Shown piece after piece: positions 1 through 40,251 of a DNA stretch of 40,251 bases. Within the stretch, counting starts at the first letter, position 1; every line of letters starts with the position of its first letter. The notes below the pieces were generated by a model. It saw only the letters and a program-made list of their open reading frames with translations, was not told the DNA's origin and made no database searches. This DNA is from Paludibacteraceae bacterium. GTDB lineage: Bacteria > Bacteroidota > Bacteroidia > Bacteroidales > Paludibacteraceae. The DNA is taken from contig JAFTZQ010000007.1 in the NCBI GenBank assembly GCA_017464475.1, positions 1-40,251 on the forward strand, given 5' to 3'. The position numbers and the translations under genes were made by a program.

Positions 1-1
1 A

Positions 2-163
2 TTCAAAGTGAGTTGGGTAGCAGATATGTTATGTGCGGATGAGCATATAAGTGTCACAGATGCTATTCGTCGTGTTTATTCATCCGACATGTACAAAGAG
101 TTGGAGCAAGAACAAACAAAGCGCTGGCACGAAGGTCCTGTATCTTTGTATCAGACGATATGA
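2..163 (+). CDS. C-terminal end of an unknown small protein (5' truncated by window)
   Basis: An open frame runs in from the window edge and ends at TGA 161-163. The 53 visible residues include ADMLCADEHISVTDAIRRVY and end in KRWHEGPVSLYQTI. They look helical and charged. They resemble the short helical proteins that Bacteroidales often encode in toxin-antitoxin-like pairs, but I do not recognise the family with confidence. Nothing can be said about its start, promoter or operon. A terminator follows about 40 bases downstream. Confidence 0.6.
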   Translation, partial: FKVSWVADMLCADEHISVTDAIRRVYSSDMYKELEQEQTKRWHEGPVSLYQTI

Positions 164-204
164 TACTACCGCCACCCGCTAACGTTTGACAGGAAAACAT
201 ATTG

Positions 205-234
205 AATAAAAGACGGACTTCGGTCCATTTTTTT
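205..234 (+). terminator. Factor-independent terminator with TTCG loop
   Basis: The hairpin GGAC-TTCG-GTCC (215-226) is flanked by an A-rich left arm and a run of seven T, so the arms extend as A:T pairs around one C·A mismatch. It ends the partial gene before it. A nearly identical terminator lies at 5335-5361. Confidence 0.8.
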
Positions 235-286
235 ATGCCTGTTTCGTGTCTATCATACCAAAAAACCGAAAAAAATCACTTATCTC

Positions 287-318
287 TTGCATATATCAAA
301 AAAAAGTTGTACTTTTGC
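287..318 (+). promoter_or_regulatory. Bacteroidales promoter for the structured RNA / CXXX operon
   Basis: The -33 box TTGCATATATC starts at 287 and the -7 box TACTTTTGC at 310, a spacing of 23 nt that is identical to nine other promoters in the window. Transcription would start near 324. It is the only convincing promoter I see before the operon that starts at 701. Confidence 0.75.
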
Positions 319-323
319 AGCGC

Positions 324-621
324 AAAACAAAAGTTTTGCAGTATTGAACCCACGCTGAGGGTATATGTCTTTCGGGCGGGTGAGATACAGGACATATTGA
401 AAAAGGCGTCTTAAGCGCTTTGTTTTGGCGATTCGGAATCTGGTAAATTCACTGTTCCAAAACATTGCAGCACAAGGTGCCATGTGGTATGTATAATAAG
501 GTACGCATATGCGTACGTATATATGCATACAGCGTGGGCTTCAGTGTTGTTGTTTGGAACAAAAGGCAATACCAGAGCCTCGAATCGCGGAACAGCAATA
601 GTGCAGTCCCGCTTTTTTTTT
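324..621 (+). ncRNA. Candidate structured RNA or attenuator leader upstream of the CXXX operon
   Basis: Lying between a promoter and a T9 run, this stretch contains no credible ORF but folds into one long hairpin. Paired arms seen by eye are 428-435 with 581-588 (8 bp, perfect), 439-445 with 570-576 (7 bp, perfect) and 453-463 with 552-561 (10 bp, one bulged A). Further in, CCATGTGGTATG near 479-491 pairs with CATACAGCGTGG near 523-535, and a palindrome GTACGCATATGCGTAC closes the top. Smaller hairpins (GCAAAAC/GTTTTGC near 322-339; ATATGTC/GACATAT) occupy the 5' third. A long rod with internal loops is what 6S RNA looks like, and Bacteroidales-specific RNA motifs of similar layout exist, so a stand-alone RNA is possible. 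Because the operon has no other visible promoter, an attenuator leader is the alternative. Confidence 0.55.
587..621 (+). terminator. Possible terminator at the 3' end of the structured RNA
   Basis: GCGG (587-590) can pair with CCGC (609-612), directly followed by nine T. The stem is short and the loop long, so it is weak alone. The bases GC (587-588) are also the 3' end of the long-hairpin arm CGAATCGC, so the two structures compete, as expected for an attenuator. Confidence 0.4.
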
Positions 622-661
622 GTTGCAGGATTTATTGGATAGAAAACATATTAATAATTAA

Positions 662-688
662 AACCGATGGGGCGATGGGATATAACCG
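662..688 (+). repeat. 27-nt start-proximal element, copy 1
   Basis: AACCGATG, three variable bases (GGG), then CGATGGGATATAACCG. It ends exactly 12 nt before the ATG at 701. It matches the copy at 1161-1187 at all positions except the three middle bases. It contains a short ORF, MGYNR, that stops at 690-692. Confidence 0.8.
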
Positions 689-700
689 CTAGAGAAACAA

Positions 701-1114
701 ATGAAAAAGGTAATCGTAGTTTTATTAACATTAGTCATGTGCATTCCTTTGTTTGCAGAAAGGTATCGCATTGGAGATGGTCTTACACTTGTAACTTACG
801 GTAACACAGCTGTTATCGAAGACGACAACACTCAACAATCTATTTCTCTCTCTATAGAAAGAAGAGAAGATAGTAATGGGCGTCCTGTATATGACTTGTT
901 TTGCGGCAATAAGTACACAAAGGGAATAATGAAAACAAGCCTTCAGGTGGCGATTAGTTCAATCATCACTTCTGCTGCAGCATCAGTTGGAGCCTCTGGA
1001 GGTCCCGCAGGAGCAGCCGCTGGGGCAAGTATAGGCGCCACTATCAGTAAATATGCTAATAATATTGCATCGAATATTTATGATGATGTGTGTGATTATT
1101 ACAAAGACCGATAG
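701..1114 (+). CDS. Small secreted Gly/Ala-rich protein, first gene of the CXXX operon
   Basis: A 137-aa protein of unknown family. Residues 1-19 are a clear Sec signal peptide (KK, then VIVVLLTLVMCIPLFA). Residues 20-75 look like a soluble beta-rich part. Residues 80-118 are a Gly/Ala/Ser-rich hydrophobic helix with GxxxG-type spacing (GASGGPAGAAAGASIGATIS), a glycine-zipper pattern seen in membrane-inserting proteins and some bacteriocins. The tail is acidic and tyrosine-rich. It sits directly upstream of the CXXX-repeat peptide, in the same direction, and carries the same 27-nt element before its start codon, so the two are probably controlled together. It could be a second effector, a partner or an immunity protein; the sequence does not decide. 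Confidence 0.65.
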   Translation: MKKVIVVLLTLVMCIPLFAERYRIGDGLTLVTYGNTAVIEDDNTQQSISLSIERREDSNGRPVYDLFCGNKYTKGIMKTSLQVAISSIITSAAASVGASGGPAGAAAGASIGATISKYANNIASNIYDDVCDYYKDR

Positions 1115-1160
1115 TTTTCAACCAATAGAAAATTTAAGTAGAATATTTAAATTATATTAG

Positions 1161-1187
1161 AACCGATGTACCGATGGGATATAACCG
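1161..1187 (+). repeat. 27-nt start-proximal element, copy 2
   Basis: Same element as at 662-688, with TAC as the three variable bases, again ending exactly 12 nt before a start codon (ATG 1200). Here the short ORF MGYNRQLSS overlaps the next gene's start as ATGA (TGA 1201-1203), which would suit translational coupling. Confidence 0.8.
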
Positions 1188-1199
1188 GCAGTTATCATC

Positions 1200-1661
1200 A
1201 TGAAAGAAATTAATAAAAATGAAGAACTGCAATCACGCAGGCAATTCTTTAAGGCAGCAGCGAAACGCGCACTTCCCATTATTGGAGCAATTGCAGTTTT
1301 TACGAATCCATGTCTTACTTCAGTTGCAGAGGCTTCGTCTATGGCAGCCCCGATGGGATGTAATAGAGAATCACCATGCTCTGGTAGTTGTTATACTGGC
1401 TGTAGCAGTAGTTGTAAAGGTTCATGCAGAGGAGATTGTACCGGAAGGTGCACGAATACATGCAAAGGCGGATGTAGCAGAACATGTACAGCAGATTGTG
1501 CAGACTCATGTAGTTGGTCTTGTGTAGGAAGTTGTAGGAAATCATGCTTAGACACATGTAGCGGAGCATGTATGGGGCGTTGCCAAGGCACTTGCGAGTC
1601 TTTGTGTTATGGGACATGTTCCGGTAGTTGTCGGGCTGATTGTGCAAATAGTAATTATTAA
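1200..1661 (+). CDS. CXXX-repeat radical SAM target peptide with Tat signal
   Basis: A 153-aa precursor of a ribosomally made, modified peptide. Residues 12-18 read SRRQFFK, a twin-arginine motif, followed by the hydrophobic stretch ALPIIGAIAVF and a likely AEA cleavage site after residue 45. From C60 to C148 every fourth residue is Cys: 23 cysteines in 22 unbroken CXXX units, preceded by C54. The three residues between cysteines are mostly small or polar (Gly, Ser, Thr, Arg, Asp). This matches the family described by Haft and Basu as Cys-Xaa-Xaa-Xaa repeat radical SAM target proteins. The modification is unknown; many radical SAM/SPASM enzymes make thioether or C-C links. The maturases follow within 15 bp, and TatA/TatC are in the same operon, so export of the modified, folded peptide by Tat is the natural inference. 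Confidence 0.9.
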   Translation: MKEINKNEELQSRRQFFKAAAKRALPIIGAIAVFTNPCLTSVAEASSMAAPMGCNRESPCSGSCYTGCSSSCKGSCRGDCTGRCTNTCKGGCSRTCTADCADSCSWSCVGSCRKSCLDTCSGACMGRCQGTCESLCYGTCSGSCRADCANSNY

Positions 1662-1675
1662 GCTATAGCAAATAT

Positions 1676-2896
1676 ATGTCTACTATTCGGAAACGGAACG
1701 ATGTATGGCATGAAAAGATGGCAAAAAACATTACGTTTATTGTCACTAAAGACTGTCAGCTTGCGTGCAAGTATTGTTATCTCGTTGGGAAAAATGAAAA
1801 AGAAAGGATGCCGTGGAATGTTGCAAAGGCAGCGATAGATTATATACTAGACCACGAAAATGATCCTAACTTTGCATATGATAGTGTTGTATGGGATTTT
1901 ATAGGAGGCGAACCATTTCTGGAAATCGACCTAATAGATAGAATCTGTGATTATATAAAGACAGAACTATTTCGTCGTAATCATCAATGGTTCAACTCCT
2001 ATAGGTTCTCGTTTTCTACGAATGGGATTAATTATGCGAGCGATAAAGTCCAGAATTTCATAAAGAAAAATTACAATCATCTATCTATAGGAATTACTAT
2101 TGATGGTACAGAGCGCAAACACGATTTGAATCGTGTGTACAAGAATTCCGGACGCGGGTCTTATCAAGATGTGGTATGCAATATTCCGTTATGGATTAAA
2201 CAATTTCCTCACTCGGCGACTAAAGTAACTATTAGTAGTGCTGATATTCCTTATATACACGAATCAGTCCTTCATTTGTACGGGTTAGGTATACATGAAG
2301 TGAATATCAACTGCGTGTTTGAGGATGTTTGGCAAAATGGCGATGACCAACTTTTTGAAGAGCAATTAATGCGTTTGGCTGATAGTATTATAGAACGTGA
2401 GTTATACAAAAATTTCAGTTGTTCTTTTTTCAACGAAAATATGGGCAAACCATTAGATTGTAAGTTGCAGAACGGCAATTGGTGCGGTGCTGGCAGGATG
2501 CTTTCAATTGATGCTGAGGGGAATTTTTATCCTTGTACGCGGTTCGCCCAATATTCTCTTCGAGATAAAGAAGCCTGGATAATTGGAAACATTCATGACG
2601 GCATAGACTATAACAAAATACGTCCGTTTTTGACATTGGACAGATGCACACAATCTGCGCCAGAATGTATTGACTGTGAGGTCGCGAGTGGATGCGCCTG
2701 GTGTCAAGGAGAGAACTTCGATGCCGCGCACACACACACCGTTTTTGAACGCTCCACCGCCATTTGCAAAATGCATAAAGCACGTGTGCGTGCGAACAAC
2801 TATTATTGGAATAAACTCTACCGCAAACTGGAGTTAGATGGTCAACGTGAAGAGTTCGAAGCCAACAATGCACATGTCAAACCGGAAATTTCTTAA
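1676..2896 (+). CDS. Radical SAM/SPASM peptide maturase, CXXX-repeat target family
   Basis: A 406-aa enzyme. Residues 27-34 hold the radical SAM cluster motif C-QLA-C-KY-C (C27, C31, C34), after a typical first strand (NITFIVTKD). The core TIM-barrel part covers roughly residues 18-240 and includes IGGEPFLE, a GGE-type SAM-binding motif. The C-terminal SPASM part (about 255-380) contains CKLQNGNWCGAGRMLSIDAE, a CTRF cysteine, then a dense cluster ending CIDCEVASGCAWC and ICKMHK, enough for two auxiliary iron-sulfur clusters. It should bind SAM and modify the cysteine-rich precursor encoded 15 bp upstream. Start chosen at ATG 1676, which leaves 14 bp after the precursor stop. Assignment to the CXXX-target maturase family comes from these motifs and from the gene order. 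Confidence 0.9.
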   Translation: MSTIRKRNDVWHEKMAKNITFIVTKDCQLACKYCYLVGKNEKERMPWNVAKAAIDYILDHENDPNFAYDSVVWDFIGGEPFLEIDLIDRICDYIKTELFRRNHQWFNSYRFSFSTNGINYASDKVQNFIKKNYNHLSIGITIDGTERKHDLNRVYKNSGRGSYQDVVCNIPLWIKQFPHSATKVTISSADIPYIHESVLHLYGLGIHEVNINCVFEDVWQNGDDQLFEEQLMRLADSIIERELYKNFSCSFFNENMGKPLDCKLQNGNWCGAGRMLSIDAEGNFYPCTRFAQYSLRDKEAWIIGNIHDGIDYNKIRPFLTLDRCTQSAPECIDCEVASGCAWCQGENFDAAHTHTVFERSTAICKMHKARVRANNYYWNKLYRKLELDGQREEFEANNAHVKPEIS

Positions 2897-2900
2897 TGCC

Positions 2901-3845
2901 ATGCTACAATACTTAGTTATTTTATTGGACGATACGAGCGTGGCATATTGCCATGCTGAGAACCCACTAAAGGAACGCTATCTCATTTCGTTGAATACTC
3001 TAAAAAAGGCGATTCTCTTTGGGATGAAAGAGAACTTAATGATTCAGTATGTCTACCCCGAGTATGACTTACCGAAAGAATACAGCGAACTTATTGAGTC
3101 CATCGACCATATAAAAATAGGTCATGACATAAAAGTTTATAATGATGTGACTCTTTCTTCTACCGCAGGAACTGCAATATTGCGTACTACTGTTGCGGAT
3201 TTTATATCGAAACAGTATGATATCGCTGCGATGTTGTCACAAGTTACTCGCCTTATTATCTGCTTGAAAGATGCAGAGCTATTTCAGGACGAACAAATTG
3301 AGCAATATAAGAAAGCATTGTCCACACTCAGTGCAATGGTGCTTAACTTACGTAAGTCTGATTATCAATCCGAAGTGAATATTCTGACAGACAGATTAAC
3401 ATTGAAAGAGATGCACAACTGCGGCGCAGGTGACAGCAATATCACACTGGCCCCGAATGGCAAATTCTATCTTTGTCCGGCATTCTACTATGATGAGAAA
3501 ATGGGGATTAGCAACCGACTGAATCACCACAAACCATCTTCGGAAAGAAGCGTCGGCGATTTGGAAACAGGCTTGCAAATTCCTAATCCTCAGTTGCTCA
3601 AACTCGACCATGCGCCCTTGTGCCGTATTTGCGATGCGTATCATTGCAACCGCTGTATCTGGCTGAACCAAAAACTGACGTGGGACAATAATACGCCTTC
3701 GCATCAGCAATGTGTATTGGCGCACTTGGAGCGTAATGCTGCACGCACTTTGCAGCAACAACTAAGGGCGGTCGGACTCAATGCCGGAGAAGAAATAAAA
3801 GAAATTGATTATCTTGACCCGTTTGATGTACGGGAAAAATTCTAA
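2901..3845 (+). CDS. CXXX repeat peptide maturase, SPASM-like partner protein
   Basis: A 314-aa protein from ATG 2901 (MLQYLVILLDDTSVAYCHAE), 4 bp after the maturase stop. In-frame starts at 2838, 2868 and 2874 would overlap the upstream gene, and the sequence before 2901 looks non-conserved. It has no CX3CX2C radical SAM motif. Its C-terminal third keeps a SPASM-like set of cysteines: C174, C192 (in APNGKFYLCP), C241, C244, C249, C252 and C271, with the core LCRICDAYHCNRC. It fits the protein called CXXX repeat peptide maturase that accompanies the radical SAM enzyme in these loci. A role in binding the precursor or carrying auxiliary clusters is inference. Confidence 0.8.
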   Translation: MLQYLVILLDDTSVAYCHAENPLKERYLISLNTLKKAILFGMKENLMIQYVYPEYDLPKEYSELIESIDHIKIGHDIKVYNDVTLSSTAGTAILRTTVADFISKQYDIAAMLSQVTRLIICLKDAELFQDEQIEQYKKALSTLSAMVLNLRKSDYQSEVNILTDRLTLKEMHNCGAGDSNITLAPNGKFYLCPAFYYDEKMGISNRLNHHKPSSERSVGDLETGLQIPNPQLLKLDHAPLCRICDAYHCNRCIWLNQKLTWDNNTPSHQQCVLAHLERNAARTLQQQLRAVGLNAGEEIKEIDYLDPFDVREKF

Positions 3846-3850
3846 CAATT

Positions 3851-4120
3851 ATGAAAAAATTAGTAGGTCAGGTAACTCCTGAGGAAAGAAACGAAATTCA
3901 GGCTCTTTTTGAGCGCCGAAATGGATTAAACGAATTGGCTAAGATTCTCACTGCTGATAATGCAGAATTATACGAGAAACTTGTGAATGATATGGCCGAG
4001 ACTAGCTCAAAATTCCAAAAATGGTGGGATAAAATGTCCCAAAAATACCAATGGGAGTCAACTAAAAATGGTAACTGGGAAATAAATTTTGAATCCTGCG
4101 AAATATATCTCGTAAATTAA
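3851..4120 (+). CDS. CXXX repeat peptide modification system protein
   Basis: An 89-aa cytoplasmic protein, 5 bp after the preceding gene. It starts [20 protein letters not shown], is largely helical and charged, carries a tryptophan-rich middle (KWWDKM, then YQWES) and ends ESCEIYLVN. It matches in size and position the small third protein of CXXX-repeat modification loci. The helical N-terminus ([19 protein letters not shown]) could serve as a docking module, but this is a guess. No enzymatic motif is visible. Confidence 0.75.
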
Positions 4121-4131
4121 ATATTTTTCGT

Positions 4132-4371
4132 ATGTTAAATATGATTTTACTCTTCATCGGAACAACGGAAATCATCGTTATTGGTGGCATCGCACTCCTT
4201 ATCTTCGGCGGAAAGAAACTGCCTGAACTCATGCGAGGGTTAGGCAAGGGAGTTAAAGAGTTCAAGGAGGGGATGAACGAAGTTAAAGAAGACATAAACA
4301 ACAACGACGAACAACCGCAACGCGAAGAACAGAAAAAAGAGGAAACTCCGCAAGAGCCGAAGGATGAGTGA
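4132..4371 (+). CDS. tatA: Sec-independent protein translocase subunit TatA
   Basis: A 79-aa protein with the TatA layout: a short N-terminal membrane helix ([20 protein letters not shown]), the FGGKKLPEL hinge, an amphipathic helix ([19 protein letters not shown]) and a polar Glu/Gln/Lys-rich tail. It forms the pore-like part of the twin-arginine pathway, which exports folded proteins. It overlaps tatC by 8 bp and lies 11 bp after the modification-system gene, inside the CXXX operon. With no tatB visible, this is the minimal TatAC form usual in Bacteroidetes. The only Tat-type signal I noticed in the window is on the CXXX precursor at 1200. Confidence 0.93.
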
Positions 4372-5146
4372 TGACAACCAAATGCTGACATTTGGCGGAC
4401 ACCTGGAGGTGCTCCGTCGGATGTTGTTTCGGGTGTTGATCGTGACAGCCGTTTTTGCTTGTGCAATCTTTTGCTTCAAAGACACCACTTTTGACTTGCT
4501 GCTGGCTCCAAGCAAAAGCGACTTTTGTTTATATCATTGGATTGAGCGTTCTTTCGCATGGGCGGGATATGATTTCCACTTCGCGCCATTCGAAGTGGAC
4601 TTGATTGCAACTGACCTTAGTAGCCAGTTTATGACGCATATTTCCACCTCGCTCTATCTCGGATTACTTTGCGCATCCCCATATATCTTGTTTGAACTAT
4701 TCCGCTTTATTTCCCCGGCGCTCTATGAAAACGAACGCAAGTATTCTATTCCAGTTCTGCTCACCATCTATACGCTTTTTATTGTTGGTGTATTGATGAG
4801 TTATTTTATCCTCTTTCCTATTTCTTTCCGTTTCTTGGGAACTTACTCCGTTGCAGAACAAGTACATAGTACTATTACGTTGGATAGTTATATCTCTACT
4901 TTTGTAACACTTACATTAGTAATGGGTGTTGTGTTCCAGTTGCCAGTTATTGCTTATTTCTTAGCAAAACTGGGCTTCATTGATAGTGAAATGCTGGCAA
5001 AATATCGTCAATACGCGTTTCTCATAATAATGATAGTGGCAGCAATCATTACACCACCTGATTTGATGACATTGATACTCGTTACTATTCCCTTATACTT
5101 ACTTTACGAAGTAAGCATTGTGGTTACTAAGCACGTCTCAAAATAA
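4364..5146 (+). CDS. tatC: Sec-independent protein translocase subunit TatC
   Basis: A 260-aa membrane protein with six predicted helices. It has the TatC N-terminal signature ([20 protein letters not shown]) and the conserved acidic [11 protein letters not shown] loop after helix 2. TatC binds the SRRxFxK motif of Tat substrates and recruits TatA. It starts inside the last codons of tatA and is the last gene of the island operon. The stop codon is followed at once by a TATACCTTTGC sequence and about 190 bp later by a strong terminator. Whether this is the genome's only tatC cannot be seen here. Confidence 0.94.
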
Positions 5147-5334
5147 AAAAAATATACCTTTGCACCGTGGATCGGACAATATGTGCACAAATATGTCCTT
5201 TGCATTGGGCAAAAACACTCTCTAATCACATTTTTTCGCTTAATTGTTTGCATATATGCACTACCGCCCCCCCCCGCGAAGAACAAGAACTAATGGCACC
5301 GGCATTCAGAGTAGAATAAATTTTGTACCGGAAT
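5147..5334 (+). other. Gene-free stretch with possible weak promoter and small RNA
   Basis: No credible gene. TACCTTTGC at 5155-5163 is a good -7 box, but the upstream AAGCACGTC is a poor -33 box at 25-26 nt. If used, it would give a transcript of roughly 190 nt ending at the terminator at 5335-5361. GGACAATAT can pair with ATATGTCC just after the start. A run of nine C (5267-5275) stands out. A 14-codon ORF (MCTNMSFALGKNTL) is present but unsupported. Confidence 0.3.
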
Positions 5335-5361
5335 AAAAGACGGACTTCGGTCCGTTTTTTT
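5335..5361 (+). terminator. Factor-independent terminator with TTCG loop, end of the CXXX island
   Basis: GACGGAC (5339-5345), loop TTCG, GTCCG (5350-5354) and seven T; A:T pairs extend the stem to about 11 bp. Nearly identical to the terminator at 205-234, including the flanking GAATAAAA. Confidence 0.9.
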
Positions 5362-5402
5362 GTGCTTGTTATAGCAGAAAAGGCAAAAAAACATGCAATC
5401 TC

Positions 5403-5434
5403 TTGCATATGTGCAATTTTTTTAGTACCTTTGC
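5403..5434 (+). promoter_or_regulatory. Promoter for the AAA ATPase gene
   Basis: TTGCATATGTG at 5403 and TACCTTTGC at 5426, spacing 23 nt. Strong match to the window consensus. Confidence 0.8.
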
Positions 5435-5444
5435 AGCGATTTTT

Positions 5445-5543
5445 ATTTGGATTTTGACAAAATACAGCAAATTATTTGTTTAGATTTTGTCTAAATATGG
5501 CGGATTATTTATTTGGAATTTATCGAATATAGTACATTAAAAC
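5445..5543 (+). repeat. Three 33-bp imperfect tandem repeats before the ATPase start
   Basis: Units at 5445-5477, 5478-5510 and 5511-5543 share the pattern TTTRGATTTTGNC, then AAATA and ATTATTT; the third is more diverged and reads TTTGGAATTTATC. They fill the space between the promoter and the first good ATG (5555). 33 bp is close to three helical turns, so an operator array is possible. Confidence 0.65.
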
Positions 5544-5554
5544 GCATATTATCA

Positions 5555-6925
5555 ATGTATAAGGAACGGAAAATTGATGCTGCATTATTAGAGTGGGCTA
5601 AAAGCAGTAACCACAAGCCTTTGTTATTACGTGGTGCACGTCAGGTAGGAAAATCAACCGCTGTCCGGCATTTGGGAGAGCAGTTCGAGAGTTTTGTGGA
5701 GATTAACTTTGATAAGCAAAAGTCTTTCCATCCGCTCTTTAATGGCGACTTGGATGCACATGTGATTGCATCGCAAATAGCCAATCTGGTCGGCAAGCAA
5801 GTGCAACCCGGCAAAACATTGCTGTTCTTCGATGAGATACAAGCCTGCCCCAATGCCATACTTAGTCTGCGGTTCTTTGCCGAGGATTATCCTCAGTTGC
5901 ATGTGATAGCTGCCGGTTCACTATTGGAATTTGCATTAGCCGAACTACCCACTTTTGGCGTCGGAAGAATGAAATCGCTGTTTATGTTTCCCATGAGTTT
6001 TGATGAGTTCCTTATGGCGACAGGGAAATCCGGACTGATCGCTGAACGTCAGAAGGCCTCACCTCTGCAACCGCTAAACGAAGTGTTCTATACACAGCTT
6101 GTGCGGCAGTTCCGCAATTATATCATGATTGGCGGCCTCCCGGAAGTGGTCTGCAAATGGGATGAGACAGGTGATTATCTGCAATGTCAGGAACTGCAGG
6201 ATGAACTGATTCTTTCCTATGAGGATGATTTTGCCAAGTATAAAAAGAAAGTTGATCCTGTTCTTCTGCGTCAGGTATTACGAAGTGCGGCATCGCAGAT
6301 TACCAATAAGTTCGTGTATGCGCAAGCGGCAAGCGAAAAAGCATCCAAAGTGCGTGAAGCGCTGGATCTGCTAATAATGGCTGGTCTGTTGATTCCTGCT
6401 ACGCGTACATCGGCTAATGGTTTGCCATTAGGGGACGAGGCGGATCACTCCTATCAAAAGATATTATTGTTTGATAGCGGTATCTTGCTCCGGCTTTTGA
6501 ATATGTCGCTGGGTTCGGTTCGGCAGATTACAGAGGATATTCTGACTGCCTCTGAGACCGATTTGGTCAACAAAGGAAAGATTTCAGAGATGATAGCCGG
6601 CTTGGAGATTATCAAAAACATGCCCTCTAACCTGCGGCATGAGTTGTACTATTGGACGCGGGAGGAGAAAAACAGCCAATCAGAAGTGGATTATCTGGAG
6701 TCTTTCAATGCGCGTGTACTACCAATCGAAGTCAAAGCAGAAACACAGGGTGGAATGAAAAGTCTTTGGAATTTTATGCGCGAGAAGAACTTAAATTATG
6801 CCTTGCGATGCTCTTTGGAGAATTTCGGGCAGTTTGATTACGAAGACAAAATAGCGGAAGGGGCTGTTCGTCATGTAGATGTAATTCCTTTGTACGCTAT
6901 AGCGCAAATGCCAATATTTCAGTAG
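5555..6925 (+). CDS. AAA-family ATPase with DUF4143-type C-terminal domain
   Basis: A 456-aa protein from ATG 5555 (MYKERKIDAALLEW). An upstream TTG at 5513 is in frame but lies inside the 33-bp repeats, so I prefer the ATG, which matches how this family usually begins. Residues 27-35 are a Walker A loop (GARQVGKST), LLFFDEIQ near 90 is Walker B, and AAGSLLEFAL near 125 fits sensor 1. The C-terminal third (DYLESFNARVLPIEVKAE) has the Glu...EVKAE pattern of a PD-(D/E)XK-like fold found in DUF4143 proteins. The family is very abundant in Bacteroidetes, often in many copies per genome, and its function is unclear. It is likely co-transcribed with the next gene (6 bp gap). Confidence 0.88.
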   Translation: MYKERKIDAALLEWAKSSNHKPLLLRGARQVGKSTAVRHLGEQFESFVEINFDKQKSFHPLFNGDLDAHVIASQIANLVGKQVQPGKTLLFFDEIQACPNAILSLRFFAEDYPQLHVIAAGSLLEFALAELPTFGVGRMKSLFMFPMSFDEFLMATGKSGLIAERQKASPLQPLNEVFYTQLVRQFRNYIMIGGLPEVVCKWDETGDYLQCQELQDELILSYEDDFAKYKKKVDPVLLRQVLRSAASQITNKFVYAQAASEKASKVREALDLLIMAGLLIPATRTSANGLPLGDEADHSYQKILLFDSGILLRLLNMSLGSVRQITEDILTASETDLVNKGKISEMIAGLEIIKNMPSNLRHELYYWTREEKNSQSEVDYLESFNARVLPIEVKAETQGGMKSLWNFMREKNLNYALRCSLENFGQFDYEDKIAEGAVRHVDVIPLYAIAQMPIFQ

Positions 6926-6931
6926 CCGATT

Positions 6932-8083
6932 ATGTTAGAAGACTACCGTTTTAGCGAAGATATGGCATATACCTCCCACCGTCTAATGATTCGGGGGAAG
7001 GACATCGAGATCGGCGGCGTGCTGGGCGCGGCGTTGGTATCTGCGTTGCTGGTGGACACGGACGAAGGCAACCGCCGCGGCATCGCCATCGACAGCGAAG
7101 CGGAGCAGATAGCGTGGATCAAGAAATATGAGCGCGAGGTGCGCCGCGAGGAATGGGGTCTGCTCACCGTGGAGACCCGGCTGCTGAGCGAGGCGTATAT
7201 ATCCGTCGCGACTGAAGAAATGAGCTTTGCGGACATCTGTCCGAACCGCCTGCTTCTGGACTTGGCTTTACGCCTGACCGACCGCTATATGCGCTATCTG
7301 GTCACCGAGACTTTCTGCGCACATATATGGGAGTGCTGCCCGTGGCAGGCTCCTTTTGCGAGTTGGCTGCTCGCCGCAGCGCGGGTAGAGACACGCCGCC
7401 AACGCTTCATCCAAATGGACTGGACAGATCCCGCCTTAGTGACCGCACTAGCCGATGAGACCAATAATCAATCACCAATGACCAATGACCAATCATCCCC
7501 GACCTTGGTGTTCGAAGGCGAGGCGGCAGAGGATATCATGTTCCGCTACCTGAAATGGGTTTGGACGAGTTATCAGGCGCAACTGCGCGAGATACCGGGT
7601 TCGCAACCGCGGGCACCCAAGCACCGCAATTTCATCGTAGAGCAAGAGACTGATTGGGGATTCGTCATGGACGAAGTGAACGCGCTGAACGAGGACTCGC
7701 AACGCATCTTTGCGCAATGGATGCTCAATTGGCAGCGGTTCGTCACCAGGCACCTCAAACCGCAGAAACCGGTGCGTTTCTGGACCGAAGAGACATCGGA
7801 GTTACAGCAACGTCAACTGACCCAATACCTGCGCCTTCAAGAAAAAGAGTGGGATTACTATAAATGCCTCTCCGCCGCCATCTATGCCATGCGGCAGATG
7901 GGATACGTGCGCCGCGCGTGCTCCGTGCCGGATATAACACGGTGGATGAGCGAGGAACTGTCCAAAGACTATACAACCAAGAACAACCGCGACCAGTTCC
8001 GCCGAGCTTGGAACGAACTGAGCCGGTATCACGAAGATGTGCGCTATTTCGTACAGGAACTACAGTACCTTTTAGAAGCCTGA
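6932..8083 (+). CDS. Conserved hypothetical protein, mostly helical
   Basis: A 383-aa protein that I do not recognise. There is no signal peptide or membrane segment; it looks like a soluble helical protein rich in Trp and Arg. Residues 177-188 (TNNQSPMTNDQS) are encoded by five 7-bp tandem units (7461-7495) and look like a repeat-derived insertion between two folded parts. It begins 6 bp after the ATPase stop and is probably in the same transcript, but base composition changes from AT-rich to GC-richer near 6990, so the pair may have come together secondarily. No catalytic motif is visible. Confidence 0.6.
   Translation: MLEDYRFSEDMAYTSHRLMIRGKDIEIGGVLGAALVSALLVDTDEGNRRGIAIDSEAEQIAWIKKYEREVRREEWGLLTVETRLLSEAYISVATEEMSFADICPNRLLLDLALRLTDRYMRYLVTETFCAHIWECCPWQAPFASWLLAAARVETRRQRFIQMDWTDPALVTALADETNNQSPMTNDQSSPTLVFEGEAAEDIMFRYLKWVWTSYQAQLREIPGSQPRAPKHRNFIVEQETDWGFVMDEVNALNEDSQRIFAQWMLNWQRFVTRHLKPQKPVRFWTEETSELQQRQLTQYLRLQEKEWDYYKCLSAAIYAMRQMGYVRRACSVPDITRWMSEELSKDYTTKNNRDQFRRAWNELSRYHEDVRYFVQELQYLLEA
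7461..7495 (+). repeat. Period-7 tandem repeat inside a coding sequence
   Basis: Five 7-bp units of the type CCAATGA (variants CCAATAA, TCAATCA, CCAATCA). Read in frame as part of the 383-aa protein. Confidence 0.8.
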
Positions 8084-8114
8084 AAGAGATTAACAACACT
8101 AAAACATATTAACC

Positions 8115-9518
8115 ATGAGAAAGATTTTTTCTTTAGCAATGCTATCAGCTATGCTATTACTCCCTTCCCTTCAGGGAGGGGATGGGGGTAGGCTCTTCGC
8201 CGCCAAGCGGCGAGTACACACCATCGGAGACAGCACGATGAGCGATTACAAACCCGCCGCAACGCCTAAACGCGGCTGGGGCATGTATCTGCAGGCGTTC
8301 TTCAATGCCGACTCGGTGAGCGTGAACAACCGCGGTAAGTCGGGCGCTTCGACCCGCACGTTCTACGAGACCGACAATCTCTGGCCGTCCGTCAAGAAGC
8401 AGATGAAAGCCGGCGACTACCTGATTATTCAGTTTGCCCACAACGACGAGAAATGCAAAGGCGAAGATGTCTATGTGGAGAACGCACGCCTGCGCGCAGA
8501 GGGCAAAGACACGCTGACCGACATGCGCGGCACAGAACCCAACACCACCTACAAAGAGTACCTCTTCCGCTTTATCAACGAGGCACGCGAAATGGGCGTG
8601 ACACCAATCCTAATGAGTCCCATTTGCCGTGCATATTTCAAAGACGGAAAGATCAACGATGAGGGACGGCATAAGTTGGCGGGAACGAAAGAACTCACCC
8701 GCACGGAAGCTGCGAAAGTCTTGGCTCCGGCAGGCACACGGGACAAAGATTATGTGCGGTGTATGCAGGAGGTGGCGCAGGAGATGGCAGTGCCATTCCT
8801 AGACATGACTGCCCGCAGCCGAGAGTTCTACGAGCAAGCCGGACAGAACTACTGTATGGCTAACTATTTCAACTGCGGTGACAAAACGCACACCTCCGCT
8901 GCCGGCGGCATGGCGATTGCAAGTCTGGCGTATGAACTGATCACTAATTCTCCGGAGCTGGAGGAACTGAAATCGTGGATGGTTTTCCCTTCTAAAGAGG
9001 CATACAACGCGTACGCGCAGAACATCGAAGAGGCAGGAAAGAAAGCGGCTCTCGATGCCAAAGGAACACCATTCAGCGAGCAGCTGGCAGTCACCAACCT
9101 TCAGCACATCGAGCGTACCAAGAAAGGCTACATAGCAGCCGGAGGTCTTTGGCCCGCAGGAGAAATCGATGAGGTGGCGAACCGATATATCGAATATACG
9201 ATTGCGGCAGAGAAGAAAAAAGGGCTCGTTATTGAGACCATTACCCTGCCCCTCAAAGCCATCGGCGGTCCGGGCATGAATATCCATATCAACTATGGTT
9301 TCGGAGAGGAGTTCAGCGGCGTGACAACGATCTATGAGAATACCGCGCTGCCAAAGAACAAGAAGATCACGATCCAATTGGATCAACCGATCCTCGTGCC
9401 TGCCGGACAAACGCTCCACCTCCGTATCCTGCCTTGGTATGACTCCAACGGCAAGCCGCAAGGCAAGAAATATCTCCAACTCGGCGACCTGAATGTAACC
9501 GGCAAACGTCTGCAGTAA
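8115..9518 (+). CDS. Secreted SGNH/GDSL hydrolase, CE12-like (rhamnogalacturonan acetylesterase type)
   Basis: A 467-aa exported esterase. The N-terminus has a signal peptide (MRKIFSLAMLSAMLLL) followed by a stretch made from a GC-rich repeat. The catalytic domain starts at HTIGDSTMSDY, with the GDS nucleophile Ser in block I. GKSGAST supplies the block II Gly, FAHND the block III Asn, and DKTHTSAAGG the Asp and His of block V. The placement of GDST, ND and DxxH is that of carbohydrate esterase family 12, which removes acetyl groups from pectin-type polymers. Residues from about 330 on form a separate beta-rich domain of unknown role. It stands alone, ended by a strong bidirectional terminator; no polysaccharide-utilisation genes are adjacent. 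Confidence 0.85.
   Translation: MRKIFSLAMLSAMLLLPSLQGGDGGRLFAAKRRVHTIGDSTMSDYKPAATPKRGWGMYLQAFFNADSVSVNNRGKSGASTRTFYETDNLWPSVKKQMKAGDYLIIQFAHNDEKCKGEDVYVENARLRAEGKDTLTDMRGTEPNTTYKEYLFRFINEAREMGVTPILMSPICRAYFKDGKINDEGRHKLAGTKELTRTEAAKVLAPAGTRDKDYVRCMQEVAQEMAVPFLDMTARSREFYEQAGQNYCMANYFNCGDKTHTSAAGGMAIASLAYELITNSPELEELKSWMVFPSKEAYNAYAQNIEEAGKKAALDAKGTPFSEQLAVTNLQHIERTKKGYIAAGGLWPAGEIDEVANRYIEYTIAAEKKKGLVIETITLPLKAIGGPGMNIHINYGFGEEFSGVTTIYENTALPKNKKITIQLDQPILVPAGQTLHLRILPWYDSNGKPQGKKYLQLGDLNVTGKRLQ
8161..8190 (+). repeat. GC-rich palindromic element inside the esterase signal-peptide region
   Basis: CCCTTCCCTTCAGGGAGGGG followed by ATGGGGGTA: an imperfect palindrome with a G-rich tail. It encodes PSLQGGDGGR just after the signal-peptide core. 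Same type as 14671-14704 and 38702-38735. Confidence 0.7.
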
Positions 9519-9536
9519 TTCATTTCCGGTAATACA

Positions 9537-9566
9537 ATTAAAGCCACCCGAAAAGGTGGCTTTAAT
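9537..9566. terminator. Bidirectional terminator between convergent genes
   Basis: ATTAAAGCCACC (9537-9548), loop CGAAAA, GGTGGCTTTAAT (9555-9566): a perfect 12-bp stem with A/T-rich ends on both sides. It serves the esterase from the left and the exbD cluster from the right. Confidence 0.9.
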
Positions 9567-9611
9567 TTGCTCTTTCTACTCTGAGCAAAGCGGTCTTTCG
9601 ACTTTCTACTC

Positions 9612-10082
9612 TTAGTAACTTGTGCGCTGGGTTGCAGCGTAACTGATCTTCAGTGCGTATGCGCGACGGAGCTCCTGTTTGATGTCCGCAATGACACCCA
9701 TCTTGGTCTCCTTGTCCGCTTTGATCGAAACAGTCATCAAACCTTGCTCGCTCTCTTTCATAGACGAACGCTCATTAACGATATACTCGCCAATCTCTTT
9801 CGCCTCTGCGAACTGGTCATCCAGCTGAATACGAGTCTCTGCACCGTATTGTTTGCGGAACTCTGCGGTCGGTGTACCAACGTAGATATAACGCACCAGG
9901 GATTTCTTCTCCAGCTTGGTCAGCTCGGTTGCCTGCGGGTTCTTGAATTGAACCTTATAGGTCACCTCCTTCATTGACGTAACAGACATGAAGAAGAACA
10001 GCAGCATGAAGATAATATCAGGGAGAGAGGAGGTATTCAGCGCCGGCATCTCTCGTTTCTCATTTCTACGTATCTTAGCCAT
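9612..10082 (-). CDS. exbD: ExbD/TolR family biopolymer transport protein (second copy)
   Basis: A 156-aa inner-membrane protein from ATG 10082 (MAKIRRNEKREMPALNTSSL). A longer in-frame reading would run back through the neighbouring exbD. It has the ExbD plan: a short cytoplasmic N-terminus, one membrane helix (PDIIFMLLFFFMSVTSM) with the proton-conducting Asp at its start, and a periplasmic domain. It works with ExbB, using the proton motive force to drive TonB-dependent outer-membrane transport. It is the last gene of the cluster, 1 bp after the first exbD. Two different exbD copies beside one exbB are common in Bacteroidetes. Confidence 0.92.
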   Translation of the reverse strand: MAKIRRNEKREMPALNTSSLPDIIFMLLFFFMSVTSMKEVTYKVQFKNPQATELTKLEKKSLVRYIYVGTPTAEFRKQYGAETRIQLDDQFAEAKEIGEYIVNERSSMKESEQGLMTVSIKADKETKMGVIADIKQELRRAYALKISYAATQRTSY

Positions 10083-10083
10083 A

Positions 10084-10662
10084 TCAATTACCGTAATTTT
10101 TAGGTTCAGCCTCGGAAATCTTCTGAGGATAGATCTTTTGGATCTGCTTCTGTTGATCCTCGTCGAGTTCGTTATAGCTCTTGTGGAAATACTTCTGCGC
10201 GCATTCTTCACGCAATTCATTATACGCCGCTACGAGTTCGTTCTGAACGTCCAGATACGCCTGATATTGGGTATCCACATCGTTTTGGACAGAGATCACG
10301 TGATCCTTGGTGTACTTCAGTACGCCGAACGGAGCTCCGAAATCTTCCTCCACCAATTTAGGATAGTAATCGGCATTCTGCTCGTTTTTAATGAACTCCT
10401 TAGCTCTCTCTCTAAGTTGCTTCACATCCATCAACTGGCCTTGCACCATCAGTTGGTTAGCAGAGTTGATCTTCACTACCAACAGGTTACGCTTGTTGAT
10501 ATCCTTGTCCTCCACTTTCTGGTCGGGAGGAATAGGAGCAGGCAGACGGCGAGCCAGTCCCTGGTTCACATCCATAGAGGTGGTCACCAGGAAGAAAATC
10601 AGCAACAGGAACGAGATGTCTGCCATAGAGCTGGCATTGATCTGTGGGACTTTCTTTGCCAT
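10084..10662 (-). CDS. exbD: ExbD/TolR family biopolymer transport protein (first copy)
   Basis: A 192-aa protein, MAKKVPQINASSMADISFLL. The membrane helix (DISFLLLIFFLVTTSM) carries the conserved Asp at its N-terminal end. The periplasmic part is longer than in E. coli ExbD (141 aa) because of a Gln/Tyr/Glu-rich, probably helical insertion (residues about 120-185). It lies 12 bp after the small membrane protein and 1 bp before the second exbD, so all four cluster genes are likely one transcript. Confidence 0.92.
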   Translation of the reverse strand: MAKKVPQINASSMADISFLLLIFFLVTTSMDVNQGLARRLPAPIPPDQKVEDKDINKRNLLVVKINSANQLMVQGQLMDVKQLRERAKEFIKNEQNADYYPKLVEEDFGAPFGVLKYTKDHVISVQNDVDTQYQAYLDVQNELVAAYNELREECAQKYFHKSYNELDEDQQKQIQKIYPQKISEAEPKNYGN

Positions 10663-10674
10663 GATAAATGTGTT

Positions 10675-11154
10675 TTACTTCGACAGTTTTTTAGTATAGG
10701 CATATCCCCAAGCCATTACGATAAGCGTAGCGGCGATGAGGAAATAGCAAGCATAGATAACAGCGTCAGCCATCTGAGCCCAGAAGCCTTCGTTATCCGT
10801 GCCTTCGTAACCGATGATGTTGATTTTCTCCGGGCTGCCAAGGAACCAGCATACACATGCCAATACTACAAATCCGCATACCACACCAAGCGTCATATAC
10901 GCTTTGCGACGGTCGGTCTTCCAGTTGTTGGCAAAATCTACGCATACCACAGCCAGAGTGATCAGAACTACGAGCCCGAAGAGGATGTAGTTCCAGATGA
11001 GGAATGCATCGGTGAAGCGAGGAATATCCAGGAAATCACCGGCTACCTCCAGACTACCGTTGGAGCCTCCCAGGAAGAACAACGCGATGAACGCGATGCC
11101 CAGCGCCAGAAGCGACAATAGAGTAATCTTAGGAATCATTTTATAGTTTTTCAT
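10675..11154 (-). CDS. Four-helix membrane protein of the exbB-exbD cluster
   Basis: A 159-aa protein from ATG 11154 (MKNYKMIPKITLLSLLALGI); the TTG at 11163 is a less likely start. Four membrane helices are visible: residues about 8-28, 52-72, 86-106 and 129-149. It lies between exbB and the first exbD, a position often occupied by such a hypothetical protein in Bacteroidales. No known motif. A role in assembling or regulating the ExbB-ExbD motor is inferred from position only. Confidence 0.75.
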   Translation of the reverse strand: MKNYKMIPKITLLSLLALGIAFIALFFLGGSNGSLEVAGDFLDIPRFTDAFLIWNYILFGLVVLITLAVVCVDFANNWKTDRRKAYMTLGVVCGFVVLACVCWFLGSPEKINIIGYEGTDNEGFWAQMADAVIYACYFLIAATLIVMAWGYAYTKKLSK

Positions 11155-11213
11155 AATGCTCAAAAATTTAAATTAATTGTTCGTTTACAATCAGCCAATC
11201 GCGGCTGGTACAA

Positions 11214-12032
11214 TTACTTTTTCTGAGCCTTGTCGTACTCTACTACGATGTCGAGCAGGCTGATGGAGCTATCCTCCATTTCGTTTACCAGACCCTCAAC
11301 GAGCGAAAGGATATAGTTGTAGAACAACTGCAGAACAACTGCGATGATCAAACCGAGAAGGGTAGTCAACAGAGCGACCTTGATACCGCCGGCAACAACC
11401 GTTGCAGAGATATCACCTACTTGCTGGATCTTATCGAATGCCTCGATCATACCGATGATGGTACCCAAGAAACCGAGAGACGGAGCGATAGCGATGAAGA
11501 GCGTGATCCAAGAGAGGTTCTTCTCCAAGAGACCGAGTTGAACGCCACCATAGGAAGCAACGGTCTTCTCAACAACGTCGATACCCTCGTCATAGCGGCT
11601 CAGACCCTGATAGAAGATCGAAGCGACCGGTCCGCGTGTATTGCGGCAAACCTCCAGAGCTTTCTCGATACCGCCTTGTTTAAGCGCAGCTTCTACGTCT
11701 TCGAGCAGTTTCTTTGTGTTCGTCTTGCTGAGCGAGAGATAAATGATACGCTCGATGCAAAGAGCCAGACCGAACACGAGAGTAACAAGAGTCAACGCCA
11801 TAAAGCCGGCGCCACCTTCGATAAATTTCGTCTTCAGCGTTTTGTGAAGAGCTACAAGACCACCAGCCTCCTCAGCAGGAGCCTCAACTACTTCTTCAGC
11901 TACCGGAGCAGCTTCATCTACTTGTTCAACAGCAGCTTCCTCAGCAGGAGCAGCTGCCTCTTGTGCCATTACTGCTGCGCTACCAAAGGTCAGCATTGCC
12001 AGCACTGTAAGGGTTGCAAATACTTTTTTCAT
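11214..12032 (-). CDS. exbB: ExbB/MotA/TolQ-type proton channel protein
   Basis: A 272-aa protein. It starts with a cleavable-looking signal (MKKVFATLTVLAMLTFGSAAVMAQ), then an Ala/Glu/Val-rich linker (residues about 24-58), then the ExbB domain with three membrane helices. The two C-terminal helices carry the conserved patterns IAPSLGFLGTIIGMIEAF and GGIKVALLTTLLGLIIAV. It forms the pentameric proton channel around the ExbD helices. The signal plus linker is a Bacteroidetes feature absent from E. coli ExbB. It is the first gene of the minus-strand cluster; I do not see a clear promoter box upstream. Confidence 0.93.
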   Translation of the reverse strand: MKKVFATLTVLAMLTFGSAAVMAQEAAAPAEEAAVEQVDEAAPVAEEVVEAPAEEAGGLVALHKTLKTKFIEGGAGFMALTLVTLVFGLALCIERIIYLSLSKTNTKKLLEDVEAALKQGGIEKALEVCRNTRGPVASIFYQGLSRYDEGIDVVEKTVASYGGVQLGLLEKNLSWITLFIAIAPSLGFLGTIIGMIEAFDKIQQVGDISATVVAGGIKVALLTTLLGLIIAVVLQLFYNYILSLVEGLVNEMEDSSISLLDIVVEYDKAQKK

Positions 12033-12090
12033 GAGAATAAATTGTTAATTAAATTATTTGTGTTTGTTTGTATTCTTCGGTTAATCTTTT

Positions 12091-12109
12091 TGCGGAGAGA
12101 CGGGGATTC
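12091..12109 (-). repeat. Duplicate of the 3' end of tRNA-Ser(GGA)
   Basis: 19 bp identical to 12209-12227, the tRNA's acceptor 3' strand and part of the T arm, 118 bp downstream of the real one. In this copy the sequence runs into a different hairpin (GGGGATT / AATCCCC) rather than a T loop. It could be an att-like scar or a partial gene duplication. Confidence 0.75.
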
Positions 12110-12210
12110 CTTCGTAATCCCCACAAGCTGCCGCTGGCACCTTGTTCAATCCATTGCCAATGTTTGCTTGCTCAAGCAAGCTTGGACAGACAAACCTTGT
12201 CAATGTCTTG
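12110..12210. other. Spacer between tRNA-Ser(GGA) and its 3'-end duplicate
   Basis: No gene. It holds a 16-nt inverted repeat (GCTTGCTCAAGCAAGC, 12166-12181) and an AAGCTTG stretch. With flanking direct repeats it has the layout of a tiny excision or insertion remnant. Confidence 0.4.
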
Positions 12211-12298
12211 CGGAGAGACGGGGATTCGAACCCCGGAAACCCTTTTGGAGTTTACACGCTTTCCAGGCGTGCCTCTTCAACCACTCGAGCATCTCTCC
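12211..12298 (-). tRNA. tRNA-Ser (anticodon GGA)
   Basis: 88 nt. Acceptor GGAGAGA pairs with TCTCTCC, discriminator G, anticodon loop CTGGAAA, long variable arm typical of Ser (AACTCCAAAAGGGTTT), T loop TTCGAAT. CCA is not encoded. Confidence 0.97.
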
Positions 12299-12323
12299 TT
12301 TGCGACTTTTCGCTAATCGGGTA

Positions 12324-12354
12324 CAAAATTACTGCTTTTTTGCGACATACGCAA
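12324..12354 (-). promoter_or_regulatory. Promoter of tRNA-Ser(GGA)
   Basis: TTGCGTATGTCG ending at 12354 and TAATTTTG starting at 12331, spacing 23 nt. Confidence 0.75.
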
Positions 12355-12384
12355 GAGTTTGGACATTTTTTTGCAAAAAATTAC

Positions 12385-13188
12385 TCATTTTATCGAAAAA
12401 AGTAGTCTTGAGTTCGCATTTGTTTGCGCAATTATCTGTTCTACCGGCTCTTTATAGACCTGCGACAGACGCTCCGCCACATGGATCATAAATCGGCTCT
12501 CGTTGCGTTGACCACGATGCGGAACAGGCGCCATATAAGGTCCGTCTGTTTCGAGCACCAAGCGGTCCAGAGGAACAGGAGCAAACCGTTCGTCTCCAGC
12601 CAGTATGTCTGCCAATTTGCAGTTTTTGAACGTGATCACCCCTCCTATACCGAGGTACAGCCCCATATCCAGGATCTGTTGTGCCGTCTCGCGGCTACCA
12701 TTGAAGCAATGGAAAACCCCGCGCAGAGGATGTCCCGATTGTGAATTGTGAATTGTCAATTGTAAAATTTTAAGGATATCTTCTGTCGCCTCGCGGTTAT
12801 GCAGGATCACCGGCAGACCCAGTTCTTGCACCAGCCGCAGTTGCCGACGAAGCACCTCTTTTTGCTCTTCCTTATACGTCTTGTCCCAATAATAATCCAG
12901 TCCGATCTCTCCGATTGCCACCAGTTCATGGCGGTGCTCCCGGATTGCTTTTTCCACAAGTGCCAGTTGGCACTCCCAATCCTCTTTGACATCTTCGGGA
13001 TGCAGCCCGAGCGCCGGATAGCAATATCCGGAATGCGCATGGCATACCTCCAGAACTGTCTCTATAGACGCCACATTGACGCCCGGCACAATCATGGCTT
13101 CTACTCCACTCTCGCGCTGGAGAGCGATCACTTCCTCGCGGTCGGGAGCGTACGCTTCTTCATCAATATGGATATGGGTATCAATCAT
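12385..13188 (-). CDS. tatD: TatD family metal-dependent hydrolase (DNase)
   Basis: A 267-aa TIM-barrel hydrolase. Metal ligands visible: H5 and H7 in IDTHIHIDEEAY, the GEIGLDYYW Glu, the ILHNREA His, the GVFHCFNGS His and the LETDGPYM Asp. The family acts as a 3'-5' exonuclease on DNA; despite the name it is not part of Tat export. Residues about 139-150 (LQLTIHNSQSGH) are encoded by 7-bp tandem units and interrupt the usual spacing between the HNREA and VFHCF motifs. The start codon ATG 13188 abuts another period-7 repeat shared with queA. It is probably co-transcribed with queA and rlmL. Confidence 0.93.
   Translation of the reverse strand: MIDTHIHIDEEAYAPDREEVIALQRESGVEAMIVPGVNVASIETVLEVCHAHSGYCYPALGLHPEDVKEDWECQLALVEKAIREHRHELVAIGEIGLDYYWDKTYKEEQKEVLRRQLRLVQELGLPVILHNREATEDILKILQLTIHNSQSGHPLRGVFHCFNGSRETAQQILDMGLYLGIGGVITFKNCKLADILAGDERFAPVPLDRLVLETDGPYMAPVPHRGQRNESRFMIHVAERLSQVYKEPVEQIIAQTNANSRLLFSIK
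12736..12770 (-). repeat. Period-7 tandem repeat inside tatD
   Basis: Five units on the plus strand: CGATTGT, GAATTGT, GAATTGT, CAATTGT, AAAATTT. In frame in tatD. Confidence 0.85.
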
Positions 13189-13223
13189 AATTGATAATTG
13201 ATAATTGATAATTTACAATTTAC
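13189..13223 (-). repeat. Period-7 tandem repeat at the queA-tatD junction
   Basis: Three AATTGAT and two AATTTAC units. They hold the stop codon of queA (13213-13215) and end right at the tatD ATG. Confidence 0.9.
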
Positions 13224-14424
13224 GATTCAGGATAGAGCTGTCGCCATAACTCAGAAACCGGAACTCATGCCCCAGGGCGTAGTCATAAATGGTGCGCCAG
13301 TCGCCTCCCACAAACGCACTGACCAACAGCAGAAGCGTTGATTGCGGCTGGTGGAAATTGGTGATCAGTTGGTCCACCACATGGAACACATAGCCGGGTT
13401 TGATCATGATCTGGGTCTCGGCATGCAGCGTCTGCTGACCGGTTGCGTCCAGATATGCCACAATCGCTCGGAGCGCCTCTTCGGTCGAAGGGAACGATTT
13501 CTGTTCATAGGGTTCAAATTGTCCCACGTGGATACTCTCTATATTCCGGTACTCCGACGCCTCTGTATTGAGAAACCGGCAGCCGATGAAATAGAGACTC
13601 TCCAGCGTGCGCATAGAGGTAGTCCCGACCGCCACGATATGACCTATTTGGGCAATGATATGTTCGATCGTCGATTTGGGCACCGCAATAATCTCGGTAT
13701 GCATGGTATGCTCATTGGCGTCCGCGGTCTTGACCGGCAGGAAAGTCCCGGCTCCCACATGCAGCGTCACTTCGTCCGTCTCTATTCCGCGATTATGCAG
13801 ATCGCTCAACACTTTCTCCGTGAAATGGAGTCCCGCAGTCGGAGCAGCCACAGAACCTTTGATGCGCGAATAAACGGTCTGATAAGTCGTCTTATCGCTC
13901 TCCTCGGTCTTGCGGTTCAAGTACGGAGGAATAGGCAGTTCGCCCATCGCGTCCAAGATCTCAGCAAACGAGACATTCGCTTCGTCCCATTCGAAACGCA
14001 CGGCAAACGTATTGCCCAGCGTCTCTTGCTTATACGCACGGAGCGTCCACTCGCCCGCTTTCAGTTCGATGGCTTCGGTGTGCCATTTCTTAGCATTGCC
14101 CACCATACATTTCCATGTGCAGCCGGTGGTCGAAGAGAGCGAGAGCTGGTAGTCATGCGGCTCCAGCGGCTCCAGACAGAAGACCTCGATCCGCGCACCG
14201 GTGGGTTTATGGAACTCCAGACGGGCTTGTATCACGCGCGTATTATTATATATAAGGAGTGAGTGCGGCGCGATGTAGTCGCCCACATTGTAAAACCGGT
14301 CCTCACTCACCTGCCCGTCGCGATAGACCAGCAGTTTGCTGTGGTCACGCTCCGGCAGCGGGTATTTGGCAATCCGCTCGTCCGGCAAAGGGTAATTATA
14401 ATCAGCTATGTAAATGGGAGTCAT
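13213..14424 (-). CDS. queA: S-adenosylmethionine:tRNA ribosyltransferase-isomerase QueA
   Basis: A 403-aa enzyme that moves the ribosyl part of SAM onto preQ1 at tRNA position 34, making epoxyqueuosine. Start taken at ATG 14424 (MTPIYIADYNYPLPDERIAK); the reading to 14478 runs further back into rlmL. Typical QueA segments are NNTRVIQARL near residue 58, SVAAPTAGLHFTEKVL mid-protein, HVGAGTFLPV and TNFHQPQSTLLLLVSAF near the C-terminus. It is about 50 residues longer than E. coli QueA, as in other Bacteroidetes. It overlaps rlmL by 23 bp. The last codons (LNRKL, stop) come from a period-7 repeat. Confidence 0.95.
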   Translation of the reverse strand: MTPIYIADYNYPLPDERIAKYPLPERDHSKLLVYRDGQVSEDRFYNVGDYIAPHSLLIYNNTRVIQARLEFHKPTGARIEVFCLEPLEPHDYQLSLSSTTGCTWKCMVGNAKKWHTEAIELKAGEWTLRAYKQETLGNTFAVRFEWDEANVSFAEILDAMGELPIPPYLNRKTEESDKTTYQTVYSRIKGSVAAPTAGLHFTEKVLSDLHNRGIETDEVTLHVGAGTFLPVKTADANEHTMHTEIIAVPKSTIEHIIAQIGHIVAVGTTSMRTLESLYFIGCRFLNTEASEYRNIESIHVGQFEPYEQKSFPSTEEALRAIVAYLDATGQQTLHAETQIMIKPGYVFHVVDQLITNFHQPQSTLLLLVSAFVGGDWRTIYDYALGHEFRFLSYGDSSILNRKL

Positions 14425-15616
14425 TTCTTTTTCCGGCAAATAGTTCGTATTGGTTGAATTGGCAATCCAGTTCTCCATTCAGCAAGCGGTATTTCTTGGT
14501 CGGTTTGAGTCCGATACATTTCATCGCCGCTGCATTGGAAGAAATGATCCATGCCGTTGCTCCGGTGAATTGGTGTTTCAGCGCCGTGCCTATTTTGGCA
14601 TAGAGTTCCTCCATGTCTTTGTTGGACGCAAGGCGTTCTCCGTAAGGCGGGTTCAACATCACCAGAGGTGAAACCCCACCCTCGCCTTCCTCACAAGAGA
14701 GGGAAAAAGGATTTTTGATTTCCTCCAAGCGGATCTGGCGGAGTTCGATGTCCTTTTGCACGCCGGCGGACTTGATATTCTTCGCCGCTTGCTGGATGGC
14801 ATAGAACGAAGCATCGGAGCCGTATATCTTGTGCGTAAACTCCCGCTCGGCAGAGTCGTCGTTGTAGATATCGCTCCATAACTCCGCATCGAAGTCCCGC
14901 CATTTCTCAAAAGCAAACGACTGACGGAAGACACCCGGTGCTATGTTACGGGCAACGAGCGCCGCTTCGATCAGCAGCGTACCTGATCCGCACATCGGGT
15001 CATAGAAATCCGATTGTCCTTTCCATCCCGCCATCAGTAACATCCCTGCCGCCAGCGCTTCGTTGATTGGCGCTTCGGTGTTCGCTACGCGGTAGCCGCG
15101 CTTATGCAAACTCTCTCCGCTGCTGTCCAGCGAAACCGTCACCTGCTCATTCGCTATGTGCACATTGATCAGCAGTTCCGGCTCTTGGGTGCTCACGTTC
15201 GGACGCTTTCCTTCCTTCTGGGTCCAGTAATCGGCTATAGCATCTTTGACGCGGTAGGTCACAAAACGGCTGTTGCGGAAGGTCTCGCTATAGACCGTTG
15301 CGTCGATGGCAAAAGAGGTATCGACCGTCATGTATTGCGCCCAGTCGATTTCGTTCACCAATTCGTACAGCCAATCCTCGGGCTTGACTTTAGATTTCTC
15401 ATTCTTGGTTTTTAGTTTGCCTGTAGCAATTGGAACCAGCACACGCGAGGCGGTGCGCAGACATAGATTCGCGCGATAAAGCAGCGCCTTATCCCCTCTA
15501 AAAGAAACGGCTCGTCTTTCGATGAGCACGTCGTTTGCGCCGAGTTCTATCAGTTCTTGCGCTAATACTTCCTCCAAGCCCTTGAATGTCTTGGCAAGCA
15601 TAGAAAAGTTTTTCAT
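14402..15616 (-). CDS. rlmL: 23S rRNA guanine-N2 methyltransferase, RlmL N-terminal type (THUMP domain)
   Basis: A 404-aa protein. The N-terminal part (about 1-160) is a ferredoxin-like plus THUMP RNA-binding region, starting MKNFSMLAKTFKGLEEVLAQ. The methyltransferase domain has DPMCGSGTLLIEAALVARNI (SAM site) and the catalytic NPPYGERL. It corresponds to the N-terminal half of E. coli RlmL, which makes m2G2445; Bacteroidetes carry this half alone. Two repeat-derived segments lie in frame: KLKTKNEKSKVKP (15384-15418) and SLSCEEGEGGVSP (14671-14704), the latter immediately before the catalytic loop. The ATG at 15616 lies one base after the end of tRNA-Ser(TGA). Confidence 0.9.
   Translation of the reverse strand: MKNFSMLAKTFKGLEEVLAQELIELGANDVLIERRAVSFRGDKALLYRANLCLRTASRVLVPIATGKLKTKNEKSKVKPEDWLYELVNEIDWAQYMTVDTSFAIDATVYSETFRNSRFVTYRVKDAIADYWTQKEGKRPNVSTQEPELLINVHIANEQVTVSLDSSGESLHKRGYRVANTEAPINEALAAGMLLMAGWKGQSDFYDPMCGSGTLLIEAALVARNIAPGVFRQSFAFEKWRDFDAELWSDIYNDDSAEREFTHKIYGSDASFYAIQQAAKNIKSAGVQKDIELRQIRLEEIKNPFSLSCEEGEGGVSPLVMLNPPYGERLASNKDMEELYAKIGTALKHQFTGATAWIISSNAAAMKCIGLKPTKKYRLLNGELDCQFNQYELFAGKRNDSHLHS
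14671..14704 (-). repeat. GC-rich palindromic element inside rlmL
   Basis: On the coding strand a CCCTCTCTTGTGAGGAAGG palindrome followed by GAGGGTGGGG. Same design as 8161-8190 and 38702-38735. Confidence 0.65.
15384..15418 (-). repeat. Degenerate period-7 repeat inside rlmL
   Basis: Coding-strand units AAACTAA, AAACCAA, GAATGAG, AAATCTA, AAGTCAA. Encodes the Lys-rich segment LKTKNEKSKVK. Confidence 0.6.
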
Positions 15617-15617
15617 G

Positions 15618-15702
15618 CGGAAAGAGAGGGATTCGAACCCCCGGTACCTTTCAGTACGTCGGTTTTCAAGACCGGTGCATTAGACCACTCTGCCATCTTT
15701 CC
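15618..15702 (-). tRNA. tRNA-Ser (anticodon TGA)
   Basis: 85 nt. Acceptor GGAAAGA pairs with TCTTTCC, discriminator G, anticodon loop CTTGAAA, long variable arm (GACGTACTGAAAGGTAC), T loop TTCGAAT. CCA is not encoded. rlmL begins one nucleotide later. Confidence 0.97.
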
Positions 15703-15726
15703 TTCGTCTTTTTCATTAAAGCGGGT

Positions 15727-15758
15727 GCAAAGGTACTGCTTTTTTTTAGAATGTGCAA
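15727..15758 (-). promoter_or_regulatory. Promoter of tRNA-Ser(TGA), probably also of rlmL-queA-tatD
   Basis: TTGCACATTC ending at 15758 and TACCTTTGC starting at 15735, spacing 23 nt. No other promoter is visible before rlmL. Confidence 0.8.
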
Positions 15759-15786
15759 GTTTTTGTGAAAAAAAATCACTTTCTTT

Positions 15787-16668
15787 TTATTTTTTCAGCT
15801 GGAACGGGAAGGAGCCGATGAGGTTTCCTTCGCAGAAGAAATCCACCGTATAGAATCCTGGTTGCACTTTTTCTCCCTCTCCCAGCGGACAGTAGCACGT
15901 GCCGCTATATGCCTCTCCGCTGTATTCGATCTGTTGGGTCAGCGAATAAGGGATCTCTCCGCTCTCGAAAGCGAAAAGTTTGCTCTCGCTTTCGTCCATC
16001 AGTTCGCCGGCGGGTGTGATCACACGGACGTAGAGATCCTTCATTCCCGGTGTGCAGGTGATGTTTTTCGCAATCACAAAATCGAACTGCAGTTTACGTG
16101 CATGGCTCGACATACGCGTTCTCTTGTCGCTCTTATTGAGCATGGTCACAGTGTTGGAAGTGATCTCCAGCATGGCTGCACGGGTTACTGTCTCTGTCAA
16201 CTCCGTGTTCGCTTGGGTCAGTTCCTCATTGCGCGAACGGTATTGCTGGTTCTCCTGGCGCACCTGCTGGTTCTCCACGGTGAGTCGGGCGTTGGTGGCA
16301 TTGAGACTGTCTATCTGGCGCACATAATCTTTCATGACTGCGCGAACGGTAGCCAACTCTTTCTTCAGCTCCGCTATACGGCGTGCATTGGAAGCCTTGG
16401 TAGTACGCAATTCCTCCAACAGATCCTGCACACGCTGTTGCTCACGCGCCAGAAGGTCCTGCAGGCTGTCGTTGCGGATGTCCATTTGCTGATACCCGTC
16501 GAACTGGATCGCCAGATCTTCGTATTCGTCCTCCAACTCTTCTTTCTCAATGGTCATTTGCTCCACCATCTCGTTCATCTCTTTGCGCTGGCTCAAAAAG
16601 AGGTACGCCAGCACGGCTACCAAAACAAGCAGGATAGCAAAAATAGTATATACTACGGATTTTTTCAT
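15787..16668 (-). CDS. Membrane-anchored coiled-coil protein, unknown function
   Basis: A 293-aa protein. Residues 7-26 form one membrane helix (TIFAILLVLVAVLAYLFLS). Residues about 28-165 are an unbroken coiled coil rich in Glu, Gln, Arg and Asn. The rest (about 170-293) is a beta-type domain ending SFPFQLKK. With a short cytoplasmic N-terminus the coil and beta domain would be periplasmic. It overlaps murF by 4 bp (ATGA type), so it is translated together with a peptidoglycan enzyme. A scaffold in the envelope is a guess from this context. Confidence 0.8.
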   Translation of the reverse strand: MKKSVVYTIFAILLVLVAVLAYLFLSQRKEMNEMVEQMTIEKEELEDEYEDLAIQFDGYQQMDIRNDSLQDLLAREQQRVQDLLEELRTTKASNARRIAELKKELATVRAVMKDYVRQIDSLNATNARLTVENQQVRQENQQYRSRNEELTQANTELTETVTRAAMLEITSNTVTMLNKSDKRTRMSSHARKLQFDFVIAKNITCTPGMKDLYVRVITPAGELMDESESKLFAFESGEIPYSLTQQIEYSGEAYSGTCYCPLGEGEKVQPGFYTVDFFCEGNLIGSFPFQLKK

Positions 16669-17852
16669 AATAATGGAATTACTTTCTCTAATTGGTTACT
16701 GCGACTCCCTTTGAGCAAGATCGTATATCCGCTCAACGGCTCGCGCTGCAGGTATTCGCAGAGCGCCTCCACGTTCTCAAAGACCGGATACGGCGCAGTC
16801 GTCTCTTTGTACTCCTCTCCCACCAGCAGCACTTTCTCCGCCTTGCGCTCCAGCAGCATATTGACGATGTTCTGGTGCTCCAGATGGCTGTATTCGCCTA
16901 ATTCGCGCATCGCACCCAGGATATATGCCTGTGGCATTTGAAGATTGGAAGATTGGAGCATTTGAAGATTATCAAATGCGTTGATTGCAGCCTGCATGGA
17001 AGTCGGGTTGGCGTTATAAGCGTCCACCACGACGGTATTTTTCTCCGTCTGCATCAGCTGGGAGCGGTTGTTGGAAGGGATATATGCGCGGATAGCCGCC
17101 AACGCATCTTCTTCGCTCACACCGAAATAGCGTCCGACACATATTGCTGCCGACACATTCTCTGCGTTATAACCGCCGACCAGGTGCGTGTCGGAAAGCA
17201 TCGTACCGGTATGGTATTCCACGGTTTTCAAGTCTCCTGCCATTTGCGCCAAGTACGGATTGTCCGTGTTTCGGAAACAGAAACCATTGTGTGCACGAAG
17301 GAAGTCATACAACTCCGCTTTAGTGCGCATGACGCCTTCGAACGAGCCGAAGCCCTGCAAATGCGCCTTGCCGACGTTGGTGATCAGACCGTAGTTCGGT
17401 TCTGCGATCTCCACCAGTTCCTTGATATCGCCCGGATGGGAAGCACCCATCTCCACGATCGCCATCTCGTGCGCGCGCGTTATATTTAATAAGGTAAGCG
17501 GCACACCGAGTTGATTATTCAGATTGCCTTGGGTATAATAGAGTTTGTATTTCGTTGAGAGGACGGCGGCACATAGTTCCTTGGTGGTCGTCTTTCCGTT
17601 CGTTCCGGTAATACCCAAAATAGGCAATCCCAGTTCGCGTCTCCAAGCCCGCGCAAGGTCTTGCAGTTCCGCCAAAGCGTTCTCGCCTGAGATGATATAT
17701 TCCGCTCCGTCGCGCCGCGCCTGCTCCACAAAATCATTCCCGTCGAAATGCTCACCCTTCAATGCCACAAAGACACAGCCGGGAGTGACCTTCCGGCTGT
17801 CGGTTGTGACATGGATGGATTCTTTATTTCTTATTAGGAAGCTCCAATCCAT
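16665..17852 (-). CDS. murF: UDP-N-acetylmuramoyl-tripeptide--D-alanyl-D-alanine ligase MurF
   Basis: A 395-aa cytoplasmic ligase adding D-Ala-D-Ala to the peptidoglycan precursor. The N-terminal substrate domain has TTDSRKVTPGCVFVALKGEH. The ATP loop is GITGTNGKTTTKE near residue 100, followed by YTQGNLNNQLGVPLTLL and EMGASHPGDI. The C-terminal domain starts around VVDAYNANPTSMQAAINAF. It is shorter than most MurF (about 430-450). Residues from NLQMLQSSNLQMPQ are encoded by 8-bp tandem units just after the NPTSM motif, where other MurF have a variable loop. It overlaps the MFS gene by 29 bp. Confidence 0.94.
   Translation of the reverse strand: MDWSFLIRNKESIHVTTDSRKVTPGCVFVALKGEHFDGNDFVEQARRDGAEYIISGENALAELQDLARAWRRELGLPILGITGTNGKTTTKELCAAVLSTKYKLYYTQGNLNNQLGVPLTLLNITRAHEMAIVEMGASHPGDIKELVEIAEPNYGLITNVGKAHLQGFGSFEGVMRTKAELYDFLRAHNGFCFRNTDNPYLAQMAGDLKTVEYHTGTMLSDTHLVGGYNAENVSAAICVGRYFGVSEEDALAAIRAYIPSNNRSQLMQTEKNTVVVDAYNANPTSMQAAINAFDNLQMLQSSNLQMPQAYILGAMRELGEYSHLEHQNIVNMLLERKAEKVLLVGEEYKETTAPYPVFENVEALCEYLQREPLSGYTILLKGSRSNQLEKVIPLL
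16937..16976 (-). repeat. Period-8 tandem repeat inside murF
   Basis: Plus-strand units TTTGAAGA, TTGGAAGA, TTGGAGCA, TTTGAAGA, TTATCAAA. Same unit as at 19194 and 37710. Confidence 0.85.
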
Positions 17853-19194
17853 AGTTTTTCTTTTTATCCTCCACTTTAAGAGCGAGACTCAGCAAGAATG
17901 CCAGGACGCCGAAAGAGGCGAAGACGATCATCGGCACGAGGTAGCCGTTGGTAGCCACACGCAGTTTGCCGATGAGCAGCGGCACGAGACAAAGTCCCAC
18001 ATTCTGAACCCAGAAAATAAGGCAGTACGCCGATCCTAATACTTTTTCGTCAATAATCTTCGGCACAGAGGGCCACATAGAAGCCGGTACGAGCGAGAAG
18101 CTTACACCGAGAATCAGGATCGTGACGAGGGCAAGTGTCTTGGACGGATATGCCGGCAGTACGAATGCGAATACCAGATGGCAAGCGGTCATAATAACCG
18201 CTCCGAGGAGCATCATCGAAGCGCCTTTGCCTTTGTAGTCGATGAACGCACCGAGGAACGGCGTCAATACCATTGCGAGGATCGGGAACCATTTGAAGAG
18301 ACCTGCTGCCTCTGCATTGGAGATAGAGAGCGTCTCCTCCAAGAAGTTCGTAGCAAAACGCTGGAAGGGGAAGATCGCCGAATAATAGAGCACGCAAAGG
18401 AGCGCTACGATCCAGAACATCTTCGAGCGGAAGATCTGCGCCAAGTCGGAGACATGGAACTCGTCCTCCGGATCTTTCTCCGCCGTTGCTTCTCCGATCG
18501 CCACCAGTTGGCTGTCGAAGGTCTTATCCATGATGGTGAAGATAAAGAAGTTGAGCAGACCTATTACTAATAGCGCAGCCGAGAAGAGCAGCGGAGCAAC
18601 GACCGAGTTGACACCACCGACTGCGAATTTCTCGCTGATCATCGGCGAGAGCCACATAGCGGCGAACACGCCCAAACGGGCAATCGCCATCTCCAAGCCC
18701 ATCGCCAGCGCCATCTCTTTGCCTTTGAACCATTTGGCAAGGATCTTACTAACCGTTGTGCCTGCCATCTCTGCGCCGCAGCCGAAGATCATAAAGCCGA
18801 ACATAGCCAGTTTGGCAGATCCGGGCATTGCGGGCCACCAGGAATTGAGCCATTCAACGGTATTGGCATCTGCCCACGAGATACCAAAATACTTGATTGC
18901 CGCTCCGATCACCATGAGCGAAGCAGAGAGCAAGCCCGTAAAACGGACACCCATCTTATCGAGGATGATACCAGCCAAGATCAGGAACCCGAACACATTG
19001 AGGAGGTATTCACCTGCGGCGTACGTACCGAACACGCCCTGATCCCATCCGAGTGTATCATTGAGCAAGGAAGCCAGCGGCGAGAGGATGTCCACGAACA
19101 TATATGCGAAGAACATCATCGACGCCACCAGAACGAGTACCGTCCACCGTGCCGCAGCACTATCGCGCAGGGTCTGTTTTAATTGATTTACCAT
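17824..19194 (-). CDS. Major facilitator superfamily transporter
   Basis: A 456-aa protein with about 12 membrane helices. It opens MVNQLKQTLRDSAAARWTVL; the loop after helix 2 carries DKMGVRFTG, the usual basic MFS loop position. A long cytoplasmic middle loop (FDSQLVAIGEATAEKDPEDEF) separates the two halves. The substrate cannot be told. Its place between the small gene at 19224 and murF suggests a housekeeping role. Its 3' end overlaps the murF start. Confidence 0.88.
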   Translation of the reverse strand: MVNQLKQTLRDSAAARWTVLVLVASMMFFAYMFVDILSPLASLLNDTLGWDQGVFGTYAAGEYLLNVFGFLILAGIILDKMGVRFTGLLSASLMVIGAAIKYFGISWADANTVEWLNSWWPAMPGSAKLAMFGFMIFGCGAEMAGTTVSKILAKWFKGKEMALAMGLEMAIARLGVFAAMWLSPMISEKFAVGGVNSVVAPLLFSAALLVIGLLNFFIFTIMDKTFDSQLVAIGEATAEKDPEDEFHVSDLAQIFRSKMFWIVALLCVLYYSAIFPFQRFATNFLEETLSISNAEAAGLFKWFPILAMVLTPFLGAFIDYKGKGASMMLLGAVIMTACHLVFAFVLPAYPSKTLALVTILILGVSFSLVPASMWPSVPKIIDEKVLGSAYCLIFWVQNVGLCLVPLLIGKLRVATNGYLVPMIVFASFGVLAFLLSLALKVEDKKKNYGLELPNKK

Positions 19195-19225
19195 TTGAAG
19201 ATTTGATAATTTGAAGATTCTAATC
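19194..19225 (-). repeat. Period-8 tandem repeat before the MFS start codon
   Basis: Plus-strand units TTTGAAGA, TTTGATAA, TTTGAAGA, TTCTAATC, starting at the first base of the MFS ATG and touching the stop of the small gene. Confidence 0.8.
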
Positions 19226-19334
19226 AGTTATCCTTGGCCGGTTTTTGGTACGACCATTTTTTCTTTTTTTTGAGCCACTCTGCCTTCTTCTTTTCGTATT
19301 CGGCATAGTGGGATTCTAAATAGCCATCGGCCAT
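19224..19334 (-). CDS. Small basic conserved protein, 36 aa
   Basis: ATG 19334 to TGA 19224. The protein begins MADGYLESHYAEYEKKKAEW, continues with a LKKKKKW stretch and ends in PAKDN. It is helical, with a Glu/Lys-rich first half. Very similar short proteins of the form MADxYLExHYxEYExxKAxWL occur in many Bacteroidales and are often missed in annotation. It sits tightly between ompH and the MFS gene, flanked on both sides by short-period repeats, and reads in the operon direction. The Lys/Trp-rich segment suggests nucleic-acid or membrane contact; function unknown. Confidence 0.75.
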   Translation of the reverse strand: MADGYLESHYAEYEKKKAEWLKKKKKWSYQKPAKDN

Positions 19335-19338
19335 AATT

Positions 19339-19366
19339 AATTGAGAATTGAGAATTGAGAATTATT
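19339..19366 (-). repeat. Period-7 tandem repeat between ompH and the small gene
   Basis: Three AATTGAG units and one AATTATT. It contains the stop codon of ompH (19362-19364). Confidence 0.85.
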
Positions 19367-19853
19367 TAATACCCAGTTCTTTCTTGACAGCCGGCATGAG
19401 GTCGGTTGCATCTGCTCCGATATGTACCATTGCGGCGGAGTCGAAGATATAGGTGTATCCTTCGCGTTCTCCGACAGCCTTGATAGCCTTTGTCATTTTC
19501 TCATGCACCGGAGCCAGCAACTCCTGTTGTTTTTTCTGGATATCCTGCTCTGCTGTCTGATAGAAGAGCTGAATGCGCTGCTGCATCTCCTGCAGCTCCT
19601 GCTGACGGATTTGTTTGATTGCGTCCGCCATGGTAGCCTCTTGTGCCTGATAGTCCTGATACTTCTTTTGGATCTCCTCGTTCATGGAAGCCAGCTGGGT
19701 CTCGTACTGCGAGTTGATAGTGTCCATCTTCAGTTTGATTTGTGCTACTTCCGGCATTTGAGCGAAGAGCTCCTGTGTGTTGATGTGACCGAATTTCTGT
19801 GCGCTGGCGAGCATCGGCAGAGCCAGCAGGATTGTGATAATAATTTTCTTCAT
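19362..19853 (-). CDS. ompH: OmpH/Skp family periplasmic chaperone (second copy)
   Basis: A 163-aa protein with a signal peptide (MKKIIITILLALPMLASA) and the Skp plan: a small beta core (QKFGHINTQELFAQM, then the C-terminal YTYIFDSAAM) enclosing two long helices rich in Gln, Glu and Lys. Skp trimers hold unfolded outer-membrane proteins and deliver them to BamA. It is the second of two tandem ompH genes downstream of bamA, a Bacteroidetes-typical order. Confidence 0.92.
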   Translation of the reverse strand: MKKIIITILLALPMLASAQKFGHINTQELFAQMPEVAQIKLKMDTINSQYETQLASMNEEIQKKYQDYQAQEATMADAIKQIRQQELQEMQQRIQLFYQTAEQDIQKKQQELLAPVHEKMTKAIKAVGEREGYTYIFDSAAMVHIGADATDLMPAVKKELGIK

Positions 19854-19886
19854 TTCTTATAGTTGTTTTTAGTTATTTTCTCGGTT

Positions 19887-19941
19887 GTTTCCCGTACGTT
19901 TCCCGTTCGACCGTCGGCTGACCGTCGGGTGACCGTCGGGG
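19887..19941 (-). repeat. Period-11 tandem repeat between the two ompH genes
   Basis: Five 11-bp units on the plus strand: two of type GTTTCCCGTAC and three of type GACCGTCGGNN, followed by TCGACCC. Non-coding. Confidence 0.85.
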
Positions 19942-19947
19942 TCGACC

Positions 19948-20484
19948 CTATTTTGCCCCTAATTTTTGGAGGACTTGGTCGGAGATGTCCAGTTTGGAGG
20001 ACATGTAGATGAGTGCCGGGTCGGCGGAGCGGTCTTTGACGATGTCAATTCGTTTCTCGTTCGCCAAATCTTGTATGGCATTGTATATCTCGTCCTGTAT
20101 GGGTTTGATGAGCGCTTCGCGCTTTTTGTAGAGCTCGCCCTCCTGTCCGAAATACTTGCGTTTGAGTTCCAGGACCTCCTGCTCTTTCTTCACTATCTCC
20201 TGTTCGCGTTCGCGTCTCATGGCTTCGGAGAGGAAGATCTGCTCCGTCTGGTAGTTGGTCGTCATGACGCGTGCCTCCTGCGCAGCGGCATCCACCTCTT
20301 TCTGCCAGCGTTTGGAGAGCATCGTCAGTTGCTCGTTAGCCTGCTCGTACTGCGGCAGATTTTTGAGGATATATGCCATGTCAATATACGCGATCGATTG
20401 ATCCTTAGCAAAAGCCGTGCCAGAGAGCAGCAGAGCGGCAATTATAATTGAGAATTGATAATTGAGAATTGATAATTTTTTCAT
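19948..20484 (-). CDS. ompH: OmpH/Skp family periplasmic chaperone (first copy)
   Basis: A 178-aa protein with the Skp core (QSIAYIDMAYILKNLPQYEQ at the start of the mature part, DIVKDRSADPALIYMSSKLD near the end) and long charged helices between. The signal peptide, KKLSILNYQFSIIIAALLLS, is unusual: residues 2-15 are encoded by six 7-bp tandem units (20439-20480), so a repeat supplies much of the export signal. It follows bamA closely and should act in the same outer-membrane assembly pathway. Confidence 0.92.
   Translation of the reverse strand: MKKLSILNYQFSIIIAALLLSGTAFAKDQSIAYIDMAYILKNLPQYEQANEQLTMLSKRWQKEVDAAAQEARVMTTNYQTEQIFLSEAMRREREQEIVKKEQEVLELKRKYFGQEGELYKKREALIKPIQDEIYNAIQDLANEKRIDIVKDRSADPALIYMSSKLDISDQVLQKLGAK
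20439..20480 (-). repeat. Period-7 tandem repeat encoding the ompH signal peptide
   Basis: Plus-strand units CAATTAT, AATTGAG, AATTGAT, AATTGAG, AATTGAT, AATTTTT, ending one base before the ompH ATG. Confidence 0.9.
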
Positions 20485-20504
20485 TGTTGTCTGGTGTTTT
20501 ATAG

Positions 20505-20549
20505 TTTAACTAGTCGAACTAGTTTAACTAGTTTTACTAGTTTTATAAT
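20505..20549 (-). repeat. Period-9 ACTAG tandem repeat between bamA and ompH
   Basis: Units TTTAACTAG, TCGAACTAG, TTTAACTAG, TTTTACTAG, TTTTATAAT. They include the bamA stop codon. The same unit recurs in frame inside the exonuclease gene at 36875-36937. Confidence 0.9.
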
Positions 20550-23128
20550 TCTTGTCCGAGGACGAAGTGGAACTGGCTACCGCCGTATTGCTTGGAGCCG
20601 TTGATTTCGTCGAATCCCCAACCCCAGTCGATACCGAGCAGACCGAACATCGGGAGGAAGATACGCACTCCGACACCGGCTGAACGCTTGAGGTTAAAGG
20701 GATTGTACTCCTGAATATTCGAGAAGCAGTTACCCGCCTCCACAAAGGCGTGCGCCCAAATCGTGGCGTTCTGCTCCAGCGAAATCGGGTATCGGAGCTC
20801 CATTGTGAACTTATTATAGAGGTAACCCATATTACGTCCGGTGGTCACATCGTACGGGGTCAACGAACCGGATGAGTAACCACGCATAGAGACATATTCG
20901 GTGGAATAACTGGTGTACGCCGACATACCGTCGCCACCCATGTAGAAGGACTCGAACGGCGATTTGGCATTGATGTTATAATGTCCCAGATAACCGAACT
21001 CGGCGCGGGTCATGAGGACCAGTTTGCTATCCTTGGTCAGCGGCGTGAAGACCTTGCCGGAGAATTTCCATTTATGATACTCGATCATGTGGTATTTCTC
21101 CGAAGTAGATAACTGGCTGTAGTCTTTACCGCTGAAGAGCGACCACGGCGGTGTGATCTTCAGACCGATGGTGAACTGGCTTCCGCGGCGTGTATAGATC
21201 GGGTTATCGATAGACGAGCGCGAGATTTGGAGGTTCAGCGCCAAGTTATGGCTCGTGCCATCCGAGATCAGCAAATAGGGCCAGTCTTTCATCATATACA
21301 TCTGGTAACTCAACTCGCCATAGAACGTGAAATAGTCATCGGGCCAGCGCAGACGTTTACCATAACCAATGGAGACACCGAGCGTACGGAGGTATTTATC
21401 TTTATCCGCTTCGCTCTCCGCCAGCTGCTGGTAATAATTGCTGTTGCCGGAATAGTAGTAATAGTTCGAATAGGTGTTATAGAGGTTTTGGTACGCCTTC
21501 TGGTACCGGCTCGAATAACCCGTTTGGTTCGCGAAATAGATACTTGCGGAGAGGCTGTTCGGTCGCTTACCGCCGAGCCACGGCTCCAAGAAGGAGATAG
21601 ACGCGGACGTATAATAAATACCGTTCGTGCGCGCGTTAATAGAGAAGGTTTGTCCCTCGCCCTGCGGCACAATGCGGTAGGCTTTCTTGTTGAAGAGGTT
21701 TTGGATGGCGAAATTGGTGAATTTTAGTCCCAACGAGCCCACAAGACCGGTAGCACCCCAACCGAGCGAGAACTCGATCTGGTCAGACGATTTGGTCTCC
21801 AGTTGGTAGGTAATATCCACCGTTCCTTCCTCCGGATTCGGCTGAATATCCGGCACGAGTTTCTCTTGGTCGAAATGTCCCATCTGCGCCAACTCACGTA
21901 GCGAACGCATAATGTCCGACTGGCTGTATAGCTGACCCGGCTTGGTATATAACTCGCGGCGCACGACATGCTCGTACACGCGCGTGTTTCCTACTATTTT
22001 AATATTATTGATGGTCGCCGGTTTTCCTTCGTACATTCGCATCTCGAAGTCGATTGAGTCGTTCTCTACGTTCACCTCGACCGGCTCGACGTTGAAGAAC
22101 AGGTATCCGCGGTCGGTATATAACTTGCTGACCGCATCGTCGTCGTTAGTGAGGCGGTCGTTGAGGGTCTTGAGGTTATAGACATCGCCCGGTTTGACGC
22201 CCAGCGTGGCATCCAGCAGTTCGTACGGATAGACGGTATTTCCTACCCATTTGACCGAACGGATATAGTATTTGTCTCCTTCGCTGATGGTCATATATAC
22301 GTCCACGCGCGAGGGATCTTCGGGGTTCGGCACCACGGAATCCGCCACGATATAGGCATCGCGATAACCGTACTCGTTGTATTTCTCGATCACCGCCAAC
22401 TTGTCCTTTTCGTACTCTTCGGTAACGAATTTCTTGGTTCGGAAAAGGTTGATGATGTCGTTGTCGTTGGTCTTTTTCATCGCCTTGTTGATCTGGCGAT
22501 GGGTCAGAGCGTGGTTGCCGGTGATATAGATTTTCCCCACTTTGGTCTTCGTTTTCTTATCCACCGCCACGAGCACACGGACATATCCCGGATGGTCGGG
22601 GTCGTTGCGTTGGATGACATGCACCTCGGTATTGTGGAAACCTTTCTCCGCGAAATATTTCTTGATCACCGTCTTGGCATGATCCTCCAAGTTCGGTGTC
22701 ATCTGCGAACCCTGACGGATACCGGTCTTCACCTCGACATCCTCGCGTTCGCTTTTCTTCATACCTTCGTACCGCACTTCGCTGATACGCGGACGCTGCT
22801 CGAGTTCGATCACCAGCCAGATCTTGTTGCCCTCAATTTTGCTGGCTTTGATCTTGACATTGGAGAACAGACCTTGCTTCCAGAAGCGTTTGATGGCTTT
22901 GGTAATCTGGTCTCCCGGCACTTCAATCTTATCGCCCACCGCCAAACCGGAGAAGCCGATGAGAACGAAGTCCTCATAGCTGTCCGCTCCTTCCACCGCA
23001 ATTCCGGCTATCTCGTACGTCTTGCGCGACATGCCATATTCGATCTCCTGCACAGCGACGCTGTCGCTCTGGGCAAAGATCGGCACAGATAGCAAGACCG
23101 CAAACAATATATAGATTAATCTACGCAA
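20543..23128 (-). CDS. bamA: Outer membrane protein assembly factor BamA
   Basis: An 861-aa outer-membrane protein. A signal peptide (MRRLIYILFAVLLSVPIFAQ) is followed by POTRA domains over about residues 35-435 (for example IAGIAVEGADSYEDFVLIGF and INNIKIVGNTRVYEHVVRRE) and a 16-strand barrel from about 450 on. The barrel contains the lid-loop region near MRGYSSGSLTPYDVTTGRNM, the VRGF-like signature being MRGYS here. It inserts barrel proteins into the outer membrane. It lies directly downstream of uppS (13 bp) and upstream of two ompH chaperones. A Tyr/Asn/Ser-rich extracellular loop (YQKAYQNLYNTYSNYYYYSG) is notable. The stop codon lies in a 9-bp repeat. Confidence 0.95.
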   Translation of the reverse strand: MRRLIYILFAVLLSVPIFAQSDSVAVQEIEYGMSRKTYEIAGIAVEGADSYEDFVLIGFSGLAVGDKIEVPGDQITKAIKRFWKQGLFSNVKIKASKIEGNKIWLVIELEQRPRISEVRYEGMKKSEREDVEVKTGIRQGSQMTPNLEDHAKTVIKKYFAEKGFHNTEVHVIQRNDPDHPGYVRVLVAVDKKTKTKVGKIYITGNHALTHRQINKAMKKTNDNDIINLFRTKKFVTEEYEKDKLAVIEKYNEYGYRDAYIVADSVVPNPEDPSRVDVYMTISEGDKYYIRSVKWVGNTVYPYELLDATLGVKPGDVYNLKTLNDRLTNDDDAVSKLYTDRGYLFFNVEPVEVNVENDSIDFEMRMYEGKPATINNIKIVGNTRVYEHVVRRELYTKPGQLYSQSDIMRSLRELAQMGHFDQEKLVPDIQPNPEEGTVDITYQLETKSSDQIEFSLGWGATGLVGSLGLKFTNFAIQNLFNKKAYRIVPQGEGQTFSINARTNGIYYTSASISFLEPWLGGKRPNSLSASIYFANQTGYSSRYQKAYQNLYNTYSNYYYYSGNSNYYQQLAESEADKDKYLRTLGVSIGYGKRLRWPDDYFTFYGELSYQMYMMKDWPYLLISDGTSHNLALNLQISRSSIDNPIYTRRGSQFTIGLKITPPWSLFSGKDYSQLSTSEKYHMIEYHKWKFSGKVFTPLTKDSKLVLMTRAEFGYLGHYNINAKSPFESFYMGGDGMSAYTSYSTEYVSMRGYSSGSLTPYDVTTGRNMGYLYNKFTMELRYPISLEQNATIWAHAFVEAGNCFSNIQEYNPFNLKRSAGVGVRIFLPMFGLLGIDWGWGFDEINGSKQYGGSQFHFVLGQEL

Positions 23129-23141
23129 TGCTCTTCAAATT

Positions 23142-23885
23142 TTAATTCTTCACTTGCTCACTGGTCTTGCCAAATCGTCTTTCGCGTTTCTGGTAATCCA
23201 CGATCGCTTTGTATAGTTCTTCCTCGGTAAACTCAGGCCAGAGGCAGTCGGAGAAATACAACTCGCTGTACGCCAGTTGCCAGAGCAGGAAATTGCTGAT
23301 CCGATATTCTCCGCTGGTTCGGATCAACAGATCCGGATCAGGGATTGCAGCGGTCGTCATGAGCGAACTGACCAACTGTTCGTTCACTTCCTCCGCCCGC
23401 AGTTCGCCGTTCTGCGCCCGGCGTACCGCTTCGCGCATTGCTTCGGTGATCTCCCATCGCGCCGAATAACTGAGCGCCAGCACCATGGTCAGACCTGTAT
23501 TATGACTCGTTTGCTCAATGCAACCGAGGAATTTCTGCTTCGTGCCCTCCGGCAGACGGTCGATATCGCCGATTGTCTCCAGCCGCACGTTGTTCTCCAT
23601 CAGCGTCGGAGTCTCTTTGGCGATCGTATCCACCAGCAGGGTCATCAGCGCATCCACCTCCTCTTTCGGGCGGTTCCAGTTCTCGGTAGAGAAGGTATAA
23701 AGCGTGAGATACTCAATCCCTAATTGGGTAGCTGCGACGGTGATATTATGCACGGTTTCGACCCCCTGTCTATGCCCGAACATTCGCGCCAGCCCTTGTT
23801 TCTTTGCCCATCTGCCGTTGCCATCCATGATGATCGCTATATGCCGCGGCAAACGCTCTTTGTCTATTTGCGATTTGTAGTCCAT
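23142..23885 (-). CDS. uppS: Isoprenyl transferase (undecaprenyl diphosphate synthase)
   Basis: A 247-aa cis-prenyltransferase. It has the signature [20 protein letters not shown] with catalytic D21 and N23, GHRQGVE for the diphosphate, FSTENWNRP, and the C-terminal [20 protein letters not shown] with the diphosphate-binding Arg residues. It makes the C55 carrier lipid for peptidoglycan and surface polysaccharides, linking it to murF and bamA in the same series. There are 8 bp to the gene upstream and 13 bp to bamA. Confidence 0.96.
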
Positions 23886-23893
23886 TTTCTCAA

Positions 23894-24598
23894 CTAAAAA
23901 TTACATATTCTACACGGTTTCTTCGCTCTGGCGAACTCAAAGACGATGCCTGCGGTAAACATACCCGTCAGGTCGCAGTTCATCCAGTTCCAACCGTTCA
24001 TCTGGTATTTATTATCCAGCGCATCGCGACTCTCCAAATTGTCCGCCATGTATATATTATGCTGCCAGGCTATGTTCAGCCCCACGCAGTCATGGAATTT
24101 CCATTTAAAACCGATACCCAGCGGGATATAAGCCGCCACATGGTTGAAGATCGGTTTGTTCTCTCCGTTCGCGCCATAGATGCCGGCTCCCACTCCGAGG
24201 AAAATATACGGCGTATAAGGCTTTATGCGTTTGTCATACCGGTTCGCGGAACCGAAACGGAAGAAGTTAAACTCCGCCATCAGATCTACATTGATCAGTT
24301 GGTTCTGCCATTTGGTATCCAGCCGCTCTCCGCGGATGGTGTAGTCATGCCCGGTTATACGCTGGCCGGAGACCTTCGCCTGCAACGCCCAGCGCTTGGT
24401 GAACTTATACCGGAAATGTACACCGTACGCCTCGCGCGGGTTCATGAATATATGCGGTGTTGCGTCCCCCACATAGTACCCCGCTCCGCCCTGCAGACCG
24501 ATTTCGCATAGATATGGCTCGCCTTGCGCAAAAGCACCAAGCCCCATGCACAAAAACAATGCCATTACTATTCCTATATGTTTGATATGATTTTTCAA
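23894..24598 (-). CDS. Outer-membrane-type protein, DUF6089-like
   Basis: A 234-aa protein with a signal peptide and a small beta-barrel pattern: many short amphipathic strands and motifs such as [20 protein letters not shown] and [11 protein letters not shown]. It is a common Bacteroidetes protein next to uppS and bamA. The start is a TTG at 24598 ([20 protein letters not shown] follows); the first in-frame ATG (codon 12) would leave the signal peptide without a basic n-region. The TTG lies in a degenerate period-7 stretch. The C-terminus [11 protein letters not shown] is unusual for a barrel, having two Cys. Function unknown, presumably in the outer membrane. Confidence 0.75.
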
Positions 24599-24601
24599 TT
24601 C

Positions 24602-25966
24602 TCAACTCTTAATTAATGTCCGGAAAGCATCTGCTACTTTCTTAACCGGCACAAGTTCAATCGTAAACCGCTTTGCGTCCACTTTCTGCTCAGCGGGAAT
24701 GAGGAGCCGTTTGAATCCCAGTTTCTGCGCCTCGGTGATTCGCTGCTCCAGTCTGGTCACAGGTCGAATCTCGCCCGCCAGCCCCACTTCGCCGCAGAGG
24801 CAAGTGCCGGCATCCAAAGCGATGTCCATGTTACTGCTCAGCACAGCCGCCATGATTGCCAGATCGATGGCCGGGTCTTGTACACGCAGTCCGCCGGCTA
24901 TATTGAGGAACACATCTTTTTGCAGCAGTTTGAATCCCACCCGTTTCTCCAATACCGCCAGCAGCATATTCAGTCTCCGTCCGTCGAAGCCCGTGGAAGA
25001 GCGTTGCGGCGTGCCGTAAGCGGCAGACGAGACGAGTGCTTGCACTTCAATCAGGAACGGTCTTACTCCTTCGACAGCCGCGGCAATCGCGATGCCCGAC
25101 AGTCCTTCGCGCGCCGTAGAGAGCAACAGTTCGGAAGGATTGCTCACTTCGCGCAGACCGTCCGCACGCATCTCATAGATGCCCAGTTCGGAGGTCGAGC
25201 CGAAACGGTTCTTCTGCGCCCGCAGGATGCGGTACATATAATGTTGGTCGCCCTCGAACTGCAGCACGGTATCCACGATATGTTCCAGCACTTTGGGACC
25301 CGCGAGCGAACCTTCTTTATTGATATGTCCGATGATGAAGAACGGTATGTTCTGCGTCTTGGCGAACTCCATGATTCGCGCGGCACATTCGCGCACCTGG
25401 CTCAACGAACCGATAGACGCTTCTATTGCCTCTGTTCCGATCGTCTGGATGGAATCCACCACTACGACCTCCGGCTCCAGTTCTTTCACTTGATCCAGAA
25501 TCCGCTCCAGCGAAGTCTCAGACGATATATAGAGGTTCTCCGCATTACCGGCAAGCCTCTCTGCGCGCAGTTTCAGTTGGCGCACGCTCTCTTCGCCGGA
25601 AGCATAGAATGTTTTGCGCTCCCCTTGCTGCATCAGGACTTGCAGCGCCAGCGTCGATTTGCCGATACCCGGTTCGCCACCCAGCAGCACCAGACTACCC
25701 GGCACCAGTCCTCCTCCCAAGACACGGTTCAGTTCGCCGTTATGCATGTCGATCCGCATCTCCTCGGTGGCTACGATGTCCTGGAGGCGTTTCGGGGCGG
25801 TTTTCTTATCGATATTACGGGATGCCGATATACCGATATTCCGATCCTTTTCCACGACCTCCTCCTCATACGTACCCCATTCGCCGCATACCGGGCAACG
25901 ACCCAGCATCTGCGGAGCTTTTGCGCCGCAGGACGAACATACATATTGGATCGTTGCTTTTGCCAT
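24602..25966 (-). CDS. radA: DNA repair protein RadA
   Basis: A 454-aa protein. The N-terminus has a C4 zinc finger (CSSCGAKAPQMLGRCPVCGEW), then a RecA-like ATPase core with Walker A GGEPGIGKST and the RadA-specific KNRFGST motif. The C-terminus is a Lon-protease-like domain (NMLLAVLEKRVGFKLLQKDV). It promotes branch migration during recombination. The order zinc finger, ATPase, Lon-like domain and the full length are normal. Its start is 14 bp after the rnz stop, separated by a degenerate period-7 sequence. Confidence 0.96.
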   Translation of the reverse strand: MAKATIQYVCSSCGAKAPQMLGRCPVCGEWGTYEEEVVEKDRNIGISASRNIDKKTAPKRLQDIVATEEMRIDMHNGELNRVLGGGLVPGSLVLLGGEPGIGKSTLALQVLMQQGERKTFYASGEESVRQLKLRAERLAGNAENLYISSETSLERILDQVKELEPEVVVVDSIQTIGTEAIEASIGSLSQVRECAARIMEFAKTQNIPFFIIGHINKEGSLAGPKVLEHIVDTVLQFEGDQHYMYRILRAQKNRFGSTSELGIYEMRADGLREVSNPSELLLSTAREGLSGIAIAAAVEGVRPFLIEVQALVSSAAYGTPQRSSTGFDGRRLNMLLAVLEKRVGFKLLQKDVFLNIAGGLRVQDPAIDLAIMAAVLSSNMDIALDAGTCLCGEVGLAGEIRPVTRLEQRITEAQKLGFKRLLIPAEQKVDAKRFTIELVPVKKVADAFRTLIKS

Positions 25967-25980
25967 TAGTGATTGATGAT

Positions 25981-26790
25981 TTATAATTCAATTACATCAT
26001 TCTCCTCCGCCAAGATCGTGTTTTCGAATACCGGTTTGGCTTCCTGGAGGAACAAACTGTGATCCTCCACACGAGCAGAATAATGTCCCAAAATCAGCTT
26101 GCCCGCTTTTGCCAGCGAAGCGATCTTTGCCGCCTGTTCCGCCGTGGAGTGCATCACTTCCTTGCTGCGCGCCACCATCTCATTTAGGAAAGTCGATTCG
26201 TGGTAAAGCGTCTCCACGCCTTCGATGATCGGCACGATCTTCTCGCTGTACATGGTGTCCGAGCAGTACGCATAGCGTTTGCGCGTCACATAGTAGAACG
26301 AACCGTCCTCATTCTGTTTGCGCCGCGTCTCTTTGAACAAGAAGCCGCAGGTCGGCACGCTGTGCTTGAGCGGAATGGTCTCCACGGAGATCGTGCGATC
26401 CTCGTAGATCACTTCGTTCCTACGCGGGTTAATCGGGTGAAATACAATCTCATACTGCCGATCGTTGGCGTGGTAATCCAGCAGCGGCGTCAGCAGTTTC
26501 TCCAGATCCGGGTGCGCATAGATATGCATCGGCTGGGTGCGTTTGAGCATTCCGAGCGTCGTTAACAAACCTATCAAGCCGAAACAATGGTCGCCGTGCA
26601 GATGGGAGATGAAGATATTATACAACCGTCCCGTCCGCAGCCCCAGTCTCTGCATCGTCAGCAGCACTCCTTCGCCGCAGTCGATCAAGAACGACTTGTC
26701 GCACATCTCCAGCCACTGTCCCGAAGGGGACGTGGTCTTGGTCGGTTTGGCGCTACCGCAGCCTAATATGGTCAGTTTCGCTTCGCTCAC
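25981..26790 (-). CDS. rnz: Ribonuclease Z
   Basis: A 269-aa metallo-beta-lactamase-fold endonuclease that trims tRNA 3' ends. Metal ligands: H63, H65, D67 and H68 in SHLHGDHCFG, the LKHSV His, YCSDT and LGHYSARV. It is shorter than B. subtilis RNase Z (about 307 aa): the segment that forms the tRNA-clamping exosite is reduced. Two tRNA-Ser genes here lack an encoded CCA, so this enzyme would be needed to process them, while tRNA-Cys encodes CCA. It lies between DUF4954 and radA on the same strand. Confidence 0.93.
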   Translation of the reverse strand: MSEAKLTILGCGSAKPTKTTSPSGQWLEMCDKSFLIDCGEGVLLTMQRLGLRTGRLYNIFISHLHGDHCFGLIGLLTTLGMLKRTQPMHIYAHPDLEKLLTPLLDYHANDRQYEIVFHPINPRRNEVIYEDRTISVETIPLKHSVPTCGFLFKETRRKQNEDGSFYYVTRKRYAYCSDTMYSEKIVPIIEGVETLYHESTFLNEMVARSKEVMHSTAEQAAKIASLAKAGKLILGHYSARVEDHSLFLQEAKPVFENTILAEENDVIEL

Positions 26791-26792
26791 TA

Positions 26793-26813
26793 CAATTTAC
26801 TATTTACAATTCA
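26793..26813 (-). repeat. Period-7 tandem repeat between DUF4954 and rnz
   Basis: Units CAATTTA, CTATTTA, CAATTCA. It encodes the last residues of the DUF4954 protein (AVNCK, stop). Confidence 0.7.
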
Positions 26814-28785
26814 CAGCAGACAGTCTCTCCAACATCTTCTCTCCCAATGCCGTCTTGCGCTCGATATGCTCCAGTACGGCTTTGACGAACGAATTGGACT
26901 CAAAACTACCGCGCACTTCTTCGAAATCCGCCTCCGCTTGTTCGCGGTCGCCGTCCACGCCAAAGCCCGTCTGGCTGTTCAGGTCAAACTCTTTCCGTGC
27001 GTCGTCATAAACCATGTGGTCCAAGTTCACCACAGCCTCCAACCATTGGTTGACGGTCATACAGATCTGCTCCAGAGACACTTCCTCCACGCTGCAACCC
27101 CACACTTGCTCCAGTTTCTCCAGCGCCCAAGTCCATTCGTACGAATAGTAGTTGGCGTGCAGTTGCACCAGACGCGCCTGAATATTTTCCAGCGTCAGAC
27201 CACCTTTCTCTATGTCGTTCAGCAGTCGGCTCACTTCGCTCTTCGGCGCAATCAAACCCGCCAGATCGACCCAGTCGCCGGAACCCGCCGTGCTGTCAGG
27301 ACGAAGCGCCGCACGCATCTCTGCGAGGGTATGCCACTCTGTCTTCTCCAGACGGCTGATGAGGCTGTTGCCCAAGAATTTCTGAATACCGATCGTATAG
27401 AGTTCGCGTCCGTGACGCAGCGACGAATTGCGGATCTTGCAGTTCCGATAACCGTACACCTCTGTGTTCTCGCCGCTCAGCGCCTGCAATTCGTTCAGCA
27501 CTTCGCGTCCGCGCCACATCTTCTGCACCGTATAGGGGCTCAGCAGGTTGAAATTGATCTGGTCCAAGCGATGCGGGTCTTTGCGATTGTCGCGCTTCGG
27601 CCATTTCTGCGCATCGCGGATCGTGCCCACTGTACGCAGGTTAGCACCCGGCACCAGGTAACTCTCCGAGTTATTCTCAATCAGATACGAGAACGGCAGC
27701 TCGGACGTGTCCGCATGGTGGGTATGACGACCCATCACCAGACTGAACGCGCCGATCTTGCTGGGCCACAGCAGGTAACTGTCGCTGGTCGTCTTCGCGC
27801 CGCGCTCCGCGATACCTTGGTGAATCGGACCCAGTTTGTACATGTGATTGCTCTGGTTCGACCCCGATCCCGCGTTCAGGAACGAGAACATACCTGCAAT
27901 CAGCAACGTACTCTTGTGGTGGGTCACGGTATAAGGACCCGCGAAGATGGCACACGCTTCGCCGTGCATTCCCTGGCAGTTACTAAAGAACAGGCTCTCG
28001 CCTGCGGAATAGTGTTTGTCAAATATACAACCCTGCCCCACGAAACATTTGTCCACCAGCGTACTGTCGCCGATCTCGACACCCGAAGCGATGATAAAAT
28101 CCACACATTTTACGCCGCTGCCCAAACGAACAGGAGCAGACTCATTGGAATTGATCGTACCGTTTTTCAGTCGGCTCACGCCCGTCAGTTCGGCATAATC
28201 ACCCACTTTCACATTCTTGATCGAACCGCAGTTCAGGATCCGCACGTGGTCTCCTATATAGCCCACTTCGGAAGCCTGGGTCTCTGCGTACGCATCGATC
28301 AGCCGCTCCACCTCGCGAATCATCTCCGGACGGTGGCGATAGAGCGTCAGGATATATGCCAAGCTGGCGCTTAACTCATTGAAAATAGGTATCTCACGAC
28401 CGCCGCCTTCGTTCATCACCGGCACGCGCACGCCGTTGCCGAACGTCGTCCTGCCATCCACTAGGATCGCATTGACATTCTCAATACAGGTCTCGCGTCC
28501 GATGCGATAATTCGCGATATAATTGTGGATGTTATACAGGTGTGCATCGTCGCCCACTTTGCAGTTATGCAGCGTAGCATTGTAGATACCCGAATGCACT
28601 TTCAGCCCGCCGGGCATCTCTATCTCTCGACGGAACACACCCAGCCGGTTATGTCCGGAGAAACGCGTGTTGCGGACGTAGCGGGGATCGAACTCCTGCG
28701 CCACTTCCACCTCTGCCCAATTCTCTGCACTACAACCCTGTGCCTCCAATTGAGCGATCTCTGCGCTTGTTAATTGCCGGTACAT
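26800..28785 (-). CDS. DUF4954 family protein (left-handed beta-helix region)
   Basis: A 661-aa cytoplasmic protein. Residues about 70-360 show hexapeptide-like repeats (for example VKVGDYAELTGVSRLKNGTI and IIASGVEIGDSTLVDKCFVG), which form a left-handed beta-helix as in sugar-nucleotide acyl and uridylyl transferases. The C-terminal part (about 430-661) is helical. The family is nearly restricted to Bacteroidetes and Spirochaetes and its reaction is unknown. It lies 1 bp after dnaN in the same direction. The C-terminus is built from repeat sequence. Confidence 0.9.
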   Translation of the reverse strand: MYRQLTSAEIAQLEAQGCSAENWAEVEVAQEFDPRYVRNTRFSGHNRLGVFRREIEMPGGLKVHSGIYNATLHNCKVGDDAHLYNIHNYIANYRIGRETCIENVNAILVDGRTTFGNGVRVPVMNEGGGREIPIFNELSASLAYILTLYRHRPEMIREVERLIDAYAETQASEVGYIGDHVRILNCGSIKNVKVGDYAELTGVSRLKNGTINSNESAPVRLGSGVKCVDFIIASGVEIGDSTLVDKCFVGQGCIFDKHYSAGESLFFSNCQGMHGEACAIFAGPYTVTHHKSTLLIAGMFSFLNAGSGSNQSNHMYKLGPIHQGIAERGAKTTSDSYLLWPSKIGAFSLVMGRHTHHADTSELPFSYLIENNSESYLVPGANLRTVGTIRDAQKWPKRDNRKDPHRLDQINFNLLSPYTVQKMWRGREVLNELQALSGENTEVYGYRNCKIRNSSLRHGRELYTIGIQKFLGNSLISRLEKTEWHTLAEMRAALRPDSTAGSGDWVDLAGLIAPKSEVSRLLNDIEKGGLTLENIQARLVQLHANYYSYEWTWALEKLEQVWGCSVEEVSLEQICMTVNQWLEAVVNLDHMVYDDARKEFDLNSQTGFGVDGDREQAEADFEEVRGSFESNSFVKAVLEHIERKTALGEKMLERLSAVNCK

Positions 28786-28786
28786 C

Positions 28787-29911
28787 TTAGTCGTTCAGCA
28801 GCATTGGCATCAACAACATGAGGACATCTTCGTTCTCCTCGTTCTCAGCCGGCAGAATCAGACCTGCGCGGGCAGGATCAGCCAGTTTCAACTGTACATC
28901 AGCACTTGCGATAGAACTCAACAGGTCAATCAAGAACGGAGCCTTGAAACCGATCGCCATCGGCATGCCGTTGTAGTCGCAACTGATCGTCTCCTCTGCG
29001 CTTGTCGAGAAATCGATATCCTGCGCGGAGATCTTGATCTGGTTCTCGCTCAATGCCAGACGCAACTGAGCCGTTCCGTTGTTCGCGAACACAGCCACAC
29101 GCTTGCAGGCGTTGATCATCGTCTGACGGTCGATCGTCACGATATTCTGGTTTGCCTGCGGAATAACGGCATTGTAGTTCGGGAAACGACCCTCTATCTG
29201 GCGGCAAACGATGATGGTGTTAGCAAATTCGAAACGCGCGTTCTTGGCGCCGAAAGTCACCTTCACTTCGCTCTCCTCTTTTGCCAGCAGGTTCTTGAGC
29301 AGACCTGCCGGTTTCTTCGGCAGAATGAAGCTTGCGGTCACTCCGGCTGCCACGCCCGTGTTGGTATAACGAACCAGACGGTGTGCGTCGGTGGCTACCA
29401 TCGTCACTTTGTCTGCTGCGATGTCAAAGAAGATACCGTTCATCACCGGACGCAGATCGTCGTCGGCAGTACAGAAAATGGTCTTCTCGATAGCGCTCTG
29501 CAGCACGTTTGCCGGCAGGCTCAGCGTCTGCGCCTCAGCCTCCGTCTCCGGCATCTCCGGATACTCGTTGCCGTTCACGCCCACGAACGAATAAGTACCA
29601 TTCTGGCTAAGCATGCTGACTGCAAAATTATTCTCGTCGATAGTAAATGCCAGCGGCTGTTCGCTGAACTCCTTCAGCGTCTCCAGCAGCAATTTCGCAG
29701 CCGAAGCCACTTTGCCAGCGCCCTCTACGCCGTCCACTTCCACCGAAGTGCGGATTGTCGTTTCGCCGTCCGAAGCGGTCAATTTCAACTCATTACCTGA
29801 CAGGTCAAACAACACGTCGTCCAGGATCGGCAACGCATTCTTACTGTTGATCACGCGGCTTACTGCCTGCAATTGCGAAAAGAGTTTTGAACTCGATACA
29901 TTGAATTTCAT
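28787..29911 (-). CDS. dnaN: DNA polymerase III beta subunit (sliding clamp)
   Basis: A 374-aa protein with the three-domain beta-clamp fold. The N-terminus MKFNVSSSKLFSQLQAVSRV is typical, and the C-terminus ends VLMLLMPMLLND, the usual hydrophobic pocket region MPM. It encircles DNA and tethers the replicative polymerase. It has a strong promoter 70 bp upstream and heads a same-strand series of about 14 kb in which gaps are very small. dnaA and recF are not adjacent, as is usual in Bacteroidales. Confidence 0.97.
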   Translation of the reverse strand: MKFNVSSSKLFSQLQAVSRVINSKNALPILDDVLFDLSGNELKLTASDGETTIRTSVEVDGVEGAGKVASAAKLLLETLKEFSEQPLAFTIDENNFAVSMLSQNGTYSFVGVNGNEYPEMPETEAEAQTLSLPANVLQSAIEKTIFCTADDDLRPVMNGIFFDIAADKVTMVATDAHRLVRYTNTGVAAGVTASFILPKKPAGLLKNLLAKEESEVKVTFGAKNARFEFANTIIVCRQIEGRFPNYNAVIPQANQNIVTIDRQTMINACKRVAVFANNGTAQLRLALSENQIKISAQDIDFSTSAEETISCDYNGMPMAIGFKAPFLIDLLSSIASADVQLKLADPARAGLILPAENEENEDVLMLLMPMLLND

Positions 29912-29980
29912 ACTCGTATATTTTTGATGTTTATTTTCCTCGTATATGCGCGCGTTTCACAAGCGCGCACAAAATCGGCT

Positions 29981-30012
29981 GCAAAGGTACAAAAAAAAAA
30001 TGACATATGCAA
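29981..30012 (-). promoter_or_regulatory. Promoter of dnaN
   Basis: TTGCATATGTCA ending at 30012 and TACCTTTGC starting at 29989, spacing 23 nt. The best match to the window consensus. Confidence 0.85.
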
Positions 30013-30054
30013 GCACATGCCATTCTTTTTTACGAAAATCGTGTTATTTTTCGC

Positions 30055-30768
30055 TTATTTCTTGCAGTTTCCCTCGCAACTGATGTACTTATAGCACAAT
30101 CCTGCGAGTGCAGCACCCACCAGCGGAGCGACGATGAAGAGCCACAATTGCGGCAGCGCCAGAGCGTTCTCCGAGAAAATAGCCTGCGAGATCGAACGAG
30201 CCGGGTTAACCGAAGTGTTCGTCAACGGAATAGAGATCAAGTGGATCAGCGTCAGCGTCAGACCGATTGCCAGACCGCCGAAAGCGCCGTTGGCATGCTT
30301 GCTGTCCGTCACACCCAGGATAACCATCAGGAATACAAACGTCAGCACGCACTCCGTTGCAAATGCGCCCCATACATTGGTCTGCAGATAGCCTGCTGCT
30401 ACATCTTCTGCACTGAAGAAATCGCCATAACCGTTTGCGGCGAATGTGCCGATCTCCATGTTTGCCGACTTGGCAATTCCGAACAGGATGGCTGCTGCCG
30501 CAATAGCGCCTAAGATCTGTGCACACCAGTAGCAGAACATCTCTTTCGCACTCATTCTGCCGTTCACAAAAACACCCAGACTGACTGCCGGATTCAGATG
30601 CGCGCCACTAATGTGACCGATGCCGTAAGCCGCAGCTACGATCGTCAGACCGAATGCCAACGCTACGCCCAGAAAACCAACATGTCCGAACAGGGCTGTT
30701 CCACAGCCACCCAATACCAATACTGCCGTTCCGAAGAACTCTGCAGCGAACTTGTTACATAATTTCAT
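30055..30768 (-). CDS. aqpZ: Aquaporin family channel (MIP)
   Basis: A 237-aa membrane protein with six helices and the two NPA half-helices: HLNPAVSLG and SVNPARSI. The position after the first NPA and the surrounding residues suggest an AqpZ-like water channel more than a glycerol facilitator, because the loop after the second NPA lacks the Asp typical of GlpF (NPARS rather than NPARD). It is transcribed away from murI; the two promoters share one -33 box. An internal segment (EIGTFAANGYGDFFSAEDVA) is longer than in E. coli AqpZ. Confidence 0.9.
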   Translation of the reverse strand: MKLCNKFAAEFFGTAVLVLGGCGTALFGHVGFLGVALAFGLTIVAAAYGIGHISGAHLNPAVSLGVFVNGRMSAKEMFCYWCAQILGAIAAAAILFGIAKSANMEIGTFAANGYGDFFSAEDVAAGYLQTNVWGAFATECVLTFVFLMVILGVTDSKHANGAFGGLAIGLTLTLIHLISIPLTNTSVNPARSISQAIFSENALALPQLWLFIVAPLVGAALAGLCYKYISCEGNCKK

Positions 30769-30814
30769 ACTTGTTTATTTTTAATGTTAAACAATAAAAT
30801 TCGCATTTCGGACT

Positions 30815-30846
30815 GCAAAATTACAACTTTTTTTGCACATGTCCAA
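30815..30846 (-). promoter_or_regulatory. Promoter of the aquaporin gene
   Basis: TTGGACATGTGC ending at 30846 and TAATTTTGC starting at 30823, spacing 23 nt. Its -33 box is the other strand of the murI -33 box. Confidence 0.75.
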
Positions 30847-30864
30847 ATTTTTTTGTAATTTTGC
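30833..30864 (+). promoter_or_regulatory. Promoter of murI
   Basis: TTGCACATGTCC at 30833 and TAATTTTGC at 30856, spacing 23 nt. The sequence TTGCACATGTCCAA (30833-30846) serves both directions. Confidence 0.8.
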
Positions 30865-30886
30865 GCCCAAAATCACCAATAAAATT

Positions 30887-31729
30887 ATGCGCATCGGTGT
30901 TTTTGACAGCGGATACGGAGGCTTGACCATCTTGGATGCCATCCGTCGGGAACTGCCTCAGTACGACTACTTGTACTTGGGGGACAATGCCCGTGCGCCC
31001 TATGGCACCCACTCGTTCGATGTGATTTACCGATACACTTTGCAGGCGGTTAAGTATCTCTTTGACCATGATTGCGCGCTGGTCATCCTTGCTTGCAACA
31101 CCGCCTCAGCCAAAGCCCTTCGCACCATCCAGCAGAAAGACTTGCCGCTGATAAATAACAAAATGGTAAATGTCTTGGGCGTGATCCGTCCGACCGTCGA
31201 AGCCGTTCCGGCAATCACAAAGACCGGACATGTGGGCATCCTTGCCACGCCTGCTACCGTCAGCTCGGAGAGCTATGTGATGGAACTGAATAAAATCTTC
31301 AATTCTCTCGAAATCTCCCAGCAAGCCTGCCCTCTTTGGGTTCCGCTCATTGAGAACGGCGAGCACTTAAAACCCGGCGCAGACTATTTTGTGGACCTCT
31401 ATCTGCGGCAGATCTTGGAGAAAGATCCGCAGATCGACACGCTCGTCCTCGGTTGCACCCACTATCCTTTGTTGCTGCCGAAAATCGCCCAATGGATCAA
31501 GAATAACGGCAAGCGCTTTGCCGCCGGCGATATTCAGGTTATTTCGCAGGGTTATCTGGAAGCAAAGAGTCTGGCTGATTATTTGGTCCGCCATCCCGAG
31601 TACGAATCCCAACTCTCGCAAGGCGGCTCCTGCCGCTATTTGACCACAGAAAATGCGGACCGCTTCTCGCAATCCGCATCCCTCTTCCTCTCCGCTCCCG
31701 TTCAGGCGGAGCACATCGATCTGGAGTAA
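30887..31729 (+). CDS. murI: Glutamate racemase
   Basis: A 280-aa enzyme making D-glutamate for peptidoglycan. Start at ATG 30887 (MRIGVFDSGYGGLTILDAIR); a longer reading from 30833 would include the promoter. The catalytic pair is visible: Cys in LACNTASAKAL and Cys in LGCTHYPLLLP, with the Asp-Ser of FDSGYGG. It starts 22 bp after the -7 box, so the leader is very short. In many Bacteroidetes murI follows ompH; here it stands alone, divergent from an aquaporin. Confidence 0.96.
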   Translation: MRIGVFDSGYGGLTILDAIRRELPQYDYLYLGDNARAPYGTHSFDVIYRYTLQAVKYLFDHDCALVILACNTASAKALRTIQQKDLPLINNKMVNVLGVIRPTVEAVPAITKTGHVGILATPATVSSESYVMELNKIFNSLEISQQACPLWVPLIENGEHLKPGADYFVDLYLRQILEKDPQIDTLVLGCTHYPLLLPKIAQWIKNNGKRFAAGDIQVISQGYLEAKSLADYLVRHPEYESQLSQGGSCRYLTTENADRFSQSASLFLSAPVQAEHIDLE

Positions 31730-31769
31730 TTTTCTGCCTTTATCGTGCCGTTGATGTCGGCTTAACAAC

Positions 31770-31802
31770 CCACTAATCACCCACTAATCACCCACTAATC
31801 AC
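31770..31802. repeat. Three perfect 11-bp tandem repeats
   Basis: CCACTAATCAC three times, followed by the partial unit CCACTCGTAC, between the convergent ends of murI and the protease gene. No hairpin terminator is seen here. Confidence 0.95.
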
Positions 31803-31819
31803 CCACTCGTACACCGATT

Positions 31820-33298
31820 TTACCACGCAACGCCGAGGGTGAGACCGACACCGTGCTGGAGGTATTGGTTGAGACCAAAGGCACCGATATTCGTTTTGAG
31901 CGGCTCGATGGTCATTGTTGTTTTGCTCCAAAGCCAGTTCATGTCATAATGAAGTCCCAGCACGAAATCACATGATCCGGTGGGAATACGCCAGTCCAAA
32001 CCCACACGCGTATCGGTCGTGATCGCCGCATTGGTATTATACGCATCGCCGTTAAAGAGCGGTCCGGCAGCCGCGCTCTGGTTGATACGCGGAGCAAGAA
32101 TATACTTACCCACCTGAATCGGCAGCTGCGCTCCCAGATAAACGCCGAACAAAGGTCCCGCACTAATTACCGGCGTGCTTGATTTCTGGGTCTCGCTAAT
32201 CAAAGCCGTAACCTGAAGACCCGTCGTAATGAAGCCAAGCCAGTCGTGTCCGAACTGGATTCCAGCTATTTGGTTCATGCCGAAATAATTGTCATAAATC
32301 AAATGGAAATGGTTCATATTGTCCATATCGGTCACGATATGTGTTGCGGAGCGCTCGAACTTCTTTGCGCCTTTTCCTTTGTTCGTTACCAGACTGTCGC
32401 GGACAGCCAGCGTGCGCAAAGCAGGATCGAGCGGCAGGTGCCAGTCCAAGTCGCGTATCTCTTTTTGAACCGAATCCGGCAATTGGCGGAATACATAGAG
32501 CCAGTCTTCGCCGGAGAGCGACCGCAGCGGCTCGATCTCCTTGCCGACATCGTTTTTGGAGGTTCCTAATGTAGCGATAAACGCTTGCACGTCTTCTTTT
32601 CCGATCGCCAAGCCCACTCCTTCGCGGTAGAAAGCCTTCCATGTGTTGATACCCAGGATCTCATACTTGCCGTCTTTATTCTTGAGCAACAGCGGTCCGC
32701 CGCTACTACCGGGATCAATAGAGGCGGTATGCTGGATGATACGCGAAGCGTGCTCGTGGCTGTCCACGTCCACACGCGCATTGGAAATGCTTCCGCGCGT
32801 GAGCTGCCAAGAGGGTTTGTCCGCCAACTCAGGGAAGCCCGCTGCCACGATGGAGATGTCTTCCTCTATCTCTCCGGCATAGACAGGAAGCGCAATCATT
32901 TCGCAATCCGAAGGAAGGGCTATCGCCGCCAAGTCGGTTGAAGCGATATTCGCCACATCGCAATGCTCGTAGCGGACGGTCTTTTCATGGAGTTGGAAGA
33001 TAATAGTTGCTTTCCCGGCATAGCCGACTACATGCAGGTTGGTCAGAATATATTTCTTGCCGCCCTGCTCCACGACTACACCCGAACCGAAAGTGCCTTC
33101 GTTTTTATAGGCGGTTAACGCCCGCGAAGCACTTCTCATTCCGGCTCTCGCCGTATAGAGGGCATAGTCGCCCATGAGCGATTTGTCCGCATCAGAATAC
33201 TCCGGTTCAACGACACAAACACTATGCCGCAAGCCTTGCGCAGAAGCCGGCAGCAGCACACACAGCAGCATAGCTGCCAAATAGAAAATACGTTTCAT
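31820..33298 (-). CDS. Exported trypsin-like serine protease fused to a probable outer-membrane beta-barrel
   Basis: A 492-aa protein. A signal peptide ends near LLPASAQ (residue 21). Residues about 65-245 are a chymotrypsin-fold protease with a complete triad: H89 (TNLHVVG), D122 (ASTDLAAI) and S199 (PGSSGGP). A linker (about 250-310) leads to residues about 320-492, which alternate hydrophobic and polar residues in strands, with Gly/aromatic girdles, and end in GLTLGVAW, an aromatic C-terminus like outer-membrane barrels. The barrel has perhaps 8-10 strands. No PDZ domain is present, unlike DegP. The protease would sit in the periplasm anchored by the barrel, or possibly outside. It lies 11 bp downstream of the gene at 33310-34083 in the same direction. 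Confidence 0.82.
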   Translation of the reverse strand: MKRIFYLAAMLLCVLLPASAQGLRHSVCVVEPEYSDADKSLMGDYALYTARAGMRSASRALTAYKNEGTFGSGVVVEQGGKKYILTNLHVVGYAGKATIIFQLHEKTVRYEHCDVANIASTDLAAIALPSDCEMIALPVYAGEIEEDISIVAAGFPELADKPSWQLTRGSISNARVDVDSHEHASRIIQHTASIDPGSSGGPLLLKNKDGKYEILGINTWKAFYREGVGLAIGKEDVQAFIATLGTSKNDVGKEIEPLRSLSGEDWLYVFRQLPDSVQKEIRDLDWHLPLDPALRTLAVRDSLVTNKGKGAKKFERSATHIVTDMDNMNHFHLIYDNYFGMNQIAGIQFGHDWLGFITTGLQVTALISETQKSSTPVISAGPLFGVYLGAQLPIQVGKYILAPRINQSAAAGPLFNGDAYNTNAAITTDTRVGLDWRIPTGSCDFVLGLHYDMNWLWSKTTMTIEPLKTNIGAFGLNQYLQHGVGLTLGVAW

Positions 33299-33309
33299 AT
33301 CAGAAAAAA

Positions 33310-34083
33310 TTATTCGTCGTCACCCACTACACCGTTAGAGACAGAGTCTGTTTTCGTCTCCGGAACAGCTTTTTCTTCCGGCATGGTGTTGTCTTCAGGA
33401 ATCACTTTTAGCGGCATTTCCGCTTTCTTGTCCCCCGCCATTTCGTCCAATATATACTGCATATCGGAGCCTTTGAGTTTGCCTTTCTTGATAGCCGTAG
33501 CGATCTCTTCATTCTCAGCAAACAGTTTCGCTGCCGCTTTCTTCATCGCCATAAAACTGCCGTTCACCATCGCCAGTTCAGCCAGTTCCAACTCCGGTCG
33601 AACCAGATAATAGAGCGTAGGCGTGTCCGGTCCGTTTCCACCTTTAAACTTCACGAAATACAGGTCGCCTGTCTTCTTGTCTATCTGGTAGTACATCTCG
33701 CATTGGAAAATCACACCCCATGCACTGCCCATAATGGGATTTCCCCACTGGTGATCGCTCTGCATGTACGATTTGCGGGCGTGGACGTAGTACAACACGT
33801 GCTTCTTATCCGGGAAATTCTTATGCCAGATTTTGATACCGACGATATTTGCGGCATCGATATCCGTGTGACCTTTGTCACCCGCATTCTTTTTGACCCC
33901 CAGCTTGCCTTTGCCGACTCGCGGTAACTCCACCTCCGCGTATTCTTCGGAATGTCCGTCCACGAAATACACTTCCCCCGGATAATAATGGGGCGTGAGC
34001 AAAGTCATTTGTGCAATGAATTGCGCGTGTAGCGCTACGCTGGCAAAGACTGCTGCCAGAACAAGAAGAAATCTTTTTTTCAT
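33310..34083 (-). CDS. Exported protein of unknown function
   Basis: A 257-aa protein from ATG 34083 (MKKRFLLVLAAVFASVALHA signal peptide); earlier in-frame codons overlap the promoter. The mature part begins QFIAQMTLLTPHYYPGEVYF and is beta-rich up to about residue 175 (pattern similar to proteins that read out a lipid- or sugar-binding fold, not identified). Helices follow, then an acidic Glu/Lys/Pro tail. It has its own promoter and is followed closely by the protease-barrel gene, so the two probably form one operon acting in the envelope. Confidence 0.75.
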   Translation of the reverse strand: MKKRFLLVLAAVFASVALHAQFIAQMTLLTPHYYPGEVYFVDGHSEEYAEVELPRVGKGKLGVKKNAGDKGHTDIDAANIVGIKIWHKNFPDKKHVLYYVHARKSYMQSDHQWGNPIMGSAWGVIFQCEMYYQIDKKTGDLYFVKFKGGNGPDTPTLYYLVRPELELAELAMVNGSFMAMKKAAAKLFAENEEIATAIKKGKLKGSDMQYILDEMAGDKKAEMPLKVIPEDNTMPEEKAVPETKTDSVSNGVVGDDE

Positions 34084-34112
34084 AAATTTGAATGTTTTAT
34101 TAACAATTCGCT

Positions 34113-34144
34113 GCAAAATTACAGCTTTTTCTTGAATTATGCAA
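34113..34144 (-). promoter_or_regulatory. Promoter of the exported protein-protease operon
   Basis: TTGCATAATTC ending at 34144 and TAATTTTGC starting at 34121, spacing 23 nt. Confidence 0.75.
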
Positions 34145-34165
34145 TAGTTAGTATCATTTTTCTTG

Positions 34166-34196
34166 TTATTTGTGCACAAATAAAAGCGTGCGCTTT
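34166..34196. repeat. Two adjacent short palindromes
   Basis: TTATTTGTGCACAAATAA (34166-34183) is a perfect 18-bp palindrome. AAAGCG-TG-CGCTTT (34183-34196) follows directly. Possible operator or hairpin sites upstream of the promoter at 34113-34144. Confidence 0.7.
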
Positions 34197-34207
34197 CGCT
34201 GCTTCAT

Positions 34208-34341
34208 TTGATTTTCTGAGGTTCTCGACTACCTTTACAACTCAAATAAATGCACGGAAAACTCACGCTGCTACGTGAGCGTGCATAAACCGTACTTGAG
34301 TTGTAATGATTTCCAAAAGTGTCGAGTTTCCAGAAAATCAA
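34208..34341. repeat. 134-bp long imperfect inverted repeat
   Basis: Five nested perfect arms: 34208-34218 with 34331-34341 (11 bp), 34224-34229 with 34321-34326 (6 bp), 34237-34245 with 34296-34304 (9 bp), 34250-34256 with 34280-34286 (7 bp) and 34262-34267 with 34274-34279 (6 bp, loop CTGCTA). The spacer lengths differ on the two sides, so it is not a simple palindrome. No coding potential. It could be a small RNA, a transcript 3' structure or a non-autonomous mobile element. Confidence 0.8.
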
Positions 34342-34451
34342 GTTTTTCGGCTTATAACGCTTTATGATGGCGCAACGCTTTGCGCTTTTATATTTCTATA
34401 TTTTATCCGCTTTTTTACGCTGTCGGTGCCAGCGGTCAGACTTGGGTCAGT
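34342..34451. other. Gene-free stretch after the long inverted repeat
   Basis: It contains a 6-bp hairpin GCGCAA-CGCT-TTGCGC (34370-34385) followed by TTTTATATTT, which would act as a plus-strand terminator, although no plus-strand gene precedes it. CGGCTTATAACGCTTTATGA (34348-34367) resembles the start of the IS3 remnant at 40112 (CGGTTTATAACCTTTTATAA). Confidence 0.4.
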
Positions 34452-34913
34452 TTATAAATCTCCGGACCAGCCGTGACCTAAATCCCAGTGTTCGTCGTAT
34501 TTAAACTCGAAGTACGGCAGGGCGAAGTATTTTTCCAACAATGCGGTCAACTCCTCCTCTATGTCTTTAGCCCACTGACCGACAAAAACCACAAAGTGAT
34601 CCACAGCCCAAGCTACACGCCCACGCGGGACTTGGGTGTAATCGCCACTAAACTTCGTAGGCTCGTGCTTTGCCAAAGCCTTAAAATACTGTTTTTGCCA
34701 AACCTGCCTGTGCAAAGTCTGGTAGTTGATATACGGAAGTCCTTTGTCTGCGGCATCCTCTACCATCTTTGGTGTCAGTTCTTTTTTATATACGCCGAAG
34801 AAATCGTGCTCCTCGGGGTCGTACCAGAAGATTCCTACCGCCGGCATGGGCTCGTCGAAGGACTTCATATCCTTCATAATGGATTCTTTTTCGCTATGTG
34901 TTAAAGTGGTCAT
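34452..34913 (-). CDS. Conserved hypothetical protein, 153 aa
   Basis: Start set at ATG 34913 (MTTLTHSEKESIMKDMKSFD), because the promoter's -7 box lies at 34938-34946, inside the longer reading. A soluble, acidic protein with aromatic-rich motifs: AVGIFWYDPEEHDFFGVYKK, PYINYQTLHRQVW and PRGRVAWAVDHFVVFVGQWA. The conserved pattern (FWYDP...ELT...GL.YI.Y..LH) occurs in small uncharacterised proteins of gut Bacteroidetes and Firmicutes. Two Trp/His-rich ends (EHWDLGHGWSGDL) might bind metal. It has its own promoter and looks like a single-gene unit. Confidence 0.75.
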   Translation of the reverse strand: MTTLTHSEKESIMKDMKSFDEPMPAVGIFWYDPEEHDFFGVYKKELTPKMVEDAADKGLPYINYQTLHRQVWQKQYFKALAKHEPTKFSGDYTQVPRGRVAWAVDHFVVFVGQWAKDIEEELTALLEKYFALPYFEFKYDEHWDLGHGWSGDL

Positions 34914-34937
34914 ATTGTTTTCTAAACCTTTGCGACT

Positions 34938-34969
34938 GCAAAGGTACAACAAAAAAATGACATACGCAA
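34938..34969 (-). promoter_or_regulatory. Promoter of the 153-aa protein gene
   Basis: TTGCGTATGTC ending at 34969 and TACCTTTGC starting at 34946, spacing 23 nt. Confidence 0.8.
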
Positions 34970-35015
34970 GAGGGATGCCATTTTTTTGAGATTTTTCGAT
35001 AAATCGAGAGAACAT

Positions 35016-36479
35016 TTATCCGACAGAGCCTTCGAGGGTGACTTGGAGGAGTTTCTGGGCTTCAACGGCAAACTCCATCGGCAGCTTGTCCATCACCTCC
35101 TTGGCATAACCGTTGACGATCAGTCCCACGGCGTCCTCCGTACTGATTCCCCGCTGGCGGCAGTAGAAGAGCTGGTCCTCGTTGATCTTGGAGGTCGTGG
35201 CTTCGTGCTCCACCGTAGCCGTGGGATTCGAAATAATCATATCCGGGAAGGTGTGCGCGCCGCATTGATCACCCAAAAGCAAGCTGTCGCACTGGCTGAA
35301 ATTGCGGGCATTTGTTGCCTTCAGACCCATCTTGACCAGTCCGCGGTACGCATTCTGGCTGTGTCCGGCAGAGATACCTTTGGACACAATGCGCGAACGC
35401 GTGTTTTTACCAATATGGATCATCTTGGTGCCCGTGTCCGCCTGCTGGTAGTTATTGGTGACCGCCACGGAATAGAACTCCGCCGTGGAATTATCGCCGC
35501 GGAGGATACAGGACGGATATTTCCATGTGATCGCCGATCCGGTCTCGACCTGAGTCCACGACAGGCGTGCGTTCTCGTACGTGATACCGCGTTTGGTAAC
35601 GAAATTATAGATACCGCCCTTGCCTTCCTTGTCGCCGGGATACCAGTTCTGGACGGTGGAGTACTTGACCTCCGCATCCTTTCGCACGACGATCTCCACG
35701 ATCGCGGCATGGAGCTGGTTCTCGTCCCTCATCGGCGCCGTACAGCCCTCCAGATAAGAGAGATACGCGCCTTCATCGGCGATCAGGAGTGTGCGTTCGA
35801 ACTGGCCCGTTTTGCCGGCATTGATACGGAAATACGTGCTCAGTTCCATCGGGCAACGGACGCCTTTCGGCACATAGACAAAACTACCATCGGAAAAGAC
35901 CGCACTATTGAGCGCCGCATAGAAATTGTCCGTCGGCGGCACAACCGAACCAAGATATTCCTTCACCAGATCGGGGTGCTCACGCACGGCTTCGGAGATC
36001 GAACAGAAGATGATTCCCTTCTCCGCCAAGGTCTCGCGGAAAGTGGTCTTGACGGAAACGGAGTCCATGACTGCATCGACCGCCATGTTGCCTGCCAGCG
36101 CAGCGCGCTCCTCCAAAGGAATACCGAGCTTGTCGAAGGTCTTCATGATCTCCGCATCAATCTCGTCGGACGGTTGCGCGCCTTCGGCTGTTTGAGGGTT
36201 TGAAGGTTTGACCTTCGTCCGCGGAGCGGCATAATAAGAGATCGCCTGAAAATCAATCTCGGGGATGTCCAGATGTGCCCAAGTCGGCACTTTCATGGTC
36301 TGCCATTTGCGGAAAGCCTTGAGGCGGAACTCCAGCAGCCATTCGGGTTCATCCTTTTTCGCAGAGATCAACCGAATGATGTCTTCATTCAGTCCAGCGG
36401 GCACAATATCCGTCTCCACATCGGTCGTGAAGCCGTATTTGTACTCCTGAGAGGTAATATCTTTGATTAAGTCATCCAT
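35016..36479 (-). CDS. sufB: Fe-S cluster assembly protein SufB
   Basis: A 487-aa scaffold subunit that builds iron-sulfur clusters with SufC and SufD. Start at ATG 36479 ([17 protein letters not shown]); a longer frame runs into the tRNA-Cys 3' end. Conserved SufB stretches: [40 protein letters not shown] and the C-terminal [20 protein letters not shown] with the conserved Cys. Residues about 96-110 ([16 protein letters not shown]) include an 8-bp repeat-derived insertion. sufC and sufD are not next to it, whereas Bacteroidales usually have sufB-sufC-sufD-sufS together. It appears to be transcribed from the tRNA-Cys promoter. Confidence 0.95.
36190..36213 (-). repeat. Period-8 tandem repeat inside sufB
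   Basis: GTTTGAGG, GTTTGAAG, GTTTGACC; same unit type as murF 16937 and 37710. Confidence 0.75.
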
Positions 36480-36508
36480 AAAAACAAAGCCGCCATCGTG
36501 TGGCGGCT

Positions 36509-36583
36509 TGGAGGCCGGTAGCGGAGTCAAACCGCTCTGAACGGTTTTGCAGACCGCTGACTAAGTCGCTCATCCAACCGGCC
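36509..36583 (-). tRNA. tRNA-Cys (anticodon GCA), with unusual A19-U56
   Basis: 75 nt with CCA encoded. Acceptor GGCCGGT pairs perfectly with ACCGGCC, discriminator U73, anticodon loop CTGCAAA, T stem AGCGG/CCGCT, variable loop TCAG giving the G15-G48 pair that marks Cys tRNAs. The T loop reads TTTGACT, so position 56 is U instead of the near-universal C. The D loop has GA where GG (G18 G19) is expected, so A19-U56 can replace G19-C56. sufB begins 30 bp downstream. Confidence 0.88.
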
Positions 36584-36728
36584 GGTCGCGTTCGGCAACA
36601 AGATTGCAATGTCCATACCGCTTCGCTAAATGGACGGGCAACTTGTGCCTCCGCTCTCCCCACCACAACAAGTTGTGTCGGGGACCCCGAAAAAGAAGAC
36701 GCGAATCCTCTGTTTCCAGAAAGCGGGT
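36584..36728 (-). other. Structured leader between promoter and tRNA-Cys
   Basis: No gene. Three hairpins are visible: CACAAC/GTTGTG inside CCCC/GGGG (36658-36683), GGCA/TGCC (36637-36649) and GTCCAT/ATGGAC (36611-36635). GGGG (36680-36683) can also pair with CCCC (36685-36688). It could be a processed 5' leader or a separate small RNA. Confidence 0.45.
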
Positions 36729-36760
36729 GCAAAGGTAGTGCTTTTTTTTGACATAGCCAA
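36729..36760 (-). promoter_or_regulatory. Promoter of the tRNA-Cys-sufB unit
   Basis: TTGGCTATGTC ending at 36760 and TACCTTTGC starting at 36737, spacing 23 nt. No other promoter is seen before sufB. Confidence 0.8.
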
Positions 36761-36800
36761 ATTTTTTGGCAAAAAAGTGAACATAAGCACACTTTTTTTG

Positions 36801-37703
36801 CTAAAAAAGGCTCAAATCGGCATCTGTGATCGTTCCTTTGGGACGTCTTTTGCCGCGCGAGGGAGTTTGGGGAGAAGGACTAGACGAACTAGTTTGACTA
36901 GAAGAACTAGTTGAACTAGGTTTACTAGTTTTACCAGGTTCCATGACCGCAAGGATGATCTGTCTGGTCTGGTCGTCCGTCCATTTGCATTTATCTACTA
37001 TCCACTCCAAGTAACTCTTGTCGATCCGCATCATCGACTCAATAGACTCACCCTTGTGCCCGCCTTGGCTGAGGTAGTAATATTCACCCCGCTTAATGAG
37101 CCAGCGGTCAAAGGAGATGAAGTGGAACTCTTCTCGTTGCGCCCATTCCCAGCCGTGCGCCGCCACTTGGGCTTTGAAGACCTCTATCGTTGCCATCACA
37201 TCGTCCAGCGAGTTATGCGCGCCCTCGAAGGGATGCCCGTAATAGCGGGTGTATGCCGCCGTCAGATTGCAATGGTATTTCTCGCCTGTCTCAGGGTCTA
37301 TCTGTCCCGCCATGTGAATACGTTCCAGTGCCAGCGCATCATACCATGTGCGACCGTCAAAGACAAAATCTTTGCCGATACGCTTCAGGTTATAATGCAA
37401 TATAGGTGCGTCAAAGCCGTTGCCGTTATAGGACAGAATGTCGCATCCATCGGTGAACGCCATCAGCTCATCATAGACGCTGCGAAGAGAAATGCCATTC
37501 TCCTGCAAGAAAGTCTTGGATATATGATGTACCGCTTCCGCCTCCGCAGGAATAGTGAATTCCCCTTCCGGCAGAATATACCAGTCGCGGGAGTCTATCA
37601 CATGCCAGTCCGCGGTGTCCACTTTGACGAGCGAGAGCTGGATGATATGGTCTTTTTGTACGTCCAGACCGGTGGTCTCTGTATCAAAACAAACAAGGTT
37701 CAT
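36801..37703 (-). CDS. DnaQ-like 3'-5' exonuclease (DEDDh)
   Basis: A 300-aa protein. Residues 5-12 hold exonuclease motif I (CFDTETTG; D7 and E9). Motif II is near SYNGNGFDAPIL, and motif III has the His and Asp in GAHNSLDDVMAT. This is the proofreading-type nuclease fold, on its own, without a polymerase domain. Residues 180-250 add a helical domain (GGHKGESIESMMRIDKSYLE) of a kind seen in Bacteroidetes homologues. The segment after ILAVMEPGKT is a Ser/Thr/Pro-rich linker encoded by seven 9-bp units, followed by a basic tail (RGKRRPKGTITDADLSLF). The final TDADLSLF resembles a beta-clamp-binding peptide (QxxLxLF class), which would suit a replication or repair role; this is inference. Confidence 0.88.
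   Translation of the reverse strand: MNLVCFDTETTGLDVQKDHIIQLSLVKVDTADWHVIDSRDWYILPEGEFTIPAEAEAVHHISKTFLQENGISLRSVYDELMAFTDGCDILSYNGNGFDAPILHYNLKRIGKDFVFDGRTWYDALALERIHMAGQIDPETGEKYHCNLTAAYTRYYGHPFEGAHNSLDDVMATIEVFKAQVAAHGWEWAQREEFHFISFDRWLIKRGEYYYLSQGGHKGESIESMMRIDKSYLEWIVDKCKWTDDQTRQIILAVMEPGKTSKPSSTSSSSQTSSSSPSPQTPSRGKRRPKGTITDADLSLF
36875..36937 (-). repeat. Period-9 ACTAG repeat inside the exonuclease gene
   Basis: Seven 9-bp units, mostly NNNNACTAG, in frame (three codons per unit), giving the Ser/Thr-rich linker. Same unit as the non-coding repeat at 20505-20549. Confidence 0.9.
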
Positions 37704-37709
37704 TTGCTA

Positions 37710-37741
37710 TTTGAAGATTTGATAATTTGAAGATTTGAAGA
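37710..37741 (-). repeat. Period-8 tandem repeat between rlmI and the exonuclease
   Basis: Four units: TTTGAAGA, TTTGATAA, TTTGAAGA, TTTGAAGA. It fills the gap from 2 bp before the rlmI stop to the exonuclease start. Confidence 0.9.
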
Positions 37742-37743
37742 TT

Positions 37744-39030
37744 TTATTCCACATAGAGGACAAGCCCTTTGAGGTACTCGCCTTCGGGATGGTAGATATT
37801 GATGGGATGGTCTTGTGGCTGATGGAGCTGGTGCAAGATCCGCACTTTACGTCCCACTTGCGCTGCCGCAGAGAAGACCGCGAGACGGAACGCCTCTTTG
37901 TCCACCGCTTGGGAACAAGAGAAGGTGAAGAGGATACCGCCCGGTCGGATCATCTCTATCGCCTTGGCGTTGATACGCTGGTAGCCGCGCAGGGCATTCT
38001 TCACCGCGTCGCGGTGCTTGGCAAAAGCCGGCGGATCCAATATAATCAGATCGTACGTGCGCCCCTGCGCTTTCTGCGCCGTGAGGTACTCAAAGGCGTC
38101 GGCAGCCACCGCGGTGTGGTTCGTTGCTTCAGGGAAATTCTTCGCTACATTGATATTGACCAGATCGATTGCTTTCTGGCTCACATCGACCGAATCGACC
38201 GTCTTGACTCCTCCGCGCAACGCATAGAGCGAGAAACCGCCGGTGTAGCAGAACATATTGAGGACATCTTTGTTCGCAGCGTACCGCTCCACGAGTGCGC
38301 GGTTCTCCCGCTGGTCAATGAAGAAACCTGTTTTCTGCCCCCGCAGCCAGTCGATACGGAAAGAGAGTCCGTTCTCAATAGACCAGAACTCCTCTCCGGT
38401 ACTTGGTACTTCTAATCTCCCTGCGGTCGAACGATCTGCTTCGCGGTATGGGTCACTTGGTTCTTTAAGCCACCCCACTCTTTCGCCCTCTACGGGTGCC
38501 TTGAAGGGCAAAGTATCATCGGATTTATAGTAGATATTCTGTACTTGCGGCACTTCGGCAAGGATCGCTTCGGCTATCTCGTTCCGGCAGACATGCATGC
38601 CCACCGAGTGCGCCTGAATGACCGCCGTCTCGGCATAGACATCCACTATCAGCCCCGGCAGAAAATCGCCCTCTCCATGAATGAGACGGAAAGTGTTATT
38701 CTCCTTCCCTTGAGGGGAAGGTTGGGATGGGGTTATTCCGATCGCCTCTCGCATTTGGTAGGCTGCGCGAATCCGTTCCCGCCAGAAACCGGCAGGCAAG
38801 GTCTCTACACCGAACGCCAAGATACGCACGGCGATCGAGCCTATTTGCCAATGTCCGACGCCCAGAATCTCATTCGCCGCAGAGCGGACAGCAACCAACT
38901 CGCCTTCTTCGGGTTCTGGAGCTTTATGAGCCGCGTCCAATACGACACGGGCAATCGCACCGCTGAACACCCAGGGGTGAAAGCGTTTGAGCGACTCTTC
39001 CTTATGCGATTTAAGATAGATTGTTGTCAT
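37744..39030 (-). CDS. rlmI: 23S rRNA cytosine-C5 methyltransferase RlmI family (PUA domain)
   Basis: A 428-aa protein. The N-terminal PUA domain starts MTTIYLKSHKEESLKRFHPW. The methyltransferase domain has VLNMFCYTGGFSLYAL (SAM site), SVDVSQKAI and LDPPAFAKH, with the catalytic Cys in FTFSCSQAV. E. coli RlmI makes m5C1962 in 23S rRNA and has 396 aa. Two repeat-derived insertions explain part of the extra length: TPSQPSPQGKENN (38702-38735), and a longer segment after KSDDTLPFKAP (DNA about 38400-38520) with VEGERVGWLKEPSDPYREAD, before the conserved EEFWSIENGLSF. It overlaps the nucleosidase-like gene by 4 bp. Confidence 0.92.
   Translation of the reverse strand: MTTIYLKSHKEESLKRFHPWVFSGAIARVVLDAAHKAPEPEEGELVAVRSAANEILGVGHWQIGSIAVRILAFGVETLPAGFWRERIRAAYQMREAIGITPSQPSPQGKENNTFRLIHGEGDFLPGLIVDVYAETAVIQAHSVGMHVCRNEIAEAILAEVPQVQNIYYKSDDTLPFKAPVEGERVGWLKEPSDPYREADRSTAGRLEVPSTGEEFWSIENGLSFRIDWLRGQKTGFFIDQRENRALVERYAANKDVLNMFCYTGGFSLYALRGGVKTVDSVDVSQKAIDLVNINVAKNFPEATNHTAVAADAFEYLTAQKAQGRTYDLIILDPPAFAKHRDAVKNALRGYQRINAKAIEMIRPGGILFTFSCSQAVDKEAFRLAVFSAAAQVGRKVRILHQLHQPQDHPINIYHPEGEYLKGLVLYVE
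38702..38735 (-). repeat. GC-rich palindromic element inside rlmI
   Basis: Plus strand TCCTTCCCTTGAGGGGAAGG then TTGGGATGGGG. Same design as 8161-8190. Confidence 0.75.
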
Positions 39031-39566
39031 TCTACGCCGTGGGTCAAATCGTGGTACGCATGGAGGGACAAGTTATCACTCACGTATTTGAGTGCGTGCA
39101 GATGTTTGAAACCGAGCGCCGCTATGAACGCCAACTCCATATCGAAGACACAGTCCTTGTAATCCGACGCCAGCACAAAATCCGTATTGGTGTAGCATAT
39201 AGCACGGACGGTGTCATGGTCGAGCGGCAACTCTGCTCCCAAAGACTCATCGATCAGTTTCAACTCCGGTTCCGGATAAGTCACGTTGGGATGGTTCAGA
39301 CGCACTTCCGTCACTTCGACCCAGGTGCCCAGATCGAAATTCGCACTACCGGCATAGCCGATATTATAAATCTCCGCTTCGCGGTCGAGGTGCTGCAAGG
39401 TCCTTATAATATTGATTGCGCCCACGCCCGTATAGATAAGCTCTGCATCCTTCAGATCCAAGCCCAGTTGCTCACGCGCTTTGTCCAGCAAGACCTGCTC
39501 GCCTTCCTCCGCCATTACGATATATTTCTTTGCCGCAAGGGCACTATTAACTTCGTTTTTTGCCAT
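39027..39566 (-). CDS. Nucleoside phosphorylase/nucleosidase-like protein
   Basis: A 179-aa protein with the fold of the purine nucleoside phosphorylase and MTA/SAH nucleosidase family: ELIYTGVGAINIIRTLQ (phosphate/ribose loop), YNIGYAGSANFDLGTWVEVT, and FDMELAFIAALG with the ME motif that binds the ribose. It is shorter than MTAN (about 230 aa), and the usual base-binding Asp (SxD) is replaced by VSDNLSL near the C-terminus, which still holds an Asp. It may cleave a nucleoside, or be a futalosine-type hydrolase; the substrate is not clear. It is first in the unit with rlmI and has its own promoter. Confidence 0.8.
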   Translation of the reverse strand: MAKNEVNSALAAKKYIVMAEEGEQVLLDKAREQLGLDLKDAELIYTGVGAINIIRTLQHLDREAEIYNIGYAGSANFDLGTWVEVTEVRLNHPNVTYPEPELKLIDESLGAELPLDHDTVRAICYTNTDFVLASDYKDCVFDMELAFIAALGFKHLHALKYVSDNLSLHAYHDLTHGVE

Positions 39567-39583
39567 AATAGTTTAAATTTGCT

Positions 39584-39615
39584 GCAAAGGTACGAAGATT
39601 TTCTGAATTACGCAA
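39584..39615 (-). promoter_or_regulatory. Promoter of the nucleosidase-rlmI unit
   Basis: TTGCGTAATTC ending at 39615 and TACCTTTGC starting at 39592, spacing 23 nt. Confidence 0.8.
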
Positions 39616-39922
39616 GAGAAAAGTGCATTTTTATCTGCATTCCGTTTCTGTTGGGTGTCTTTCGGTTTTTTATTGTAATTGCCGATTATTAAGATTTGGA
39701 CACGCACGGCAGGCTTACTACCGGCGTACGAGACAGATACGAGACACCTACGAGACGATAGACCACCCGAAATTGCCCCTTTTCGTCACTCAAAAGTTTC
39801 CGATTTTTAAGATTTGGTGGTTGTACCCAAATCTGCCTAAGAGCAGCGCGACGTCAGCGCAACCTCTGCCGCTTGAACCGATCTTGAAACGGACTTTAAA
39901 AATTCCTGTTGTTAAGAAAAAA
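39616..39922. other. Gene-free stretch with direct repeats
   Basis: No credible gene. An 18-bp direct repeat (CCGATTNTTAAGATTTGG, one mismatch) lies at 39682-39699 and 39800-39817. Three 11-bp units of type TACGAGACANN lie at 39727-39759. Confidence 0.5.
39727..39759. repeat. Period-11 tandem repeat TACGAGAC
   Basis: TACGAGACAGA, TACGAGACACC, TACGAGACGAT. Same unit length as at 19887 and 31770, different sequence. Confidence 0.85.
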
Positions 39923-40073
39923 TGACATGGCAAAAGTGGCAGAAGTGGCAAAAAAATGACATGACCGAATTGACCGGATTGACCGTTTGGGGTGAAACGG
40001 TCAAAAAGGTCAAAACGGTCAGAACAAAAAATTATATGTCAGTTTTGCCACTTTTGCCAGTTTTGCCATGTCA
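39923..40073. repeat. 151-bp nested palindrome built of 9-bp units
   Basis: Outer arms 39923-39953 and 40043-40073 (31 nt, 2 mismatches) are made of 9-bp units like GTGGCAAAA and TTTTGCCAC. Inner arms 39962-39988 and 39995-40021 (27 nt, 5 mismatches) are made of units like GACCGNATT and GGTCAAAAN. The loop is GGGGTG. No coding potential. Confidence 0.9.
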
Positions 40074-40102
40074 AAAATTATCTTAAATTGCCCAAAAATT
40101 AG

Positions 40103-40251
40103 AATGGTTCACGGTTTATAACCTTTTATAATGACAGCCGTCCACACATGAGTATCGATTATCAAACGCCCTCTGTTGCGCACCAACAAGTTGGCACACA
40201 ACAGAGGCATTGGAAAGGTTATCAGGAGCGCTGTCAACAAAATCAGTACAA
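40103..40251 (+). pseudogene. Remnant of an IS3-type transposase C-terminus (runs off the window)
   Basis: The frame after TAG 40100-40102 reads RFITFYNDSRPHMSIDYQTP, then SVAHQQVGTQQRHWKGYQ. This is the typical end of IS3-family integrase-type transposases (YNxxRPHxSLxYxTP). The rest of the protein, including the DDE residues, is absent upstream, where the sequence turns into the nested palindrome. The gene's 3' end lies beyond the window. CCTCTGTTG (40170-40178) and CAACAGAGG (40198-40206) form an inverted repeat within it. Confidence 0.65.

Follow-up and report, generated by a model that had tools for sequence, protein, structure and literature searches.

In this study, we asked why an operon that appears to produce a cysteine-repeat peptide should carry genes for Tat, an export route that is normally reserved for folded proteins. 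The operon lies at positions 1200 to 5146 of the window, by which we mean the whole 40 251-nucleotide stretch analysed (contig JAFTZQ010000007.1 of the Paludibacteraceae assembly GCA_017464475.1; the host is a gut bacterium). Its genes follow one another on the plus strand in the order CXXX precursor, radical SAM maturase, partner, accessory protein, tatA and tatC, with 14 nt between the precursor stop and the maturase start and an 8 nt overlap between tatA and tatC, so that the close packing described in the original prediction was found as stated. By its sequence, we identify the operon as the CXXX-repeat maturation system already named by the NCBIfam models TIGR04114, 04115, 04116, 04117 and 04119, followed by tatA and tatC; this radical SAM system was reportedly described by Haft and Basu in 2011. 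Scores above the curated cut-offs were obtained for each of the three maturation proteins as well as for the repeat: the radical SAM/SPASM maturase (1676..2896, plus strand; TIGR04115, 626 bits, cut-off 350), the partner (2901..3845, plus strand; TIGR04119, 204 bits, cut-off 150), the small accessory protein (3851..4120, plus strand; TIGR04116, 106 bits, cut-off 50) and the repeat of the 153-aa precursor (1200..1661, plus strand; TIGR04114, 29.5 bits, cut-off 20). The precursor stays below TIGR04117 (43.9 bits, cut-off 50), which we read as a paralog model for one target group and not as a marker of the whole system. A 137-aa gene upstream was set aside as a possible part of the system, having no relative in the loci compared at that stage.

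As predicted from the window alone, the precursor contains SRRQFFK (1233..1253, plus strand), AEA and 23 cysteines at an exact spacing of four; these form one run (1377..1643, plus strand) and belong to a total of 25. When the mature part was shuffled 20 000 times, the longest run was 8. The repeat-coding DNA is not a tandem array and therefore the spacing is kept at the protein level. Cysteines at every fourth residue could bind metal, and according to the available text of one source Tat is known for cofactor-containing proteins (PMC6708511); the peptide might thus be unmodified or just metal-loaded, with Tat needed as metal clusters fold it and the radical SAM enzyme acting elsewhere. We consider this very unlikely, however, since the maturase family is named after its CXXX-repeat target, the maturase can be aligned to the peptide thioether maturase CteB, and the precursor and maturase genes are adjacent.

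We prefer the reading in which the CXXX region is modified, and homology to CteB and PapB suggests that the modifications would probably be S–C cross-links. The maturase shares its radical SAM/SPASM neighbourhood with these SCIFF/ranthipeptide maturases, which likewise act on Cys-rich targets as far as the available parts of the sources describe (PMC9413430, PMC8326336). Its CX3CX2C motif (C27, C31 and C34) is invariant in 21 sequences and its nearest solved relative is CteB (5wgg/5why), although the match begins at CteB residue 92, so that the maturase of the window is without the N-terminal RRE. The targets also differ from those of CteB and PapB, in that they are without the CX3D/E pattern of PapB-type ranthipeptides, the residue at Cys+4 usually being the next cysteine. 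Asp or Glu is present in just 443 of 2318 CXXX units (19%), so that the units in general cannot be linked by the Cys-Asp/Glu chemistry of PapB. An alternative within the same model is that the enzyme forms alpha-carbon thioethers, as in sactipeptides, or changes the cysteines in another way, rather than making ranthipeptide-type side-chain linkages. This would fit the variable X positions, none of which is fixed, as well as the presence of S, T or G in 92% of the units, the low Asp/Glu content and the near absence of Pro (6 of 6954 X residues). The enzymes nearest by score are nevertheless the ranthipeptide maturases PapB (equivalog NF047865, 192.4 bits, below its cut-off of 340) and CteB, and as homology leaves the acceptor unsettled, we hold this alternative to be a serious one with appreciably less than an even chance.

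A separate pseudo-enzyme partner is a further difference from CteB and PapB. The original prediction of a radical SAM/SPASM enzyme with a SPASM-only partner stood as regards the enzyme but not the partner, since the predicted model of the latter matches structurally over both halves, which rules out a SPASM-only protein and predicts a whole radical SAM plus SPASM fold. Among 44 sequences, the partner has seven invariant SPASM-type cysteines and no CX3CX2C motif, C17 alone being invariant in that region, so that it does not have the marks of an active radical SAM enzyme. The start at 2901 is the most likely one and gives a protein of 314 aa, a length seen in many relatives. For the accessory protein, an E-H-H-E-E fold is predicted (pLDDT 93.7); as regards a possible RRE or helix-turn-helix protein, it scores below the cut-off of PF13936, and its model gave middling structural matches, mostly to helical hairpins, none labelled RRE among the 50 matches listed. 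Maturase and partner are fused in locus L233, and partner and accessory protein in L216 and L217, and these sequence fusions suggest that the three proteins may form one complex. No recognisable accessory protein was found in the three f19 loci.

Downstream of the maturation genes, tatA (4132..4371, plus strand; TatA/E model TIGR01411, 66.5 bits, cut-off 53.9; PF02416) and tatC (4364..5146, plus strand; TIGR00945, 171.6 bits, cut-off 132.7; PF00902) encode what appears to be a two-component Tat system, no TatB exceeding the cut-off in the operon (34.9 bits, cut-off 56.5). The claim that the operon has its own TatAC therefore holds with regard to the two families, but this is not the sole Tat system of the genome, as contig C13 carries another tatAC, next to an aldo/keto reductase whose signal reads RREFIK. 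To determine how general the arrangement is, we compared Bacteroidota samples and one Clostridia record. From 107 loci, 82 distinct ones were retained after 23 copies with identical maturase cores and two loci without a TIGR04115-like maturase (L057 and L058) had been dropped; 80 loci were the best 80 of 326 and are biased to near relatives. In 59 of the 71 distinct loci uncut by a contig end, mostly from Bacteroidales, tatC follows on the same strand at a distance of up to 5 kb (L122 was counted as cut, though about 1 kb past its accessory gene shows no tat), and in 52 of 57 measurable linked loci no more than 100 bp separate the end of the accessory gene from the tatA start. This linkage is far above chance, as had been anticipated. 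Among the 82 loci, ten lack any tat gene in the vicinity, and in two others tatA stands without tatC. Of eight new loci from a further sample, spread evenly over the order, five are linked, two have twin arginines with no tat nearby and one has an RR-less precursor with an ABC exporter. The loci L216, L217, L221, L230 and L231 likewise have twin arginines and no tat nearby. All these unlinked loci would need a tatC elsewhere, and linkage is therefore not required; such a tatC was found in every genome queried, these being all but G1080 and G1207.

The unlinked loci could suggest that tatAC is a general Tat system which merely travels with the CXXX genes on an island and serves mainly other cargo. 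Another RR protein is indeed encoded in the window's own genome, and a TatC adjoining an aldo/keto reductase (L175), which is nearest to clade II of the linked TatC proteins (65–68% identity), is probably an unlinked relative, so that clade II is not purely linked; the TatC tree was built without L175. However, different families keep the same gene order, an RR cargo of its own lies alongside the other tatAC of the genome, and clade I (50 rows), to which the TatC of the window belongs, contains CXXX-linked copies only, with none of the 57 other TatC proteins of the tree inside. Together with the ABC exporters found where twin arginines are absent (see below), these findings make a travelling general system unlikely.

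Our preferred reading, a TatAC kept for the peptide, is consistent with the distribution of TatC in whole genomes. In a family sample of 250 genomes, each of the 23 CXXX carriers had a TatC, as did 149 of the remaining 227 genomes (p=1.9e-4), and two or more tatC genes were found in 11 of 23 and 3 of 227, respectively (p=9e-11), although these Fisher p-values are too small, the genomes being related. Every TatC found was CXXX-linked in 11 of the 23 carriers. For these counts, two TatC pieces in G209 were taken as one, and G235 was counted as lacking CXXX, an accessory–tatAC fragment being later seen at a contig end (L197). Further CXXX genomes queried also had TatC (38 of 38, 5 of 5 and 2 of 2, with G209 also in the family sample). 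The maturase of the window is 81–82% identical to those of L063, L067 and L071 while the TatC proteins share just 47–48%, whereas for Prevotella L112 the values are 77% and 71%; this mismatch indicates that tatC has been exchanged and that the slot stayed filled. Several origins of the linked TatC proteins are suggested by the TatC tree but not shown, the AU test giving p=0.169 (quick tree) and p=0.442 (52 rows), and the housekeeping TatC rows forming one group in about a quarter of 200 bootstrap trees.

If Tat exports the peptide, its signal should be retained. In 137 of 145 CXXX ORFs, the repeat comes after a motif of the type RR.(.)[FL], in line with the expected conservation of the twin arginine, against a background of 34 of 4861 ORFs with RRxF-hydrophobic within the first 60 residues. 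Other Tat cargo could not be counted with PF10518, as the scan is too insensitive, the window's precursor being the sole CXXX precursor listed (E 0.26). RR-less precursors beside a retained tatAC, which would have spoken against the original prediction, were looked for. The eight RR-less CXXX ORFs comprise two cut by contig ends, one on the antisense strand, a membrane protein resembling succinate dehydrogenase, and four ORFs that are short or start late and lie in loci with an RR precursor as well (L062, L067, L091 and L100). Taken together, the original interpretation is borne out in part, for the linkage and the twin arginine, whereas modified cysteines as the reason for Tat and a metal-binding or structural product stand as candidate readings. 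The strongest evidence, in our view, that tatAC may serve the peptide comes from two lineages (four loci) whose likely precursors are RR-less and in which tatAC is absent from the locus. All four have an ABC exporter, directly after the partner in L218, L219 and L220 and with an S8 peptidase in L233, compared with one of 94 other loci scanned (L085, at a distance of 4.3 kb). The 98 loci comprise the 82 and 16 later ones, including cut loci and L229, a copy of L090; the probe was one f19 exporter (score >100), with which remoter ABC exporters may be missed. The likely precursor of L233 resembles the AC3_0185 family of rSAM-modified Cys-rich RiPPs (TIGR04118, 33.4 bits, cut-off 35) and is served by the same maturase families, but in contrast to the Tat-type loci it is without twin arginines and the exporter and peptidase replace tatAC.

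A second element is conserved in the same segment. Leu-Pro is found 12 residues past the first Arg in 125 of 137 precursors (1272..1277 in the window, plus strand), compared with none of 15 other Tat signals, which come almost entirely from one reductase family. The three RR-less f19 precursors all retain it as KTLPG, and Ile-Pro takes its place in several distant loci; it is a candidate recognition element for the maturase. We propose that the N terminus carries two signals, the twin arginine for Tat and K-x-x-L-P-x-x-G, which would be held by the maturase complex while the radical SAM enzyme, the pseudo-radical-SAM partner and the accessory protein modify the CXXX region in the cytoplasm. 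The rigidified peptide would then pass to TatA–TatC of the operon and be freed by signal peptidase, although some loci would instead yield a lipoprotein; a lipobox is present in some precursors (34 of 137 by a crude pattern that includes false ones by eye). That the operon makes and modifies a RiPP-like peptide with such a double signal and then exports it by its own Tat is, on the genomic evidence, quite probable. For a wider reading the chances seem to us to fall just short of even: a dedicated Tat for radical-SAM peptides, needed since Sec is closed to the cross-linked core, with one segment serving as both leader and Tat signal, a catalytic and pseudo-radical-SAM twin, and a swappable choice between Tat (RR) and ABC (RR-less, short). 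As part of this reading, loci with a lipobox and an acidic stretch may produce a rigid Cys-repeat rod on the surface of gut Bacteroidales.

Two known systems show similarities. Bacillus subtilis TatAdCd, for which the available text gives one known cargo, PhoD (PMC6708511), is also a two-component Tat with a dedicated cargo, although the one considered here is a short repeat peptide that comes with modifying enzymes of its own. The NapA Tat signal is read by both the maturation factor NapD and the translocase (PMC3712460, available text); NapD is a chaperone, whereas the reader here would be a peptide-modifying complex. The NCBIfam model names concern maturation, to which we add tatAC, the Tat/ABC alternative, the Leu-Pro element and the predicted pseudo-enzyme fold. 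In the literature searched, a Tat link for this sort of peptide was not found among the matches listed, and the tatC linkage, the twin-arginine conservation, the TatC co-occurrence and copy number and the ABC swap appear to be new. According to the available text of a TatC survey, two or more tatC loci occur in about 5% of species, with specialised secretion merely suggested (PMC3827258); our model, if true, would name a definite, specialised substrate for the additional tatC genes in these bacteria. It also allows a test of whether cross-linked peptides as short as this can pass through Tat, and the Tat and ABC loci of one maturase family offer a natural comparison for how a modified peptide comes to use its export route. 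Linked loci are present in two named strains, Xylanibacter rarus 109 and Bacteroides salyersiae DSM 18765, in which the model could be tested.

In this study, we followed the export side of CXXX-repeat peptides, in which a cysteine occupies every fourth residue. The CXXX-tatAC operon of the window (1200-5146) comprises six genes read in one direction, with gaps of at most 14 nt and an 8 nt overlap between tatA and tatC, and each scores above the cut-off of its curated model: CXXX target repeat, radical SAM maturase, partner, accessory, TatA and TatC. The precursor carries 23 cysteines in exact spacing, a run that cannot be due to chance since 20,000 shuffles gave at most 8, and no DNA tandem repeat underlies it in the precursor gene. 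The maturation genes belong to already known families. The predicted CXXX system is attributed to Haft and Basu (2011), whose paper lay outside our full-text searches, and we found no mention of a Tat link among the literature matches listed. We regard the maturation system as already predicted and the Tat link as what is added. An identical 16-mer, CGATGGGATATAACCG, lies at 673-688 and 1172-1187 of the window, ahead of a 137-aa ORF and of the precursor, respectively, has no further copy with up to one mismatch elsewhere in the window's genome, and could perhaps provide shared control of the two. The ORF (701-1114) shows a Sec-like signal as well as a segment rich in Gly and Ala; profile searches gave no family match for it, and no relative turned up in the comparison loci examined.

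Linkage was assessed in the best 80 of 326 CXXX loci together with 25 maturase matches above the cut-off, found in 23 genomes of a 250-genome sample of the window's family (its own genome included). These loci are labelled Bacteroidia or subgroups, the near ones often Paludibacteraceae, except L128 (Clostridia) and L084 and L087 (no group given). Among the 82 loci left after removal of copies, tatC lies within 5 kb downstream in 59; 11 are cut by a contig end, two have tatA only and 10 have no tat gene nearby. In the genomes of two of these ten, a second CXXX locus, whole or in part, accompanies tatAC (L206, L207). For a gene present at 1-2 copies per 2-7 Mb, we estimate that random placement would achieve this in well under 1 % of loci, and tatAC is thus linked above chance, as the original prediction had it. 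An even draw of 393 genomes from the order yielded 12 carriers, three already in the set and nine added; one of the latter (L229) is a copy of L090, leaving eight new loci, of which five are linked (L225-L228, L232), two are unlinked (L230, L231) and one has an ABC exporter (L233).

It had also been proposed that the twin arginine of the precursor is conserved, and this holds: of 145 ORFs close to a maturase with at least five cysteines at spacing 4, 133 have RRxF-hydrophobic before the repeat (consensus S-R-R-E-F-F-K) and four a near variant, compared with 34 of 4861 background ORFs. Of the remaining eight, two are truncated by a contig end, one lies antisense, one encodes a membrane protein resembling succinate dehydrogenase, and four are short or start late (L062, L067, L091, L100), each of these four in a locus that also has a twin-arginine precursor. 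L136, with a twin-arginine precursor of shorter cysteine run, falls outside this count.

Likely precursors without a twin arginine are found beside a different exporter. In family f19 (L218-L220; three genomes of one family outside the window's class), an ABC exporter lies directly 3' of the partner, no accessory protein is recognisable, and the likely precursors are short and lack a twin arginine, with five cysteines, four or five in CXXX order. In L233, from the window's order, maturase and partner are fused, and the locus also encodes an accessory, an ABC exporter and an S8 peptidase; its likely precursor is a 70-aa Cys-rich ORF near TIGR04118, again without a twin arginine. When 98 maturase loci were scanned with one of these exporters, matches were obtained in 4/4 loci lacking the twin arginine versus 1/94 others (L085, 4.3 kb away). 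The twin arginine is retained, with no tat gene in the stretch examined, in f28 (L216, L217), f42 (L221, L222; L222 is contig-cut) and f123 (L230, L231), and the f28 and f42 genomes have TatC elsewhere. In the loci examined, therefore, the twin arginine pairs with Tat and its absence with an ABC exporter, the latter in four loci of two lineages, few but consistent. Gene fusions of maturase and partner (L233, 8101-10266) and of partner and accessory (L216, 7436-8968; L217, 7726-9258) hint at one enzyme complex.

The leader also contains a Leu-Pro, usually as K-x-x-L-P-x-x-G, 12 residues past the first arginine in 125 of 137 precursors and elsewhere in the stretch searched in five more; it is absent at this offset from 15 other Tat signals, nearly all from one reductase family. 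Ile-Pro replaces it in several distant twin-arginine precursors (L221, L222, L228, L230, L231, L232), and K-T-L-P-G is kept in all three f19 precursors. We infer that this is a putative docking element of the maturase. NapD acting on the NapA signal (PMC3712460) is a case of one Tat signal with two readers and would be a precedent for the proposed double reading here.

In the TatC tree, CXXX-linked proteins form clade I (100 % support; 50 rows spanning several families, the window's TatC included and none of 57 unlinked TatC inside), clade II (12 Paludibacteraceae-type rows on the housekeeping-TatC side, support 100/100) and L082/L206; a single origin of linkage was not rejected by topology tests. 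Clade II appears to be a TatC of the housekeeping type that was taken in. The window shares 81-82 % identity in the maturase but 47-48 % in TatC with L063, L067 and L071, against 77 % and 71 % with Prevotella L112, which suggests that tatC may have been exchanged while its operon slot stayed filled, a reading independent of the number of linkage origins. At L175 (183-2406), an unlinked TatC not included in the tree lies beside an aldo/keto reductase with a twin-arginine signal; this TatC shares 65-68 % identity with clade II and 51-52 % with clade I, and no tatA was found in the stretch examined.

Within the 250-genome family sample, TatC is present in 23/23 carriers versus 149/227 others (Fisher p 1.9e-4), and at least two tatC in 11/23 versus 3/227 (p 9e-11), both p values being optimistic as the genomes are related. 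In 11 carriers all detected TatC are CXXX-linked (G050, G087, G158, G165, G173, G238, G067, G131, G145, G026, G142), though these are drafts of 78-100 % completeness in which a copy may have been missed. CXXX genomes queried individually in three sets all had TatC (38/38, 5/5, 2/2); of the nine order loci, only L229 is tied to a queried genome, via L090. In the window's genome, each tatAC pair adjoins its own twin-arginine cargo, since the other tatAC, on contig C13, directly follows an aldo/keto reductase of 471 aa that carries RREFIK as well as a lipobox. Nearly all of the 15 twin-arginine proteins above 200 aa at comparison TatC loci, this reductase included, resemble it.

The 137 precursors have a median of 118 aa and 16 cysteines, with 2318 of 2671 cysteine gaps at spacing 4. 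Their units are rich in S/T/G, proline accounts for 6 of 6954 X residues, and Asp/Glu occurs in 19 % of units. At some loci a signal-peptidase form and a lipobox form occur together, as in Bacteroides salyersiae L123 (second precursor ILSSCDDPDDDE); going by the export signals of Bacteroidota, the lipobox form is possibly a surface lipoprotein. Near CXXX loci we also noted a membrane protein that by eye resembles succinate dehydrogenase and has a long Cys-rich C-terminal tail (L070, 12196-13125, equal to L047, 5000-5929) and, at an unlinked locus, a protein containing a Cys-rich stretch similar to DnaJ (L132, 11134-12024; a weak PF00684 match of 23.3 bits, cut-off 32.7). In the L091 precursor (6739-7461), some 100 residues of different, ordinary-looking sequence come after the CXXX part, and in L126 eight precursor genes flank the maturase on both sides.
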